Source: an uncultured Pseudomonadota bacterium (lineage in GTDB: Bacteria > Pseudomonadota > Gammaproteobacteria > Steroidobacterales > Steroidobacteraceae). From it: a DNA stretch of 64,000 nt. Below the pieces are notes generated by a model that was given only the letters and a program-made list of their open reading frames with translations, had not been told where the DNA came from and made no database searches. Location of the stretch: the NCBI GenBank assembly GCA_903884235.1, contig CAISEB010000016.1, positions 62,001 to 126,000 on the forward strand, in the 5' to 3' direction. The position numbers were made by a program, and so were the translations under genes. The number at the start of each line of letters is the position of its first letter. Position 1 is the stretch's first letter. Shown one piece after another: positions 1 to 64,000 of this stretch.

Positions 1-663
1 GACCGGACGGGTCTTCACCTTCGGACGCGCGCCGAACACGACGATCGTCTTGCCCGTCGCCTTCAGCAGCCCCTGGTCCTCGAGGACCTTCAGCACGCGG
101 CCCGCCATCTCGCGCGAGCACCCGACGAGGCGCGACAGCTCCTGGCGGCTGACCTTGATCTGCATGCCCTGCGGGTGGGTCATCGCGTCCGGCTCGCCGC
201 ACAGGTCCATGATCGCGTGCGCGACGCGGCCGGTGACGTCGACGAAGGCGAGGTCGCCGAGCTTCTTGTTGGTGCGATCGAGGCGCGTGGCGAGCTGGGT
301 CGCGAGCTCGAAGATGAGGCCCGGGCTCTCGGCCGCGATCTGGCGGAAGCGCGCGTAGGTCATTTCCGCGAGTTCGCAGCTCTGGCGCGTGCGCACCCAG
401 GCGCTGCGATGCGAGCCCTCGGAGAACAGGCCCATCTCGCCGAAGAACTGGCCCTTGTTGAGGTACGCCAGCACCATCTCGTTGCCTTCCTCGTCCTCGA
501 TCATCACCTCGACCGAGCCGCTGATGATGTAGTAGAGGACGTCCGGCAGGTCGCCCGCGTGGATCAGCACCGTCTTCGACGGCACCGTGCGGATGCGGCA
601 GTAGCTCAGGAATCGATTGATCGCCGGAAGGTCGCTGAGCGGCTTGACTGGCACTTCCATCAT
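1..663 (-). CDS. crp: cAMP receptor protein (Crp/Vfr), C-terminus cut by window edge
   Basis: Global cAMP-dependent transcription regulator. The 221 visible residues align from end to end with E. coli CRP. The cyclic-nucleotide domain (about residues 20-115) has the FGEMGLF stretch and the RSAWVR motif whose Arg and Ser bind the cAMP phosphate. The DNA-binding helix-turn-helix (about 165-190) contains VGCSRE, with the Arg and Glu that read the CRP half-site. After the usual end near IVVFGAR the frame continues through at least seven more residues to base 1, so the C-terminus is slightly longer than in E. coli and its stop lies outside the window. Two consecutive ATGs (663 and 660) are possible starts. 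GAGGG lies 5 nt before the first. It is transcribed in the same direction as coq7, about 95 bp downstream of it. Confidence 0.93.
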   Translation of the reverse strand, partial: MMEVPVKPLSDLPAINRFLSYCRIRTVPSKTVLIHAGDLPDVLYYIISGSVEVMIEDEEGNEMVLAYLNKGQFFGEMGLFSEGSHRSAWVRTRQSCELAEMTYARFRQIAAESPGLIFELATQLATRLDRTNKKLGDLAFVDVTGRVAHAIMDLCGEPDAMTHPQGMQIKVSRQELSRLVGCSREMAGRVLKVLEDQGLLKATGKTIVVFGARPKVKTRPV

Positions 664-758
664 TCGGTCCCTCGTGACGTCGCTATCCGAAGCGCTGCGA
701 TCCGGCAGGTATAGAACATAACTCACGCGACCGCAAGCCAGCGCACAGACGCCGAGCG

Positions 759-1424
759 CTATACCCAGTAGGCGCTGCCGGTCATGACCTTGGCGACGGC
801 GCGCATCAATCCGCGCACCGGGGCCGGCAGTTCCTCGCCGCCGCGCGCGAGTGCGTGGTCGCGGTGCGTCGCTTCGTCGGCCTTCATCTGCTCGACGATC
901 GCGCGGCTCGCGCCGTCGGTCGCCGGCAGGCGTGCGAGGTGCGTGTCGAGATGCCCTTCGACCTGGCGCTCCGTCTCGGCGATGAAGCCGAGGCTCGCGC
1001 GATCACCGGCGAGTCCGGCGAGCGCGCCGATCGCGACGGAGCCTGCGTACCACAGCGGGTCGAGCACGCTCGTGCGGGAGCCGAGTTGCGCGAGGCGCGT
1101 CGCGCACCAGACGAGGTGATCGCCTTCCTCGCGTGCCGCGCCGAGCAGGAAATCGCGCACGGCGGGCTCGCGCGCGACCAGGGCCTGGCCGTGGTAGAGG
1201 GCCTGCGCGGCGACCTCGCCGGCGTGATTGACGCGCATCAGGCCCGCCACGTGACGGACCGTCGCGGGGTCAAGGGGGGTCGATTCCGCGGTCGGGAGGG
1301 GGGCCGGCACCGGCCGGCCGGTCGAGGCGACCGTTCCGGGTCCCGCGGCTGAGATTCTAAGCCCTTGATCTATAACGGATAATATCCGGTCAAGAGCGGT
1401 CAGGTGGCGGAGCGTGTCGGGCAT
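759..1424 (-). CDS. coq7: Coq7 family 2-polyprenyl-3-methyl-6-methoxy-1,4-benzoquinol hydroxylase
   Basis: Diiron carboxylate monooxygenase for the C6 hydroxylation step of ubiquinone synthesis, replacing UbiF. The protein has 221 residues, matching Pseudomonas Coq7 (about 215). The ligand motifs are in order: [27 protein letters not shown] and DEATHRDHA, giving the two E...ExxH pairs of a ferritin-like four-helix bundle. The ATG at 1424 is chosen because [15 protein letters not shown] matches family N-termini. A TATAAT hexamer on this strand (1435-1440) lies so close to the ATG that the leader would be only a few bases. The frame stays open further upstream, but that extension overlaps the rplM leader and resembles nothing in the family. 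The other ubiquinone hydroxylases, ubiH and ubiI, lie 10 kb away. Confidence 0.93.
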
Positions 1425-1551
1425 CGGTGGCTCTATTATACGAATCCGTCCGGTCCGCCGGCTTGTGTGCCGACACCCTTTCCAAGAGCGCCCCGGGCCG
1501 GTACACTTCGCGGTCTTTCGCCGCCCCCATAGACCCTTTCCGAGTAGATCC

Positions 1552-1983
1552 ATGAGTACGGTTCACGAAAATGCACAGACCGTGCGCCGCGACTGGCTTG
1601 TCGTCGACGCGTCCGGCAAGACCCTTGGTCGCCTGGCCACAGCGCTCGCGATTCGCCTGCGCGGCAAGCACAAGGCCTCGTATACGCCGCACGTCGACTG
1701 CGGTGACAACATCATTGTCCTGAATGCCGAGAAGATTGCCGTCACCGGCGACAAGCTCCGCGACAAGATTTACTACCACCACACCGGCGCGATCGGCGGC
1801 ATCAAGGGCATCGCGCTCGGCAAGATGATGGCGGAACACCCGGAGCGCGCGATCGAGATCGCCGTGAAGGGCATGCTCCCGAAGGGCCCGCTGGGCCGCA
1901 AGATGTTCAAGAAGCTGCACGTCTTCGCAGGCGACAAGCACCCGCATGCTGCCCAGCAGCCGCGTGCCGTCGACCTCGCCTGA
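1552..1983 (+). CDS. rplM: 50S ribosomal protein L13
   Basis: Large-subunit ribosomal protein, 143 residues (142 in E. coli). Recognised from [47 protein letters not shown] and the C-terminal [19 protein letters not shown] block followed by HAAQQP. The ATG at 1552 matches the usual N-terminus. An upstream in-frame extension to about 1414 is rejected because it encodes an Arg/Pro-rich stretch. rpsI follows 26 bp downstream in the universal rplM-rpsI operon. The leader lies between the divergent coq7 start and the ATG. Confidence 0.97.
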
Positions 1984-2009
1984 CGCCATAGAAGATCCAA
2001 GGTAAGACC

Positions 2010-2402
2010 ATGCCTGCTACGACCTATTACGGAACCGGCCGCCGCAAGACCTCGAGCGCCCGCGTCCACCTCACGCCGGGCTCCGGCAAGATCACGATCA
2101 ACGAGCGGACGATCGAAGAATTCTTCGGTCGCGAGACCGGCCGCATGATCGTCCGCCAGCCGCTCGAGCTCGTCGAGATGGCGGCCCGCTTCGACGTGAA
2201 CGTCTCGGTCGAGGGCGGTGGCATCACCGGCCAGGCCGGCGCGATCCGCCACGGCATCACGCGCGCGCTGCTGCAGTACGACGAGAACCTGCGCCGTCCG
2301 CTGCGGACCGCCGGCTTCGTCACGCGCGACGCCCGTGAGGTCGAGCGCAAGAAGGTTGGTCGCCGCAAGGCGCGTCGCGGAACGCAGTTCTCGAAGCGCT
2401 AA
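2010..2402 (+). CDS. rpsI: 30S ribosomal protein S9
   Basis: Small-subunit ribosomal protein of 130 residues, the standard bacterial length. It shows the N-terminal [14 protein letters not shown] motif and the [19 protein letters not shown] block. The basic C-terminus [17 protein letters not shown] ends in the Lys-Arg that reaches the ribosomal P site. It is co-transcribed with rplM. A tRNA-Gln gene and then an intrinsic terminator follow. Confidence 0.98.
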
Positions 2403-2490
2403 CCGCGTGCGGGTATCGCCGGGCCGCAAGGTCCGGCGACGCCGGTCTCCGCTGGACCGACGCAACCGCACACTCGGACGTCCCGGTTAT

Positions 2491-2564
2491 TGGGGGATCG
2501 TCTAACGGTAGGACAGCGGACTCTGACTCCGTCAATCTAGGTTCGAATCCTAGTCCCCCAGCCA
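2491..2564 (+). tRNA. tRNA-Gln (anticodon CTG)
   Basis: Folds as a complete cloverleaf. The acceptor stem is TGGGGGA/TCCCCCA. The D arm starts with GTC and closes with GAC. The anticodon stem GCGGA/TCCGT has a 7-nt loop CTCTGAC, so positions 34-36 are CTG (reads CAG, Gln). The T arm is CTAGG-TTCGAAT-CCTAG, followed by discriminator G and an encoded CCA. The T-A first acceptor pair is typical of tRNA-Gln. It sits 88 bp after rpsI. Confidence 0.95.
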
Positions 2565-2569
2565 AACAA

Positions 2570-2600
2570 AGAGGCCCGCGAAAGCGGGCTTCTTCGTTTC
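2570..2600 (+). terminator. Rho-independent terminator after tRNA-Gln
   Basis: GCCCGC-GAAA-GCGGGC hairpin (2574-2589), with the stem extended by about four weaker pairs on the outside. It is followed by the T-rich run TTCTTCGTTT and begins 6 bases after the tRNA CCA. Confidence 0.85.
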
Positions 2601-2653
2601 TGGGGAGGGAGACAGTCGCGGCCGCGGACTGCCCGCGAGGCGCGACGCCGATC

Positions 2654-2686
2654 TAAAAGAAAAGGGCCCGCATCCTTGCGGGCCCC
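2654..2686 (-). terminator. Rho-independent terminator of the small membrane protein gene
   Basis: Perfect 9-bp stem GGGCCCGCA/TGCGGGCCC with a 4-nt loop (2664-2685). On the minus strand it is followed by TTTTCTTTT. It lies 20 bases after the stop of the 2706-3014 gene. Confidence 0.85.
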
Positions 2687-2705
2687 TGTCCGGCTCGATG
2701 CGCGA

Positions 2706-3014
2706 TCAGGCCTTGATGCGGCCGTAGACGTTGCGCAGGATGATCAGCAGTGCGGCGCCCGCCGCCAGCGCGCCGATGTTCGCGATGATGGCCGTCAGCG
2801 ACGGACCGGCGACCGGGATGCCGCCGAACGTGCCGGACAACGCCGCCAATGCGACGGCGGAGACGATGACCCGGACGCTGTCCTCCGTGGCCATGCCCCA
2901 GCCGACGACGACGCCGAGCACGGCCAGCGCCACCCCCGCATAGGGAATGGCGACGAACGCCGCGACGATGGCAAGCACGACGCCAATCAATCCCGCGATC
3001 TTGTAGATGCTCAC
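2706..3014 (-). CDS. Small hydrophobic membrane protein, function unknown
   Basis: I do not recognise the family. The 102 residues are almost entirely hydrophobic and Gly/Ala/Val/Ile-rich, with about four predicted membrane segments (roughly residues 5-20, 23-42, 47-62 and 68-95). Polar residues are confined to short turns such as ATEDSVR and a basic tail (RNVYGRIKA). The start is GTG, supported by GAGGGGG about 7 nt upstream on the minus strand. It is a single-gene unit with its own strong terminator at 2654-2686. It lies between the ribosomal operon and the sigma factor gene, which is transcribed away from it. Confidence 0.75.
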   Translation of the reverse strand: MSIYKIAGLIGVVLAIVAAFVAIPYAGVALAVLGVVVGWGMATEDSVRVIVSAVALAALSGTFGGIPVAGPSLTAIIANIGALAAGAALLIILRNVYGRIKA

Positions 3015-3483
3015 TGAGTGTCCCCCTCGATTGTTTTATTGATCGTCCATGCCTGATTCCGAACGGCATCACTCCGTCTGACCAGAGCCGGGCGACGCCG
3101 TGCGCGATCGTTCCATCGCGCGGTGGCGTCGGGGTCCGGGCCCTCATGGACGAGGCCATGCTATACCGGCGGATCGGGTTATGGATACATACCCTGCAGT
3201 TTTGCGATGCATACACCGGCACATGGGCCGGACGGCGGCGACGCTGCCGCTGTTGTGCGTTGCGGCAGGGCTCCGCGACGAGGGCTCCGCAACCGATCGC
3301 CCCGCGTCCGGCGGGTGGCGCGATGGATGGCCGGGCGCGCCGCCTCGGCCACGGCGCGTCGCGGGGGCGACTCGGTTCACCGCAACGGCGGTTGATCCGC
3401 GACGTCTCGCCTCTACCTTCCCCCCGAAGCCACTCACCAATCCCGACGGACAATATTTCCCTCGCTCGCACGTCTATCCCTCC
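3015..3483. other. Intergenic region between divergent small membrane protein and sigma factor genes
   Basis: 469 bp with no convincing gene. A frame continuous with the downstream sigma factor stays open back to about 3100, but it encodes low-complexity Arg/Pro/Gly sequence with no family resemblance. The segments 3030-3060 and 3175-3215 are relatively AT-rich, as expected for promoters, but I cannot assign defined -35/-10 pairs. Confidence 0.4.
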
Positions 3484-4077
3484 ATGCCCGACGCAATCTC
3501 ACTGCCCCGTCTGACCATCGAGGACCAATCCCGGTTCGCCGCCACCGTGGCCGAGCAGGGCCCGCGGCTGCGGGCCTTCGTGCGCCGACAGGTGGCGGAT
3601 CTCGGCGAGGTGGATGACATCGTTCAGGACACCTTCCTCGAACTCGTGTCCGCGTCCCGACTCGTCGAGCCGATCGAGCACCTCGCCGCCTGGCTCGCGC
3701 GGGTGGCACGCAACCGGATCATCGATCGCTTCAGGTCACGCTCCCGTGAGTCCAAGTGGGTCCAGCCCGCGACCGGTGACGACGAGCCGTCGGCGGAATC
3801 CGAATTCGTCTTGGATGAATGGCGGATCTCCGGCGCCAGCGACCCCGAGGCCGGCTATGTCCGCTCGGTGCTGTCGGACGAACTCATCGCCGCGATCGAG
3901 GAGCTGCCGCCGGAGCAGCGCGAGGTCTTCGTCGCCCATGAGCTGTACGGCCTCAGCTTCAAGGACCTCGCGGCCGAGACCGGCGTCGGCGTCAACACGC
4001 TGCTGGGCCGAAAGCATGCAGCCGTCCGCCACCTGCGGCAGCGGCTCGACCACATCCGTTCTGAACTCAACTTCTAG
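3484..4077 (+). CDS. RNA polymerase sigma factor, sigma-70/ECF type
   Basis: A 197-residue alternative sigma factor. Region 2 (about residues 20-75) contains the core-binding stretch DLGEVDDIVQDTFLELV and the -10-reading helix LAAWLARVARNRIIDRFR. An acidic, variable linker follows. Region 4 (about 140-190) is ELPPEQREVFVAHELYGLSFKDLAAETGVG and ends in a helix-turn-helix with RKHAAVRHLRQRL. The ATG at 3484 is chosen because region 2 begins about 30 residues later. The Shine-Dalgarno sequence is poor. It overlaps no neighbour, and a small membrane protein follows 11 bp after its stop. No recognisable anti-sigma factor with a zinc or cupin domain is encoded nearby. Confidence 0.88.
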   Translation: MPDAISLPRLTIEDQSRFAATVAEQGPRLRAFVRRQVADLGEVDDIVQDTFLELVSASRLVEPIEHLAAWLARVARNRIIDRFRSRSRESKWVQPATGDDEPSAESEFVLDEWRISGASDPEAGYVRSVLSDELIAAIEELPPEQREVFVAHELYGLSFKDLAAETGVGVNTLLGRKHAAVRHLRQRLDHIRSELNF

Positions 4078-4088
4078 AGGACACCGTC

Positions 4089-4436
4089 ATGAAACGATTC
4101 TGGATCTTCAAAGGTCTCAAGTTCCTGGCGTTCGGCGCGCTCGCCATCGCAGGCTTCGGCTACCTCGTCATGTCGCTCTGGAACTGGGTGATCCCGACCG
4201 TGACCGGCTGGCACGCGTTGACCTTCGCGCAGGCACTCGGCCTGCTGGTGCTCTCGAGGGTCCTGTTCGGGGGCCTGCGCGGTCACCGCGGGGGACTGCA
4301 TTGGCGCCACCGGATGCAGCACCGCTGGGCCGAGATGAGCCCCGAGGACCGCGAGCGCCTGCGCAAGACGCTGGGTCGCCGCCATCACTGCGGACCGCGC
4401 GGCTCGGGGGGTCCGCCGTTCGCGCAGGCGGGATGA
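4089..4436 (+). CDS. Small membrane protein co-transcribed with the sigma factor
   Basis: 115 residues with a basic N-terminus and two membrane segments (about residues 8-30 and 45-62). The segments are joined by SLWNWVIPTVTGWHALTF. The second ends in LSRVLFGGLRG and is followed by a soluble His/Arg-rich tail (HRGGLHWRHRMQHRW, then MSPEDRERLRKTL). Proteins of this pattern (WNW..P...G....F.QALGLL.LSR.LFGG) are frequently found beside ECF sigma genes, by my recollection. A role as a membrane anchor or anti-sigma-like partner is only inferred. The ATG at 4089 has AGAGGA, overlapping the sigma stop codon, about 8 nt upstream, so the two genes are probably translationally coupled. Confidence 0.8.
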   Translation: MKRFWIFKGLKFLAFGALAIAGFGYLVMSLWNWVIPTVTGWHALTFAQALGLLVLSRVLFGGLRGHRGGLHWRHRMQHRWAEMSPEDRERLRKTLGRRHHCGPRGSGGPPFAQAG

Positions 4437-4767
4437 CGGACCGCGGCAATCCGGTCCCTCGGCCGGTCGATCCCGGCGCGTGATTCCAGATCAGTCAGGA
4501 CGCCAGGGCGATGACCCGCCGCAGGCATACACGGCCCAGGTTCGCCGCGGTCTCGTGTGGGATCACGTGCAGGCGAACCGTGAGCCGACCCGCCAGAAGG
4601 GAGCCGCCGCGGTTGCCCGCAGACCGGCCATCAGCGCCGGCGGTTTCGCCGAGAGCGGCACGGCGTTGCGCTGGATCGCACAGGGCCAGCAAGGCTGGAC
4701 GACCGGCGGCCGCGTCGCGACGGGCGCACGCGGGCAGCGCCCGCAGCGGGCCTGCCGGCTCCCGACG
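4437..4767. other. Intergenic region, nothing recognised
   Basis: 331 bp between the convergent ends of the sigma factor operon and the class V aminotransferase gene. Short open frames on both strands encode Arg/Ala/Gly-rich sequence typical of GC-rich shadow frames. I see no strong terminator hairpin with a T-run and no RNA gene. Confidence 0.4.
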
Positions 4768-5895
4768 CTAACGGATGCGATCCAACGCGGCCGTCAGGCT
4801 CGCCAGCGTCCGGGGGATGTCGAGCAGCTTGTCGAGGCCGAACAGGCCGATGCGGAAGGTCCTGAAGTCCGGCCCCTCGTCGCACTGCAGGGGAACCCCG
4901 GCCGCGATCTGCAGGCCGGCCTGCGCGAAGGCCTTGCCTGACTGGATCGCGGGCTCGGTCGTGTAGCTGACGACGACTCCCGGCGCCGCGAACCCATCCG
5001 CCGCCACGCTACGAAACCCTCGCTTCGAAAGCATCTCGCGGACCTGCGCGCCGAGGGCCCGCTGGCGCTCGGCGATCATTCCGAAGCCGAGCTTCTCGGT
5101 CTCGAGCATGACGTCGCGTACGACCGCGAGCGCGTCGGTCGGCATCGTCGCGTGGTAGGCGTACGCGCCCGACTCGTACGCCTCCATGATCTGCAGCCAC
5201 TTCCGCAGATCGCACGCGAAGCTGGAGCTCGTCGTCTCGTCGATCCGCGCCCGGGCCCGTTCGCCGAGCGCCACGATCCCGCAGCAGGGCGGACCGCTCC
5301 AGCCCTTCTGCGGCGCGGAGACGAGGACATCGACGCCGGTCGCCACCATGTTCACCCAGACCGTTCCGGAGGCGATGCAGTCGAGAACGAACAGCCCGCC
5401 GACCTCGTGGACCGCCGCCGCGACTGCCGCCAGATAGTCGTCCGGCAGGATCATGCCGGCCGACGTCTCGACGTGCGGCGCGAACACGACCTGCGGCCTG
5501 AACTCCCGGATCGCGGCGAGGGCCTCGGCGAGCGGGACCGGCGCGAACGGCGCCTCGGCACCCTCACCGGACCGGCGAGCCTTCAGCACCCGCGTGTCGC
5601 TCGCGATCCGACCCGTCTCGAGGATCTGCGTCCAGCGGTAGCTGAACCACCCGTTGCGGATGATCAGGCAGCGCTGGTCGGTGGCGAACTGGCGTGCGAC
5701 CGCTTCCATGCCGAAGGTCCCGCTGCCCGGCACGATGACCGCCGAGCGCGCGTGATAGACCGTCTTCACGATCCGGGAGATGTCCCGCATCACGCCCTGG
5801 AAGCGCAGCGACATGTGGTTGAGGGCCCGGTCCGTATAGACGACGGAGTACTCGAGCAGTCCTTCGGGGTCGGGCTGGGGCAGTAGCGCGGTCAC
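4768..5895 (-). CDS. Class V PLP-dependent aminotransferase (alanine-glyoxylate aminotransferase family)
   Basis: 375-residue fold-type I aminotransferase. The substrate-side motif GSGTFGMEAVARQ is near residue 60, DCIASGTVWVNMVATGVDVLVSAPQKGW is near 180-205 (its Lys is the PLP Schiff-base lysine), and STY-type residues follow around TTSSSF. The family uses alanine, serine or aspartate with glyoxylate or related 2-oxo acids. The exact substrate cannot be read from the sequence. GTG at 5895 is chosen because AGGA lies 6 nt upstream and VTALLPQPDPEG matches family N-termini; the longer frame upstream is Arg/Thr-rich noise. It is a monocistronic unit, divergent from the acyltransferase gene. 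Confidence 0.85.
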   Translation of the reverse strand: MTALLPQPDPEGLLEYSVVYTDRALNHMSLRFQGVMRDISRIVKTVYHARSAVIVPGSGTFGMEAVARQFATDQRCLIIRNGWFSYRWTQILETGRIASDTRVLKARRSGEGAEAPFAPVPLAEALAAIREFRPQVVFAPHVETSAGMILPDDYLAAVAAAVHEVGGLFVLDCIASGTVWVNMVATGVDVLVSAPQKGWSGPPCCGIVALGERARARIDETTSSSFACDLRKWLQIMEAYESGAYAYHATMPTDALAVVRDVMLETEKLGFGMIAERQRALGAQVREMLSKRGFRSVAADGFAAPGVVVSYTTEPAIQSGKAFAQAGLQIAAGVPLQCDEGPDFRTFRIGLFGLDKLLDIPRTLASLTAALDRIR

Positions 5896-6149
5896 GGTAG
5901 TCCTCGTTCGTCGGGTTGAGCGAGCCGTTGCGGCCGGCCGGGCTGCCGCGCTGAGATTGTAGCGTGACACGCTCGGCCGGCTCGCGGTCAATCGAACTCG
6001 CCGCGTCCGGCGCTGCCTGGCTGATTGGCGGTGGCGACACGGAGGTCCAGCGCAACCTGCGGGTGCTCGGGCCGCACGTGCCAGGGGTTCCCCGGCGACT
6101 CCGGCGTCGCGCTCGGGCAGAATGCGCCCACTGCCAAGCAGGTGCGCCC

Positions 6150-7061
6150 GTGCCCAAGATCCCCAGGGGCCCCGTTCGCGGGTCCGTCGTCTTCCTCTGC
6201 GTCGTGCTCAACACGCTGGCGATCGGCGTGCCGCTCGTCATCCTCGCGCTGCTGCGCCTCGTCGTGCCGGTCGCGGGCTGGCGACGGCTCACCGGTGTCG
6301 TCCTGGTCCGCATGGCGGAGGGGTGGATCGCGGTGAACACCGCGATGCTGCGCGCGACGCAGCCGACGGCCTGGGACGTGCGGGGCCTCGATGGGCTGAG
6401 GCCCGACGGCTGGTACCTCGTGATCGCGAACCACCGCTCGTGGGTCGACATCCTCGCGCTGCAGGGCACGCTCAACCGGCGCGTGCCGTTCCTGAAGTTC
6501 TTCATCAAGGACGAGCTGCGCTGGGTCCCGGTCCTCGGACTCGCCTGGTGGGCGCTCGACATGCCGTTCATGAAGCGCTACTCGAAGGAGCAGCTGGCTC
6601 GCCGCCCCGAGCTGCGTGGCACCGACATGGAGGCGACGAAGAAGGCCTGCGAGAAGTTCCGGCACCATCCGACCTCGGTCATGAACTTTGTCGAGGGGAC
6701 GCGGTTCACGCCGGCGAAGCGCGCATCCACCCGCTCGCCCTACCGCCACCTGCTGAAGCCGCGAGCGGGCGGCATCGCCTTCGTGATGGAGGCCCTCGGC
6801 CCGATCCTGACGGAGATGCTCGACGTCACGATCGCCTACCCTCAAGGGGGTGGCGGGTTCTGGGACCTCGCCTGCGGGCGCATCCCGCGGATCGTGGTCG
6901 AGGTACGCCGTCGGACGCTGCCGCTGCGCAATGCGGCGGGCGACTACACGGCGGACGATGACTTCCGCGGGCGCTTCCAGGACTGGCTGGCGAAGGTCTG
7001 GGCGGAGAAGGACTCGCGCCTCGATGAACTGCTCGGCGAGGAACCGCCGATCCCGCGCTGA
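6150..7061 (+). CDS. Lysophospholipid acyltransferase (PlsC/YihG family)
   Basis: Membrane-bound 1-acyl-glycerol-3-phosphate acyltransferase type protein of about 303 residues. It has an N-terminal membrane segment (about residues 10-33). Block I is NHRSWVDI, the catalytic HX4D motif. Block II lies around FFIKDELRWVPVLGLAWWALD. Block III is NFVEGTRFT (EGTR). The size and the MPFMKR and KACEKFR features fit the YihG branch. The start is uncertain; GTG at 6150 (GCAGG 7 nt upstream) puts the membrane segment close to the N-terminus. Upstream in-frame sequence to 5964 looks non-coding. A strong terminator follows at 7073-7105. Confidence 0.85.
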   Translation: MPKIPRGPVRGSVVFLCVVLNTLAIGVPLVILALLRLVVPVAGWRRLTGVVLVRMAEGWIAVNTAMLRATQPTAWDVRGLDGLRPDGWYLVIANHRSWVDILALQGTLNRRVPFLKFFIKDELRWVPVLGLAWWALDMPFMKRYSKEQLARRPELRGTDMEATKKACEKFRHHPTSVMNFVEGTRFTPAKRASTRSPYRHLLKPRAGGIAFVMEALGPILTEMLDVTIAYPQGGGGFWDLACGRIPRIVVEVRRRTLPLRNAAGDYTADDDFRGRFQDWLAKVWAEKDSRLDELLGEEPPIPR

Positions 7062-7072
7062 GGCGCGGTCAG

Positions 7073-7105
7073 GGGCGCCGCAGGCCGCGGCGCCCTTGTT
7101 CTTCA
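7073..7105 (+). terminator. Rho-independent terminator between convergent acyltransferase and rpiA genes
   Basis: Perfect 9-bp stem GGGCGCCGC/GCGGCGCCC with a 5-nt loop (7073-7095), followed by TTGTTCTTC on the + strand. It lies 11 bp after the acyltransferase stop and just overlaps the end of the convergent rpiA gene. Confidence 0.8.
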
Positions 7106-7762
7106 GGGCTTCAGCGTATCGACGCCGGAGTCCGTGCCGACCAGCAGCAGGTCGGCGCCGCGTCTCGCGAACAGGCCGTTCGCGACGACGCCCGCGACCT
7201 GGTTGATCTCGCTTTCGAGCGCCGCAGGGTCGGTGATCGCGAGGTTGTGCACGTCGAGGATCGCATTGCCGTTGTCCGTCGTGACGCCGGCGCGCAGCAC
7301 TGGCTGGCCGCCGAGGCGCACCAGCTGGCGCGCGACGTAGGAGCGCGCCATGGGGATCACTTCCACCGGCAGAGGGAAGCGGCCGAGCACGTCGACCACC
7401 TTCGAGCGATCGACGATGCAGACGAACCGGCGGGAGGCGGCCGCGACGATCTTCTCCCGCGTCAGTGCCGCGCCACCCCCCTTGATCAGCGCGAGGTGGC
7501 GAGTCGCCTCGTCCGCGCCGTCCACGTACACCTCGAGGTCGCCGGTGGAGTTGAGGTCGAGGACCTCGATGCCGCCGTCACGCAGGAGGCGGGTGCTCGC
7601 GTCGGAGCTCGAGACCGCGCCGGCGACGCGGATGCGGCTCTTCACCAGGGCCGCGATGAAGTGATTGACGGTGGAGCCCGTGCCGACGCCGAGGACGCAG
7701 CCCTCGGGTACGTGGGCCAGTGCCGCTTCGGCGGCGCGCCGCTTCTGGTCGTCGCTCGACAT
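7103..7762 (-). CDS. rpiA: Ribose-5-phosphate isomerase A
   Basis: Interconverts ribose 5-phosphate and ribulose 5-phosphate in the pentose phosphate pathway. 219 residues, equal to E. coli RpiA. Active-site loops are all present: [32 protein letters not shown] and [12 protein letters not shown] (with the catalytic Asp and Lys), then [11 protein letters not shown] and [11 protein letters not shown]. The ATG at 7762 ([15 protein letters not shown]) aligns with the E. coli start, with AAGGGG 10 nt upstream. A further in-frame ATG 13 codons upstream exists but has no family support. Confidence 0.95.
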
Positions 7763-7837
7763 CGCTGCGAACCCCTTATATCCAAGCTGTTTGCGCATCG
7801 CGGGGCCCGAGCGCGAATTTTTGCGGGGGCCAGAAAC

Positions 7838-7865
7838 GACTGTGCCCGCTTGCGCGGGCACAGTC
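7838..7865 (-). terminator. Strong hairpin, probable terminator of the Lys/Ala peptide gene
   Basis: Perfect 12-bp inverted repeat (GACTGTGCCCGC and its complement) with a 4-nt loop, 68 bp after the stop of the 21-residue peptide gene. On the minus strand only GTTTC follows, so the T-tract is weak. Confidence 0.6.
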
Positions 7866-7932
7866 AGTGAAGAGCTTAGGGTTGGTCGGTGACCTCGAGA
7901 TCTTTCGATCTCACCCTGGCTGCTTCGAAGGC

Positions 7933-7998
7933 TTACTTCTTCTTCGCGGCCTTCTTCTTCGTCGCCTTCTTCTTAGCAGCCTTCTTCTTGGTCGCCAT
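7933..7998 (-). CDS. 21-residue lysine/alanine micropeptide (histone H1-tail-like)
   Basis: A complete tiny gene too short for usual ORF cut-offs. After Met-Ala-Thr it encodes alternating KKK and AA/AT blocks ([18 protein letters not shown]), then TAA. Twelve of the 21 residues are Lys, five are Ala excluding the initial MAT, and the rest is Thr/Met. GGAG lies 7 nt before the ATG, a TTGTAA-16-TATACT promoter is at 8033-8060, and a 12-bp hairpin lies downstream. A full expression unit therefore surrounds it. The composition resembles the C-terminal repeats of bacterial H1-like proteins such as AlgP, so nucleic-acid binding is plausible but inferred. The possibility that it is only part of a structured sRNA cannot be excluded. 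Confidence 0.7.
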
Positions 7999-8032
7999 AG
8001 TAGTTCTCCATGTCAGGTTAGTCCGGGGGCTG

Positions 8033-8060
8033 AGTATATACACAAAAAGTCAAATTACAA
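8033..8060 (-). promoter_or_regulatory. Promoter of the Lys/Ala micropeptide gene
   Basis: On the minus strand, -35 TTGTAA (8055-8060), a 16-bp spacer and -10 TATACT (8033-8038) sit in an AT-rich island unusual for this GC-rich window. The predicted leader before the ATG at 7998 is about 28 nt. Confidence 0.55.
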
Positions 8061-8142
8061 GCAAGCGTCTTTCTGTTGTGCTAGCTGCTCGCTCATCACG
8101 CGTGATGGAAGGACGCATCGACGTCGACGAGGAGTGCGTCGC

Positions 8143-8607
8143 TCAGCGCGCGAGCTTGGTGACTTTCTGCCACTGCGCCGCGGTCACCGGCGTGATCGAA
8201 AGACGATTGCCGCGACGGAGAATCAGCAGGTCGCTGAGCTTGTCCGCGTTGGCCTTCAGCATGTCGAGCGTGACGGGCGTCGCGAATTTCTCGACGAGCT
8301 CGACGTCCACCATGTACCAGGTCGGGTTCGCCGGATCGCTCTTCGGATCATGGTGATCGTGCGTCGGATCGAAGGCCGTCGGATCGGGATAGCCTTCCTT
8401 CACGATGCGCGCGATCCCGACGATGCCGGGGACCTCGCAGCTCGAGTGGTAGAAGAACGCGAGGTCCCCCTTCTTCATCTCGTCGCGGATCATGTTCCGC
8501 ACCTGGTAGTTGCGGACGCCGTCCCAGTGGGACCGCTTGCGCGGCGCCCGGGCCAGCGAGTCGATCGAGAAGACAGCCGGTTCGCTCTTCATCAGCCCGT
8601 ACTGCAT
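8143..8607 (-). CDS. EVE domain-containing protein
   Basis: 154-residue single-domain PUA-like (EVE) protein. The family binds modified bases in nucleic acids. The N-terminal MKSEPAVFSIDSL, HWDGVRNYQVRNMIRDEMKKGDLAFFYHS, CEVPGIVGIARIVKEGYPDPTAFD and C-terminal RRGNRLSITPVTAAQW blocks are all present. It lies downstream of 6S RNA on the same strand. In related bacteria this locus usually also holds the 5-formyltetrahydrofolate cyclo-ligase gene, which is absent here. The ATG at 8607 (MQYGLMKSEP) matches family N-termini; an upstream ATG adds nine unsupported residues. Confidence 0.93.
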   Translation of the reverse strand: MQYGLMKSEPAVFSIDSLARAPRKRSHWDGVRNYQVRNMIRDEMKKGDLAFFYHSSCEVPGIVGIARIVKEGYPDPTAFDPTHDHHDPKSDPANPTWYMVDVELVEKFATPVTLDMLKANADKLSDLLILRRGNRLSITPVTAAQWQKVTKLAR

Positions 8608-8666
8608 GGGGGCCCCGGATACGAAAACGCCCACCCCCGGGAAGGGGCGGGCGAGCGTGGAAAGGA

Positions 8667-8861
8667 AGTGGCGCCGTCCGCCTGTGCCGTCACAGATCGT
8701 TGCTCCCGAGCCAGAGCAACAAGTGGGGCGTGCTGCCGCACCTTAAGGCTTTCCGCTCGAAGGCGGACTTGCACAAGGGTGCTGCAAGCACAGTGCCCCG
8801 GGGGTTTACACATTAGGGTCGGGAGGTCTTGACCCATGTCGAACACCGCAGGCGGCGCCGA
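8667..8861 (-). ncRNA. ssrS: 6S RNA
   Basis: 6S RNA binds sigma-70 RNA polymerase holoenzyme as a promoter mimic. The region lies directly downstream of zapA on the same strand, the conserved gammaproteobacterial location of ssrS. On the minus strand the ends pair as a closing stem GGCGCCG/CGGCGCC (8853-8859 with 8670-8676). The interior contains the 6S hallmark AAGCCTTAA followed by a GTGCGGC-type segment. Inner helix partners include GTCCGCC and GGCGGAC. The span of about 195 nt compares with 184 in E. coli. Exact ends are approximate. It was not checked with a covariance model. Confidence 0.72.
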
Positions 8862-8948
8862 CCACAGACTACCGCATCGCGCGCAGCAGGCAACAGTGCA
8901 TAGATCACCGATGGGCGGGGCCCCGCCGTGGCACGGATCGTGCCGACC

Positions 8949-9266
8949 TCAGAGGTCGAGCTGCTGGCCGCGCTCGAGCGAGGATTCGACCCGCTCGCGC
9001 AGCGAGCGGAGCCGGTGCACGACGTCGGTGTCGAGCGACGTGTCGCGCGAGCGCGCCTTCAGCAACTCGTTGGCCATGTTCAGGGCCGCCATGACCGCGA
9101 TCCGGTCGAGGCCGATGACCTTGCCGCTGTCGCGGATCTTGCGCATCTCGTTGTTGAGGTGCTCGGCGGAGTCGAGCAGCGCGGCGCGTTCGTCCGGGGC
9201 GCAGGAGAACTGGTAGTCCTTCTCGAGGATGCGCACGCTGACCCGGGAATAGGGGGTATCGCTCAT
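8949..9266 (-). CDS. zapA: Cell division protein ZapA
   Basis: FtsZ-ring-associated protein of 105 residues. The N-terminal globular part carries VSVRILEKDYQFSCAPDERAALLDSAEHLN. A C-terminal coiled coil contains IAVMAALNMANELL and the heptad-like tail RLRSLRERVESSLERGQQ. The ATG overlaps the stop of the upstream ZapB-like gene (ATGA), so the two are translationally coupled. 6S RNA follows downstream. Confidence 0.93.
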   Translation of the reverse strand: MSDTPYSRVSVRILEKDYQFSCAPDERAALLDSAEHLNNEMRKIRDSGKVIGLDRIAVMAALNMANELLKARSRDTSLDTDVVHRLRSLRERVESSLERGQQLDL

Positions 9267-9496
9267 GCGCCGTGCTCCATGGACTTCAGGCGGCCGATCA
9301 TCGCCTCGACGCGCGCGCGGACCTGTTCGTTCTTCTGCAGGAGAGCCGAGCGTTCCGCCGACAGGCTGTCCTGGCGGGTCTTCAGCGAGCGGTTCTCTTC
9401 CTTGAGGTGCTCGACGGTCGCCATGAGCTCGTCGAGGCGCTTTTCAAGCCTCTTGAGCTCCAATTCGACGGCCGAGCGTGGCGAGGATTCAGTCAT
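9263..9496 (-). CDS. ZapB-like coiled-coil protein (TIGR02449 family)
   Basis: 77 residues, predicted to be almost entirely one coiled coil (about residues 10-70: ELKRLEKRLDELMATVEHLKEEN and similar heptads). It matches the small family found immediately upstream of zapA in Pseudomonas and Xanthomonas relatives and usually described as ZapB-like. It probably acts in divisome organisation with ZapA. The ATG at 9496 is used; the open frame further upstream runs into the divergent ygfB leader. The overlap with zapA indicates an operon. Confidence 0.85.
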   Translation of the reverse strand: MTESSPRSAVELELKRLEKRLDELMATVEHLKEENRSLKTRQDSLSAERSALLQKNEQVRARVEAMIGRLKSMEHGA

Positions 9497-9554
9497 GCGC
9501 GCACTATAGGCGCGGCCCGTCCCGTGGGTCAACGCGGTAGAATCCCACTCCAAG

Positions 9555-10100
9555 ATGCAGACCGTCACCTACGACGAACTCGATTCCACCCTCGCCGAAT
9601 GCGAGGCCACCGTGGCCGCAGCCGAGGCCCACGGCTCGTTGTGCGGTGCGCTCGCTGCCATCCCGGGCTACTCGGCCGAGGACTGGATCGGCGACCTGCT
9701 GGTCAATGCCGGCGCCGAGGCGGAACCCAGGGCGCGCGAGCTCCTGACGACGCTCTACGGGGAAACGCACGCCGCGCTCGCCTCGGGGCTCATGGAACTC
9801 GAGCCGCTGCTGCCGCCCGACGACATCCCGCTCGACCAGCGCACAACCGCGCTCGCGGACTGGTGCAACGGGTTCCTGTTCGGACTCGGCGGCGGCCTGC
9901 CCCAGGCCGGCGGCTGGCCGGACTCGGTCCAGGAAGTCGTCACCGATTTCAGCGAGATCGGTCGCGCGTCGGTCGGCGACGAGGAGACCGAGGAGACCAA
10001 CGAGGTCGCCTACGTGGAACTCTTCGAATACCTGCGGGCCAGCGCCCAGCTCGCCTACGACGACCTCGTCGAGCATCGGGCCCAGGGGGGCGCGCCTTGA
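9555..10100 (+). CDS. ygfB: YgfB/UPF0149 family protein
   Basis: 181 residues, recognised from the N-terminal EAHGSLCGALAA, the central LADWCNGFLFGLG motif and the acidic C-terminal EVAYVELFEYLRASAQLAYDDL block. YgfB of Pseudomonas aeruginosa has been described as a modulator of AmpR/TpgA expression and beta-lactam resistance; its role here is unknown. It is the first gene of a tightly packed run ygfB-pepP-ubiH-ubiI-membrane protein, the same order as in Pseudomonas and E. coli relatives. Its TGA overlaps the TTG start of pepP. Confidence 0.93.
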   Translation: MQTVTYDELDSTLAECEATVAAAEAHGSLCGALAAIPGYSAEDWIGDLLVNAGAEAEPRARELLTTLYGETHAALASGLMELEPLLPPDDIPLDQRTTALADWCNGFLFGLGGGLPQAGGWPDSVQEVVTDFSEIGRASVGDEETEETNEVAYVELFEYLRASAQLAYDDLVEHRAQGGAP

Positions 10101-11437
10101 AGCGAGACGAGTTCGCGCGCCGCCGCCGCCAGCTGATGCGCATGATGGGCAAGGACGCGATCGCGATCCTGCCGGCCGCCCCGGTACGGCGCCGCAACGG
10201 CGACACCGACTACCCCTACCGCCAGGACAGCGACTTCCATTTCCTCACCGGCTTCCCGGAGCCGGAGGCCGTCGCGGTGCTGATCCCGCAGCGTGCGGAG
10301 GGAGACTACGTCATCTTCTGTCGCGACCGCGACCCGTTGCGCGAGCTGTGGGACGGCGCGCGGGCGGGCACCGATGGCGCCGTGGAGCGCTACGGCGCCT
10401 CGGACGCGTTCCCGATCGGCGACATCGACGAAATCCTCCCCGGCCTGCTCGAGAGCCGCGCGCGGGTCTATCACACGATGGGCCTGCACCCCGAGTTCGA
10501 CCAGCGCGTGATCGGCTGGGTCAACGGCCTGCGGGCCCAGGCCAAGCACGGGCTGCACACGCCGCAGGAGTTCGTCGCGCTCGACCACCTGCTCCACGAC
10601 ATGCGGCTCTACAAGAGCCGGGCCGAGCTCGCCACGATGCGTCGCTCGGCGGCGATCGCGGTCGAGGCGCACCGCCGCGCGATGCGGCTTGCGGCACCCG
10701 GGGTCATGGAATACGAGCTCGCCGCGGAGTTCATGCATGAGTTCCACCGGCACCACGCCGAGATCGCCTACGAGCCGATCGTCGGCGGCGGCCGGAACGG
10801 TTGCATCCTCCACTACCGCGAGAACGCGGCGCCGCTCCTCGACGGGGACCTCGTGCTGATCGACGCCGGCTGCGAGCTCGATGGCTACGCCTCGGACATC
10901 ACGCGGACGTTCCCGGTCAATGGCCGCTACAGCCCGGCGCAGCGCGCCCTGTACGAGGTCGTCCTCGAGGCGCACGGCGCCGCGATCCAGGCGTGCGTCC
11001 CGGGCAACCACTGGAACGACCCGCACGATGCCGCGGTCCGCACGATCACCCAGGGGCTCGTGTCGCTGGGGCTGCTGAAGGGCAAGGTCGCGAAGCTGAT
11101 CAAGGACGCGGCGTACCGGGATTTCTTCATGCACCGGACAGGGCATTGGCTCGGCCTCGACGTGCACGATGTCGGTGACTACAAGGTCGGCGACGCCTGG
11201 CGGGTGCTGGAGCCCGGCATGGTGCTGACCGTCGAGCCCGGCATCTACGTGGCCCCCGGCAACCGCAAGGTCGCCAAGGAGTTCCGGGGCATCGGCATCC
11301 GCATCGAGGACGATGTCGCCGTGACGCGAGGCGCGGCCGACGTGCTCACCGACGCGCTGATTCGCCACCCGGACGACATCGAGGCCTTCATGGCCGCATC
11401 GAGGGCCGCGGAGCCGCGCCGGAGCCGCCACGCATGA
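10097..11437 (+). CDS. pepP: Xaa-Pro aminopeptidase (aminopeptidase P)
   Basis: Mn-dependent peptidase that removes N-terminal residues linked to proline. About 446 residues (441 in E. coli). The N-terminal domain has DTDYPYRQDSDFHFLTGFPEPEAV. The pita-bread domain has the metal ligands in VLIDAGCELDGYASDITRTFP (two Asp), THWLGLDVHDVG-like GHWLGLDVHDVG (His), MVLTVEPGIYV (Glu) and GIRIEDD (Glu). The TTG at 10097, overlapping the ygfB stop, is chosen because AGGGGGG lies 6 nt upstream and LKRDEFARRRRQL aligns with the E. coli N-terminus. The frame is open far upstream, but that part lies antisense to other genes. Confidence 0.93.
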   Translation: MKRDEFARRRRQLMRMMGKDAIAILPAAPVRRRNGDTDYPYRQDSDFHFLTGFPEPEAVAVLIPQRAEGDYVIFCRDRDPLRELWDGARAGTDGAVERYGASDAFPIGDIDEILPGLLESRARVYHTMGLHPEFDQRVIGWVNGLRAQAKHGLHTPQEFVALDHLLHDMRLYKSRAELATMRRSAAIAVEAHRRAMRLAAPGVMEYELAAEFMHEFHRHHAEIAYEPIVGGGRNGCILHYRENAAPLLDGDLVLIDAGCELDGYASDITRTFPVNGRYSPAQRALYEVVLEAHGAAIQACVPGNHWNDPHDAAVRTITQGLVSLGLLKGKVAKLIKDAAYRDFFMHRTGHWLGLDVHDVGDYKVGDAWRVLEPGMVLTVEPGIYVAPGNRKVAKEFRGIGIRIEDDVAVTRGAADVLTDALIRHPDDIEAFMAASRAAEPRRSRHA

Positions 11438-12669
11438 GCGCCGCGGCGCCGGCCACCGTGGCGGACGTCGCGATCGTCGGCGGCGGCATGGTCGGGGCGA
11501 GCCTGGCGCTCGCGCTGTCCGCCCTGCCCCTCGAGGTCGTGGTCGTCGAGGCGACGCCGCCGGAGGATGGTGCGCAGCCGAGCTTCGACACCCGCACGAC
11601 GGCGCTGTCGAACGGCACGCGCCGGATCTTCGAGGGACTCGGGGTCTGGGACGAGATCGTCCGCGAGGCGACGCCGATCCGGCGCATCCACGTCTCCGAT
11701 CGGGGTCGATTCGGGTCCGCCGTCGTCGATGCGGCGGAGCAGGGGATCCCCGCGCTCGGCTACGTCGTCGAGAACCGCGTGGTGGGCCGTGCGCTGTGGC
11801 GCCGGCTGCGGCTGTGTCCGCGCATCCGCCTCGTGTCGCCCGCGACCGTGACCGCGGCCCGGGTCACCGACGCGGCGGTCCACCTCGACCTCGACGGTGC
11901 CGACGCCCTCGTCGCGCGTCTCGCAGTCGCGGCCGACGGCGCCGGCTCGCTCGTGCGCGAGGCGGCGGGTGTCGCCGCCGAACGCTGGGACTACGACCAG
12001 ACCGCCGTGATCTGCCAGGTCACGCCCGACCGCTTTCACGACCACGTCGCCTACGAACGCTTCACGCCGAGCGGGCCGATCGCCGTGCTGCCGGCCCCCG
12101 ACGGGCGCGTCGGCCTCGTCTGGACGCTCTCGCCCGGTGAGGCCGCGCGCGTGATGGCGCTGGCGGACGCGCCGTTCCTCGCGGAGCTCCAGGCCGCCTT
12201 CGGCTGGCGCCTCGGTCGCTTGCGGGCCGTGGCGCGACGGGTCGCCTATCCGCTTGCGCTGACGCGCGCGGCCTCCTCCTCGGCCCCCCGCACGGCGATC
12301 ATCGGTGCGGCCGCGCAGGGCATGCACCCGATTGCGGGTCAGGGCTTCAACCTCGGGCTGCGCGATGCGGCGACGCTCGCCGAGGTCCTGGCCGATGCGC
12401 AGGGCGAGGACCCGGGCGGCGCCGCGCTGCTCGAGCGCTACGCCGAGTGGCGGCGCATGGACCGGCGCGCACTCATCGCGTTCACGGACGGCCTCGTGCG
12501 GCTGTTCGGGATTCCGTGGGAGCCGGTGAAGCGCGCACGCGGTCTAGGCCTCGTGCTGTTCGATCTCAGTCCGCCGGCGAAGTCGGCGCTGTCCAGGCTG
12601 TCGCTCGGCTTTGCCGGTCGACTGCCGCGGCTCGCACGGGGGTTGCCGCTGGTGGGTCCCGTGTCATGA
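11434..12669 (+). CDS. ubiH: FAD-dependent 2-octaprenyl-6-methoxyphenol hydroxylase
   Basis: Flavin monooxygenase of aerobic ubiquinone synthesis (C1 hydroxylation), 411 residues. The N-terminal Rossmann motif is VAIVGGGMVGASLALAL, the DG motif is VAADGAGSLVREAAG, and the second FAD motif is GAAAQGMHPIAGQGFNLGLRDAATLAE. The stretch IHVSDRGRFGSAVVDAAEQG...LGYVVENR is characteristic of UbiH rather than UbiI/UbiF. It overlaps pepP by ATGA and the next hydroxylase gene by ATGA, so the three are translationally coupled. Confidence 0.92.
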   Translation: MSAAAPATVADVAIVGGGMVGASLALALSALPLEVVVVEATPPEDGAQPSFDTRTTALSNGTRRIFEGLGVWDEIVREATPIRRIHVSDRGRFGSAVVDAAEQGIPALGYVVENRVVGRALWRRLRLCPRIRLVSPATVTAARVTDAAVHLDLDGADALVARLAVAADGAGSLVREAAGVAAERWDYDQTAVICQVTPDRFHDHVAYERFTPSGPIAVLPAPDGRVGLVWTLSPGEAARVMALADAPFLAELQAAFGWRLGRLRAVARRVAYPLALTRAASSSAPRTAIIGAAAQGMHPIAGQGFNLGLRDAATLAEVLADAQGEDPGGAALLERYAEWRRMDRRALIAFTDGLVRLFGIPWEPVKRARGLGLVLFDLSPPAKSALSRLSLGFAGRLPRLARGLPLVGPVS

Positions 12670-13862
12670 GTCCGAAGCGCGACTACGACGTCCTCATCGC
12701 CGGCGCCGGCATGGTCGGCGCCGGCCTCGCCGCCTGCCTCGCGACCGGCGAGGTGACACGGCGCCTGCGCATCGCGCTCGTCGATCCGAACCCCGCGCTG
12801 CCGCCGCTGGCTGGAGAGCCGCTCGACCTGCGGGTCTCCGCCGTGTCCCGCGCCGGCGAGCGACTGCTGCGCGCGACCGGCGCCTGGCCGCTGCTCGAAC
12901 CGCGCGGTCCGTGTGCCTACGAGCGCATGGTGATCTGGGATGGCGCCGCGGCGCCCGGTGGGCCGGACACGCTGGTGTTCGACGCCGCCGAGGTCGGCGA
13001 ACCGAACCTCGGGCACATCGTCGAGAATCGCGCGATCGCCGCCGCCCTCGTCGAGCGTGCGGTCGCGGCGGGTGTGACGCTCGTGCGCGGATCCGTCACC
13101 GCGCTCACGCTCGGTCGTGATGTCGCGACCGCGACACTCGCCGGGCGCGAGGTCCCGGTCGGGCTCGTGGTCGCGGCCGACGGCGCCGATTCGCCGCTGC
13201 GTCGGCTCGCGGGCCTCGGCGGCGACCTGCTCGCTTATCCGCAGGAGGCGATCGTATGCCACCTGTCGGCGGCCCAGCCGCACCACGGCACCGCCCACCA
13301 GCACTTCCTCGACGAGGGTCCGCTCGCGCTGCTGCCGCTGGCGGACGGGCGCGTCTCGATGGTCTGGTCGACGACGCCCACAGCCGCCGAGGCGCTGGTC
13401 GCGCTCGACGACGCGGCATTCGCCCAGGCGGTGACGCGGGCCAGCGATGGCGTGCTCGGCGCGCTCGCCCCGACCACGCCGCGACTGAAGTTCCCGCTGC
13501 GACGCTTCAACGCCGCGACGTACTCGGCCGCGCGCTTCGCGCTCGTGGGCGATGCCGCGCACACCGTGCACCCGCTCGCCGGGCAGGGCGTCAACCAGGG
13601 CTTCCTCGATGCCACCGCGCTCGCGGCCGAGCTCGGTGGCGCGCTCGCCCGCGGCGGTGATCCCGGTGATCCGGGCCCCCTCGGGCGCTACGCGCGTGCG
13701 CGCCGCGCCGACAACGCGCTGATGGGCGCGGCGCTCGATGGCATCTACCGCGCCTTCACCGATGCGCGGCCGGCCGTCATGATGGGCCGGCGCACGGCAC
13801 TGCGGCTCGCCAACCACGCCGGTCCCCTCAAGCAGTTGCTGGTCAGCCGGGCGCTCGGCTGA
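12666..13862 (+). CDS. ubiI: FAD-dependent ubiquinone hydroxylase (UbiI/VisC family)
   Basis: Second class A flavin monooxygenase of the ubiquinone pathway, 398 residues, paralogous to the preceding gene. Motifs are VLIAGAGMVGAGLAACL, VVAADGADSPLRRLAG and FALVGDAAHTVHPLAGQGVNQGFLDATALA. Its position directly after ubiH is that of visC/ubiI (C5 hydroxylase) in E. coli. A UbiI/UbiL-type assignment is therefore most likely, since C6 hydroxylation is covered by coq7 in this window. ATGA overlaps link it to ubiH upstream, and TGATG links it to the membrane protein gene downstream. Confidence 0.88.
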   Translation: MSPKRDYDVLIAGAGMVGAGLAACLATGEVTRRLRIALVDPNPALPPLAGEPLDLRVSAVSRAGERLLRATGAWPLLEPRGPCAYERMVIWDGAAAPGGPDTLVFDAAEVGEPNLGHIVENRAIAAALVERAVAAGVTLVRGSVTALTLGRDVATATLAGREVPVGLVVAADGADSPLRRLAGLGGDLLAYPQEAIVCHLSAAQPHHGTAHQHFLDEGPLALLPLADGRVSMVWSTTPTAAEALVALDDAAFAQAVTRASDGVLGALAPTTPRLKFPLRRFNAATYSAARFALVGDAAHTVHPLAGQGVNQGFLDATALAAELGGALARGGDPGDPGPLGRYARARRADNALMGAALDGIYRAFTDARPAVMMGRRTALRLANHAGPLKQLLVSRALG

Positions 13863-14401
13863 TGGGCGCCGCGGCGGTCCTCCCGCGCGCGCTCGCCGCC
13901 GGCGCCGCGGCAGGCCTCGTGGCCGGCGCCGTCGCGGTCGTGCCGGCGCTCGGCATCGCGGGGGACACCCGCCTCGCCGACTACGCGGCGCTCCTCGTCG
14001 TGATGCTCGGCACGCTGGGTGGACTGCGGTCCGTCGTCGATGCGCGGCCGGCCGCGTCGTTCGCGGACCGGCTCGCGGCGATGTCCGCCAGCGCCGCGTC
14101 CGCGAGCGCCGTGCTCGCGATCGCGCTGTGGAAGCTGTATGCGGCCTGGCGCCCGGCGCTGCTCGAGATGCGCTACCGGTCCGTCGTCGAGGCCGCCACC
14201 CGGCGCAGCGACCCTGCGCTCGTCCAGGCCGCGCTCGCCGATCTCGTGGCGCGCAGGGCCCAGTATCTCGATCCGCTGTTCCAGGCGCTGTCCGGGGCCG
14301 TCACGGCGCTCTTCTTCGCGATCCTGGTCGGGGGTTATGCCGTGTTCCGCTGGCGTGTCGCGGCGCGGATTGCCGCGGCGCGAGCCCCACGGCCCCGCTA
14401 G
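13862..14401 (+). CDS. Membrane protein of unknown function at the end of the pepP-ubi operon
   Basis: 179 residues, not recognised beyond being a small integral membrane protein. Hydrophobic segments lie at about residues 8-32, 40-58, 76-95 and 138-163. Between the third and fourth is a charged Arg/Glu-rich helix region (WKLYAAWRPALLEMRYRSVVEAATRR and following). The C-terminus is basic. Its ATG overlaps the stop of ubiI (TGATG), so it is probably made with the ubiquinone hydroxylases. A scaffold or membrane-organising role is speculation. Its stop overlaps the end of the convergent pterin dehydratase gene by 4 bp. Confidence 0.75.
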   Translation: MGAAAVLPRALAAGAAAGLVAGAVAVVPALGIAGDTRLADYAALLVVMLGTLGGLRSVVDARPAASFADRLAAMSASAASASAVLAIALWKLYAAWRPALLEMRYRSVVEAATRRSDPALVQAALADLVARRAQYLDPLFQALSGAVTALFFAILVGGYAVFRWRVAARIAAARAPRPR

Positions 14402-14730
14402 AGGCGATCGATCTTCGCGGCGCAGATGAAGTCGTTCTCCGACAGCCCGCGGATCGCGTGCGTCGTATACCGCACCCGGCAGTAGTCATAGCCGAGCTCG
14501 AGGTCCGGGTGGTGGTCCTCGGCGTTCGCGATGTGGGCGAGCGCGTTGACGAAGCTCATGACGCGGAAGAAGTTCGTGAACCGGTAGTCGCGCGAGATGT
14601 GGCGCGCATCCGCATCAAGGCGCCAGGCCGGATCGAGCGCCGCGAGCGCCCGGCGTGCCGCGGCCTCGTCGAGCGGCTCGACCCCGCCCTCGCACGGCAC
14701 ACAGCGCCGATCCGCCAGCGGCGTGCTCAC
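14398..14730 (-). CDS. phhB: 4a-hydroxytetrahydrobiopterin dehydratase (pterin-4a-carbinolamine dehydratase)
   Basis: 110-residue PCD/DCoH family enzyme that recycles 4a-hydroxy-tetrahydropterin. It shows [51 protein letters not shown], which includes the catalytic His-His-Pro and the later His of the family active site. The GTG start overlaps the ispG stop (GTGA), so it is translated from the ispG message. No aromatic amino acid hydroxylase lies in the window, so its hydroxylase partner is elsewhere or it serves molybdopterin or another role. Confidence 0.9.
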
Positions 14731-15956
14731 GGTGCCTCGCGGCGCGCGAAGTGGCGTGCGACGTAGGCCTCGACGACGTCCTGGAACTCCTCGGCGATCC
14801 GCTCGCCCTTCAGGGTCACGGTCTTCTCGCCGTCCTCGTAGACCGGGGCGACCGGGCGCTCGCCGGTGCCCGGCAGGCTGATGCCGATGTTCGCGTGCTT
14901 GCTCTCGCCGGGGCCGTTGACGACGCAGCCCATCACGGCAACCGTCATTGCCTCGACGCCCTCATGGGCCTGGCGCCACACGGGCATGCGTTCGCGCAGA
15001 TGCGACTGGATGCGCTGGGCGAGCTCCTGGAAGTAGGTGCTCGTCGTGCGGCCGCAGCCGGGGCAGGCGATGACCATCGGCGTGAACGCCCTGAGGCCCA
15101 TCGTCTGCAGGAGCTCCTGCGCGACCAGGACCTCGCGCGTGCGATCGCCACCCGGTTCCGGGGTCAGCGACACCCGCACGGTGTCGCCGATGCCCTGCTG
15201 CAGGAGCACCCCCATCGCGGCGGCGGAGGCGACGACGCCCTTCGTGCCCATGCCGGCCTCGGTGAGCCCGAGGTGCAGGGGGTAGTCGCAGCGTTGGGCG
15301 AGGTTCGTGTAGATCGAGACCAGGTCCTGCACGCCGCTGACCTTCGCGGACAGGATGATCCGGTCGTGCGGCATGCCGATCGACTCGGCACGGCTCGCGC
15401 CCTCGAGCGCGGACACGACCGTCGCCTCGCGCACGACGTCCATGACGTCCCACGGCTGGCTGCGTGCGGAGTTCTCGTCCATCAGGCGGGTGAGGAGGTC
15501 CTGGTCGAGGCTGCCCCAGTTGACGCCGATGCGCACCGGCTTCTCGAAGCGGCAGGCGATCTCGATCATCTCGGCGAACTGCGGGTCGCGCTTCGAGCCG
15601 CGTCCGACGTTGCCCGGGTTGATACGCAGCTTCGAGAGGGCCTCGGCGCAGGCCGGTTCGTCCTTCAGCAGCTTGTGGCCGTTGAAGTGGAAGTCGCCGA
15701 CCAGCGGCACGGCGATGCCCGCGCGGTCGAGCGCGTCGCGGATCCGCGGGACCGCGGCGGCGGCTTCCTTCTCGTTGACCGTGACCCGCACGAGCTCGGA
15801 TCCGGCGCGGGCGAGCGAGGTGACCTGGGCGACGGTTCCGGCGATGTCGGCGGTGTCGGTGTTGGTCATCGACTGGACGACGATCGGGGCGGCACCCCCG
15901 ACCGTGACGGAACCGACGATGACGGGGACGGAGCGGCGACGGACGGGAAGCGGCAT
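14727..15956 (-). CDS. ispG: 4-hydroxy-3-methylbut-2-enyl-diphosphate synthase (IspG/GcpE)
   Basis: Fe-S enzyme of the MEP isoprenoid pathway converting MEcPP to HMBPP. 409 residues, the usual length of the short bacterial form. The cluster cysteines are in [16 protein letters not shown] (two Cys) and [14 protein letters not shown] (third Cys), with [12 protein letters not shown] and [14 protein letters not shown] also characteristic. The ATG at 15956 (MPLPVRRRS) is chosen, with GAGG 7 nt upstream. It is co-transcribed with phhB and supplies precursors to the ubiquinone pathway, whose genes lie next to it. Confidence 0.96.
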
Positions 15957-16424
15957 GGGCGGGCCTCGACGGATACCTCGCCATCTTATCGCGGGCTCCG
16001 GCACGTGGCGGGTCGTCGGCGAGCCGGCTCGACCCATCATCGCCGGCGCGTCCCTAATAGTGTGTGCCCCGGCGGCTCGACGGGCGTTGCTAAATCGCAA
16101 CATTTGGCCTTCGCCGGCGCCTTGCGGACGACGCGGCGATGGGCCGGCCGGGCGCTCGGGCCGTGCGTTGCCACATCCCGCGCGGCAGGCGCCCGCATTG
16201 CCCGCGCAACCGAATCGCGGCGGATTGAACGCCCAAGTAGCCGGTGCCGGGCGCCGAACGTCCGCTCGCCCGGCATCCAGGCCCCTGAAATGCGAGTCAT
16301 TCTTACCAGCCTTTTACTTTCAGGGGTTTACGATCGGGCGGCCGTTCCGTGGGGCAGATTGATCGGAGCTCCGATGCCAGTCCCGGCGGCGGGCGTCGCC
16401 GAGGGCTCGGCGCGTGTCGTTAAT
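15957..16424. other. Intergenic region upstream of ispG and the sulfotransferase gene
   Basis: About 470 bp before the sulfotransferase promoter, with no convincing gene. A minus-strand frame at 16037-16300 is Arg/Ala/Pro-rich and looks like noise. Only a small 5-bp inverted repeat (GTTGC-N6-GCAAC, 16086-16101) and an AT-rich patch at 16300-16335 stand out. Confidence 0.4.
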
Positions 16425-16453
16425 TTGACAATCAAGGCCCCGGAGGGTCTAAA
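16425..16453 (+). promoter_or_regulatory. Sigma-70 promoter of the TPR-sulfotransferase gene
   Basis: Consensus -35 TTGACA (16425-16430), a 17-bp spacer and -10 TCTAAA (16448-16453). The predicted transcription start near 16460 leaves only about 14-20 nt of leader before the GTG start. Confidence 0.7.
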
Positions 16454-16473
16454 TTCCCGCACGCGCGACTAGG

Positions 16474-18519
16474 GTGGCAGTGCGGTATGACCCATTGAGT
16501 AGTGTTCCGGAGACGATCGGCAGTCTCGCCGTCGCGTTGGCGCACACGCAGCGTCTGCTCGAGCGCGAGCCGGCGATGGCGATCGTGCAGGCGCGGGAGA
16601 TCCTGAAGTCCGCTCCGGGCCACCCGCACGCCCGCCTCCTGATCGCGACCGGGCAACGGCTCACCGGCAACATCGACGCCGCCCTCGACACGCTCGAGGC
16701 GCTCGCCCGCGAGCAGCCGCAGTCCGCCGCCGTCCAGCTTGAACTCGGTGGCGTACTCGGCGAGCAAGGCCGCGCGGCTGAAGCCGTCACGGCGCTGCGG
16801 CGCGCGGTCGCGCTGAAGCCGGAACTGCCCGATGCTTGGCGCCTGCTCGCGGACCAGCTTGAGGACGGCGGAGAGCTCGAGGCCGCGCACTCGGCGCGCA
16901 TGGAGTTCCTGAAGGTCGCGAATCGCGATCCGAGGCTGATGGCGGCCGGCGCCGCGCTCTACGCGAACCGCATCCCCGAGGCCGAGGCGCTGCTGAGGCA
17001 GCATCTCAAGATCCATCCGACCGACGTGGCGGCGCTGCGCATGCTCGGCGAGGTCGCCGCCCGGCTGCGGCGCTACGCCGACGCCGAGGACCTCCTCGGC
17101 CACTGCCTCGGGCTCGCACCGGATTTCGACGCGGCGCGCCACCAGTACGCGGTCGTGCTGTTTCGCCAGGCCAAGATCGAGCTTGCCCTGCCGGAAGTCG
17201 AAGGCCTCCTCGGGAAGGAGCCGCGCAATGGCGGGTACCGCAACCTCAAGGCGGCGATCCTCGCGCACCTCGGCGACTATTCCGACTCGATCGAGGTCTT
17301 CGAGGAAGTCCTGCGCGAATTCCCCGAGGCGGCCCAGGTCTGGATGAGCTTCGGCCATGCCCTCAAGACTGCAGGGCGACTGGACGACAGCATCGCCGCC
17401 TACCGCCGCACGATCGAGCTCGCCCCGCACCTCGGCGAGGCGTACTGGAGCCTCGCGAACCTGAAGACGGTCCGCTTTTCGGAGACGGACCTGACCGCCA
17501 TGCGGAGCATGCTCGTGCGGGACGACCTGCGCGACGAGGATCGCCTCCACTTCGAGTTCGCGCTTGGAAAGGCGCTCGAGGATGCGGCCGACTATGCCTC
17601 GTCCTTTGCCCATTACGATGCGGCCAGTGCGATCCGGCGCAAGCTGCTGCCCTACGAGGCAAAGCAGACATCCGCCTTCGTCCGGCGTTCCAAGGCGGCC
17701 TTCACCCCCGAATTCTTCGACGGTCGGCGCGGTGCCGGTGCCGCCGCCCGCGATCCGATCTTCATCGTCGGGATGCCGCGAGCCGGCTCGACGCTGCTGG
17801 AGCAGATCCTGGCGAGCCACCCGCTCGTCGAGGGCACGATGGAGCTTCCGGACATTGGGCGGCTCGCTCGCGAACTCGCGGGCAGTCGCAGCGATGAGGA
17901 GGACGAGGACGCGCGCTATCCGGGCCTGCTCGCCTCGATCGACGTGGCGCAGTTCAGGGTGCTCGGCGAGCGATTCCTCGAGCAGACCCGGGTGCAGCGC
18001 AAGTCCGCGGCGCCATACTTCATTGACAAGATGCCGAACAACTTCCTGCAGATCGGGCTTATCCACCTGATCCTGCCGAACGCGCGCATCATCGATGCCC
18101 GTCGCCATCCGCTCGGCTGCTGCTTCTCGAACTTCAAGCAGCATTTCGCGCGCGGCCAGGGCTTTTCGTACTCGCTCGACGATGTCGGCCGGTACTACCG
18201 CGACTACGTCGAACTGATGGCCCACTTCGACGATGTGCTGCCCGGGCGCGTCTATCGGGTCATCTACGAGCAGTTGATCGACGACACCGAGTCGCAGGTC
18301 CGCCAGCTGCTCGACTACTGCGGCCTGCCATTCGACGAGCGTTGCTTGCGCTTCTACGAGAACACGCGTGCCGTTCGTACCGCGAGTTCCGAGCAGGTTC
18401 GCCGTCCGATCTATCGCGATGGCGTCGACCACTGGCGCCACTACGAGCCCTGGCTCGGGCCGCTGAAGGCGGCACTCGGCCCCGTGCTCGACGCCTATCC
18501 AGAAGTTCCGGTTTTCTGA
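16474..18519 (+). CDS. TPR-repeat sulfotransferase family protein
   Basis: 681 residues in two parts. Residues about 10-400 form a series of degenerate 34-residue TPR repeats (for example EPAMAIVQAREILKSAPGHP, AEAVTALRRAVALKPELPDAWR, DSIAAYRRTIELAPHLGEAYW). Residues about 420-670 form a sulfotransferase domain, with the PAPS 5'-phosphosulfate loop IVGMPRAGSTLLEQIL and a 3'-phosphate region around IIDARRHPLGCCFSNFKQHF. The acceptor is unknown. The start is GTG at 16474 or 16480, both close to AGGG. It is followed 62 bp later by a TonB-dependent receptor, an association common in Xanthomonadales and sphingomonads, which may link sulfation to uptake of a specific nutrient. Confidence 0.87.
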   Translation: MAVRYDPLSSVPETIGSLAVALAHTQRLLEREPAMAIVQAREILKSAPGHPHARLLIATGQRLTGNIDAALDTLEALAREQPQSAAVQLELGGVLGEQGRAAEAVTALRRAVALKPELPDAWRLLADQLEDGGELEAAHSARMEFLKVANRDPRLMAAGAALYANRIPEAEALLRQHLKIHPTDVAALRMLGEVAARLRRYADAEDLLGHCLGLAPDFDAARHQYAVVLFRQAKIELALPEVEGLLGKEPRNGGYRNLKAAILAHLGDYSDSIEVFEEVLREFPEAAQVWMSFGHALKTAGRLDDSIAAYRRTIELAPHLGEAYWSLANLKTVRFSETDLTAMRSMLVRDDLRDEDRLHFEFALGKALEDAADYASSFAHYDAASAIRRKLLPYEAKQTSAFVRRSKAAFTPEFFDGRRGAGAAARDPIFIVGMPRAGSTLLEQILASHPLVEGTMELPDIGRLARELAGSRSDEEDEDARYPGLLASIDVAQFRVLGERFLEQTRVQRKSAAPYFIDKMPNNFLQIGLIHLILPNARIIDARRHPLGCCFSNFKQHFARGQGFSYSLDDVGRYYRDYVELMAHFDDVLPGRVYRVIYEQLIDDTESQVRQLLDYCGLPFDERCLRFYENTRAVRTASSEQVRRPIYRDGVDHWRHYEPWLGPLKAALGPVLDAYPEVPVF

Positions 18520-18581
18520 GAGTTCGACATTTCGACGTGTACATATCCGTGTTTAATTGCAAAGAGCAGGGGAGCGAAGAC

Positions 18582-21176
18582 ATGAATTCAAGCCGACGTA
18601 ACAACGACCCGCTGGCGATCAGGCGGGCCCGGGCGCTAGGCCCCATTCCGCTCGCGGCCGCGATCTCCGCGGTGCTCGCCGGCGCGCCGATGGCCCATGC
18701 CGCCGACAAGGTCGAGACGGGCGGTCTCGACGAGGTCGTCGTCACGGCCCAGAAGAAGAGCGAGAACATGCAGGACGTGCCGGTCGCGATGGTCGCGCTC
18801 GGCACCGAGAAGCTCGAGGAACTGCGCATCCAGAACCTCGACGACTACGTAAAGTACCTGCCGAGCGTGGCGTTCAGCCGCGGCGACGGTCAGGGCAGCA
18901 ATGGCCAGCCGGGCGCCTCGCACGTCTACATGCGTGGCGTGGTCAGCGGTTCCAACGAGAATCACTCGGGCTCGCAGCCGAGCGTCGGCACCTACCTCGA
19001 CGAGCAGCCGGTCACGACGATCGACGGCACCGTCGACGTGCACGTCTACGACATCGCGCGGGTCGAGGTCCTGGAAGGCCCGCAGGGCACCCTGTACGGC
19101 GCGAGCTCACAGGCCGGTACGATCCGCATCATCACGAACAAGCCGGATCCGACCAAGTTCGAGGCCGGCTACGACGTCTCGGCGAACAGCATCAAGCACG
19201 GCGGCGTCGGGTACTCGGCCGAGGGCTTCATCAACATCCCGCTCTCGCCCATTGCGGCGGTTCGCCTCGTCGCGTGGGACGAGCACACTGCGGGCTTCAT
19301 CAACAACGTCGCGGGCACCAACGCGTCCGCCGGCATCGTGAATGGCGTCCGCACGTTCCCGACGTGGTGCGCATTCGCCAATGGCGGCTCGACGGCATCC
19401 TGCCCGGTCGGCGCCGGCTCCATCAGCAACGCCGCCTACGTCAAGGACAAGTACAACACCGCCGATACGCGCGGCGCTCGCGCGGCACTGAAGCTCAAGA
19501 TCAACGACAGTTGGACGGTGACGCCGACCGTCATGGGCCAGTCGGTCACCAGCGAGGGCTTCTTCGGCTACGACCCGGTGATCGGCGACCTCCAGGTCTC
19601 GCACTTCGCGCCGGAGAGCTCGACGGACAGCTGGATCCAGACGGCACTGACGGTCGAAGGCAAGATCGGGAACCTCGACATGACGTATGCCGGCGCCTAC
19701 ATGAAGCGCAATACGGCCTCGATCGCGGACTACAGCGACTACTCCTACTTCTACGACGCGAACTACCACTACGGCACCTACTGGGTCGGCAACCACAACC
19801 TCCAGAAGGATGCCAACGGCGTCGTGACCGGCGGCGAGCCGATCATGCCGCAGCAAATCGTGATCTCGAAGGGCGCGTTCGAGAAGTGGAGCCATGAACT
19901 CCGCTTCAGCACGCCGCAGGACCAGCCGGTCAAGGCGACGTTCGGCCTGTTCGTGGAGCGCCAGCTGCACAATATCTACGAACAGTACGCGGAGCCGGGC
20001 TACGGCTTCTCCGGCATCAGCAACTACTGGCTCCCGAACCAGGCGAACGGCTTCGCCAACTACCTGTCGATCCCGACGCTCAACAACACCACCTGGCTCA
20101 CGGACGAGCAGCGCGTCGATCGCGACCAGGCTGCGTTCGCCCAGGTGACCTGGGATGTCAACGAGAAGCTGTCGGGCCAGATCGGCTATCGGTACTTTAA
20201 GACCGACAACTCGCTGCAGGGCTACTACGGCTATTCGTCGAACTTCCAGAACTGGTTCGGTGGTCCGGGTGCGAACGGCATCTCGCTCAACGGCACGATC
20301 GCGAATGCATGCGCGCCGGGGGCGCCGGCGGACCTGCCGGTCAAGTGGGTACCGTGCATGAACCTGGACAAGCGCGTCGGCGAGACCGGCCACGTGCCGC
20401 GCTACAACCTGACCTACAAGTTCACGCCGGACAAGATGGTCTACGCGACGGCATCGAAGGGCTTCCGGCCCGGCGGCGTCAACCGCAACGGCAACCTCGG
20501 CCCCTACCAGGCCGACTACCTGAAGAACTACGAACTGGGTTGGAAGACGAGCTGGATGAACCACCACCTGCGGTGGAACGGATCGCTGTTCTGGGAAGAC
20601 TGGAACGACTTCCAGTTCTCGTTCCTTGGCCAGTACAGCCTGACGATCATCGCCAACGGCGGCTCGGCCAGGATCAAGGGCATCGAGAACGACCTCGAGT
20701 GGGCGGTGGGCAACGGCCTGACGTTCTCGCTGAACACGCAGCTGCTCCAGGCCCGCCTGTCGACCGACTACTGCGGCGTGGTCGGCGTCACGTCCTGCGC
20801 CAACCCGAAGGCGCCGGCGGGAACCGACATGCCGATCTCGCCCAAGTTCAAGGGCAATTTCGTGAGCCGCTACACGTTCGGCTTCGGCGATGGTTGGGAC
20901 GGCAACGTCCAGGCGGCGATGGTCTATCAGACCAGGACTGCCCAGGCGCTCAAGCTCGCGGACGCGGCGCTGGTCGGCGATACGCCGGCCTACGGCTTGC
21001 TCGACCTGTCTGGTGGCGTCGAGAAGAACGGCATGGACATCCAGCTGTTCATCAACAATGCCACCGACAAGCGTGCCGAGGTGTCGCGCTTCGTGCAGTC
21101 GGGTTCGTCGCTGCAGCCCTACGTGATCCCGATGCCCCCGCGGACCATCGGTATCAAGTTCGGCCAGAAGTTCTAG
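18582..21176 (+). CDS. TonB-dependent outer-membrane receptor
   Basis: 864-residue beta-barrel importer. It has an extended signal peptide ending around AGAPMAHA-ADK (about residue 37), a TonB box-like DEVVVTAQKK, and a plug domain with VEVLEGPQGTLYGASSQAGTIRIIT. The long barrel ends in an aromatic residue (IGIKFGQKF). The ATG at 18582 has GGGGAG 8 nt upstream. The substrate is not readable from sequence. It follows the TPR-sulfotransferase gene, probably in the same transcript. The iron-complex versus carbohydrate or small-molecule choice is open, as no FecR/FecI pair is adjacent. Confidence 0.93.
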   Translation: MNSSRRNNDPLAIRRARALGPIPLAAAISAVLAGAPMAHAADKVETGGLDEVVVTAQKKSENMQDVPVAMVALGTEKLEELRIQNLDDYVKYLPSVAFSRGDGQGSNGQPGASHVYMRGVVSGSNENHSGSQPSVGTYLDEQPVTTIDGTVDVHVYDIARVEVLEGPQGTLYGASSQAGTIRIITNKPDPTKFEAGYDVSANSIKHGGVGYSAEGFINIPLSPIAAVRLVAWDEHTAGFINNVAGTNASAGIVNGVRTFPTWCAFANGGSTASCPVGAGSISNAAYVKDKYNTADTRGARAALKLKINDSWTVTPTVMGQSVTSEGFFGYDPVIGDLQVSHFAPESSTDSWIQTALTVEGKIGNLDMTYAGAYMKRNTASIADYSDYSYFYDANYHYGTYWVGNHNLQKDANGVVTGGEPIMPQQIVISKGAFEKWSHELRFSTPQDQPVKATFGLFVERQLHNIYEQYAEPGYGFSGISNYWLPNQANGFANYLSIPTLNNTTWLTDEQRVDRDQAAFAQVTWDVNEKLSGQIGYRYFKTDNSLQGYYGYSSNFQNWFGGPGANGISLNGTIANACAPGAPADLPVKWVPCMNLDKRVGETGHVPRYNLTYKFTPDKMVYATASKGFRPGGVNRNGNLGPYQADYLKNYELGWKTSWMNHHLRWNGSLFWEDWNDFQFSFLGQYSLTIIANGGSARIKGIENDLEWAVGNGLTFSLNTQLLQARLSTDYCGVVGVTSCANPKAPAGTDMPISPKFKGNFVSRYTFGFGDGWDGNVQAAMVYQTRTAQALKLADAALVGDTPAYGLLDLSGGVEKNGMDIQLFINNATDKRAEVSRFVQSGSSLQPYVIPMPPRTIGIKFGQKF

Positions 21177-21188
21177 GCCTCGTCGATT

Positions 21189-21214
21189 CCCGGCGGACCC
21201 TTCGGTCCGCCGGG
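21189..21214 (+). terminator. Hairpin after the TonB receptor gene
   Basis: 11-bp perfect stem CCCGGCGGACC/GGTCCGCCGGG with a 4-nt loop, 12 bp after the stop. A second CCCGGCC/GGCCGGG hairpin follows immediately. There is no T-run, so it is a 3'-end structure rather than a textbook intrinsic terminator. Confidence 0.5.
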
Positions 21215-21298
21215 ACCCCCTCCCGGCCGTCCTGGCCGGGGTGGGCGGCCGGGTACCCCCTGGCCCACCAAAACCCTGCCTCCACCCGTACGCCGGAC

Positions 21299-21326
21299 TT
21301 GCTCCGGCGACGCCGTGTTATATTAT
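21299..21326 (+). promoter_or_regulatory. Probable promoter of the carnitine dehydrogenase operon, inside an inverted repeat
   Basis: TTGCTC (21299-21304), a 16-bp spacer and TATTAT (21321-21326) lie in a rare AT-rich patch. The 7-bp arms ACGCCGT (21310-21316) and ACGGCGT (21345-21351) bracket the -10 and start region. This would be a plausible operator for the TetR regulator encoded in the same operon. Confidence 0.45.
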
Positions 21327-21382
21327 TGTTCCCACATTAAAAAAACGGCGTGCCCTCGGCGCGCCCATTCCTGGAGCTGCCG

Positions 21383-22867
21383 ATGAGACAGGTCAAGACG
21401 CTGGGACTTCTCGGGACCGGGGTGATCGGCGGCGGCTGGGCCGCGCGCGCCCTGCATTTCGGCATCGACGTGATCGCCGCCGACGTGAAGCCGGAGATGG
21501 AGGAGTGGATCCGCGGCTCGGTCGCGAGCGCCGAACCTGCGCTCGCGAGCCTGACGAACGCGCCGCTGCCGCCGAAGGGCAAGCTGACGTTCACGACCGA
21601 CCTCAACGAGATGGCGGCCAAGGCCGATTTCATCCAGGAAAACATCCCGGAGCAGCTGCCCCTCAAGCAGCGCATCCTCGCGCAGGTCAGCCAGCACGCG
21701 CCGGCGGACGTCATCATCGCCTCGAGCACCTCCGGGCTGATGCCGTCGGACCTGCAGAAGGACATGCGCTTCCCCGAGCGCCTGATCGTCGGCCACCCGT
21801 TCAATCCGGTCTACCTGCTGCCGCTGTGCGAGCTCGTGGCCGGTGCCAAGACCGATCCGAAGAGCATCGAGGCGGCGGCCGAGTTCTACACCTACATCGG
21901 CATGCATGCGCTGCGCGTGCGCCGCGAGGTGCCGGGGCACCTCACCGACCGCCTGCAGGAGGCGCTGTGGCGCGAGATCCTGCACATGGTCAACGAGGGC
22001 GTCGCGACCACCCGCGAGCTCGACGAGTCGATCATCTACGGTCCCGGCCTGCGCTGGGCCGGCATGGGCACTAACCAGATCTACCACCTGGCCGGTGGCG
22101 AGCCGGGCATGCGCCACATGCTCCACCAGTTCGGCCCGTGCCTGAAGTGGCCGTGGACCAAGCTCAAGGCCCCCGAACTGACCGACGAGCTGATCGACCG
22201 GATGGTCGAGGGCACCGCGGAGCAGGCGGCGGGCCGCTCGATCCGCGAGCTCGAGCAGCTGCGTGACGGCTACCTCGTTGCGGTGCAGCAGGCGCTCAAG
22301 CAGTTCAACATCGGCGCCGGCGCCACGCTGAATGCGCTCGAGTCCCGGCTCTACAACGCCGCCGCCGCCAACGCGCCGAAGGCCGCCGCCGCGGCCGACG
22401 GCCCGCGCCGCCTCTACGAGACGGCGATCCGCCCGGAGTGGATCGACTACCACGGGCACCTGACCGACTTCCGCTACCAGCACGTGTTCGGCGATGCCGT
22501 CGACGTGCTGTTCCGCGAGATCGGCGTCACGGATGCCTACCGGGCCGCCGGCCACGCGCCGTACACGATGGAGGCGCAGGTCCGCTACCTCGCCGAGGTG
22601 CGCCAGACCGACTCGGTCTACGTCACCGCGCAGGTGCTCGACTCCGACGCGAAGCGGTTCTGGCTGTACCTGCGCATGCACCGGGCGAGCGACGACAAGC
22701 TCGTCGCCGTGGGCGAGCACCTCTATGTCCACGTCGATGCCAAGGCCGGGAAGTCCGCGCCGATGCCGGCGGACATGCAGGGCAAGCTCGCCGCGCTGCG
22801 CGACGCCCACGCCAAGCTGCCGCGCCCGGCCGACGCCGGCCGCGGCATCGGCTTCGGCAAGCGCTGA
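21383..22867 (+). CDS. L-carnitine 3-dehydrogenase fused to a betainyl-CoA thioesterase-type domain
   Basis: 494 residues. The N-terminal part (about 1-315) is a 3-hydroxyacyl-CoA-dehydrogenase-like NAD enzyme: GLLGTGVIGGGWAARAL, IQENIPEQLPLKQ, IIASSTSGL and VGHPFNPVYLLPL (catalytic His), as in L-carnitine dehydrogenase CdhA. After an Ala-rich linker (about 330-345) comes a hot-dog thioesterase domain (YETAIRPEWIDYHGHLTDFRYQHVFGD). That domain is homologous to the separate thioesterase at 41670-42149. Carnitine dehydrogenases of about 490 residues with such an extension are known. The ATG at 21383 is chosen (GGAG 8 nt upstream) over an ATG at 21350. Predicted reaction: carnitine to 3-dehydrocarnitine, with the fused domain hydrolysing betainyl-CoA later in the pathway. 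Confidence 0.88.
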   Translation: MRQVKTLGLLGTGVIGGGWAARALHFGIDVIAADVKPEMEEWIRGSVASAEPALASLTNAPLPPKGKLTFTTDLNEMAAKADFIQENIPEQLPLKQRILAQVSQHAPADVIIASSTSGLMPSDLQKDMRFPERLIVGHPFNPVYLLPLCELVAGAKTDPKSIEAAAEFYTYIGMHALRVRREVPGHLTDRLQEALWREILHMVNEGVATTRELDESIIYGPGLRWAGMGTNQIYHLAGGEPGMRHMLHQFGPCLKWPWTKLKAPELTDELIDRMVEGTAEQAAGRSIRELEQLRDGYLVAVQQALKQFNIGAGATLNALESRLYNAAAANAPKAAAAADGPRRLYETAIRPEWIDYHGHLTDFRYQHVFGDAVDVLFREIGVTDAYRAAGHAPYTMEAQVRYLAEVRQTDSVYVTAQVLDSDAKRFWLYLRMHRASDDKLVAVGEHLYVHVDAKAGKSAPMPADMQGKLAALRDAHAKLPRPADAGRGIGFGKR

Positions 22868-22873
22868 GCCCCG

Positions 22874-23542
22874 ATGCCGAAGATCGTCGACCACGCGGCC
22901 CGACGCGACGAGATCGCCCTCGTCGCGTGCCGCGTCGTCGCGACCTACGGCTTCGAGAACGCGACCGTCGTGCGCATCGCCCGGGAGGCGGGCTACACGA
23001 CCGGGATGATCGCCCACTACTTCGACTCGAAGCAGGAGATCATCCTCGCCGCCCTCAGGCTCGTCCTGAAGCGCATGGACGAGCGGCTCGCGAGCCCCGC
23101 GGCGCACGACGCGACGCTGCTCGAGCTGCTGTCCGAGTCGCTGCCGCTCGACGCGCGGCGCACGACGGAAGCGGCGTTCTGGACCGCGTTCTGGGGCCAG
23201 ATGTCCACCGACAAGCGCCTGAAGCGCATCAACGCCTGGGTGCACCGCGAATACATGCGCCTCTACACGCGCTGCCTCGCCGGCCATTGGCCCGAATGGG
23301 ACAGCTGGCCGGAGACGGTGCGCGCCGAGGTGCTCCGCGCGGTCTCGACGTTCCTCAACGGGTTGACGGCCAATGCCGTGATCAGCCCGTCCGAGTGGCC
23401 GGCGGCCAGGCTGCTCCGGCAGCTCGACCTTCAGCTCGTGCTGTGGCGCACCTGGGCCGCGCGGGAAGCGCTGGCGCCGACGCACCTAGACCTGCCCAAA
23501 CCCGCGCGCCGGCCCCGCCGTGCGCGGGCGCCGGGCGCCTGA
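22874..23542 (+). CDS. TetR/AcrR family regulator, BetI-like
   Basis: 222 residues with an N-terminal helix-turn-helix (VVRIAREAGYTTGMIAHYFDSKQEIILAAL, about residues 30-58) and an all-helical ligand-binding domain. The motif AAFWTAFWGQMSTDKRLKRINAWVHREY resembles BetI, the choline-responsive repressor. It starts 6 bp after the carnitine dehydrogenase stop and precedes the acyl-CoA dehydrogenase by 18 bp. It is therefore probably an autoregulated repressor of this operon. The ligand (carnitine, betainyl or butyrobetainyl compound) is inferred from context only. Confidence 0.85.
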   Translation: MPKIVDHAARRDEIALVACRVVATYGFENATVVRIAREAGYTTGMIAHYFDSKQEIILAALRLVLKRMDERLASPAAHDATLLELLSESLPLDARRTTEAAFWTAFWGQMSTDKRLKRINAWVHREYMRLYTRCLAGHWPEWDSWPETVRAEVLRAVSTFLNGLTANAVISPSEWPAARLLRQLDLQLVLWRTWAAREALAPTHLDLPKPARRPRRARAPGA

Positions 23543-23560
23543 TACCGACGAGGGGGATCC

Positions 23561-24724
23561 ATGGACTTCGCACTGACCGACGAGCAGCGCCTGATCGTCA
23601 AGACGACGCGCGACTTCGTCACCAACGAACTGATGCCGCACGAGGCCGAGATCGAGGAGACCGGGATCCTCCGTCCCGAGCTCCACCACGAGCTCAAGGC
23701 CAAGGCCATCGACGCCGGCCTCTATGCCGCGAACATGCCGGCCGAGGTCGGCGGCGCCGGCCTCGACACGGTCACCTGGGTGCTCTACGAGAAGGAACTC
23801 GGCCGCACCGGCTATGCGCTCCACTACAACTGCGTCGGGCGCCCGTCGAACATCCTGTGTGCCTGCGAGGGCGAGCAGCGCGAGCGCTACCTGTTCCCGT
23901 CGGTGCGCGGCGAGCGCGTGGATTGCCTCGCGATGACCGAGCCGGGCGCGGGCTCCGACGTCCGTGGCATGAAGGCGACCGCCGTCGAGAAGGGCGGTGA
24001 CTTCATCATCAACGGCACCAAGCACTTCATCAGCCACGCGGACCACGCCGACTTCGTGATCCTGTTCTGCGCGACGGGCGAGGAGACGGGCCCGCGAGGC
24101 ACCAAGAAGCTGATCACGGCGTTCCTGGTCGACATGGGCACGCCGGGCTTCGAGGTCCGCAAGGGCTACAAGAACGTCTCCCACCGCGGCTACAACAACT
24201 GCATCCTCGAGTTCAACGACTGCCGCGTGCCGAAATCGGCCGTGCTGGGCGAGATCCACCAGGGCTTCGAGGTGGCCAACTCCTGGCTCGGCGCGACGCG
24301 CCTGCAGGTCGCAGCGACCTGCCTGGGACGTGCCGAGCGCGCGCTGGAGGCCGCCATGCAGTGGTCGGTCGAGCGCAAGCAGTTCGGCCAGCAGATCGGC
24401 AAGTTCCAGGGCGTGTCGTTCAAGCTCGCCGACATGGCGATGGAGCTGAAGGCCGCGGAGCTCCTGACGCTCGACGCCGCGTGGAAGTTCGACCAGAAGC
24501 AGGCCTCGGACATGGACATGGCGATGGCCAAGCTCAAGGCCAGCGAGACGCTGGCGATGGTCGCCGACGAGGCGCTGCAGATCCACGGCGGCATGGGCCT
24601 CATGTCCGACCTGCCGCTCGAGCGGATCTGGCGCGACGCGCGCATCGAGCGCATCTGGGAGGGCACCAGCGAGATCCAGCGCCACATCATCTCGCGCAGC
24701 CTGCTCAGGCCGCTCGGCGGCTGA
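23561..24724 (+). CDS. Acyl-CoA dehydrogenase (candidate gamma-butyrobetainyl/crotonobetainyl-CoA step)
   Basis: 387-residue FAD enzyme. CLAMTEPGAGSDVRGMKATA and FIINGTKHFISHADHADF lie in the middle domain. The C-terminal helices have VERKQFGQQIGKFQGVSFKLADM, and IERIWEGTSEIQRHI carries the catalytic Glu. Its place between the carnitine dehydrogenase-TetR pair and a permease, with a CaiD-like hydratase elsewhere in the island, suggests oxidation of gamma-butyrobetainyl-CoA to crotonobetainyl-CoA. Branched or short-chain acyl-CoAs remain possible. GGGGGATCC-type Shine-Dalgarno sequence precedes the ATG. Confidence 0.85.
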   Translation: MDFALTDEQRLIVKTTRDFVTNELMPHEAEIEETGILRPELHHELKAKAIDAGLYAANMPAEVGGAGLDTVTWVLYEKELGRTGYALHYNCVGRPSNILCACEGEQRERYLFPSVRGERVDCLAMTEPGAGSDVRGMKATAVEKGGDFIINGTKHFISHADHADFVILFCATGEETGPRGTKKLITAFLVDMGTPGFEVRKGYKNVSHRGYNNCILEFNDCRVPKSAVLGEIHQGFEVANSWLGATRLQVAATCLGRAERALEAAMQWSVERKQFGQQIGKFQGVSFKLADMAMELKAAELLTLDAAWKFDQKQASDMDMAMAKLKASETLAMVADEALQIHGGMGLMSDLPLERIWRDARIERIWEGTSEIQRHIISRSLLRPLGG

Positions 24725-24819
24725 GCCTTGCGCGGCGCGGCCCTCGCGGTCGCGCCGCGGTTTCCATGGCGGCGGGGTCCCCCGTCCGCTAGCATCGGGT
24801 GAGCCTACAGGGGAACCCG

Positions 24820-26070
24820 GTGACCACAGCCTCCCAACGTCCGGCGCCGTCGCAATGGCAGCTGATCACGCTGCTGACCGTCGTGCTGATGATCAGCTAC
24901 GTCGATCGCGGCAATCTCGCGACGGCGGGCCCGCTGATCCAGAAGGAGCTGGGCTTCGACGAGGTGCAGTTCGGCAAGCTCGCCTCGGCGTTCTACCTGA
25001 CCTACGTCCTCATGATGTTCCCGGCCGGCTGGGCGACCGAGCGCTTCGGTGCGCATCGCGTGCTCGCGGTCGGCGTCGCGATCTGGGCACTGGCGACGCT
25101 GTTGACCGGGTTCGTGGCGAGTGCCGCGACCATCCTGCTGCTGCGGCTGCTGCTCGGCGTCGGCGAGAGCCCGGTGTTCCCCGCGAGTTCGAACCTGCTG
25201 GCGGCGAACCTGCCGCGCGACCGGCTCGGTGGCGCCAACGGCATCATCAGCTTCGGCTACCTCGTGGGACCGGCGATCGGCACCTGGGTCGGGGCGATGC
25301 TGATGTCGTCCGTCGGCTGGCGGCCTGTGTTCATCCTGTTCGGGGCGCTGTCGCTCGTCTGGCTGCTGCCGTGGATGCGCTACGCCCGCCGCACGGCCGC
25401 CAACGCGCCACCGCCGGCACTGGTCGAGGGGGCGCCGAGTTCGTGGCGGATCCTGAAGGAGCGCGGGCTCTGGGGTGCTGCGCTCGGCCATTTCTCCAGC
25501 AACTACAACTGGTACTTCATCCTGACGTTCCTGCCGCTCTACCTCGTCAACAAGCGCGGCATGTCGATGATCGAGATGGGCAACGTGGCGTTCTGGGCCT
25601 ATGGGCTCAACTCGCTCGGCTCGGTCGCGGCGGGTCTGTACACCGACCGCTGGATCCGCATCGGGCGCTCGCCGACCGTCATCTACAAGTTCTTCATGGT
25701 GACCAACCACGTCGTGTCGATCGCGGCGATGGCGGGCATGGTGCTGCTGCCGCTGAACGCGTCGCTTGCCTGCCTCTACGCGTACCAGGTGTTCCTCGGG
25801 CTGTCCTCGCCCGGCGTGTTCGGCATTGGCCAGATCCTCGCAGGACCCCTCGCCACGGGTCGCTGGATCGGCATCCAGAACTGCCTCGGCAACATGTCCG
25901 GCATCATCTCTCCAGCCCTCGGCGGCCTGCTGATCCAGTGGAACGGCGGCGACTACCGGTATGCGTTCGGCGCGGTCTGCCTCGTCAACGTGCTCGGCAT
26001 CTTCGGCTGGGGCGTGATCCTGCCGAAGGTCGAGCCGATCGACTGGACCCGGGACGCACCCGCCCGCTGA
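24820..26070 (+). CDS. MFS transporter (anion:cation symporter-like)
   Basis: About 416 residues with 12 predicted membrane segments. The first loop ISYVDRGNLATAGPLIQKELG, the motif-A-like GWATERFGAHRVLAVG and LLRLLLGVGESPVFPASSNLLAANLPRDRLGGANG are typical of the ACS family (glucarate, phthalate and related carboxylate permeases). GTG at 24820 with AGGGGA 6-7 nt upstream is preferred; a GTG at 24799 would add 7 residues. As the last gene of the carnitine dehydrogenase block it may import a carboxylated quaternary amine. The substrate is inferred, and osmolyte BCCT-type carriers are absent here. Confidence 0.85.
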   Translation: MTTASQRPAPSQWQLITLLTVVLMISYVDRGNLATAGPLIQKELGFDEVQFGKLASAFYLTYVLMMFPAGWATERFGAHRVLAVGVAIWALATLLTGFVASAATILLLRLLLGVGESPVFPASSNLLAANLPRDRLGGANGIISFGYLVGPAIGTWVGAMLMSSVGWRPVFILFGALSLVWLLPWMRYARRTAANAPPPALVEGAPSSWRILKERGLWGAALGHFSSNYNWYFILTFLPLYLVNKRGMSMIEMGNVAFWAYGLNSLGSVAAGLYTDRWIRIGRSPTVIYKFFMVTNHVVSIAAMAGMVLLPLNASLACLYAYQVFLGLSSPGVFGIGQILAGPLATGRWIGIQNCLGNMSGIISPALGGLLIQWNGGDYRYAFGAVCLVNVLGIFGWGVILPKVEPIDWTRDAPAR

Positions 26071-26094
26071 TCCCCGGCGCGATCAGCCGGGGAT
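26070..26094. terminator. Bidirectional hairpin between convergent MFS and FAD-oxidase genes
   Basis: 9-bp perfect inverted repeat ATCCCCGGC-N7-GCCGGGGAT spanning the 12-bp gap between the two stop codons. There is no T-run on either side. Confidence 0.5.
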
Positions 26095-27471
26095 GACCTT
26101 GCCCGGGTTCAGGATGCCGCGCGGATCGTAGAGGGCCTTGAGCCCGCGCATCAGGTCCTGCTTCGGCGCCCCGGCGAGGCGCGCGAGCGTCGCCTTCTTC
26201 TCGAGTCCGATCCCGTGCTCCGCGGAGAACGAGCCCCCGACCGCGGCGAGCCCGTCGGTGACCAGCGGCGCGATCTCCTCGTACCGCGGCGTGATGGGCG
26301 TCGCCGCGTTCACGGTCACGTGCAGGTTGCCGTCGGCGAGGTGGCCGATCAGGACGAGGCCGAGCGCGGGGTCGTGGCGGGCGAGGCGGTCCCTGAGCTC
26401 CGCGACGTACGCGGGCAGGAGCGAGAGCGGCACCGAGATGTCGTACCAGAGGCCGCCCGGGCGCTCGCGGTCGATGGCCCAGTCCTCGCGGACGCGCCAC
26501 ATCGTATGGCGCTGCGACTCGTTCTGCGCGACGGCGGCGTCGAGCACGAGGCCGCCCTCGACTGCGGCACCGAGCAGGTCGACCAGCGCCGCCTCCGCGG
26601 CCGCGGCGGAGGCCGAGGACAGCTCGAGCAGCACGAGATACGGGGCTGCGGCGAGCGATGCGAAGTCATCCAGCGCCAGAGCCCTGCAGACGGCCGCGGC
26701 GTGGTTCCCGGACATGACCTCGATCGCCGTGGGGGTCGCCGCCGGCACCGCCTGCGCGCGGTCACAGAGCGCCGCCGCGGCCTCGAGGCCGTCGAGCGCC
26801 ACGAGCGCGGTCGCCACCGGCCCGTCGGCCGGCACCAGCGCGAGCGCGACGCGCGTGATGACGCCGAGCGTGCCCTCGGCGCCGATCAGCAGGCGCTCGA
26901 CGGCGAGCCCCTCGTTGCGCTTGCGCACCTGGCCGAGTTCGCCGAGCACGCGGCCATCCGCGAGCACCGCCTCGAGGCCGAGCACGCGCTCGCGCATCGT
27001 GCCGTGGCGGAAGGCCGCGACGCCGCCGGCGTTGGTCGAGACCATCCCGCCGACCGTCGCCGAGTCACGCGCACCGAGGTCGATGCCGGGCGCGAGCCCA
27101 TCGAGCGCCGCCCGGGCCGCGAGCGCGCCGAGCGTGACGCCGGCACCGACGATGGCGACGCGGCTCCGTGCATCGAAGGAGTCGATCTGGTTCAGCCGGG
27201 CCAGCGACAGGGCCACCTGGCCGGCCACCGTGGCGGCGCCCCCCGACAGGCCCGTGCGTCCGCCGTGCGGGACGACCGCGATCCTGTGCCGGTTGCAGTA
27301 GGCGAGCACGGCTGCGACCTCGGCCGTCGAGCCGGGCTGCAGCAGCACGTCGGCGCGGTAGTTGTGGGGGTCGATCCCGGGGTCCAGCGCCGCGAGATCG
27401 GCGCCGGTGCGGACGTGCGCGGCCCCGACGAGGCGGGTCAGCGAGGCGAATTGGTCCGCGGAGAGCAGCAT
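26083..27471 (-). CDS. FAD-linked oxidase (D-2-hydroxyacid dehydrogenase, GlcD/DLD family)
   Basis: 462 residues. The N-terminal PCMH-type FAD domain has VVPHGGRTGLSGGAA, GIDLGARDSATVGGMVSTNAGG and LLIGAEGTLGVITRVAL. The C-terminal FAD-oxidase domain ends with GHLADGNLHVTVN and SFSAEHGIGLEKKATL and carries metal and substrate His residues. The family oxidises D-lactate, glycolate or D-2-hydroxyglutarate. The ATG at 27471 is used. It is the last gene of the minus-strand block LysR-mttB-dimethylglycine dehydrogenase. It may process a 2-hydroxy acid released during amine breakdown, but nothing in the sequence fixes the substrate. Confidence 0.87.
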   Translation of the reverse strand: MLLSADQFASLTRLVGAAHVRTGADLAALDPGIDPHNYRADVLLQPGSTAEVAAVLAYCNRHRIAVVPHGGRTGLSGGAATVAGQVALSLARLNQIDSFDARSRVAIVGAGVTLGALAARAALDGLAPGIDLGARDSATVGGMVSTNAGGVAAFRHGTMRERVLGLEAVLADGRVLGELGQVRKRNEGLAVERLLIGAEGTLGVITRVALALVPADGPVATALVALDGLEAAAALCDRAQAVPAATPTAIEVMSGNHAAAVCRALALDDFASLAAAPYLVLLELSSASAAAAEAALVDLLGAAVEGGLVLDAAVAQNESQRHTMWRVREDWAIDRERPGGLWYDISVPLSLLPAYVAELRDRLARHDPALGLVLIGHLADGNLHVTVNAATPITPRYEEIAPLVTDGLAAVGGSFSAEHGIGLEKKATLARLAGAPKQDLMRGLKALYDPRGILNPGKVIPG

Positions 27472-27562
27472 GGCCGGCCTGGTCGCAGCAGCGGGACCGG
27501 CATTCTGGCGGCTCGCCGCGGCCGGCGTCAAAGCGCCGGCCGCGGCTGCCACCCGCGTCGGA

Positions 27563-29980
27563 TCAGGTGCGCATCCGGGCGCCGGACGGGTCGAACGCGG
27601 GCTCCGCGAGGCGCACCGCGCCACGCACGTCGCCCATCAGCTCGACGCCGAAGTCCTGGGTCTCCCCGGCGACGTCGTTGTTGACGTAGCCCATGGCGAG
27701 CGACTGGCCGACCGTGTGGCCGTAGCCACCGGAGGTGACCCAGCCGACGACCTTGCCGGCGTGGTAGATCGGCTCGTCGCCGATCGCATCGGCGTCCTTC
27801 GCGTCCACCGCGAGGGTCACGAGCTTGCGCACGCCGCCGCTCGCCTTCTCGGCCTCGGCCGCCGCGCGGCCGATGAAGTCCGGCTTCTTGAGGTCGACGA
27901 AGCGGCCGAGACCCGCCTCGTACGGCCCGTAGATCGGCCGGTACTCGCGCGCCCAGGTGCCGAAGCTCTTCTCGAGGCGCAGCGAATTGAGCGCCCGCCC
28001 ACCGAGGTGGCGCAGGCCCACCGTCCGGCCGGCCTGCGTCAGCAGTTCGTAGAGCGCCCGCTGGTAGTCGCTCGTGACCCACATCTCGTAGCCGATGTCG
28101 CCGGTGAACGAGACGCGGCCGACGAGCGCCGGCACCATGCCGACGTCGACCTTGCGGAACGACATGAACGGGAACGCGGCGGTCGACAGGTCCTCGGCGA
28201 CGAGCGACTGCAGCAGGTCGCGCGAGCCCGGTCCCGCGACCGACAGGCCCGTGTATTCCATCGCGCAGGGCCGGACCGTGACGCCGGAGGCGGGCAGCGT
28301 GCGCTCGAACCAGCGCATGTAGAACACCTCGGCGGCGTAGGTGCCGACGACGAAGAAGCGCTCCTCGGCGAGGCGCGCGATGGTGAAGTCGCCGATCAGC
28401 CGGCCGGCGTCGTTGAGCATGGGCGACAGCACCATGCGGCCGATCGCGGGGACGCGGTTCGCCATGACCTTGCCGAGCCATTCGGCGGCCTTCGGGCCGG
28501 TGACCTCGAACTTGCCGTAGTTGGAGATCTCGAGGAGGCCCACGCCGTCGCGCACGGCGCGGCACTCGGCGCCGACGTGGGCATGCGCGTTCGAGCGCCG
28601 GAACGTGATCTGTTCCTTCGGCTCCGTGCCCTTCGGCGCGAACCACAGCGCGTGCTCGAGGCCGCAGTAGTCGCCCATCACCGCGTTCTCGGCGACGAGC
28701 TTGTCGTAGACGGGCGTCGTGCGCAGCGGCCGTGCCGCGTCCAGCTCCTCGTTCGGGAAGCGGATGCGGAAGCGCCGCGAGTAGTTCTCGCGGACCTTCG
28801 CGTTCGTGTAGGCGAGGGTGGCCCAGTCGCCGTAGCGCGCGACGTCCATGCCCCAGATGTCGGCGCCGGGGTCGCCGTTGACCATCCACTGCGACAGCGC
28901 GAGGCCGACGCCGCCGCCCTGGCTGAAGCCCGCCATGACGCCGCACGCGACCCAGTAGTTCCTGAGGCCGCGCACCGGCCCGATCAGCGGATTGCCGTCC
29001 GGGGCGAAGGTGAACGGACCGTTGACGATCTTCTTGATGCCCGCGCTCTCGAGGCGCGGGAAGTGCTGGAAGCCGACTTCGAGGCTCGGTGCGATGCGCT
29101 CGAGGTCGTTCGGCAGCAGATCCTGGCCGAAGTCCCAGGGGGTCGTGTGCGTCGACCAGGGCACGCCCGCGCGCTCGTAGGTGCCCATCAGCATGCCGCC
29201 GCGTTCCTGGCGCATGTAGATCTCGCCCTCGAAGTCGATGCAGTGCAGCTGCTCCTTCTGGCCCTTGAACTCCGGGATGTCATCGGTGATCAGGTACTGG
29301 TGCTCCATCGCCAGGATGGGCAGTTCGATGCCGACCATGCGGCCGACCTCGCGCGCCCACAGGCCACCCGCGTTGACGACGTGCTCGGCGTGCACGGTGC
29401 CCTTCTCGGTGATGACGTCCCACGTCCCGTCCGTGCGCTGGCGCGTCTCGACGACGCGCGTCTGGCGGACGATTTCGGCGCCGCCGATCTGCGCCGACTT
29501 CGCGTAGGCATGGGTGACGCCGTAGGGGTCGACGTGGCCTTCGATCGGGTCGTACATGGCGCCGACGAAGTGCTTCTCGTCGAGCAGGGGGAACAGCTTC
29601 TTGGCCTCGGCGACCGAGATCAGGTCGAGGTCCATGCCGAGGTAGCGGCCACGGGCCTTCGCCATCTTGAGCCAGTCGAGCCGCTCCGGCGTCCCGGCCA
29701 GCATGATGCCGCCGGTGATGTGGACGCCGCAGGACTGCCCCGAGATCTCCTCGATCTCCTTGTACAGGTTGATCGTGTACTGCTGCAGCTTGGCGACGTT
29801 GGGATCGCCATTGACCGTGTGCATGCCGCCTGCCGCGTGCCAGGTGGAGCCCGACGTCAGCTCCGAGCGCTCGATCAGGAGCACGTCCTTCCAGCCCGCC
29901 TTGGTCAGGTGGTAGAGCACGCTCGCCCCGACCACGCCGCCGCCGATCACTGCCACCTGTACGTGGTTTCGCATACTCAT
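27563..29980 (-). CDS. Dimethylglycine/sarcosine dehydrogenase-type flavoprotein with GcvT domain
   Basis: 805 residues. The N-terminal DAO-type FAD domain (about 1-400) has VAVIGGGVVGASVLYHL and SGSTWHAAGGMHT; the His in GSTWHAAG corresponds to the covalent-FAD His of mammalian dimethylglycine dehydrogenase. A FAO_M linker is followed by a folate-binding GcvT-like domain (about 430-800) with LLEISNYGKFEVTGPKAAEWL, SVAGPGSRDLLQSL and SFTGDIGYEMWV. The family oxidatively demethylates N-methyl amines and passes the one-carbon unit to tetrahydrofolate. It lies downstream of mttB with a 70-bp gap. It is a natural acceptor of dimethylglycine made by betaine demethylation. Confidence 0.9.
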   Translation of the reverse strand: MSMRNHVQVAVIGGGVVGASVLYHLTKAGWKDVLLIERSELTSGSTWHAAGGMHTVNGDPNVAKLQQYTINLYKEIEEISGQSCGVHITGGIMLAGTPERLDWLKMAKARGRYLGMDLDLISVAEAKKLFPLLDEKHFVGAMYDPIEGHVDPYGVTHAYAKSAQIGGAEIVRQTRVVETRQRTDGTWDVITEKGTVHAEHVVNAGGLWAREVGRMVGIELPILAMEHQYLITDDIPEFKGQKEQLHCIDFEGEIYMRQERGGMLMGTYERAGVPWSTHTTPWDFGQDLLPNDLERIAPSLEVGFQHFPRLESAGIKKIVNGPFTFAPDGNPLIGPVRGLRNYWVACGVMAGFSQGGGVGLALSQWMVNGDPGADIWGMDVARYGDWATLAYTNAKVRENYSRRFRIRFPNEELDAARPLRTTPVYDKLVAENAVMGDYCGLEHALWFAPKGTEPKEQITFRRSNAHAHVGAECRAVRDGVGLLEISNYGKFEVTGPKAAEWLGKVMANRVPAIGRMVLSPMLNDAGRLIGDFTIARLAEERFFVVGTYAAEVFYMRWFERTLPASGVTVRPCAMEYTGLSVAGPGSRDLLQSLVAEDLSTAAFPFMSFRKVDVGMVPALVGRVSFTGDIGYEMWVTSDYQRALYELLTQAGRTVGLRHLGGRALNSLRLEKSFGTWAREYRPIYGPYEAGLGRFVDLKKPDFIGRAAAEAEKASGGVRKLVTLAVDAKDADAIGDEPIYHAGKVVGWVTSGGYGHTVGQSLAMGYVNNDVAGETQDFGVELMGDVRGAVRLAEPAFDPSGARMRT

Positions 29981-30050
29981 CCTCGACTCTGTTTCTTGAA
30001 CGGAATGGCCGCGGCGCCGGCTGCGGCACCGCGGCGTGATTCGAGTGGAC

Positions 30051-31601
30051 TCAGCTCACCGGCGGCGCGCCGCCCTCGGCCTTGCGCCGTTCGACGAACG
30101 CATCGATCGATTCGCTGACGCCGGGGTCGCGTTCCGGTGCGACGTGGCTCGCGACCGCCTGCTGCCAGATGTCGTGTGCGCGCTCGGTCGCCGTGTGCGC
30201 GCCCGCGTCGGTCCACTGGCCGAAGTTGCGCCAGTCGGATACGAGCGGCGCGTAGAACGCCGTGCGGTAGCGTTCCATGGTGTGGGCGCAGCCGAAGAAG
30301 TGGCCGCTCGGGCCGACCTCGGCGATCGCCTCGAGGGCGAGGTCCGCCGGCGTCGCGCCGACCGGCTGGAACGTCTCGGCGAACATCTGCAGCATCTCGA
30401 CGTCGAGGATGAACTTCTCGTAGGACGTCGTCAGCCCGCTCTCGAGCCAGCCTGCGGCGTGCAGCATGAAGTTGCAGCCGCCCATCAGGGCGCCCCACAG
30501 GCTCATCTGCGATTCGTAGGCCGCCTGCGCATCGGGCGTGTTCGACGCCGTCGCATTCGACGAGCGCCATGGCAGGCCGATGTGGCGCGCGAGCTGGCCG
30601 GCGCCGAACGAGGACTTGACGTACTCGGGCGTGCCGAAGGCCGGCGAACCGGATTTCATGTCGACGTTCGAGGTGAAGCTGCCATAGACGATCGGCGCGC
30701 CCGGGCGGACGATCTGCGCCAGCACGAGGCCGGCGAGCGCCTCGGCGTGGGCGAGCGTCAGCGCGCCCGCGACCGTCACCGGTGCCATCGCGCCGGCCAG
30801 GGTGAACGGCGTGATGATCGAGACCTGCCCGGCCGCCGCGAAGTCGATGATGCCTTCGGCCATCGGGATGTCGAGCTGCAGCGGCGAATTCGTGTTGATC
30901 ACGCAGAGCGTGTGCGGGTTGGCCTCGAACTGCTCCTGCGTCAGCCCATAGGCCATGCGGATCATCTCGAAGTTGTCGAGATTCTGTCCCGTGCCGCGGG
31001 CGTAGACGAACGGGATCTTGTCCGTCAGTGCCAGCATCGCGCGCGTCGTCTCGAGGTGCCGCACGTGGATCGGCACGTCCTGCGGCTCGACGCAGCCGCC
31101 GAGCGTGTGGATGACCTCGTACGCCTGGCAGAGCTTGAGGATGTTCGTGAAATCCTCGAAGGTGCCGGCGCGGCGGCCGCGCTTCAGGTCCATGATGTTC
31201 GGCGGCCCGGACGTCGGCGCGAAGACCACGTGCTTGCCCGAGAACGGCTGGTTCCGGTCCGGCGTTCGGCCGTGGACCGTGAAGCCGCGCGGGACGGTGG
31301 CGAGCGCCTGGGCGACGAGGCCGCGGTCGAAGCGCACCATCATCGTCGCCTCGTCGACGGTGGCGCCGCCGGCGGCGTATCGGCGTCGCGCCGGTTCAGA
31401 CAGCACCCGCATGCCGTTGTTCTCGAGGACCAGCAGGGCCGCCTCGTGGATCGAGGCCACCTCGTCGTCCGAGAACACCTTGAGGGGCTCGAACGGGTTC
31501 GTGAGGTGGCGGTACGCGCGGCTGCGATCGACGCTCGCTTCGCTGCTGGTGGCGCGGGCCGGGCGGCGGCGGCGTTCGATCCGATCTCCACGTTCTGACA
31601 T
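30051..31601 (-). CDS. MttB-superfamily corrinoid methyltransferase, non-pyrrolysine
   Basis: 516 residues, COG5598 family (trimethylamine methyltransferase MttB and its glycine betaine, proline betaine and carnitine relatives MtgB, MtpB and MtcB). It is recognised from LVLENNGMRVL, FTVHGRTPDRN, PPNIMDLKRGRRAG, DIPMAEGIIDFAAAGQVSIITPFTLAGAM and PEYVKSSFGAGQLARHIGLPWRSSNATASN. The frame is continuous with no internal amber codon, so it is a non-Pyl member, like MtgB. No corrinoid protein (MttC type) or methyl-THF transferase (MtgA type) is encoded in the window. The ATG at 31601 has GGAG 11 nt upstream. It lies 64 bp after the LysR gene. Confidence 0.88.
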   Translation of the reverse strand: MSERGDRIERRRRPARATSSEASVDRSRAYRHLTNPFEPLKVFSDDEVASIHEAALLVLENNGMRVLSEPARRRYAAGGATVDEATMMVRFDRGLVAQALATVPRGFTVHGRTPDRNQPFSGKHVVFAPTSGPPNIMDLKRGRRAGTFEDFTNILKLCQAYEVIHTLGGCVEPQDVPIHVRHLETTRAMLALTDKIPFVYARGTGQNLDNFEMIRMAYGLTQEQFEANPHTLCVINTNSPLQLDIPMAEGIIDFAAAGQVSIITPFTLAGAMAPVTVAGALTLAHAEALAGLVLAQIVRPGAPIVYGSFTSNVDMKSGSPAFGTPEYVKSSFGAGQLARHIGLPWRSSNATASNTPDAQAAYESQMSLWGALMGGCNFMLHAAGWLESGLTTSYEKFILDVEMLQMFAETFQPVGATPADLALEAIAEVGPSGHFFGCAHTMERYRTAFYAPLVSDWRNFGQWTDAGAHTATERAHDIWQQAVASHVAPERDPGVSESIDAFVERRKAEGGAPPVS

Positions 31602-31665
31602 GTGTCTTGATGCTCCGGCAGGGGCGGGGTGTCTTGGGAAGGGCCGCGACGGCGGCCCCCGGGGG

Positions 31666-32631
31666 TCAGTCACTCGTTCCGGCGATCGTGGCCTCGGTGG
31701 CGGCGGCCGACTTCTGCGGGCCGAACTGTTCGATCAGCCAGGAGCGGAACAGGGCGATCGCCGTATCGCTCAGGGCTTCGGGATGCGTCACGAGGTAGTA
31801 GCCGTAGCCTTCATCGAGCGTCAGTTCGAAGGGCTGGACGAGCCTGCCGGCGGCGATGTCGTCGCGGAACATGTGCAGGTCGACGAGCGCGATGCCCTCG
31901 CCGGACAGCGCGTACTGGACCGCGAGCATCGACGTGTCGAAGACCAGCCCGCGATCGAAGTTGAACGGCCCGAGGTTGGCCTGCTTCATGAATTGTGCCC
32001 AGACGTGGTGTCGCGGCAGGTCCGCGATGCGCACGTGGATGAGTTCGTTGTCGCGCAGGAACGAGGCGAGGTCCTTGCCGGCGTGGCGCGCGGCGACGTC
32101 CGGATGGCAGAGGATCCCGAGCCGCACGGGCCAGAGCAGGTCGGAGACCATGTCGGTGACGGTGGGCTGCGAATAGACGACGGCGACATCGACGTCGTTC
32201 GGTGGCGGTCCCACGCCGTACGGGCTGACCAGATCGATCTCGACCTCGCTGTTGGCGCGCCGGAAGTCGCGCAGGATCGGTACCGCGAGATGAACGGCGA
32301 AGCTCGGCGGCATCTGCACGCGCAGCGTGCGCAGCGTCGGTGCGCCGGCGTGGCGGATCTCGTCGAGGGCGTACTCGAGGCGGTCGAGCGACTTCGACAC
32401 GACCGGCAGCAGGTGCTGGCCTGCGGGCGTCAGCACGAGGGCGTGCGGCCGGCGGTCGAACAACTGCACGCCGATCAGCTTCTCGAGCGAGATCACGTGC
32501 CGGGACAGGGCGCTCTGCGAGATCAGCAGTGCGTTCGCCGCGCCGGTGAAGCTGCCGTGTTTGGCGACCGCCTCGAAGGCCCGCAGCGCGTTCAGCGGCA
32601 GCCATCGTCGGTCGATCCGAACTCGGTCCAT
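31666..32631 (-). CDS. LysR family transcriptional regulator (GcvA-like)
   Basis: 321 residues. The N-terminal winged helix-turn-helix is LRAFEAVAKHGSFTGAANALLISQSALSRHVISLEKLIGVQLFDR (about residues 14-60). It is followed by a periplasmic-binding-like effector domain. The ATG at 32631 has AGGAG 8 nt upstream. It is the first gene of the LysR-mttB-dimethylglycine dehydrogenase-FAD oxidase run. It is divergent from the alcohol dehydrogenase operon across a 332-bp region, the classical arrangement for LysR control of the neighbouring operon and of itself. Confidence 0.9.
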   Translation of the reverse strand: MDRVRIDRRWLPLNALRAFEAVAKHGSFTGAANALLISQSALSRHVISLEKLIGVQLFDRRPHALVLTPAGQHLLPVVSKSLDRLEYALDEIRHAGAPTLRTLRVQMPPSFAVHLAVPILRDFRRANSEVEIDLVSPYGVGPPPNDVDVAVVYSQPTVTDMVSDLLWPVRLGILCHPDVAARHAGKDLASFLRDNELIHVRIADLPRHHVWAQFMKQANLGPFNFDRGLVFDTSMLAVQYALSGEGIALVDLHMFRDDIAAGRLVQPFELTLDEGYGYYLVTHPEALSDTAIALFRSWLIEQFGPQKSAAATEATIAGTSD

Positions 32632-32963
32632 CCTCGGGCTCCTGGGGGCGGGGTCGGGCCTGGCGCCCGGCCGGCCATTGTAAGGGGTGCGCGTGGTTCC
32701 GGGGGTTCCCGGCGCCGCCAGCGTGGGGCAACCCCGTGCGTGTTGCCAATGCCTTTTTCCGATCCGGCGATCCACTTTCTCGGCTTCAAAGGGGCCGCCC
32801 GGTGTGGAAGTCTCCGCCATGCCGGGACCACCGTCCGGGCCTCGCGTAAGCTCGGTTCGCGCGCCGGGGTGCCCGGCCGCGGACCCGGGGTGCCAAGGGG
32901 CAGGTACCGGGTCCCCGTCCCGCGTGGGAACTCCCCGCCAATCCGTCCCCAGAAGAGGCCGCC
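32632..32963. promoter_or_regulatory. Divergent regulatory region with direct repeats and a hairpin
   Basis: 332 bp with no gene. The 10-bp sequence CCGGGGTGCC occurs at 32864-32873 and again at 32885-32894, exactly 21 bp (two helical turns) apart. GGACCCGG (32881-32888) can pair with CCGGGTCC (32907-32914) in the leader of the alcohol dehydrogenase gene. These are candidates for LysR binding or attenuation. No clear -35/-10 pair was found. Confidence 0.4.
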
Positions 32964-34121
32964 ATGTCCATCGTTTCCCTCGCCCGCGTCCCCGAGATCG
33001 TCCAGGGTCCAGGCTCGCTCGATACCCTCGGCCAGACGCTGGTAGGCCGCGTGCCGGCCGGCAGCGCCGTCCTGCTCGTCGCGGATCCGGGCCTCAAGGA
33101 CGCCGGGTTCATCGACAGCGCGAGTGCCTCGCTGAGCGCCGCCGGGTTCGGGGTCGTCGCGTTCAGCGACATCAAGAGCGACCCGACGATGGCGCAGGTC
33201 GACGCCGCCACCGATGTCGCCCGGCGCGAGAAGGCGACGGCCGTCGTCGCCCTCGGCGGCGGGTCCGCGATGGACGTCGGCAAGACGATCGCCGGGATCG
33301 CCGGCGGTCCGGCCGGCGCCGCGCACTACGGGCTCTGCGCGAACCCGTTCCCGGCTTCGCGGCTGTATTCGGTCTGCGTGCCGACGACGTCCGGAACCGG
33401 TTCCGAGGCGACGCGAACCGCCGTGCTCGCCGACGCCAACCACGCCAAGGTCTGGCTGTGGGGCGACGAACTGAAGCCGGCCCTGATCCTTCTCGATCCG
33501 GTGCTGACGACCGGCCTGCCGGCGAGCCTGACTGCAGCGACGGGCATCGACGCGCTGGTCCATGCCCTCGAGGCATCCACGAACGCCAACGCGCACGCCG
33601 CGAACGACCTGTACTGCCACGTCGCGATCCGCCTCGTCGTGAAGCACCTGGTGCGCGCCGTCGAGAAGCCCAAGGATCTCGAGGCCCGTGCTGGGCTGCA
33701 GTGGGCCGCGACCCTGGCCGGCATGGGCATCGACAACTGCGGCACGGCGATCGCCCACAATATCGGCCATGCGCTTGCCTCGCTCAGGCCCATCCACCAC
33801 GGCCGCGCGGTCGGGCTCGCGCTGCGTGCGACGCTCGCCTGGAACGCCGAACACGACCAGGATGGTCGCTACGCCGCGATCGCGGGCCTGATGGGCGAGA
33901 CGCGCGAAGCCGCCAAGCTCGCGCCGGCTTTCGATCGGCTGCTGCGTGCATCCGGCGTCAAGGTGTCGCTCGCGGGCGAAGGCCACGACCACGTCACCCC
34001 GGCCGATCTCGCCACGCAGATGGCCCGTCCGGAGAACGAGGCGATGCGCCGCTCCAACCGCCGCCCGGTCGCCGACGCCGACCTGCTGACCTTCGCCACC
34101 GCCGTACTCTCGGGACGCTGA
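32964..34121 (+). CDS. Iron-containing (type III) alcohol dehydrogenase
   Basis: 385 residues. The NAD-binding GGGS motif is ALGGGSAMDVGKTIAG. TTSGTGSEATRTAV follows. The Fe site lies in the all-helical C-terminal half around GIDALVHALEA, NIGHALASLRPIHHGRAVGLAL and the later EGHDHVT. It is the first of three tightly packed + strand genes, with the aldehyde dehydrogenase starting 2 bp after its stop. By analogy with Bacillus GbsB-GbsA (choline to betaine aldehyde to betaine), the pair could oxidise choline or another amino alcohol. That assignment is inferred from context. Confidence 0.87.
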   Translation: MSIVSLARVPEIVQGPGSLDTLGQTLVGRVPAGSAVLLVADPGLKDAGFIDSASASLSAAGFGVVAFSDIKSDPTMAQVDAATDVARREKATAVVALGGGSAMDVGKTIAGIAGGPAGAAHYGLCANPFPASRLYSVCVPTTSGTGSEATRTAVLADANHAKVWLWGDELKPALILLDPVLTTGLPASLTAATGIDALVHALEASTNANAHAANDLYCHVAIRLVVKHLVRAVEKPKDLEARAGLQWAATLAGMGIDNCGTAIAHNIGHALASLRPIHHGRAVGLALRATLAWNAEHDQDGRYAAIAGLMGETREAAKLAPAFDRLLRASGVKVSLAGEGHDHVTPADLATQMARPENEAMRRSNRRPVADADLLTFATAVLSGR

Positions 34122-34123
34122 AC

Positions 34124-35629
34124 ATGACCGCCAATCTCCACGGCCGGGACCGCGCCGCCTGGGCCGCTGCAGCGGCTGCACTTTCCATCGAGGGCCGTTC
34201 GTTCATCGACGGCCGCCTCGTCGACGCCGCGAGCGGCCGCACGTTCGAGCGCATCAGCCCGATCGACGGGCGCGTGATCGCGAAGATCGCCCGCGGCGAG
34301 GCGGCGGACGTGGATGCCGCGGTCGCCTCGGCGCGCACCGCGTTCGAGCGGGGCGACTGGCGCCGCACGGCCCCCAAGGAGCGCAAGCGGGTGCTGCTGC
34401 GCTTCGCCGAGCTGATCCGCGGCGATCTCGAGCGCCTCGCGCTCCTCGAGACCCTCGATGTCGGCAAGCCGATCCTGAATTCGGTGAACGTCGACGTGCC
34501 CTTCGCCGCCGACTGCATCGCCTACTACGCCGAATTCGCCGACAAGCTCTACGACGAAGTGGCGCCGACGGCCGGCAACGAACTCGCGCTCGTGCGGCGC
34601 GAGCCGCTCGGCGTCATCGGCGCGATCGTGCCCTGGAACTACCCGCTCATCATCAGCGCCTGGAAGCTCGGACCTGCGCTGCTGGCCGGCAATTCCGTGG
34701 TCCTGAAGCCGGCGGAGCAGTCGTCGCTCTCCGCGATCCGGCTCGCCGAGCTCGCGTTCGAGGCGGGCCTGCCGCCCGGTGTCCTCAACGTCGTCACCGG
34801 CTATGGCGAGGAAGCGGGCAAGCCGCTCGCGCTGCATCCGGACGTCGACATGATCAGCTTCACGGGCTCGACCGAGGTCGGCAAGCTGATGATGCGCTAC
34901 GCCGGCGAATCGAACATGAAGCGCGTCGCGCTGGAGTGTGGCGGCAAGAGCCCGCACGTCGTGATGGCGGATGCCGACATCGAGGCCGCGGCCTCCGGCA
35001 TCGCCTGGGGCATCTACTACAACATGGGCGAGACCTGCCACGCCGGCTCGCGCGTCATGGTCCACGAGAGCGTGCGCGGCAAGCTGATCGCCGCCATCGA
35101 GAAGGTGGCGGCGACCATCACGCTCGGCCACCCATTCGATCCGGCGACGCAGATGGGCGCGCTGATCGACCAGGGCCACATGCAGCGCGTGCTCGGGTAC
35201 ATCGACTCCGGCGTCGGCGAAGGCGCCAGGGTCGCCTTCGGCGGCCGCCGGGCCTTCGAGGCGACGGGTGGCTACTACGTCGAGGCGACCGTGCTCGACG
35301 ACGTCACGCCGTCCATGCGCGTCGCGCGCGAGGAGATCTTCGGACCGGTGCTGGTCGTATCGCCGTTCAAGACCGAGGCGGAGGCCCTCGCGATGGCCAA
35401 TGACTCGATCTACGGGCTCGCCGCGGCCGTGTGGACCGCGGACATGAACGTCGCGCACCGGATGTCGAACGCGCTTCGCGGCGGCACCGTGTGGGTCAAC
35501 ACCTACGACCGCTCGTCGCTCGCGACGCCGTTCGGCGGCTTCAAGCAGTCCGGCTTCGGCCGCGACCGCTCGCCGCACGCGATCGACAAGTACGTCGATT
35601 TCAAGACGATCTGGACGGCGTACAAGTGA
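34124..35629 (+). CDS. NAD(P)-dependent aldehyde dehydrogenase (betaine/aminoaldehyde type)
   Basis: 501 residues with all ALDH landmarks: VPWNYPLIISAWKLGPALLAGNSVVLKPAEQSS, ISFTGSTEVGKLM, VALECGGKSP (general-base Glu), MGETCHAGSRV (catalytic Cys) and EEIFGPVLVV. The sequence group is that of 4-aminobutyraldehyde, betaine aldehyde and PuuC-like enzymes. The ATG at 34124 lies 2 bp after the alcohol dehydrogenase stop, and its own stop overlaps the next start (GTGA). It would oxidise the aldehyde made by the preceding gene. The exact substrate is not defined. Confidence 0.9.
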   Translation: MTANLHGRDRAAWAAAAAALSIEGRSFIDGRLVDAASGRTFERISPIDGRVIAKIARGEAADVDAAVASARTAFERGDWRRTAPKERKRVLLRFAELIRGDLERLALLETLDVGKPILNSVNVDVPFAADCIAYYAEFADKLYDEVAPTAGNELALVRREPLGVIGAIVPWNYPLIISAWKLGPALLAGNSVVLKPAEQSSLSAIRLAELAFEAGLPPGVLNVVTGYGEEAGKPLALHPDVDMISFTGSTEVGKLMMRYAGESNMKRVALECGGKSPHVVMADADIEAAASGIAWGIYYNMGETCHAGSRVMVHESVRGKLIAAIEKVAATITLGHPFDPATQMGALIDQGHMQRVLGYIDSGVGEGARVAFGGRRAFEATGGYYVEATVLDDVTPSMRVAREEIFGPVLVVSPFKTEAEALAMANDSIYGLAAAVWTADMNVAHRMSNALRGGTVWVNTYDRSSLATPFGGFKQSGFGRDRSPHAIDKYVDFKTIWTAYK

Positions 35630-36747
35630 GCGCGCAGCACCGCATCGCGTCGATCTCGATCAGCCAGCACAGGCTGCCGCTCGCCCCGCCGTTCCATGCC
35701 AGCTGGGACACGAAGCCGCGCGTGCACTTCGACGCGACCGTGACCCGGGTGCGGACCGACACCGGGCTGGAGGGCGTGGCGTCTGGCGACCTGATGGTGG
35801 GGTTCGCCGGCCACGAATCGCTGTTCATCGGCCAGGACGCGATGGCGATCGAGCGCCACTACCGGGTGCTCTCGCACATCGATTTCCACTACGGTCGTTG
35901 CTGGCCGCTCGACCTCGCGCTGTGGGACCTGGCTGGCAAGATTACCGGCCAGCCGTGCTGGAAGCTGCTGGGCGGGCTGTCCGGCCGCGTCCGGGCCTAT
36001 GCCTCCAGCGGGACGCTCAGGAACCCGAGCCAGATGGCCGATTCCGCGGAGCGCTACCTCGCGGAAGGGTTCGCGGCGCTCAAGGTGCGCTTCCATCGCG
36101 GCGACTGGCGCGAGGACATCCGCGCGCTCGAGGCCGTGAGGGCCCGCGTCGGCGATCGACTCGAACTGATGGTCGACTGCAACCAGGGCTGGCGCATGCC
36201 GTGGGACACGGCGCCGCCGTGGACGCTGAAGGACGCCATCAAGGTCGCGCGGGAGCTCGAGCGCCTGCAGGTCTACTGGATGGAGGAGCCGCTGCACCGC
36301 GCCGACCACGAGGGCATGCGCACGCTGCGCGAAGCGGTCGACGTGCGCATCGCCGGTGGCGAGATGACCCGGACGATCCCGGAATTCCGCGATCTCGTCG
36401 CCGGCCGCTGCCTCGACGTGCTGCAGCCGGACGTGGCGCTCGTGGGCGGCATCACGGGGCTCAGGCGAGTCGCCATCATGGCGCAGGAGGCGAACCTGAT
36501 CTTCACGCCGCACACCTGGACGAACGGGATGGGCGTGCAGGCGAACGCGCACCTGAGCGGTGGCTGCACCGATTCGCCGTTCCTTGAGTTCCCCTACGAT
36601 CCGCCGGAGTGGAGCCTCGCGAGGCGCGACTTCGTGATGCAGCAGCCCCTCACGGTCGGCAAGGACGGCTGGATCGATCTCGGCGATGCACCCGGGATGG
36701 GCTACGCGCTCGACGAGGACGCGCTCGAGCGCACGCGGATCGGCTGA
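35626..36747 (+). CDS. Enolase-superfamily enzyme (mandelate racemase/muconate lactonizing family)
   Basis: 373 residues. The barrel ends show ALKVRFHRGDW (first catalytic Lys, KxR type), LMVDCNQGW (metal Asp), YWMEEPLHRADHEGM (metal Glu), RIAGGEMTRT (metal Glu), DVLQPDVALVGGITG (Asp of the His-Asp dyad) and FTPHTWTNGMG (catalytic His). This is the mandelate-racemase-subgroup layout, which includes sugar-acid dehydratases and, in other organisms, betaine epimerases. The GTG overlaps the aldehyde dehydrogenase stop. Substrate unknown; a role on a hydroxy acid from the same operon is inferred. Confidence 0.85.
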   Translation: MSAQHRIASISISQHRLPLAPPFHASWDTKPRVHFDATVTRVRTDTGLEGVASGDLMVGFAGHESLFIGQDAMAIERHYRVLSHIDFHYGRCWPLDLALWDLAGKITGQPCWKLLGGLSGRVRAYASSGTLRNPSQMADSAERYLAEGFAALKVRFHRGDWREDIRALEAVRARVGDRLELMVDCNQGWRMPWDTAPPWTLKDAIKVARELERLQVYWMEEPLHRADHEGMRTLREAVDVRIAGGEMTRTIPEFRDLVAGRCLDVLQPDVALVGGITGLRRVAIMAQEANLIFTPHTWTNGMGVQANAHLSGGCTDSPFLEFPYDPPEWSLARRDFVMQQPLTVGKDGWIDLGDAPGMGYALDEDALERTRIG

Positions 36748-36748
36748 C

Positions 36749-38026
36749 TCAGTCGACGATGGACTGGTAGACCAGCGTCGTGAAGTAGTCGAGCAGCGCC
36801 CGGTCCTCCGGGAGCTGCTGCTCGAAGTACATCGCCACCAGCTGCTCCTTCGGGTCCATCAGCACGGTCGTCGTCGCGTAGCCGCTCCAGCCGAACTGGC
36901 CCGGCGAGCCCAGGTTGCCGTTGCGCACCGGGTCCGTGACGATGCCGATGCCGAGGCCGAATCCCCAGCCCGGATAGCCCTCCGGAATGCCGGCCGGCGC
37001 ATGCTGGTCGGTCGTCATCAGCTCGACGGTCTTGCGCGACAGGATCCGCGTCCCGCCGAACGTGCCGCCGTTCAGCAGCATCTGCGCGAAGCGCAGGTAG
37101 TCCGCCGGCGTCGAGGACAGGCTGATCCCGCCCATCGGGCGCGTCGTGTAGCGCGCATAGGCCTCCTGGCCCGGAAACGACGCGAGACCACCCTTCGGGT
37201 TCGGACTGTAGGTGACCGGGAAGCGCGCGGCGACCGATCCCGGTACGCCGAACGCCGTGTCCTTCATGCCGAGCGGCGCGAAGATCACGCGCTGGCAGTA
37301 GCGGTCGAACGGCTCGCCCGACAGCACCTCGACGAGGCGCGCCAGCACGTCGTGGGAGAAGCTGTAGCGATACTGGGTGCCGGGCTGGCTCAGCAGCGGC
37401 ACGGTCGCCATGCGATCGACGAGATCGGCCAGCGAGTCGACCTTGTTGTAGTCGATGCCGGCGTCGCGATACGCGACGTCGACGGGGGAGTTGCCGAAGT
37501 ACCCGTAGCTGAACCCGGCGCTGTGGCGAAACACGTCCTGGATCGTGATCGGGCGCTTCGGATCCTCGTAGCGCGGCGTGCCGTCGTCGTTCTTGCCCGC
37601 GTACACCTTCACCGAGGCGAACGCGGGCAGGTACTTCGACAGCGGCTCCGTCAGCTGGAACTTCCCCTGTTCGTAGAGCGTCAGCAGCGCGACCGCGGTC
37701 ACCGGCTTCGTCATGGACATCAGCCGGAACCAGTCGTCGGTACGGCTCGGGCGGCCCGAGGCCAGGTCCGCGGAGCCGATCGCGTGGAACCACGCGACCT
37801 TGCCGCGTCGCGCGATCAGCACGACGCCGCCAGCCGTGCGTCCGGCCGCGACCTGGCCCTTCAGGTAGTCATCGATGCGCGTCAGGCGCGCGCTCGAGAG
37901 CCCGACGGATTCCGGGGACGCCGACGGGAGCGGCGCGGGCGTGCTCGCCGGCGCAGCCATGGCAGCGGACGTGACGAACGCGAAGGTGAGTGCGGCAGCC
38001 GCCGCAAGGCGTCGGGGCAGTTTCAT
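36749..38026 (-). CDS. Exported serine hydrolase (beta-lactamase class C/EstB family)
   Basis: 425 residues with a signal peptide (MKLPRRLAAAAALTFAFVT, cleavage near AAMA-AP). The catalytic S-x-x-K is in FRLMSMTKPVTAVALL and the tyrosine motif is in YRYSFSHDVLARLVEVLSG, as in EstB-type esterases. Family members hydrolyse esters or D-amino peptides. It is the last gene of the minus-strand run that begins with the BKACE gene. It may release an acyl group or amine from an exogenous ester (for example an acylcarnitine or choline ester), but this is context-based speculation. Its stop is within 2 bp of the convergent enolase-superfamily gene. Confidence 0.87.
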   Translation of the reverse strand: MKLPRRLAAAAALTFAFVTSAAMAAPASTPAPLPSASPESVGLSSARLTRIDDYLKGQVAAGRTAGGVVLIARRGKVAWFHAIGSADLASGRPSRTDDWFRLMSMTKPVTAVALLTLYEQGKFQLTEPLSKYLPAFASVKVYAGKNDDGTPRYEDPKRPITIQDVFRHSAGFSYGYFGNSPVDVAYRDAGIDYNKVDSLADLVDRMATVPLLSQPGTQYRYSFSHDVLARLVEVLSGEPFDRYCQRVIFAPLGMKDTAFGVPGSVAARFPVTYSPNPKGGLASFPGQEAYARYTTRPMGGISLSSTPADYLRFAQMLLNGGTFGGTRILSRKTVELMTTDQHAPAGIPEGYPGWGFGLGIGIVTDPVRNGNLGSPGQFGWSGYATTTVLMDPKEQLVAMYFEQQLPEDRALLDYFTTLVYQSIVD

Positions 38027-38044
38027 GCCCCGACTCTAACCGTT

Positions 38045-38824
38045 TCAGTAGCGGATCGACAGGCAGCTCAGGCCGCCATCCATCTTGCGGAACTCGGACA
38101 TCGGCAACGGCAGCGGATCGTAGCCGAGCCTGCCTAGCGTGTCGGTGAAGCGCGGGTACCCGTCAGCCACCAGCACCCGGTCGTTGATGCGCAAGCAGTT
38201 CGCCGCGTAGCTCTCTTCCGGCGCGAGGATCACCAGTTCGTAGCCGGCGAATGCGGCGTAGTCGGGCAGGCCCGGCGCGACCGCGAGGCGCCCGTCGCCA
38301 AGGTAGGAGATCCCGCTCTTCAGGTGCAGCAGTCCTGCACAGCCGCGGATATCCAGAACTGTCGAGGCAATGCCGAGCGATCCGAGCCAGCCACCCAGCT
38401 GGCGAGCGCCTTCCTCGTTGGTCCGGTGCGAGACGCCGATCAGGACGCCGGCGTCGGTCTCGCAGATGTCGCCGCCATCGACGGTGCCCGGCGCCGCGAT
38501 GCAGGCCAGCGCCGGATAGTCCGTCGCGAGCGCAGCCGCGATCGCGGTCGGTTCGTGGAGGCGGGCGTCGGCGCCGGGGCGGGTGATGATCGCGCCGTGC
38601 TGCGTCGCGATGGCGGTGTCCTCGACGAACGTGCCATCCGGGAAGCGTTCGTCGGCCTCCAGTACCCGAGTCCTGAGGCCGAGGGACTCCAGCGCCGCGA
38701 GATAGAGGGCGTGCTGGGCGAGGGTGGCGGCGAAGGAGGGCGCGCCCTCCGTCGATGTCGAGATCCCCGCGGCGAAGTTGCGCCCGGGCAGGCGCAGCAG
38801 CGCACGCGTGAACCGCGTGCTCAA
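38045..38824 (-). CDS. ddaH: Dimethylarginine dimethylaminohydrolase (DDAH)
   Basis: Hydrolyses N-omega-methylated arginines to citrulline plus methylamine or dimethylamine. The 259 residues align throughout with P. aeruginosa DDAH: ADERFPDGTFVEDTA, IITRPGA, APGTVDGGDI, RTNEEGARQLGGWL, the catalytic His in LLHLKSGISYL and the nucleophile Cys254 in MDGGLSCLSIRY. The TTG start at 38824 lies 1 bp beyond the stop of the upstream hydratase gene, with GGAAAGG upstream. The longer frame overlaps that gene. It fits the methylated-amine theme of the island and feeds the same metabolic area as aruIH. Confidence 0.92.
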   Translation of the reverse strand: MSTRFTRALLRLPGRNFAAGISTSTEGAPSFAATLAQHALYLAALESLGLRTRVLEADERFPDGTFVEDTAIATQHGAIITRPGADARLHEPTAIAAALATDYPALACIAAPGTVDGGDICETDAGVLIGVSHRTNEEGARQLGGWLGSLGIASTVLDIRGCAGLLHLKSGISYLGDGRLAVAPGLPDYAAFAGYELVILAPEESYAANCLRINDRVLVADGYPRFTDTLGRLGYDPLPLPMSEFRKMDGGLSCLSIRY

Positions 38825-38825
38825 C

Positions 38826-39608
38826 TCAGCGGCCTTTCCACTGCGGCGCACGCTTCTCCGAGAAAGCCCTGGCGCCCTCGACTAGGTCCTCCGAGCGCAG
38901 CACCTTCTGCACGGCGCCGAGCGCGTCGTGCAGCTCGAAGGCCGGGTTCGTCGCGACCATCTCGCTGTGCTGCAGCAGCTGCTTGATCGCCGGGAACAGC
39001 AGCGGCGGGCCGTCGGCCAGCAGCTTCGCGACCTCGCGTGCCTTCGCCATGCCCTCGCCCTTCGGGACGACCCAGTTGGCGAGACCCCAGTGCTTGGCCT
39101 CCGTCGCGTCCATCGGACGGCCGACCATCAGCATCTCGACCGCGATGTGGTACGGGATGCGGCGGCGTAGCTTGATGGTCGCCGCATCCGGCAGCACGCC
39201 GACCTTGATCTCGGGCAGCGCGAACTTCGCGTGCTCCTCCATCACGATCAGGTCGCAGCCGAGCGCGAGCTCGAAGCCGCCGCCGTAGGCGATGCCGTTG
39301 ACGGCCGCGATGACCGGCTTGTCGAGGTTGCGCGGGTGGTTGAGGCCGCCGAACCCGCCCGGACCCCAGTCCGAGTCGCTGGCTTCGCCGTCGGCCGCGC
39401 CCTTGAGGTCCCAGCCCGGCGAGAAGAATTTCTCGCCGGCGCCCGTCAGGATCGCGATCCGCAGCGTCGGATCCTTCTGGAACGACGTCCAGATCTCGTT
39501 CAGCTGCAGGCTCGTCTTGAGCGAAATCGCATTCGCCTTCGGGCGATCGATCGTGACTTCGAGGACGCCATCGCGGGCCTCGGTACGGACTCCTCCATCG
39601 ATGCTCAT
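38826..39608 (-). CDS. caiD: CaiD-like enoyl-CoA hydratase (carnitinyl-CoA dehydratase type)
   Basis: 260 residues (261 in E. coli CaiD), with long stretches shared with CaiD: IDRPKANAI, TGAGEKFFSPGWDLK, GPGGFGGL, NLDKPVIAAVNGIAYGGGFELAL, FALPEIKVGVLPD and a near-identical C-terminus ending AFSEKRAPQWKGR. The predicted reaction is reversible hydration of crotonobetainyl-CoA to L-carnitinyl-CoA. The ATG at 39608 overlaps the stop of the acyl-CoA synthetase gene (ATGA), with GGAG 8 nt upstream. Unlike the anaerobic E. coli cai operon, there is no CaiB CoA-transferase here; the NDP-forming synthetase would activate the substrate. Confidence 0.87.
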   Translation of the reverse strand: MSIDGGVRTEARDGVLEVTIDRPKANAISLKTSLQLNEIWTSFQKDPTLRIAILTGAGEKFFSPGWDLKGAADGEASDSDWGPGGFGGLNHPRNLDKPVIAAVNGIAYGGGFELALGCDLIVMEEHAKFALPEIKVGVLPDAATIKLRRRIPYHIAVEMLMVGRPMDATEAKHWGLANWVVPKGEGMAKAREVAKLLADGPPLLFPAIKQLLQHSEMVATNPAFELHDALGAVQKVLRSEDLVEGARAFSEKRAPQWKGR

Positions 39609-41668
39609 GCTTTTTCTCCAAGGCGGACCAGTGCGTCCACGGCGACGACGCCGTGGCCGAGCGGACGGACGATGATCGGGTTGACGTCGAGCTCGGCGAG
39701 CGTCTCGACGTGGCTTGCGGCATAGCGGGCGACTGCGAGCACGGCCTCGACCAGCGCCGGCACGTCGCCGGCGGGCTTGCCCCGGAAGCCGGCGAGCAGC
39801 CTGGAGACGTTCAGCCGGCCGATCGCGGCCTCGACGGTGGCCGCCGTATAGGGTGGCAGCAGGCTCGTGCTGTCGTGCCACAGCTCGGTCATCACGCCGC
39901 CCGCGCCGAGTACCAGCACCTGGCCGAACTGCGGATCGACCGTGACGCCGACGAGGATCTCGGCGACGCCGTCCGTGACCATCTGTTCCACCAGTACGCG
40001 ATCGCTGAGCGCGGCCAGTCGCTCGCCGGCGGCCGAGGCATCGGCGGCGGTCCGGACGTTCAGGACGACGCCACCAACGTCCGACTTGTGCGCGAGGTCG
40101 GCACTGACCGCCTTGATGACGACCGGGAAGCCGATCGCCGTCGCGGCGGAGGCTGCCTCGGTGCAGGCCACGGTGCGCGACTGCGGCACCGGCAGCCCGA
40201 ACGCCGAGAGCGCGGCCTTGCCTTCATCCTCGGTCAGCGTGCGCACGTTGCGGGGCGGCGCGGACGGGCGGGCGAGCGCCACCGGCGGGTTCGTCCGCCA
40301 GGTCTCGCCGATCGTCGCTGCGTTGGCGAGTGCCTCGAGGCCTTCGCGCTGGCCCTGCAGGGGCACCACGCCGTTGACGGTGCAGTGCTCGCGGATCTCC
40401 TCGTAGAACGTGTCCGGGAGCGACGACAGCATCGCGGCGCGCGCCTTCGAGGTCCGCGCGACCTCGACGAAGTTGCGGATCGGCACGTCGAATGCCCTGA
40501 CGTCCGCCCGATCGACCGGCGGACAGTCGAGCATGAAGGCGACCGCGTCGTACTCGGTGTTGAGCACGGCCTGGAACAGCGCGCGCATCTTCGGTTCGTT
40601 GAACCAGATGTAGGTGTGGAAATCGAACGGGTTCGAGATCGTGACGCGGGGTCCCACGGCGGCCGCGACCTCGGCGGTGGCCGCCGGCGTCATCGGCGGG
40701 AACTCGAGCCGCAGGTCCCGGGAGACGTCCGCGGTCATGGCCATGTCACCGCCCGAGGCGCCCATCACCAGCACCCGCCGGCCCGCGAGCGGGCCACCGG
40801 CATGCAGCACCTTCAGCGTCTCGACCAGCGTCGAGAGCGTGTCGCAGCGCGCGATCCCGGCGTCGCGGCAGAAGGCGTCGAACACGGCGTCGGCGCCGGC
40901 CATCGCGCCCGTGTGGGTCGCGGCGGTCCGGGCCGCGGCGGCGGTGCGTCCTGCCTTGACGAGCGCAATCGGCTTGCCTGCGTTGCGTGCCTTGGCGACG
41001 GCCTCGGCAAATCGGCCGGCATCCTTGATGCCCTCGACGTACAGGCCGAACGCGGTCACGCGCGGGTCGTCCGAGAGGATCTCGATCAGGTCCTCGAGCG
41101 CGAGCCGGGTCTGGTTGCCGACGCTGATGACGTAGCCGACCGGCAGCGACCGCTGGTTGAACATCAGCGTGAGCGCAATCGTGCCGCTCTGGCACAGCAG
41201 TGCGACGCCGCGGTCGCCGCGGGCACCGCCGACGACCTGGTCGGGCCAGAGCGCGACCTTGTCGAAGAAGTTCACGAGTCCGTAGCAGTTCGGGCCGGTG
41301 AACGGCAGGGTTCCTGCGTTGGCGACGAGATCGCGCGTCAGCGCGCGGCCCTCGTCTGTGGCCGTTTCGTCGAATCCGGAGGCGAAGCAGACGAAGCCGC
41401 CGGCGCCGCGGCGCGCAAGCTGGCCGGCGGCCGCGGGCACGTCCGCGGCCGGGGCCGCGAGGAATGCCGCGTCCGGGGCCACCGGCAGGTCGTCGATCGA
41501 CCGGTAGTAGGTCGTCGTCGCGTCCGACTCGCGGTTTGGATGGACGCGGTACAGGTCGCCGGTGAAGCCGACCTGGCGGCTGGCCGCGGCGACGGCGTCG
41601 CACCAGGCGCCGCCGACGAGGGCGATGCTGCGCGGCGCGAGCAGTCGCGAGAGGGGATTGGAGGCCAT
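39605..41668 (-). CDS. NDP-forming acyl-CoA synthetase (acetate-CoA ligase family)
   Basis: 687 residues with fused alpha and beta domains. A CoA-binding Rossmann domain (SIALVGGAWCDAVAAAS, about 10-130) is followed by a succinyl-CoA-ligase-like domain with the phospho-His loop TAATHTGAMAGADAVF. An ATP-grasp domain (about 465-685) has FPVVIKAVSADLAHKSDVGGVVLNV and ELDVNPIIVRPLGHG. Such enzymes make acyl-CoA plus ADP and Pi, or run in reverse. The tight position between a thioesterase (2-bp gap) and caiD (ATGA overlap) suggests activation of gamma-butyrobetaine, crotonobetaine or carnitine. Substrate inferred. Confidence 0.87.
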   Translation of the reverse strand: MASNPLSRLLAPRSIALVGGAWCDAVAAASRQVGFTGDLYRVHPNRESDATTTYYRSIDDLPVAPDAAFLAAPAADVPAAAGQLARRGAGGFVCFASGFDETATDEGRALTRDLVANAGTLPFTGPNCYGLVNFFDKVALWPDQVVGGARGDRGVALLCQSGTIALTLMFNQRSLPVGYVISVGNQTRLALEDLIEILSDDPRVTAFGLYVEGIKDAGRFAEAVAKARNAGKPIALVKAGRTAAAARTAATHTGAMAGADAVFDAFCRDAGIARCDTLSTLVETLKVLHAGGPLAGRRVLVMGASGGDMAMTADVSRDLRLEFPPMTPAATAEVAAAVGPRVTISNPFDFHTYIWFNEPKMRALFQAVLNTEYDAVAFMLDCPPVDRADVRAFDVPIRNFVEVARTSKARAAMLSSLPDTFYEEIREHCTVNGVVPLQGQREGLEALANAATIGETWRTNPPVALARPSAPPRNVRTLTEDEGKAALSAFGLPVPQSRTVACTEAASAATAIGFPVVIKAVSADLAHKSDVGGVVLNVRTAADASAAGERLAALSDRVLVEQMVTDGVAEILVGVTVDPQFGQVLVLGAGGVMTELWHDSTSLLPPYTAATVEAAIGRLNVSRLLAGFRGKPAGDVPALVEAVLAVARYAASHVETLAELDVNPIIVRPLGHGVVAVDALVRLGEKA

Positions 41669-41669
41669 C

Positions 41670-42149
41670 TCAGCGCTTGGCCAGGGTCAGTGCGCGGGAG
41701 CGGGGTCCCGCCCATTCGACGCCGCCGTCCGCCGCCTTCAGCGCCTCGATCTTCGCCAGCACGTCCGGCGGGAACGAGGCGGCGCCGGCGTTTTCGCCCT
41801 GGCGGTAGTGCAGCAGCATGTATTCCGCCGCCGCCGCGACGGTCGACGAGCCGGCAACGCGCAGGTCGAGGGCGAGGTGCAGCCGCTTCGAATCGTAGGC
41901 GAGCACGTGCGCATCGACCTCGACGGTCACCCCGAACTTCACCTCGCGCAGCCAGTGGATGTGCGATTCGAGCGAGTACAGGGTGCAGCGGGTCCGGGCG
42001 CGGTATTCCGGATCGAGGCCCAGATGGTGGTCCATCAGGGCATCGGTCGCGGTACTGAAGATGACCCCGTAGTACGCGTCGCGAAGGTGATCGTTGTAGT
42101 CGATCCAGTCCCTCGAGAGCTCGGTGCGGTAGATCGTCGTCCCGGGCAT
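41670..42149 (-). CDS. Hot-dog thioesterase (betainyl-CoA thioesterase, CdhB-like)
   Basis: 159 residues. YRTELSRDWIDYNDHLRDAYYGVIFSTATDALM near the N-terminus and YSLESHIHWLREVKFGVTVEVDAHVLAYDSKRLHL match the acyl-CoA thioesterase group that includes CdhB of P. aeruginosa. It is clearly paralogous to the C-terminal domain of the carnitine dehydrogenase fusion at 21383-22867. It starts 10 bp after the BKACE gene. CdhB and CdhC catalyse consecutive steps (3-dehydrocarnitine to betainyl-CoA to glycine betaine), which supports the assignment. Confidence 0.85.
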   Translation of the reverse strand: MPGTTIYRTELSRDWIDYNDHLRDAYYGVIFSTATDALMDHHLGLDPEYRARTRCTLYSLESHIHWLREVKFGVTVEVDAHVLAYDSKRLHLALDLRVAGSSTVAAAAEYMLLHYRQGENAGAASFPPDVLAKIEALKAADGGVEWAGPRSRALTLAKR

Positions 42150-42159
42150 GCGCGCGTCC

Positions 42160-43059
42160 TCAGCCGATCTTCAGGCGCTCGCGGACCTCGCTCGGCGAGA
42201 GGATCCGGGCTCCCATCGCCTCGACGATGTCGCGTGCCTTGGTCACCAGCTGCGCGTTCGACGCGTAGACACCCTTGCTGAGGTACAGATTGTCCTCGAG
42301 GCCGACGCGCACGTTGCCGCCGACCAGCACCGACTGCGCCGCCCACGGCATCTGCATGCGGCTGATCGCGAACGACGTCCACACCGCGTCGGCGGGCATC
42401 GTGTTGATCATCGCCAGCAGGTGGCCCGTGTCGGCCGGCATGCCCCAGGGGATCCCCATGCACAGTTGGATCAGCGGTGGCGGCAGGACGAGGCCCTCCT
42501 TGATCATCTGGCGGACGAACCACAGGTTGCCCGTGTCGAAGATCTCGAACTCGGGCTTGATGCCGAGGTCCTTGCAGATCGCCGCGCCCTTGCGCAGGTA
42601 GTTGGGCGTCGACACGTAGGCGCGATTGCCGTCGCCGAAGTTCAGGCTGCCGCAGTCGAGCGTGCAGATGTCGGGCCGGTACAGGCCCTCCTGGCACAGG
42701 TCGATGACATGGCGCATGCGATCTTCCTGCGAGCAGAAGTCGCTGCCCGGGGCCGGCGTGTCGGCCAGCCCGTTGTCGCCGACGGCGATGTAGCCGCCCA
42801 TGCCGCAGGTCAGGTTGACGAGGACGTCGGTGCCGCTTTCCTTGATCGCCTTGACGACCGCGCGGTAGTGCTTCGTCTCCATGCTGAACGCGCCGGTCTC
42901 GGGGTCGCGCACGTGGATGTGGACGATCGCGGCGCCCGCCTTGGCGGCCTCGATCGCGGCGCCCGCGATCTCGGTGGGGGTCACCGCGCAGTGCGGGCTC
43001 TTGGTCACCTTGGTGTCGTCGCCGGTGATCGCGCAGGTAATCATCACATCGGTGTTCAT
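42160..43059 (-). CDS. BKACE/DUF849 beta-keto acid cleavage enzyme (3-dehydrocarnitine:acetyl-CoA transferase, CdhC type)
   Basis: 299 residues. The N-terminal VMITCAITGDDTKV, AIVHIHVRDPETGAFS (the His-x-His zinc ligands), LVNLTCGMGG and the C-terminal VRVGLEDNLYLSKG are diagnostic of the family. In carnitine degradation the family member CdhC converts 3-dehydrocarnitine plus acetyl-CoA to betainyl-CoA plus acetoacetate. The presence of a CdhB-like thioesterase next door and a carnitine dehydrogenase in the window favours that substrate. The ATG at 43059 is preceded by GGGGGAG. It is the first gene of a six-gene minus-strand operon and is divergent from aruI. Confidence 0.87.
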   Translation of the reverse strand: MNTDVMITCAITGDDTKVTKSPHCAVTPTEIAGAAIEAAKAGAAIVHIHVRDPETGAFSMETKHYRAVVKAIKESGTDVLVNLTCGMGGYIAVGDNGLADTPAPGSDFCSQEDRMRHVIDLCQEGLYRPDICTLDCGSLNFGDGNRAYVSTPNYLRKGAAICKDLGIKPEFEIFDTGNLWFVRQMIKEGLVLPPPLIQLCMGIPWGMPADTGHLLAMINTMPADAVWTSFAISRMQMPWAAQSVLVGGNVRVGLEDNLYLSKGVYASNAQLVTKARDIVEAMGARILSPSEVRERLKIG

Positions 43060-43087
43060 CGGGCTCCCCCTGAAGGCCAGTTCCGTC

Positions 43088-43108
43088 ATATTATCGCGCC
43101 CATAATAT
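43088..43108. promoter_or_regulatory. 21-bp inverted repeat, candidate operator between cdhC-type gene and aruI
   Basis: ATATTAT-N7-ATAATAT is a perfect 7-bp dyad centred at 43098, in the 114-bp gap between divergent start codons. It lies 29 bp from the minus-strand ATG and overlaps the only AT-rich segment, so it probably covers a promoter. Confidence 0.5.
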
Positions 43109-43173
43109 TTCCACCACCGCCGCCGGCCACCGCCGGGCCGCTGGTGTGAGAGACTCCGCGCTGGGGGTGATGC

Positions 43174-44775
43174 ATGAAAAAGACACTCGGAACCTACCTG
43201 ATCGAGGCCCTGGAGGCGCAGGGCGTCAAGCACGTCTTCGGCATTCCGGGCGTGCACAACCTCGAGCTGTACCGGGGACTAGCGGCCTCTGGCATCCGGC
43301 ACGTCGCGGGTCGCCACGAGCAGGGCCTCGGGTTCATGGCCGACGGCTACGCCCGGGTGTCCGGCGGCCTCGGCGTCTGCTTCACGATCACCGGCCCCGG
43401 CGTCACCAATATCCTGACCGCGATGGGCCAGTCCTACGGGGATTCGGTCCCGGTCCTCGTGATTGCCAGCGAGAACCGCCGGGGCGAGATCGGCACCGGC
43501 CGCGGCTTCCTGCACGAAGTCCGCGACCAGATCGGCATGGCGCGCCACGTCGCCGGGCTCGCCGAGCGCATCACGGAGCCGGAACAGCTCCTGCCGGCGC
43601 TCGAGCGCGTGTTCCGGTCGATCCGCACCGGTCGTCCGCTGCCGGCGTACCTCGAGATCCCGCGCGACGTCCTCAAGCTCGACGCCTCGCACCTGCCGGT
43701 GCCGATGCGGTTCGCGGAGGCGCCGGTGCCGGTGCCGCCGGCGGCGGCGATCGCCGATGCGGCGCGTCGCCTCGGCGCGGCGCGCAATCCCGTGATCCTG
43801 GCCGGCGGCGGTGCCGCCCGGGCACCCGCTCAGGTGAGGGCACTCGCCGAACGCCTCGGCGCACCTGTGGTCATGACGATCAACGGGCGTGGCCTGCTCG
43901 CCCCTGGCCATCCGCTCGCGGTGCCTTTCAGTCCGTCGCTGGAGCCCGTCCGGGCGCTGCTGGCGGGCGCCGACGCGGTACTCGCGATCGGTACGGAGTT
44001 CGGGCAGACCGACTACGACATGTACGCCGTGTCCGATTTTCCGCAGCCGCGCGGGCTGATCCGCATCGACGTCGACCCCGACCAGCTGCAGCGCAACCTG
44101 CGCCCCGAACTGGGCCTGCTCGGCGACGCGGGCGCGACGCTCGAGGCGCTGCTCGCCGCGGACCTCGGTTCACCGCCCGCCGGTCGCGGCGTCGAGGCGG
44201 CTGCGGTCGCCCGGGCGGACGCCTTCGCGGCGTTGCCGCCGCCTTACCAGCGCGAGGTCGGGTTCCTCGAGGTGATCCACCGCGCGCTGCCGTCGGCGAT
44301 CATCGTCGGTGACTCGACCCAGGCCGTCTACGCCGGCAACCTCGGCTACGCCTCGCCGCGGCCGGGTGCCTGGTTCAACAGTTCCTCCGGCTACGGCACC
44401 CTCGGCTACGCGCTGCCGGCGTCCACCGGGGCAGGGCTCGCGGCACCGGACCGCCCGGTCGTGTGCCTCGTCGGCGACGGCGGCCTGCAGTTCACGCTGG
44501 GTGAACTCGCGGTGCCGCGCGACGTCGGCGCCTGGACCGCGGTCATCGTCTGGAACAACCGCGGCTATGGCGAGATCAAGACCTCGATGCTCGCGGTCGA
44601 CATCGAGCCCGAGGGCGTCGACGTCGGGCCGCCGGACTTCGAGCCGCTGGCGCGGGCCTATGGCTACGCGCACCGGGTCGTCGACACCCTCGCGGGCCTG
44701 GAGCAGGCGCTCGCCGAGTTCGGGGCCAGGCGCCAGGTCGTGCTGATCGAAGTTCGTGCGGAGGCTTTCGAATGA
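43174..44775 (+). CDS. aruI: 5-guanidino-2-oxopentanoate decarboxylase (2-ketoarginine decarboxylase)
   Basis: 533-residue ThDP enzyme. FGIPGVHNLELYRGLA and GRHEQGLGFMADGYAR (cofactor-activating Glu) are in the Pyr domain. The PP-domain ThDP motif is GDGGLQFTLGELAVPRDVGAWTAVIVWNN. It is assigned to AruI rather than acetolactate synthase because its ATGA overlap with an AruH-like arginine:pyruvate transaminase reproduces the P. aeruginosa arginine transaminase pathway pair. Predicted reaction: 2-ketoarginine to 4-guanidinobutyraldehyde plus CO2. A dehydrogenase for the aldehyde could be one of the two aldehyde dehydrogenases in the window. Confidence 0.85.
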   Translation: MKKTLGTYLIEALEAQGVKHVFGIPGVHNLELYRGLAASGIRHVAGRHEQGLGFMADGYARVSGGLGVCFTITGPGVTNILTAMGQSYGDSVPVLVIASENRRGEIGTGRGFLHEVRDQIGMARHVAGLAERITEPEQLLPALERVFRSIRTGRPLPAYLEIPRDVLKLDASHLPVPMRFAEAPVPVPPAAAIADAARRLGAARNPVILAGGGAARAPAQVRALAERLGAPVVMTINGRGLLAPGHPLAVPFSPSLEPVRALLAGADAVLAIGTEFGQTDYDMYAVSDFPQPRGLIRIDVDPDQLQRNLRPELGLLGDAGATLEALLAADLGSPPAGRGVEAAAVARADAFAALPPPYQREVGFLEVIHRALPSAIIVGDSTQAVYAGNLGYASPRPGAWFNSSSGYGTLGYALPASTGAGLAAPDRPVVCLVGDGGLQFTLGELAVPRDVGAWTAVIVWNNRGYGEIKTSMLAVDIEPEGVDVGPPDFEPLARAYGYAHRVVDTLAGLEQALAEFGARRQVVLIEVRAEAFE

Positions 44776-45950
44776 CGCGTCGTTTCTCGCCCCTGGTGGA
44801 TTGGATCGCGGAAGAGGGAAGCGATGCGTGGGCCCTCCACTGGGAAGCGCGCAACGCGCTTGCACGTGGCGAGGACGTCATCATCCTGAGCGTCGGTGAC
44901 CCCGATCTCGACACGCCGCCGGCCGTCGTCGACGCAGCGGTGAAGGCGATGCGCTCCGGTGACACGCACTACACGGAAAGCATCGGTCGACCGGCGCTTC
45001 GCGATGCCGTCGCGGCGATGCATGTCGCGCGCACGGGCCAGGCCGTCACCGCGGCCAACGTGGCCGTGCTCGCGGGCACCCAGAACGGCCTGTTCGTCGC
45101 CTCGCTCTGCCTCGCCGGGCACGGCGAGGACGTGGTCGCGCTCGACCCGATGTACACGACCTACCCGGCCGCGATCGGGGCCTCTGGTGCGACGCTCGTC
45201 CGTGTCCCGGCACCCGCCAGCACCGGCTTCCATCCGGACCTCGCCGCGCTCGAGGCGGCGATCACGCCGCGCACGCGCGCGATCTTCCTCGCGACGCCGA
45301 ACAACCCGACGGGCGTGATCCTGTCCGAGGCCGACTGCGACGGCATCGCCGACATCGCGCGCCGCCACGGGCTCTGGATCGTGTCGGACGAGGTCTATGC
45401 CGGCATCGCCGAGGGAGGCCGTGTGCCGAGCCTCGCGGCGCGCCTGCCCGAGCGCACCTTGACTCTCGGCAGCCTGTCGAAGAGCCACGCGATGACGGGC
45501 TGGCGCGTCGGCTGGGTCATCGGGCCGGAGGACTTCATCGTCCACGCGGAGAACGTCGCGCTGTGCATGCTGTACGGCCTGCCGGGGTTCATCCAGGAAG
45601 CGGCGCTCGCCGCCCTCGCGATGCGGGAAGAGGCCGAGTCCTCGATCCGCGACTACTGCCGGGTCCGGCGCGACCTGATGTTCCGGGAGCTCAAGGACAC
45701 GCCGGGCATCCGCCTCTCGTGGCCCGACGCCGGGATGTTCATGCTGATCGACACCCGCGCGACCGGACTGTCGACGGGCGACTTCGTCCGCGGCCTGTTC
45801 GACACCGAGCGCGTGTCGCTGCTCGACGGCGCCGCATTCGGGCGCGAGACCGAGGGGTTCGTGCGGGTCTGCTTCGCGGCCGAGGAGGCCCAGCTCCTCG
45901 ACGCCGCCGCGCGCATCAGGCGCTACTGCGCCCGGATCGCCGCCGGCTGA
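44772..45950 (+). CDS. aruH: Arginine:pyruvate transaminase (AruH-like class I aminotransferase)
   Basis: 392 residues, fold-type I. Shared with P. aeruginosa AruH are ILSVGDPDLDTP, VAVLAGTQNGLF, LDPMYTTYPAAIGA, the PLP lysine in TLGSLSKSHAMTGWRVGWVIGP and ENVALCMLYGLPGFIQEAA. It converts L-arginine plus pyruvate to 2-ketoarginine plus alanine, the step before AruI. The start overlaps the aruI stop by 4 bp. A 13-bp hairpin follows its stop. No two-component regulator AruRS is encoded nearby. Confidence 0.87.
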   Translation: MTRRFSPLVDWIAEEGSDAWALHWEARNALARGEDVIILSVGDPDLDTPPAVVDAAVKAMRSGDTHYTESIGRPALRDAVAAMHVARTGQAVTAANVAVLAGTQNGLFVASLCLAGHGEDVVALDPMYTTYPAAIGASGATLVRVPAPASTGFHPDLAALEAAITPRTRAIFLATPNNPTGVILSEADCDGIADIARRHGLWIVSDEVYAGIAEGGRVPSLAARLPERTLTLGSLSKSHAMTGWRVGWVIGPEDFIVHAENVALCMLYGLPGFIQEAALAALAMREEAESSIRDYCRVRRDLMFRELKDTPGIRLSWPDAGMFMLIDTRATGLSTGDFVRGLFDTERVSLLDGAAFGRETEGFVRVCFAAEEAQLLDAAARIRRYCARIAAG

Positions 45951-45967
45951 CGGAGTCAGCCGGCGGC
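45939..45967. terminator. Bidirectional hairpin between convergent aruH and TonB receptor genes
   Basis: 13-bp perfect inverted repeat (GCCGCCGGCTGAC and its complement) with a 3-nt loop, overlapping the aruH stop codon and ending 8 bp from the receptor gene. There is no T-run. Confidence 0.55.
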
Positions 45968-45974
45968 CTGCCAC

Positions 45975-48503
<2,529 letters not shown>

Positions 48504-48558
48504 CTCAATCACCCCCGTGATTTCAGCGGTCGTTCGTGACCGTAAAGGCTTCGCCCAA

Positions 48559-49704
48559 TCACGATTCGAGCAGCACGGACGCCTGCGCGTCCCAGCTGAG
48601 GTAAACCTCGTCGCTCCAGTCGATGCGCCAGTCGAGCGTGCGGCGTTCGTTCTGGGCGAACGCAGTCACGATCTTGCCGCTCGAGGTCTTCACCTGGTAG
48701 ACGGAGCGGTTGCCCAGGTAGCCGAGCTCCCACACGACACCCTTCAGGTGGTTGCGGCCGAGTGTCTCGTCCGCAGTCTTGCCGAGCCGGATCTTCTCCG
48801 GGCGCACCGCCATCCACACCGCATCGCCGGGCCGGTGCTTGCCGCAGTCCTCGGCCAGCAGGTTGCAGCCGAGCTCCGGTGCGGTGACCGTGAGCTGCCG
48901 GCCGTCCGCAGCGGCGACCGTGCCCTCGATGAGGTTCGCCGTGCCGAAGAAGTCGGCGACGAAGCGGGTCTTCGGGAACTCGTAGACCTCGGCGGGCGTG
49001 CCGACCTGCACGACCGAGCCGCGGTCCATCACCGCGATCCGGCTGGAGAGCGCCATCGCCTCGTCCTGGTCATGGGTCACGACGATGAACGTGATGCCGA
49101 CCTCGGCCTGGAGGTCCATCAGCTCGAACTGCGTGCTCTCGCGGAGTTTCTTGTCGAGTGCGCTCAGCGGTTCGTCGAGCAGCAGCACCTTCGGTCGCTT
49201 GATCAACGCGCGGGCGAGCGCGACCCGCTGGCGCTGGCCACCGGACAGCTGGTGCGGCTTGCGCTGGCCGAGGCCGCCGAGCTGGACCATCTCCAGCGCC
49301 TCGTCGATGCGCCGCGTGCGCGTCGCCCGGTCGAGGCCATCCCGCTTGATGCCGTAGCCGACGTTGTCGGCCACCGACATGTGCGGGAACAGGGCATAGG
49401 ACTGGAACATCATGTTGACCGGCCGCTCGTAGGGCGGCACGTCGGTCATGTCGACGCCGTCGATCGTGATGCGGCCGGTCGTCGGCGTCACGAACCCGGC
49501 CAGCATGCGCAGCAGCGTCGTCTTGCCGCAACCCGAGGCGCCGACCAGCGCGAACATCTCGCCCTTGTGGATCGAGAGGTCGACGCCGCCGACGGCCTTG
49601 AAGTCGCCGTAGTTCTTGCCAATGCCCTCGAGCACGATCTGCGGCCGGGCGGCTGCATCCAGCCATGGCCGGTCGGCGAGGTTTTGCCGCTGCGAGGTGA
49701 TCAA
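48559..49704 (-). CDS. ABC transporter ATPase, polyamine/spermidine-putrescine (PotA/PotG) type
   Basis: 381 residues. Walker A GASGCGKTTLL, Q-loop MMFQSYALFPHMSVADNVGYG, signature LSGGQRQRVALARAL, Walker B VLLLDEPLSALD and H-loop VVTHDQDEAM occupy about residues 25-260, followed by a TOBE domain. The start appears to be TTG at 49704, with GGGG stretches upstream; no ATG or GTG alternative is available before the ATPase core. It is embedded in an oxidoreductase operon, while its probable permease partners lie at 61324-63083 on the other strand. No substrate-binding protein gene is in the window. Confidence 0.9.
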   Translation of the reverse strand: MITSQRQNLADRPWLDAAARPQIVLEGIGKNYGDFKAVGGVDLSIHKGEMFALVGASGCGKTTLLRMLAGFVTPTTGRITIDGVDMTDVPPYERPVNMMFQSYALFPHMSVADNVGYGIKRDGLDRATRTRRIDEALEMVQLGGLGQRKPHQLSGGQRQRVALARALIKRPKVLLLDEPLSALDKKLRESTQFELMDLQAEVGITFIVVTHDQDEAMALSSRIAVMDRGSVVQVGTPAEVYEFPKTRFVADFFGTANLIEGTVAAADGRQLTVTAPELGCNLLAEDCGKHRPGDAVWMAVRPEKIRLGKTADETLGRNHLKGVVWELGYLGNRSVYQVKTSSGKIVTAFAQNERRTLDWRIDWSDEVYLSWDAQASVLLES

Positions 49705-49789
49705 CGCCCCGATCCCCGTGTGCCCGCCCTCGACGGGGCGGCGCTTCCCCGAGCGTACTCCATCCAGAGGACAGTCGGGGACCGGGCCG

Positions 49790-50995
49790 TCATCGATCGG
49801 CGGGGGGCGTGAGGCGCCGGCGGTCCGGCGCGAAGAACGGTCGCTCGACGACGCGGGCGGCGACCATCCGTCGCTCCCAGACGAGTTCGCGGTTCAGGTA
49901 GATGTCCGCCCAGACGGTGGACCCCATCGCATGGTGCGGCGCGTCGATGATGGCGAGCGCGAGGTTGCGCTTGCAGGTGGGCGACCACAGCGCGGACATC
50001 ACGCTGCCGACCTCGTGGTTGCCGTCCCGATCGCGGTACAGCAGCGCGTTGTGGGCGGGCTTGTTGCCCTCGACGTCGATACCGACGAGCAGGCGCGACA
50101 GTCCCCGGCGCTGCTGCGCAAGGAGCGCGCGGCGGCCGGTGTAGTGGGGCTTGTCGAACTCGACCAGCCACCCGAGCCCGAGCTCGAGCGGCGTCCGGTC
50201 GCGGCCTATGCGGACCGTGTGCTCGGCCGACACGAAGTCGACGTTGGGCATCAGGAAGCCGGCTTCGATGCGCGCCATGTTGAGCGCCTGCGAGCCGATT
50301 GCGCGCAGCCCCCGGGTCTGCCCGGCCGACATCAGTTCGTCCCAGGTCGTCAGGGCATGCTCCGGGTGCATCCACAGTTCATACCCAAGATCGCCCGTGA
50401 AGCCGGTGCGCGAGACCATGATCGTGCCTCCGCGCACCGTGAAATCGCGCAGCTCGAACGGCTTCAGCGTCTCGATGCCCTCGAGTCCGAAGCGCTTGAG
50501 GATGTAGCAGGACGTCGGTCCCTGCATCGACAGGGCGGCGATGTCCTCGGTCACTTCCTCGACGACGACGTCGAAGCCGATTGCGGAATCGAGCAGCCAG
50601 TCGAGCTGGCGCTCGGCGGTGCACACCCGGAAGTCATTCGGGCCCAGCCGGAACAGCGTGCCGTCGTCGATGATGTGCCCGTCGTCATTGCACCAGACGA
50701 CGTAGCTGACGCGTCCGACCCGCAGCTTGCGAACGTCGCGGGTGACGAGGTGATTGAGGTAGCGCTCGGCGTCCGGTCCCGCAACCCGGTACTTCACCAT
50801 CGGCGTGATGTCGTACAGCGTCGAGGCGTTGCGGATCGCGAAGTATTCCTGCTCCGCTGACGTGAACACATCGACGGTCGTGTAGCCGGCCCACGGCACA
50901 TAGCTGTCGTGCTGCGACAGGGCCCGGGCGCGGGCGTGGAACGGCGTCTCGAGCAGCGGCTTGAGGAAGTGCGGCACGGAGTGCTCGGTGCTCAT
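49790..50995 (-). CDS. GcvT-family tetrahydrofolate-dependent aminomethyltransferase/demethylase
   Basis: 401 residues. The GcvT fold is shown by ASTLYDITPMVKYRVAGPDAERYLNHLVTRDV, SMQGPTSCYILKRF, SRTGFTGDLGYELWM and RIEAGFLMPNVDF, then a C-terminal barrel domain. Standalone members act as glycine-cleavage T-proteins or as THF-dependent O-, N- or S-demethylases (for example DMSP demethylase). No glycine-cleavage P or H genes are nearby, so a demethylase role on an amine produced by the adjacent flavoproteins is more likely; this is inferred. The ATG overlaps the stop of the upstream flavoprotein gene (ATGA). Confidence 0.85.
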   Translation of the reverse strand: MSTEHSVPHFLKPLLETPFHARARALSQHDSYVPWAGYTTVDVFTSAEQEYFAIRNASTLYDITPMVKYRVAGPDAERYLNHLVTRDVRKLRVGRVSYVVWCNDDGHIIDDGTLFRLGPNDFRVCTAERQLDWLLDSAIGFDVVVEEVTEDIAALSMQGPTSCYILKRFGLEGIETLKPFELRDFTVRGGTIMVSRTGFTGDLGYELWMHPEHALTTWDELMSAGQTRGLRAIGSQALNMARIEAGFLMPNVDFVSAEHTVRIGRDRTPLELGLGWLVEFDKPHYTGRRALLAQQRRGLSRLLVGIDVEGNKPAHNALLYRDRDGNHEVGSVMSALWSPTCKRNLALAIIDAPHHAMGSTVWADIYLNRELVWERRMVAARVVERPFFAPDRRRLTPPADR

Positions 50996-52572
50996 GGGGT
51001 GTCTCCGGCGTCGAGCATGCGTCGCGCGGCATTGAGTCCGGCGAGGCCCATCACGCCGCCTCCCGGGTGGCAGCTCGCCCCGCACAGGTAGAGTCCTTGC
51101 AGTGGTGTCGCGTACTGGGAAGCGCCGGGCACGGGCCTGACCATGTAGAACTGGTCGAACGCGAGATCGCCATGGTGCCAGTGCCCGCCCGGGACCCGGA
51201 ACTCGCGCTCGAGGTCCTCCGGCGTGCTCAGCTCGCTCGCGACGATGCTGTTGCGCAGCCCCGGGGCGTAGGCCTCGAGGCGGGCCAGGATCGCCTCGAG
51301 GAACGGGCGCTTCTCGGCGGCCCAGCCGGCCTTCGGCGCGTACGGGGCGTACTGCACGATCGCCGAGAGCACGTGGTGGCCGGCCGGGGCGAGCGACGGA
51401 TCGGACACCGTCGGCAGGGTGATCTCGAGCGCGGGGGACGAGGGCCATTCGCCGTACTTGCTCGGGTTGAACGCGCGCTCGAGGTAGTCGAGCGAGGGCG
51501 AGACGACGAGACGACCGCCGAGGGCTGCGGGCGCCGTGCCGCGGAAGCCGGGCAGCCGGTCGAGGGCGAGGTGCAGCTTCGCGGCGAGCCCGCTGGTGCG
51601 CACGTGATCGACCCGGCGCACGAAGCCGGTATCCAGGTGCTCGGGACCGAGCAGCTTCAGGAACGTCGTCTTGACGTCGGCGCTCGACACGACCCGGCCT
51701 GCGCCGATGGTCTCGCCGGAGGCGAGCACGACGCCCGTGGCGCGATCGTCCGCGACGAGGATGCGCTCCACCGGGGAGGCCGTGCGGATCGCCGCGCCCG
51801 CGGCGGTCGCGGCACGCGCGAGCGCCAGCGACAGGGCGCCGAGCCCACCGCGTGGCAGCGCCAGCGGCATCGGCCCCGCTGCCGATTCCGCGGCGAGCCG
51901 GTAGAGCAGCGTCAGCACCGTGCCGGGCGCGCGCGGGCCGAAGTTCGTGCCGAGCACGGCGTCGAGGCCGAGGGCGCCCTTCAGCAGCGACGATTCGAAC
52001 TCGTCTTCCAGCAGGTCATAGGCATTCATGCCGACGATGCGCAGGAACTCGCGCATGTCCCGCCGTCCGAGCAGCCGTAGCCGCAGTCCGACCTTCGCGA
52101 GCGCCACCTTGTCCGTCCACGCCTCGGTGCCGAGCCGCGGTGGCGGTGCCGCGAGCAGCGTGTGCAGCAGTCGCGCGAACCGGGCAAGGCGGCCCTGCCA
52201 CGCGGGCCAGGCGGCCGCATCCCGGGCGGTCCAGCCGGCACCCGGCGTGCCGCCGCAGGCGAGCGCAAGGCCCGTGCCCTCGTCGCCCAGCGCAGTCGTG
52301 GCAAGCGACGTGGCTGCGAATTCGAGCCCGTGCCCGGACAGGTTGAGCTCGCGCATCAGCGCGAGCGGCATCTGGTGCAGCAGGTGTGCGCCGGAGGAGA
52401 CGCGGTAGCCCGGCGCGAATTCCCGGGTCACGGCCATGCCGCCGACCTGGTCGGCGGCTTCGACGACGAGCACGGAACGGCCCGCGCGCGCGAGCGTCGC
52501 GGCGCAGACGAGGCCGTTGTGGCCGGCACCGATGACGATGACGTCGTACTGGTTCGAGGATGGAGTCGCCAT
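50992..52572 (-). CDS. PYROXD2/phytoene-desaturase-like FAD oxidoreductase, copy 2
   Basis: 526 residues. The N-terminal FAD Rossmann motif is VIVIGAGHNGLVCAATLARAG (residues about 10-30). GGMAVTREF, RVVSSADVKTTFL and the C-terminal FAD-closing motif GLYLCGASCHPGGGVMGLAGLNAARRML follow. It belongs to the amine-oxidase/CrtI superfamily, with no carotenoid genes around it. It is paralogous to the gene immediately upstream (3-bp separation) and overlaps the GcvT-like gene downstream. Substrate unknown. Tandem pairs can act as heterodimers or on successive oxidation steps. Confidence 0.85.
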   Translation of the reverse strand: MATPSSNQYDVIVIGAGHNGLVCAATLARAGRSVLVVEAADQVGGMAVTREFAPGYRVSSGAHLLHQMPLALMRELNLSGHGLEFAATSLATTALGDEGTGLALACGGTPGAGWTARDAAAWPAWQGRLARFARLLHTLLAAPPPRLGTEAWTDKVALAKVGLRLRLLGRRDMREFLRIVGMNAYDLLEDEFESSLLKGALGLDAVLGTNFGPRAPGTVLTLLYRLAAESAAGPMPLALPRGGLGALSLALARAATAAGAAIRTASPVERILVADDRATGVVLASGETIGAGRVVSSADVKTTFLKLLGPEHLDTGFVRRVDHVRTSGLAAKLHLALDRLPGFRGTAPAALGGRLVVSPSLDYLERAFNPSKYGEWPSSPALEITLPTVSDPSLAPAGHHVLSAIVQYAPYAPKAGWAAEKRPFLEAILARLEAYAPGLRNSIVASELSTPEDLEREFRVPGGHWHHGDLAFDQFYMVRPVPGASQYATPLQGLYLCGASCHPGGGVMGLAGLNAARRMLDAGDTP

Positions 52573-52574
52573 GA

Positions 52575-54176
52575 TCAGGCGCTCCGTCCGAGGTCGGCCA
52601 GCACGCGCCGCGCGCAGTTCGCGCCCGGTGCCCCCATCACGCCACCGCCCGGGTGGGTCGAGGACCCGGACAGGTAGAGGCCCTTCACCGGCGTGCGGTA
52701 CTGGGCGTAGCCCGGGACCGGCCGGTTGAACAGCAGTTGGTCCATCGTCAGCTCGCCCTGGAAGATGTTGCCCTCGGTCAGGCCGACCTCGCGCTCGATG
52801 TCCCAGGGCGTGCGGACCTCCATGTGGCGGATCAGACTGCGGAAGTCCGGGCTCTGGCGTTCGATCGCCTGGACGACGGTCTCGCCGAAGGCGGCGCGCT
52901 TGGCGTCCGTCCACGGGCCATCGGCGAGCTCGTACGGGCAGTACTGCACGAATACCGACATGTAGTGCTTGCCGTCGGCCGCCATCGTCGGGTCGATCTG
53001 CGAGGGCATCAGCATGTCGACGTAGGGTGCCTGCGACCAGCGTCCGTCCTTCCAGTCGTCGTAGGCGCGCTCCATCATCTCGATCGTGTCGGTGATGTGC
53101 AGGTCGCCGCGGATCGCGGGCGAGCCCTTCGGGATCGCCGGGAACGTCGGCAGCCCGTCGAGCGCGATGTTGAGCTTGCCGGACGAGCCGCGGATCTTGA
53201 AGCGCCGCACGGCCTTCACGAAATCCTCCGGCAGGTGCTCCGCGTCCATAGAATCGAGGAACGTGCGCTTCACGTCCATGTTCGAGACCACGATCTTGGC
53301 CCCGATCTCCTCGCCGCTGGCGAGCGCGACGCCGCAGCTGCGCCCATTGCGCACGAGGATGCGCTCGACCGGCGCGCCGGTGCGGACGGCGCCGCCACTG
53401 GCCTGCAGCGACTTGGTCAGCGACGCGGTGACCGAACCCATGCCGCCGCGCGCGAAGCCCCAGGCGCCGACGGTCTCGTCGATGTCGCCCATGTAGTGGT
53501 GCAGCAGCACGTACGCGCTGCCGGGCGAGCGGGGACCGAGTGCCGTGCCGATGATCGAGCTGCCGGCGAAGTGCGCCTTGACGATCTCGCTCTCGAAGTA
53601 CTCGTCGAGGAAGTCCGCGGCCGACATCGTCCAGAACCTGAGCGTGTCGTACATCCGCTCCTCGCCCATGCGATGGAAGCGCTGGCCGATGTAGAGCAGT
53701 TCCGTGATGTCGCGCGGCTTGAACGACGTCGGATCCGGGGGTTCGCGCAGCAGCAGCGGCCGGATGAACTTGCACTGGCGGATCACGTCGCGCGAATAGC
53801 GATCGTAGGCCTCCGCGTCGCGCTTCGAGTGCCGGGCGATCTCGCGACGCAGGGCGTCGTGGTTGTCGTACAGCGCGAGGTGGTTGCCGTCGCGCATCAT
53901 CGTGCAGCCGCCGTCGTAGGGAATGATCTGCAGGCCGTAGCGGGGCAACTCCAGCGTGCGCATGATCTCCGGACGCAGCAGGCTGCAGACGTAGGAGCAG
54001 TTCGAGTAGGTGAAGTCCTCGTACAGCTGGCGGCTGACCGCCGCGCCGCCGATGTAGTCGTTGCGCTCGACGACGAGCACATCGAGGCCGGCGCGCGCGA
54101 GGTAGCACGCGGCGACGAGCCCGTTGTGGCCTGCGCCGACGACGATGACGTCGTGGCGCTTTGCGGTGGCAGCCAT
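52575..54176 (-). CDS. PYROXD2/phytoene-desaturase-like FAD oxidoreductase, copy 1
   Basis: 533 residues. VIVVGAGHNGLVAACYLARAG at the N-terminus, GGAAVSRQL, IVVSNMDVKRTFLDSM in the middle and GLYLSGSSTHPGGGVMGAPGANCARRVL at the C-terminus define the family. The end motifs match its downstream paralogue (52572-50992) closely, although the mid-regions differ, so the duplication is old. It starts 15 bp after the class III aminotransferase stop and is in the same operon. It probably oxidises a C-N or C-C bond of an imported amine, but no activity can be read from sequence. Confidence 0.86.
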   Translation of the reverse strand: MAATAKRHDVIVVGAGHNGLVAACYLARAGLDVLVVERNDYIGGAAVSRQLYEDFTYSNCSYVCSLLRPEIMRTLELPRYGLQIIPYDGGCTMMRDGNHLALYDNHDALRREIARHSKRDAEAYDRYSRDVIRQCKFIRPLLLREPPDPTSFKPRDITELLYIGQRFHRMGEERMYDTLRFWTMSAADFLDEYFESEIVKAHFAGSSIIGTALGPRSPGSAYVLLHHYMGDIDETVGAWGFARGGMGSVTASLTKSLQASGGAVRTGAPVERILVRNGRSCGVALASGEEIGAKIVVSNMDVKRTFLDSMDAEHLPEDFVKAVRRFKIRGSSGKLNIALDGLPTFPAIPKGSPAIRGDLHITDTIEMMERAYDDWKDGRWSQAPYVDMLMPSQIDPTMAADGKHYMSVFVQYCPYELADGPWTDAKRAAFGETVVQAIERQSPDFRSLIRHMEVRTPWDIEREVGLTEGNIFQGELTMDQLLFNRPVPGYAQYRTPVKGLYLSGSSTHPGGGVMGAPGANCARRVLADLGRSA

Positions 54177-54191
54177 CGGCGCGCCCCCGGG

Positions 54192-55517
54192 CTACGCCCG
54201 GACCTTCTCTGCCGCCCGGTTCTTCAGCGTCGTGTCGACCGCGATCTCGAAGCCGCGCATCGTGTCGGCGAGGCACGAGTCGTCGTGCGCCGCCGAGATG
54301 AACCACGGTTCGCGCGAGTCGGGCTCGCACAGCACGCCCTCGTCGTGCAGGACCTGCGCCATCGCGTCGTAGAACGCATAGTCGCTGCTCTTCCACGTGC
54401 GGTAGTTGCGCGGCGGCTCGGCGTCGAAGTACAGGCCCGTCATCGACGGGTGGCCGACGAAGCTGTGCGGGATGCCGCGCGCCGTCAGGATCTTGGACAT
54501 GCCCGCCATCATCCGCGTGCCGTAGTCGGCGATCCGGTCGAGCGCGTCGGTCTCGTCCAGGATCTCGAGGCACTTCTCGGCGGCTGCGAGCGACACGGAG
54601 TGCGCGGTGTAGGTGCCGCCGTGGGCGACGCCCCGGCCGAGCTTGCGCATGATCTCCTCGCGGCCCGCCAGCACCGAGATCGGATAGCCATTGGCGACGG
54701 CCTTGGCCAGCGTCGTGATGTCGCCGTGCACGCCGTACAGTTCCTGCACGCCGCCGCGACCGACGCGGAAGCCCGTCTTCACCTCGTCGATGAACAGCAG
54801 CACGCCGTGCTTGTCGCACAGCTCCCGCGCGGCGCGCAGGTACTCGGGCTCGGCGGCGATGCCGAGGCAGTTGCCCATGATCGGCTCGATGAGCATGCAG
54901 GCGATCCGGCCGGCATTGCGCTTGAACGTGTCCTCGAGCTGGTTGGCGTCGTTGGCCTGCACGAAGTGCGCGTAGCCGCGCGCGCCGAGCGGGATGCCTT
55001 CGCTGTAGGGCTTCACCTCGGGCTCGCCGACCTGGCCCCACTTTTCCATCGGCGTGTACCACATGGCCGCGTCGAACAGGCCGTGGTAGCTGCCCTCGAG
55101 CAGGATGTAGTCGTCCTTGCCGGTGTAGGCGCGCGCGAGCCTGAGGCCCGCCATCACCGCCTCGGTGCCGGAGTTCGAGAAGCGCACGAGTTCGGCGGCC
55201 TTGACCATCTTCGAGATGCGATCGGCGACGCGGAACTCACGTTCGGTCGCGAGCGCGAACACGCCGCCGACCTCCATGCCCTCGCGGGCGGCTGCGTCGA
55301 CCTCGGGATGGGCGTAGCCGAGGATGGCCGGGCCGTAACCGAGCCGGTAGTCGACGTAGTGGTTGCCGTCGATGTCCTCGATGCGCGCGCCGCGACCCTG
55401 CTTCACGTAGATCGTCCGGTCTTCGCCCCAGTAGCGGAAGTTCGAGGCGACCCCGAGCGGCAGCTTGGTGACGGCCTTCTTCCACTGGGCATTGCTCTTG
55501 GTCAGGTCGCGCGGCAT
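54192..55517 (-). CDS. Class III aminotransferase (glutamate-1-semialdehyde aminomutase-like)
   Basis: 441 residues. RYWGEDRTIYVKQGRGARIEDIDGNHYVDYRLGYGP, RFSNSGTEAVMAGLRLARAYTGKD, the PLP-contact LLFIDEVKTGFRVGRGG (Asp) and TTLAKAVANGYPISVLAG (Schiff-base Lys) mark a fold-type I omega-aminotransferase closest to the GSA aminomutase group. A dedicated haem role is unlikely because the gene heads a six-gene operon of flavoproteins, GcvT-like protein, ABC ATPase and TonB receptor. The ATG at 55517 has GGAG 8 nt upstream. It is divergent from the Rieske oxygenase pair. Confidence 0.88.
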   Translation of the reverse strand: MPRDLTKSNAQWKKAVTKLPLGVASNFRYWGEDRTIYVKQGRGARIEDIDGNHYVDYRLGYGPAILGYAHPEVDAAAREGMEVGGVFALATEREFRVADRISKMVKAAELVRFSNSGTEAVMAGLRLARAYTGKDDYILLEGSYHGLFDAAMWYTPMEKWGQVGEPEVKPYSEGIPLGARGYAHFVQANDANQLEDTFKRNAGRIACMLIEPIMGNCLGIAAEPEYLRAARELCDKHGVLLFIDEVKTGFRVGRGGVQELYGVHGDITTLAKAVANGYPISVLAGREEIMRKLGRGVAHGGTYTAHSVSLAAAEKCLEILDETDALDRIADYGTRMMAGMSKILTARGIPHSFVGHPSMTGLYFDAEPPRNYRTWKSSDYAFYDAMAQVLHDEGVLCEPDSREPWFISAAHDDSCLADTMRGFEIAVDTTLKNRAAEKVRA

Positions 55518-55805
55518 GGCCGTTCTCCGGTGTCTCGAAACGGGAATCGGGGAGCACGCTAGCAGAGCGTTTTGGCGCCGTCCACGGAAATTTATATGTC
55601 CATATAGTTTTCGATCGTGCGGCGGCGCAGCATCGGTGCGGATCGTGCCCGGGGCAACGCGACTCTCTATCAAATGATTGTAAATAAACAATAAAATAGA
55701 AGTTCAGGGCGTCCCTGAAGGCGCGGAACTGGACACCCGGCCGCTTGCCGGCGAGCGTGCTACGGGCGTAAATTGAACGTGCATATAGGCCAAGGAGGGA
55801 TTGAC
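55518..55805. promoter_or_regulatory. Divergent control region between aminotransferase and Rieske operons
   Basis: 288 bp, AT-rich at 55585-55610 and 55670-55705. It holds the palindrome TATATG-N2-CATATA (55593-55606), a CATATAG half-site near 55782-55788 and the dyad ATTGT-N6-ACAAT (55677-55692). A weak + strand promoter TTGCCG-N18-TAAATT (55745-55774) would start transcription at the half-site. An AAGGAGG Shine-Dalgarno lies 7-8 nt before the Rieske ATG. Confidence 0.5.
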
Positions 55806-56978
55806 ATGACGACCGCCCCGACTGCTGCGGGACGGCCCCGCTTGGCGCTGCCGGCGTGGGTCTACAACCACCCGGAGATGACCCGTCTCGAGACCGAGCG
55901 GGTGCTGCGGCCCAGCTGGCAGATCGCCTGCCACGTCAGTTCCCTGCCGGCCTCCGGCGACTACGTGGCCTTCGACCTCGGCGCGGACAGCGTGCTCGTG
56001 CTGCGCGACCGGGACGGTGCGATCCGCGCCTTCCACAACGTCTGCCGCCATCGCGGGGCGCGGCTCGTCGACGGCACCGGCCACTGCCCCGGCGCCGTGA
56101 CCTGCCCGTACCACGGCTGGTCGTACCGCTTCGACGGTTCGCTGCGGGCCATTCCGGGGGCCGAGACGTTCCCGGGCCTCGACCGTGGCGCGCACGCCCT
56201 GAAGCCCGTCCACGTCGAGGTCCTGCTCGGCTTCGTGTTCATCAGCTTCGCCGACGCGCCGGCGCCGCTTGCGCCCCAGTGGGCACCAATCCTCGATGAG
56301 TTCGCGCCGTACCGGATCGAGGAGATGGTGCCGCTCGGTCCCGTCGGCTACGAGGACTGGGAGGTCGACTGGAAGGTCGCGATGGACAACTACCTCGAGT
56401 CCTACCATGTGCCCATCGGGCATCCAGGCCTCTACCGCCTGTGTACGCCCGACTACGAGGACCAGCGGGGCATCCCGGGCATCGCACGCGGCACGGGCTG
56501 GCTGCGCGACGCGCCGTCGCCGCGCTGGTCCGAGCGCATGTACCAACAGCTCGTGTCGCGGGTCGTCACCGACCTGCCGGAGCCGAACCGGCGCGCCTGG
56601 CGTTCCTACAGCGTGCTGCCGAACCTCGGGATCGACGTCTACCCCGAGCAGATCGACTTCTTCCAGATCCTGCCGCGTGGCCCCGGGCGCTGCCAGATCC
56701 GCTATGCGCTCTTCGGCCTGCCGGATGCACGGCGCGAGATGCGCGTGCTGCGTGCACTCGGGCAGCGCATCAACGCGGCGGTCAACGAGGAGGACCGGGC
56801 GCTGTGCCTGCGGGTCCAGCGTGGGCTCGCCTCGCCGAGCTACACGCCGGGGCCACTGTCGGCGATCGAGACGTGGATGGGCGAGTTCCACGACCTGCTC
56901 GAATCCAGGATCCCGGAGCTGCGGCTGGCGCAGCCACCGTCGCATTTCGGGCCGGCGCCTGCACGGGATGCCGCATGA
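55806..56978 (+). CDS. Rieske non-heme iron oxygenase, alpha subunit (betaine/carnitine oxygenase-like), copy 1
   Basis: 390 residues. The [2Fe-2S] Rieske ligands are Cys80-x-His82 and Cys100-x2-His103 (NVCRHRG and CPYHGW). The mononuclear iron site is in DWKVAMDNYLESYHVPIGHPG (His201, His206), with the third Asp expected in the C-terminal helix around NEEDRALCLRVQRG. The pattern fits the GbcA/CntA group that hydroxylates quaternary ammonium compounds. The ATG at 55806 has a near-perfect AAGGAGG. Its stop overlaps the second oxygenase gene (ATGA). No reductase (GbcB/CntB) or ferredoxin gene is in the window. Substrate by context: glycine betaine or a related amine. Confidence 0.88.
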   Translation: MTTAPTAAGRPRLALPAWVYNHPEMTRLETERVLRPSWQIACHVSSLPASGDYVAFDLGADSVLVLRDRDGAIRAFHNVCRHRGARLVDGTGHCPGAVTCPYHGWSYRFDGSLRAIPGAETFPGLDRGAHALKPVHVEVLLGFVFISFADAPAPLAPQWAPILDEFAPYRIEEMVPLGPVGYEDWEVDWKVAMDNYLESYHVPIGHPGLYRLCTPDYEDQRGIPGIARGTGWLRDAPSPRWSERMYQQLVSRVVTDLPEPNRRAWRSYSVLPNLGIDVYPEQIDFFQILPRGPGRCQIRYALFGLPDARREMRVLRALGQRINAAVNEEDRALCLRVQRGLASPSYTPGPLSAIETWMGEFHDLLESRIPELRLAQPPSHFGPAPARDAA

Positions 56979-58153
56979 ATGCCACGCCCACCGACGACCC
57001 GACCGCAGGGGGCTTCAACGGCCTGAAGCGACTCGAGCACTCATTGCCGAGCAGGTGGTACCACGACCCGGTGCAGTACGCTCGCGAGCTCGATGCGATC
57101 TGGTATCGCCGCTGGGTGTATCTCTGCCGCGCCGCGACACTGCCCGAATCGCGCTCGTTCCGGACGTTCACGCTCGGCACGCAGCCAATCCTGCTGGTGC
57201 GGGACGAGCAGGGCGAGCTGCGCGCGTACTACAACACCTGCCGCCATCGCGGCGCCGCGCTCTGCCAGGAGCCCGAGGGACGCGTGCCGGCCGGAGGGAT
57301 CACCTGTCCGTACCACGGCTGGAACTACCGCCTGAGCGGGGAACTCGCGCGGATCCCGTCGGCCGGCCGCGCGCACTTCGTCGAGCGCGCCGAGCACGGG
57401 CTGTATCCCATCGCGATGCGGGTCTGGCGCGGCTTCGTGTACGTGAACCTCGCGGGCGACCAGGGCCCCGCGTTCGACGACAACTTCAACGGCAACACGC
57501 GCCAGTTCGCGAACTGGCCGGTGGAGGGCCTCGAGCTCGGCCACCGGATGACCAAGCGTGCGCGCTGCAACTGGAAGGTCTTCTGGGAAAACTACAACGA
57601 GTGCCTGCACTGCCCCGGCGTGCATCCGGGCCTCGTCGACATGGTGCCGATCTACCGGCGCGGCATCATGGAGGAGCGCGACGACCCGGCGTGGGCGACG
57701 CATCCGCCGGGCGACGATCCGCTGCATCGCGGCGGCCTCAAGCGCGGCGCGGTGACCTGGACCGCGGACGGCAAGTCACTCGGCAACGACTTCAGCCAGC
57801 TGACGGACGAGGAACGGCGCGTCGGCTACCACTTCCTGACGAGCTTGCCGTCGCAGTACATCGTGTTCCACGTCGACCACGTGCGCTCCGCGCGGCTGCT
57901 GCCGCTCGGCCCGGAGGAATTGGAACTCGAAGTCGAATGGCTGTTCCCGAGGGCCACGCTCGCGGACCCCACGATCGACATCATGAAGGCCTGCGACTTC
58001 TCGGCCGGCGTGATGCTCGAGGACGCGGCGATCTGCGAGGTCGCCCAGCGCGGACTGCACGCCCAGCCCCACGTGCGCGGCGTGCTGATGCCGGAGGAAT
58101 ACGACGTCTGGCGCTTCCAGCGCTGGGTGCTGGAGGCACTGGGCGCCGGCTGA
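56975..58153 (+). CDS. Rieske non-heme iron oxygenase, alpha subunit (GbcA-like), copy 2
   Basis: 392 residues. Rieske ligands are Cys89-x-His91 (NTCRHRG) and Cys111-x2-His114 (CPYHGW). The iron ligands His212 and His217 are in WKVFWENYNECLHCPGVHPGL, a motif very like glycine betaine monooxygenase GbcA. It is translationally coupled to copy 1. Two alpha subunits in one operon may form a mixed oligomer or act on successive methylated substrates. GbcA-type enzymes demethylate glycine betaine to dimethylglycine, which would feed the dehydrogenase encoded at 27563-29980. Confidence 0.88.
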   Translation: MNATPTDDPTAGGFNGLKRLEHSLPSRWYHDPVQYARELDAIWYRRWVYLCRAATLPESRSFRTFTLGTQPILLVRDEQGELRAYYNTCRHRGAALCQEPEGRVPAGGITCPYHGWNYRLSGELARIPSAGRAHFVERAEHGLYPIAMRVWRGFVYVNLAGDQGPAFDDNFNGNTRQFANWPVEGLELGHRMTKRARCNWKVFWENYNECLHCPGVHPGLVDMVPIYRRGIMEERDDPAWATHPPGDDPLHRGGLKRGAVTWTADGKSLGNDFSQLTDEERRVGYHFLTSLPSQYIVFHVDHVRSARLLPLGPEELELEVEWLFPRATLADPTIDIMKACDFSAGVMLEDAAICEVAQRGLHAQPHVRGVLMPEEYDVWRFQRWVLEALGAG

Positions 58154-58164
58154 GCGCCGGCGCC
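58142..58164. terminator. Bidirectional hairpin between convergent Rieske and aldehyde dehydrogenase genes
   Basis: 9-bp perfect inverted repeat GGCGCCGGC-N5-GCCGGCGCC that includes the Rieske stop codon and ends 9 bp before the convergent stop. There is no T-run. Confidence 0.5.
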
Positions 58165-58172
58165 CCGGGGCG

Positions 58173-59666
58173 TCAGCCGAGGTGCACCCAGGCGGATTTC
58201 GTCTGGGTGTAGCCGAGCAGGCTCTCGAGGCACTTGTCGCGGCCCTGGCCGGACTGCTTGTAGCCGCCGAATGGCTGCGTCATGTCGCCATGGTCGAAGC
58301 AGTTGACCCAGATCACGCCGGCCTCGAGATCGCGCACGGCCGTGTGGGCCGTGACGAGGTCGCGCGTCCAGACGGACGCGGCGAGGCCGTAGATCGAGTC
58401 GTTGGCGATCGCCAGCGCGTTCTCGAGGCCGTCGACGACGATGGCGGCCGCGACGGGCCCGAAGATTTCCTCGCGCGCGATCGTCATGCGGGCGCTGACG
58501 CCCGAGAACAGCGTCGGGTTCACGTAGCTGCCGGGCAGTTCCGGGCGGCTGCCGCCGAATTCGAGCTTCGCGCCTTCCTGCTTCGCACCTTCGATGTAGC
58601 TGACGACGCGCGCGCAGTGCGAGCTCGTGACCAGGGGCCCGAGGTTCGTGGACGGGTCCAGCGGGTCGCCGGCCCGGTAGGCATCCCGGCCGCGCTCGAC
58701 GAAGCGGGCGATGAACTCCTCCGCGATCGGCCGGTCGACGAGCAGGCGCGAGCCGGCGTTGCACACCTCGCCCATGTTCCCGAAGATGCCGTTGATCGCG
58801 TAGGTCACGGCGCGGTCGATGTCGCCGAGGTCGGACAGGAAGATCTGCGGCGACTTGCCGCCGCACTCGAGGCTGACGCGCTTCATGTTCGACTGGCCCG
58901 CGTAGACCAGCATCAGCTTGCCGACCTCGGTGGATCCCGTGAACGCGACCTTGTTGACGTCCATGTGCAGGGCGAGCGCGGAGCCGACGGTCTCGCCGAG
59001 GCCGTTGACGACGTTGAACACGCCCGGCGGTCCGCCAGCCTCGATGAACAGCTCCGCCATCACGAGGGCTGACAGCGGCGACTGCTCGGCGGGCTTCAGC
59101 ACGACCGAGTTGCCGGCCGCGAGCGCGGGCGCGACCTTCCAGGACGCCATCAGCAGCGGGTAGTTCCAGGGCACGATGCAGCCGACGACGCCGAGCGGCT
59201 CGCGCAGGATGTAGTGGAACGCATCCGCCGCGGTCGAGGTCACGGCGCCGTCGACCTTGTCGATGAGCTCGGCGAAGTAGGTGAAGGTCTGCACGGCCGA
59301 CGGGATGTCGATGTTCAGCATGTCGCTGATCGGCTTGCCCATCGTCAGCGTGTCGAGCAGCGCGAGGCGCTCCGCATTCTCCGACAGCAGGCCGGCGAAC
59401 CGGGTCATCACGGCCATGCGGTCGCGTGGCGCCATGCGCCGCCAGGCGCCGCTCTTGAACGCGCGGCGACCCGAGGCGACCGCGACGTCGATGTCGGCGG
59501 CGGTGCCGGCGGCGACCTCGCACAGCGGCTGGCCCGTGGCCGGGTTCGTGACGACGAAGCGCTGGCCGGCCCTGGCGGGCACGTGGCTGCCGTCGATGAA
59601 GTGGCCGGTTTCGTAGCGCAGCGCGGCGGCGCGCGCATGCCAGTCGTGGGTCGAAAGGGTCGTCAT
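58173..59666 (-). CDS. NAD(P)-dependent aldehyde dehydrogenase (PuuC/aminoaldehyde type)
   Basis: 497 residues with VPWNYPLLMASWKVAPALAAGNSVVLKPAEQSP, VAFTGSTEVGKLM, VSLECGGKSPQ (Glu), MGEVCNAGSRL (catalytic Cys) and EEIFGPVAA. The closest functional group is gamma-glutamyl-gamma-aminobutyraldehyde and other omega-aminoaldehyde dehydrogenases. Its ATG overlaps the stop of the TetR-pseudo-Rieske gene (ATGA), so regulator and enzyme are made from one message. It could oxidise aldehydes released by oxygenase action, or the trimethylaminobutyraldehyde precursor of gamma-butyrobetaine. This is inferred. Confidence 0.9.
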   Translation of the reverse strand: MTTLSTHDWHARAAALRYETGHFIDGSHVPARAGQRFVVTNPATGQPLCEVAAGTAADIDVAVASGRRAFKSGAWRRMAPRDRMAVMTRFAGLLSENAERLALLDTLTMGKPISDMLNIDIPSAVQTFTYFAELIDKVDGAVTSTAADAFHYILREPLGVVGCIVPWNYPLLMASWKVAPALAAGNSVVLKPAEQSPLSALVMAELFIEAGGPPGVFNVVNGLGETVGSALALHMDVNKVAFTGSTEVGKLMLVYAGQSNMKRVSLECGGKSPQIFLSDLGDIDRAVTYAINGIFGNMGEVCNAGSRLLVDRPIAEEFIARFVERGRDAYRAGDPLDPSTNLGPLVTSSHCARVVSYIEGAKQEGAKLEFGGSRPELPGSYVNPTLFSGVSARMTIAREEIFGPVAAAIVVDGLENALAIANDSIYGLAASVWTRDLVTAHTAVRDLEAGVIWVNCFDHGDMTQPFGGYKQSGQGRDKCLESLLGYTQTKSAWVHLG

Positions 59667-61219
59667 GGGCGGTCTCCAGGGGAACGGGCGCTGCCCGGCA
59701 GCAGCCGGGCGATCGAGCGACGGAAGGCCTCGAGCGCCGGTGGCGTCGAGGCGGATGTCTCGGGACGGTAGGCGGGCGATTCTAAGCCGCGCTGCACCGA
59801 CTCCGCGAGCGCGAGCTCGCCGGCGAGCGCAGGGCGGGGTGCCGCGCGTGTCGCGGCGGTGGACGGGCGGGCGTAGTCGTGGATGCGCAGCCGGGACCGG
59901 CCCGCCGCGACCGGGATGACCTGCAGCACGAGCAGTCCGGTCGCCGTGGACCGAAGCAGGTGATTCGGCGCGACGAAGCTCGTCGTCGCCCCGGCTTCAT
60001 CGCCGACCTCCGCACCGCCATCGACTGCGAGGGCGGGCCGCTCCAGCCAGTTCTCCACCACGACCTTCCAGTCCGCCGCGACCTCGATCTCGTCATGGCT
60101 ACCGCCGGCGAGCCCGGCAACCTGGGCGGCGGACATCGCCCGCGCCGCCGGTGGCGGCCCGGCCGCGCCACTGCGCACCCACAGCAGGTCATCCACGACG
60201 GCCAGTGAGAGGCCGTCCAGCGGCCCGCCCGGCGTGTCGCCGTGGGCTTCGCCCGCGAGCCCGTAATGCAGCCCGTGCAGCTCGCAGCGGATGCCGTCGG
60301 TGAGCCGGCCGGCCGGTGCCGGGACGAGCAGGTGGGGGCGCTGGCGGCAGACATTGCGCAGCGCCCGCAGGGCGCCGTCCGTGCCGCGAACGACGAGCGC
60401 CCGCTCCACCGGTCCGTCGATCACGACGTAGTCGCCTGCGGCGGCGAGTTCGCCGGCAAGGCCCGCGAACTGCCAGCTGTCCCGGTACAGCGCGTCGAGC
60501 TCGAGCGCGAACACGGCCGGCGCCGCGTAGGCGGCGGGCGGGAGCGTCGGCGCGCGTCCCTCGCCCGCCGGCACGAACGCGGTCGGGAATACCGAGCGCA
60601 GATAGCCGAAGGCGCGGCGTCGCGCGCCGGCCCGGTCGATGGTCGACTCCGTCTGGAACGCGAATCCCTGCCAGAGCATCTCGAGCACGCCGATCAGGCC
60701 CAGCGCGATCGCGTCCGCGTCCAGGTGCAGCAGCCGCTCGCGATCGATCACCGCCGCGACGAGGTCGCGCACCAGGGTCTCGAACTTGCTGTCGCGCGTG
60801 CCACAGATGTCGTAGTACTCCTGGCGCGAGCTCGCCTCGCCCCAGAACGAGTACCAGACCGACACCTTGCGGGCGCTCGCGATCTCGGGTCCCAGGTACA
60901 GCTCGACCAGCCGGGCGAGCGCCTCGACCGGCCGATCGCGCAGCGCGGCGACGGGGACCAGCACCTGCTCCTCGAATTCGGTGGCCAGGAACTCGAGGGA
61001 CGCGACCAGCATCGCGTCCTTCGACTCGAAGTAGAAGCGGACGATGCCCGGCGACAGGTGGGCGATCGCCACGACCTTCTCGACGGTCGTCTTCGACGGG
61101 CCGTGCAGGTGCAGCGCCGAGATGCAGGCGTCGATCAGGCGCTGGCGCTGGCGTGCCCGGGAGGCCCTCGGCGCCGCGGGTGCCGGCGTCCCGTCCGCGG
61201 GGCGGCGTGGCCCGGTCAT
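59663..61219 (-). CDS. TetR regulator fused to a degenerate Rieske oxygenase domain
   Basis: 518 residues in one uninterrupted frame. Residues about 20-215 form a complete BetI-like TetR protein: helix-turn-helix STVEKVV-like KTTVEKVVAIAHLSPGIVRFYFESKD, then VWYSFWGEASSRQEYYDICG and IGVLEMLWQGFAF. Residues about 225-515 align with the Rieske oxygenase at 55806-56978 (SWQFAGLAGELAAAGDYVV, DGALRALRNVC, RCELHGLHYGLAG, ESVQRGLESPAYRP). The first Rieske His is Gln293 (Cys291-Arg-Gln), while Cys312 and His315 remain. The mononuclear-iron His pair is replaced in WKVVVENWLERPALA. It therefore appears to be a catalytically dead oxygenase serving as a sensor. The ATG at 61219 is preferred; a GTG at 61234 is possible. 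It is coupled to the aldehyde dehydrogenase gene. Confidence 0.87.
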   Translation of the reverse strand: MTGPRRPADGTPAPAAPRASRARQRQRLIDACISALHLHGPSKTTVEKVVAIAHLSPGIVRFYFESKDAMLVASLEFLATEFEEQVLVPVAALRDRPVEALARLVELYLGPEIASARKVSVWYSFWGEASSRQEYYDICGTRDSKFETLVRDLVAAVIDRERLLHLDADAIALGLIGVLEMLWQGFAFQTESTIDRAGARRRAFGYLRSVFPTAFVPAGEGRAPTLPPAAYAAPAVFALELDALYRDSWQFAGLAGELAAAGDYVVIDGPVERALVVRGTDGALRALRNVCRQRPHLLVPAPAGRLTDGIRCELHGLHYGLAGEAHGDTPGGPLDGLSLAVVDDLLWVRSGAAGPPPAARAMSAAQVAGLAGGSHDEIEVAADWKVVVENWLERPALAVDGGAEVGDEAGATTSFVAPNHLLRSTATGLLVLQVIPVAAGRSRLRIHDYARPSTAATRAAPRPALAGELALAESVQRGLESPAYRPETSASTPPALEAFRRSIARLLPGSARSPGDRP

Positions 61220-61323
61220 GCCCCGTCCCCGCACCGCGCGAGGGCGCGCGCCCTTCCCGGCCGCGTCACGCTCGGGCAGACTCGATCGCTGGACGGCGTG
61301 TGCCGGCCTGCACGGAGTCTGGT

Positions 61324-62250
61324 GTGGTGGAACGAACTGGCGGACAACGGCCCTCCCTCGGGGCGTTCGTGGCGCGTTACGGCCGGTGGCTGATCATATT
61401 GCCGCCGCTGGCGTTCCTGGCGGTGTTCTTCCTGATCCCGTTCGGCTTCGCGCTCAAGATCAGCTTCGCCGAGGCGGCGCTCAGGATCCCGCCGTTCACC
61501 GAAGTCTGGACTGTGACGCCGGACCACCACCTGCATTTCGCGCCGAGCCTCGCCAACTACAAGTACCTGCTGACCGACGAAGTTTATGCCGTTTCCTACT
61601 TTTACTCGATCCGGACCGCATTCTTCTCGACCCTGATCTGCCTGCTGATCGGCTACCCGATGGCCTACGCGATGGCCCGCTCGTCGAAGGCGACGCAGGG
61701 CATCCTGATGCTGGTGATCATCCTGCCGTTCTGGACGTCGTTCCTGCTCAGGGTGTATGCCCTCGAGGGCATCATCCGTGACAACGGCCTGCTGAACACG
61801 GCCCTGCTGTGGCTCGGGGTCATCGATCATCCGCTCAAGATCATGCGGACGACGTTCGCGGTCTACCTCGGGATCGTCTATTCCTACCTGCCGTTCATGG
61901 TGCTGCCGCTGTACGCGACGCTCGAGAAGCTCGACCTCACGCTCTTGGAGGCGGCGTCCGACCTCGGCAGCCGGCCATGGCGGGCGTTCGTCGATGTGAC
62001 GCTGCCCCTGTCGATGCCCGGCGTGATCGCCGGTTCCATGCTGGTGTTCATCCCGGCCGTCGGTGAATACGTGATCCCGGCGCTGCTCGGCGGTCCCGAC
62101 AACCTGATGATCGGCCGGGTCCTCTGGGACGAATTCTTCGCGAACCACGACTGGCCGGTGGCCGCGGCGGTGTCGATCGCGTTCCTCGTGCTGCTCGCGG
62201 GGCCCATCGCGCTGCACCAGCACTACCGCGTCGGCCAGATGGAGCACTGA
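61324..62250 (+). CDS. ABC transporter permease, polyamine (PotB/PotH) type
   Basis: About 308 residues with six predicted membrane segments. The EAA loop is LEAASDLGSRPWRAFVDVTLPLSMPGVIAG. LLIGYPMAYAMARSS and IIRDNGLLNTALLWLG are typical of the spermidine/putrescine permease family. GTG at 61324 with GGAG 6 nt upstream is preferred; a GTG three bases later and another at 61369 are alternatives. It is divergent from the TetR-pseudo-Rieske gene across a 104-bp gap. The second permease follows 2 bp after its stop. The ATPase at 48559-49704 is the likely partner. Confidence 0.88.
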   Translation: MVERTGGQRPSLGAFVARYGRWLIILPPLAFLAVFFLIPFGFALKISFAEAALRIPPFTEVWTVTPDHHLHFAPSLANYKYLLTDEVYAVSYFYSIRTAFFSTLICLLIGYPMAYAMARSSKATQGILMLVIILPFWTSFLLRVYALEGIIRDNGLLNTALLWLGVIDHPLKIMRTTFAVYLGIVYSYLPFMVLPLYATLEKLDLTLLEAASDLGSRPWRAFVDVTLPLSMPGVIAGSMLVFIPAVGEYVIPALLGGPDNLMIGRVLWDEFFANHDWPVAAAVSIAFLVLLAGPIALHQHYRVGQMEH

Positions 62251-62252
62251 CC

Positions 62253-63083
62253 TTGGGTACCCGGCCGTCCACATTCCTGATCTCCGTGCTGTGTCTTGGC
62301 ATCGCGTTCCTGTACCTGCCGATGGCGGCACTCGTCGGCTACTCCTTCAATGCCTCGGCGCTGGCGAGCGTGTGGGGCGGATTCTCGACGCAGTGGTACG
62401 TCGCGCTGCTGCACAACCGGCAGGTCCTCAGCGCCGCGGGGCTGTCCCTCGAGATCGCGGTGCTCGCCTCGACTGGCGCGCTCGTGCTCGGCACGCTCGC
62501 GGCGACCGCACTCGTGCGCTTCCGGAAATTCCGCGGGCGCCTGCTGCTGACCGGCATGGTGAATGCGCCGCTCGTGATGCCCGAGATCATCACCGGCATC
62601 ACCCAGCTGCTGCTGTTCGTGTCGATGCTGCAGCTGATCGGCTGGCCGGCCCGCGGCGTGACCACGGTCGTGCTCGCGCACATCGCCTTCTGCACGGCCT
62701 ACGTCACGGTCACCGTGCAGTCGCGCCTGCAGAGCGCGGACCGCTCGCTCGAGGAGGCCGCCATGGACCTCGGTGCGACGCCGTTCCGGGCGTTCATGGA
62801 CGTGACGCTGCCGATCATCGCGCCGGCGCTCGTCTCCAGCTGGCTGCTCAGCTTCACCCTGTCGCTCGACGACCTCGTGATCTCGAGCTTCGTCTCCGGC
62901 CCGCGTTCGAGCACGCTGCCGATGGTGATCTACTCGAAGGTGAAGCTCGGCGTGAGTCCCGACATCAACGCGCTCGCGACGCTGATCATCGCCATCGTCG
63001 GCAGCTGCGTGCTCGTGGCCGGTTACCTCGTGCGGCGCGGTGAGCGCCAGCGCCTCGCCGACGCACAGCTCGCGGCGGGCTGA
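62253..63083 (+). CDS. ABC transporter permease, polyamine (PotC/PotI) type
   Basis: 276 residues with six predicted membrane segments and the EAA motif LEEAAMDLGATPFRAFMDVTLPIIAPALVS. ISSFVSGPRSSTLPMVIYSKVKLGVSPDINALAT is characteristic of PotC/PotI. The start is TTG at 62253, with GGAG located within the last codons of the upstream permease. The two permeases are translationally coupled. The missing periplasmic binding protein would be expected just outside this window or elsewhere in the genome. Confidence 0.9.
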   Translation: MGTRPSTFLISVLCLGIAFLYLPMAALVGYSFNASALASVWGGFSTQWYVALLHNRQVLSAAGLSLEIAVLASTGALVLGTLAATALVRFRKFRGRLLLTGMVNAPLVMPEIITGITQLLLFVSMLQLIGWPARGVTTVVLAHIAFCTAYVTVTVQSRLQSADRSLEEAAMDLGATPFRAFMDVTLPIIAPALVSSWLLSFTLSLDDLVISSFVSGPRSSTLPMVIYSKVKLGVSPDINALATLIIAIVGSCVLVAGYLVRRGERQRLADAQLAAG

Positions 63084-63094
63084 CCCCCGTCCGG

Positions 63095-63676
63095 TCAGGC
63101 GGGCTGCGGTGCGAGGAACGTCAGGTCGTGGGCCGGGCGCGTGAAGATCGCGCGCACCATCGGCTCGAAGCGCGACAGCGGCTCGGTCGGGAAGTCCGGG
63201 TCGAACGAGGACTGGTCCCAGCGTTCGCAGAAGTCCACGCACCCCTGGTACCAGGGGTGGTCGCGGAAGCGATCGCGCCCGTTCCGGTTCCGGTCCTGGT
63301 GATGGGCGTAGTAGTAGCTCTGGAACAGCGCGTGCTGCTCGACGATCCACGTGACTTCGGCGCGCACGTATGGCCTCAGGATCGCGGCGGCGACCGCCGC
63401 GTGGTTGAAGGGTGACAGGTCGTCGCCGATGTCGTGCACGAGAGCCGCGACCACCAGCTCGTCGTCGGCGCCGTCCCTGAGCGCGCGCGTCGCGGTCTGC
63501 AGCGAATGCGCGTAGCGACTCACGGGATAGCCCTGCAGCCCGTCGTCGAGACGCTTGAGCGCGATCAGGATGCGATCCGGCAGCGCGGTCGCGTATTCAT
63601 GCTCCAGTCGCGACAGCAGCGCGTAGTCGGCGCGGGTGCCATCCTTCATCTGGTGGAAGCTGACGGTCTCGGACAT
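63095..63676 (-). CDS. HD-domain protein, probable diiron oxygenase of the PhnZ/TmpB/MIOX type
   Basis: 193 residues. The candidate ligands His57, His81-Asp82, His92, His115 and Asp155 (in RYAHSLQ, LVHDIGDD, FNHAAV, EQHALFQ and ERWDQSSFD) give the six-ligand pattern of HD-domain mixed-valent diiron oxygenases rather than a simple HD phosphohydrolase. Spacing between the first His and HD (24) equals that in PhnZ as I recall it. The ATG at 63676 is chosen because GGAG lies 6 nt upstream. It starts 20 bp after the GMC oxidoreductase stop, on the same strand. TmpB of this family yields glycine betaine from a hydroxylated trimethylaminoethylphosphonate, which would suit this island. The partner hydroxylase TmpA is not in the window. 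Confidence 0.8.
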   Translation of the reverse strand: MSETVSFHQMKDGTRADYALLSRLEHEYATALPDRILIALKRLDDGLQGYPVSRYAHSLQTATRALRDGADDELVVAALVHDIGDDLSPFNHAAVAAAILRPYVRAEVTWIVEQHALFQSYYYAHHQDRNRNGRDRFRDHPWYQGCVDFCERWDQSSFDPDFPTEPLSRFEPMVRAIFTRPAHDLTFLAPQPA

Positions 63677-63695
63677 GGGCATCTCCAGGCTGGGC

Positions 63696-64000
63696 TCAGT
63701 CGGACAGGATCAGGTCGGCGGCCTTCTCGGCCACCATGATGGTCGGCGCATTCGTGTTGCCTGAGGTGACGGCGGGGAACACCGAGGCGTCGGCGACACG
63801 CAACCGGCCAAGACCATGCACGCGCAGGCGTGCATCGACGACCGCGGCGGACGGATCCGGCCCCATCGAGCACGTGCAGGACACGTGGTAGACGGAGCCT
63901 GCGCGGTTGCGGAAGTCCTCGAGCACGGCATCGTCCGAGAGCACGTCCGCGCCCGGCTGGTACTCGCGCTCGACGACGTCGGCGAGCGGTCGCGCCGCGG
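63696..64000 (-). CDS. GMC-family oxidoreductase (choline dehydrogenase-like), C-terminal part only
   Basis: The last 101 codons of a gene entering from the right window edge. YHVSCTCSMGPDPSAAVVDARLRVHGLGRLRVADASVFPAVTSGNTNAPTIMVAEKAADLI is the C-terminal FAD/active-site segment of GMC oxidoreductases, including the first active-site His in VYHVS and the Asn in GNTNAP. BetA-type choline dehydrogenases belong to the family, which would suit the surrounding quaternary-amine genes, but the N-terminal part needed to judge this is outside the window. Its stop is followed 20 bp later by the HD-domain gene. Confidence 0.88.
   Translation of the reverse strand, partial: AARPLADVVEREYQPGADVLSDDAVLEDFRNRAGSVYHVSCTCSMGPDPSAAVVDARLRVHGLGRLRVADASVFPAVTSGNTNAPTIMVAEKAADLILSD

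Follow-up and report, generated by a model that had tools for sequence, protein, structure and literature searches.

Within the window, which is the whole 64,000-nucleotide stretch of DNA that we analysed, one gene encodes a TetR-type repressor followed by a half derived from a Rieske oxygenase (Table 1). The gene shares four bases, ATGA (59663-59666), with the aldehyde dehydrogenase gene behind it, so that its stop codon overlaps the ATG of the dehydrogenase, and it is divergent from a PotH-like permease gene; both arrangements are as described in an initial annotation of this DNA. We found only a single full-length copy of the fusion in the genome.

Table 1 Features of the window around the TetR-Rieske fusion gene, in order along the forward strand.
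Feature	Position	Strand	Remarks
ABC transporter ATPase	48559..49704	-	identified by eye from sequence
GcvT-like aminomethyltransferase/demethylase	49790..50995	-	
FAD-dependent oxidoreductase 2, CrtO-like	50992..52566	-	
FAD-dependent oxidoreductase 1, CrtO-like	52575..54176	-	
Class-III aminotransferase AMT3	54192..55517	-	first gene of presumed regulated operon
Candidate operator TATATGTCCATATA	55593..55606	.	between AMT3 and RO1 operons
Rieske oxygenase alpha subunit RO1	55773..56978	+	full ligand set; true start possibly in-frame ATG at 55806
Rieske oxygenase alpha subunit RO2	56924..58153	+	full ligand set; start codon uncertain
Aldehyde dehydrogenase	58173..59666	-	4-bp overlap with fusion stop
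TetR-Rieske fusion gene	59663..61219	-	518 aa from ATG, single unbroken frame
Oxygenase catalytic-fold remnant, residues 372-510	59690..60106	-	iron His and segment after first iron helix deleted
Conserved helix W384-E393	60041..60070	-	W391 = CntA Tyr203 position, E393 = CntA Glu205 position
Rieske-like domain, residues 225-349	60173..60547	-	Pfam, AlphaFold model
Metal-site loops: C291, Q293 (canonical His position), P295-H296, C312, H315	60275..60349	-	alignments
TetR half, residues 1-212 (HTH and BetI-type TetR_C_6 core)	60584..61219	-	Pfam, identity profile
PotH-like ABC permease	61324..62250	+	divergent from fusion gene
Second ABC permease	62253..63083	+	identified by eye from sequence

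The fusion of a TetR repressor with a Rieske-oxygenase half is real. Four Pfam domains lie along the protein, all above their curated cut-offs: TetR_N at residues 28-73 and Ring_hydroxyl_A at 416-507, both barely over (25.3 bits vs 24 and 25.6 vs 24.9), TetR_C_6 at 97-210 (38.7 bits vs 27) and Rieske at 248-326. The scores for the BetI equivalog TIGR03384 (65.6 vs a cut-off of 201.3) and for the glycine betaine monooxygenase GbcA model NF058607 (55.9 vs 670) were below threshold. Like members of the BetI/TetR family (TetR_N plus TetR_C_6), the protein has a helix-turn-helix and a BetI-type C-terminal domain, and it differs from them by some 300 additional residues derived from an oxygenase. 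These residues are roughly 85-90 fewer than make up RO1, and share about 30% identity with the neighbouring oxygenase over 188 aa (L004). The combined Rieske and Ring_hydroxyl_A fold was found by Pfam and in the AlphaFold model (mean pLDDT 88.2), for which Foldseek gave CntA as the top PDB match (E 1e-17, TMt 0.69, TMq 0.47), with stachydrine demethylase as another top match.

We scanned genome contigs and found 56 homologous loci, and aligned 37 full-length colinear proteins with the window protein (45-68% identity). The sources are MAGs whose records carry the label proteobacterium, Proteobacteria, Gammaproteobacteria or Steroidobacteraceae, and 74 of the 217 genomes of the window's own family contained matches at E ≤ 1e-30, part of which were TetR-only. 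Because the homologues in many MAGs are colinear and mostly syntenic, the fusion is not an assembly join, a possibility which the initial annotation had raised along with sequencing error; colinear open frames in many separate assemblies also rule out a frameshift. The same architecture, which it had proposed to look for in other genomes, is carried by 87 fused ORFs. These reduced to 59 distinct oxygenase halves: 9 with an intact ligand set, 47 of the window type (including the window protein itself) and 3 short ones which were dropped. For comparison we used 46 of 47 RO1 rows and 11 of 13 RO2 rows.

We examined 51 loci (L009-L059), several of which lie on short contigs, and found a common gene cluster at most of them. 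It comprises two permease genes divergent from the TetR gene, an aldehyde dehydrogenase gene often found behind the TetR gene, one or two Rieske oxygenases, a class-III aminotransferase, two FAD oxidoreductases, a GcvT-like protein and an ABC ATPase; at one locus (L041) the oxygenase and aminotransferase were missing from that place in the cluster. In CntA, Tyr203 binds the quaternary ammonium group, and an aromatic residue at this position is described as defining the group of enzymes which act on quaternary ammonium compounds (PMC7948474). Tyrosine occupied this position in 45 of 46 RO1, 11 of 11 RO2 and 8 of 9 intact fusion sequences.

In CntA the Rieske centre has Cys86, His88, Cys106 and His109 as ligands, and the mononuclear iron has His208, His213 and Asp323 (PMC7948474). 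The initial annotation had noted that in the window protein the Rieske Cys-x-His has become Cys-x-Gln and that the His-x4-His iron site is gone, and both changes hold: the first motif reads C291-R-Q293, though the C-x2-H of the second is retained, and both iron histidines are absent. All 47 window-type sequences lack both histidines and only 9 retain the aspartate, leaving the window type without the 2-His-1-carboxylate site of Rieske oxygenase alpha subunits, whereas all three iron ligands were found in every RO1 (n = 46), RO2 (n = 11) and intact fusion (n = 9). With either iron histidine present in 0 of 47, a working oxygenase is ruled out for the window type, which agrees with the earlier description of a catalytically dead half joined to TetR beside oxygenases with full ligand sets. 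The nine intact fusions could, judging by their ligands, still be active oxygenases.

The Rieske site shows a different pattern. The canonical histidine at +2 is present in only 7 of the 47 window-type sequences, while Cys291, His296 and Cys312 are each retained in 46 and His315 in 47. A histidine at +5, the position of H296, was found in 46/47 window-type sequences and 8/9 intact fusions and in 0/46 RO1 and 0/11 RO2 sequences, and the residue preceding it is proline in 45 of 47 window-type sequences vs glycine or alanine in all 66 others. Of 286 columns, the 13 with the strongest conservation (each conserved in at least 37 of 38 sequences) include these four metal-type residues, for which the chance is about 3e-6, to be taken as a guide value only since the residues were chosen after inspection. 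The pattern C...PH...C..H is retained even in the divergent L098-L100, the first ligand loop has been lost in L048 and L108, and the tree implies at least four changes of state in the +2 column. By counting, H296 corresponds to His91 of CntA, a residue which the CntA account cited here (PMC7948474) does not name as a cluster ligand. The initial annotation had suggested an electron-poor half-cluster; because the second histidine, H296, is conserved, the site is not simply half lost. It would rather have been rebuilt than abolished, and His296 may stand in for the lost +2 histidine. The domain may still hold a [2Fe-2S] cluster or another metal, the presence and identity of which we infer from the residue pattern. 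The fusion resembles CntA-type Rieske oxygenases in its fold, its Rieske domain and its aromatic and bridging-Glu positions, but differs from them in being without the mononuclear iron histidines, in having mostly lost the canonical Rieske histidine and in being joined to a DNA-binding protein.

The nine fusions in which no Rieske or iron ligand is missing are open frames of 617-687 codons (G126, G155, G156, G157, G159, G286, G560, G780 and G653). Among the neighbourhoods of seven of these, aminotransferase, FAD, FAD and GcvT genes were found at G126, G155, G286, G560 and G780, and ABC transporter genes adjoin the fusion at G653; at G157, no such cluster genes were found in 15 kb at the contig end. 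A query with the L117 TetR half (E ≤ 1e-30) detected long fused frames in 3 of 369 class-sample genomes (G560, G653 and G780) and in 0 of 398 phylum-sample genomes. It should be noted that this query misses the window's own gene at the same threshold and therefore further fusions were possibly overlooked.

In a tree of TetR halves (55 of 82 rows chosen, plus 2 outgroups), every sampled fusion fell into one clade (100/98), which also contained solo TetRs. In a mixture-model tree of oxygenase halves (a chosen subset of 58 of 121 rows) the window type was sister to the intact clade, represented by seven rows (98/92), and the position of L122 was not settled. Eight of the nine full-ligand fusions were placed beside the window type by the trees. 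An early FastTree had put the window type separately on a long branch, and the sister placement was obtained only in the mixture-model tree; the +5 histidine common to the window type and the intact fusions agrees with it. AU tests rejected grouping of the window type with RO2 (p = 0.007), did not reject at 0.05 its grouping with RO1 (p = 0.069) or a single clade of intact fusions and RO1 (p = 0.073), and allowed all fusions together (0.43).

These placements speak against the initial suggestion that the enzyme half was captured from a neighbouring gene: capture from RO2 is ruled out by the AU test, and capture from RO1, only nearly rejected, is disfavoured. Homologues with intact ligands, which the initial annotation had considered as evidence against its reading, do occur, but as a separate clade they explain the architecture rather than refute it. 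The trees make it likely that the fusion of repressor and oxygenase came first and that catalysis was lost afterwards. G126 also carries an unfused TetR gene overlapping the start of a full-ligand oxygenase gene on the same strand, and genes arranged in this way could give rise to such a fusion. In the relatives which share the fusion, the oxygenase seems still to work, and so it appears that an enzyme was turned into part of a regulator.

The two halves differ in constraint. Among 38 sequences, mean pairwise identity was 0.81 for the HTH and 0.70 for the TetR core vs 0.41 for the Rieske domain and 0.34 for the catalytic fold. For the 14 closest pairs by TetR dS (0.19-0.56), simple Nei-Gojobori counts put dN/dS at 0.07-0.47 in the TetR part and at 0.24-0.91 in the catalytic part. 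In the Rieske part it ranged from 0.10 to 0.81 (median 0.48), staying below 1 in all 14 pairs and exceeding that of the TetR part in 13. The oxygenase-half frame is open in 47 distinct sequences. On the tree, the fused or solo state changed about five times within the window-type clade, probably each time by loss of the oxygenase half, and at L050 a short Rieske-like remnant still follows the TetR half. Given these dN/dS values and repeated changes, the oxygenase half is weakly constrained and dispensable in some lineages.

Two DNA regions had been named in the initial annotation as places to look for binding, 55518-55805 and 61220-61323, and only the first holds a conserved palindrome. This palindrome, TATATGNNCATATA (55593-55606), was found with 0, 1, 2 and 3 mismatches in 18, 14, 5 and 2 of 39 AMT3/RO1 intergenic regions, respectively. 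At up to two mismatches this amounts to 37/39 regions, compared to a mean of 0.5 and a maximum of 2 in dinucleotide shuffles; because sites with three mismatches turn up in shuffles (mean 5, at most 8 of 39), we set the claim at two or fewer. At this limit the window has a single copy, and the palindrome was found in 0 of 43 TetR/permease intergenic regions. No palindrome rose above shuffled controls in those regions, and we therefore rejected 61220-61323 as a candidate operator. The 4.1-Mb genome has one exact site and one one-mismatch site (C5:21110). By eye, the genes which adjoin the latter look unrelated. Different palindromes were present in front of the intact fusions, and no common motif was found. 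Seven clusters in which TetR is solo or truncated also have the TATATGNNCATATA palindrome, and together with the five fused/solo changes this indicates that the oxygenase half is dispensable for operator recognition. Since the cluster is conserved, we infer that the window TetR binds TATATGNNCATATA.

Our best explanation, held tentatively and at slightly less than an even chance, is a TetR repressor in which a pseudo-oxygenase half with a rebuilt metal site tunes repression. It is supported by the fusion and its conservation, the ligand pattern, the trees, dN/dS values below 1 and the conserved palindrome; DNA binding, ligand, sensing and redox coupling are its putative elements. Under this explanation the starting point would be the fusion of a TetR with a complete Rieske oxygenase, which still exists in relatives, and in a lineage with separate oxygenases (RO1, sometimes RO2) the fused copy would have dropped its mononuclear iron site and become a modulator. 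The product would be a one-component repressor with a TetR/BetI-type DNA-binding and effector half joined to the pseudo-oxygenase half. As a dimer on TATATGNNCATATA, its TetR part would repress both the AMT3-FAD-FAD-GcvT and the RO1-RO2 operons, release would follow when a methylated or quaternary amine taken up by the cell, or a product, acts on the TetR core, and the metal-bearing half would tie this release to redox or Fe-S state, with the result that Rieske enzymes would be produced only when they can be loaded. Against this stand the five fused/solo changes and the seven solo or truncated clusters which keep the palindrome, the much faster evolution of the oxygenase half (0.34-0.41 vs 0.70-0.81 identity in the TetR half), the higher dN/dS of its Rieske part in 13 of 14 pairs, the fact that the CntA counterpart of H296 is not a named cluster ligand, and the grouping with RO1 which the AU test leaves standing. 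It is possible, if rather doubtful, that a repressor-oxygenase still bifunctional in relatives became a factor which would sense Fe-S or redox supply through a re-ligated Rieske centre (two cysteines, His315 and the relocated His296) and control the Rieske oxygenases of its own pathway, the full-ligand relatives being both repressors and quaternary-amine oxygenases.

The main rival to the best explanation is vestigiality: separate oxygenases would have taken over from a once-bifunctional fusion, and the fused half would now be decaying while the TetR half regulates alone. We consider this unlikely. The repeated fused/solo changes, the solo and truncated clusters with the same palindrome, the remnant at L050, the loop lost in L048/L108, the varied deletions and fast evolution of the oxygenase half and dN/dS values up to 0.8-0.9 in some pairs are all consistent with decay; however, the four metal-type residues persist in 46-47 of 47 sequences despite a mean pairwise identity of 0.34-0.41, dN/dS of the Rieske part is below 1 in 14/14 pairs and the frame has remained open in 47 distinct sequences.

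It is improbable that, as the initial annotation had proposed, the dead oxygenase is itself a substrate sensor, which would bind the quaternary amine oxidised by RO1/RO2 and signal to the TetR half. The CntA Tyr203 position is tryptophan in 38 of 47 window-type sequences and the helix bearing it is conserved, and sensing of quaternary amines by this half thus stays conceivable. However, both iron histidines and many columns past the W384-E393 helix which are conserved in RO1 and the intact fusions are gapped or changed in the window type, the extent of the deletion after the first iron helix differs between members, which argues against the iron pocket as a conserved sensor, and the TetR half already has a BetI-type ligand domain. 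Mixed oligomers, in which the fused half would enter head-to-tail trimers with RO1 and free or loaded RO1 would control the repressor, are very improbable and a conjectural reading for so rapidly diverging a half, even though CntA is a head-to-tail trimer with subunits linked by the bridging Glu205 (PMC7948474) and 35/47 window-type sequences have Glu or Asp at the equivalent position, that of E393.

A TetR-Rieske fusion was not found in the open-access PMC literature, as searched at the level of listings and the starts of abstracts. IscR and RsrR-type proteins are Fe-S transcription factors, and PutA-type proteins combine repressor and enzyme in a single chain; their folds are unrelated to that of the fusion, in which the metal is putative. 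Regulators of the MocR/GabR type consist of a GntR HTH and an aminotransferase-fold domain (PMC6917764, PMC8739950). As described there, they are one-component regulators with a large enzyme-fold C-terminal half. The fusion shares this plan and differs from them in DNA-binding family, enzyme and cofactor. Regulators with enzyme-fold domains were already known, and the pairing of TetR with a Rieske oxygenase is one which our searches of that literature did not turn up.

The near-unique conserved palindrome provides a ready DNA target, and ligand switching is directly testable because the canonical histidine is lost while its neighbour is nearly invariant. Related clusters contain an unfused TetR beside an oxygenase, a full-ligand fusion, a dead fusion and a TetR whose fused half has been lost, and thus offer a traceable path from an enzyme to part of a regulator. 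If our best explanation is true, a Rieske-type site would serve here as a regulatory metal site.

The palindrome TATATGTCCATATA, a candidate operator in the gap between the class-III aminotransferase gene AMT3 and the neighbouring Rieske oxygenase gene RO1, has one exact match in the genome and was found at ≤ 2 mismatches in 37 of the 39 related intergenic regions. Another, solo TetR gene adjoins AMT3 in the intact-fusion clusters L110, L117, L130, L133 and L135, and the palindrome ATGAATGA...TCATTCAT lies beside AMT3 in L130 and L133.

Window features
Feature	Position	Note
Palindrome TATATGTCCATATA	55593-55606	
HD gene	63095-63682	Adjoins permeases

Homologues of the HD gene, provisionally so named after a motif, occur at 24 of 51 related loci, and the one at L117 is immediately 3' of the intact fusion.

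One fusion is split over two frames on a single MAG contig (L013:7722-9572), which could be due to a sequencing error or a genuine frameshift. At L139 (G126:C34, minus strand) a solo TetR gene overlaps the start of a Rieske oxygenase gene with all ligands, an arrangement which resembles a pre-fusion state; the same genome also holds the fusion L117.

TetR and a Rieske oxygenase were found in one protein, with all cluster and iron ligands kept, at L094-L097, L109, L117, L119, L120 and L122. These fusions are possibly bifunctional repressor-enzymes.
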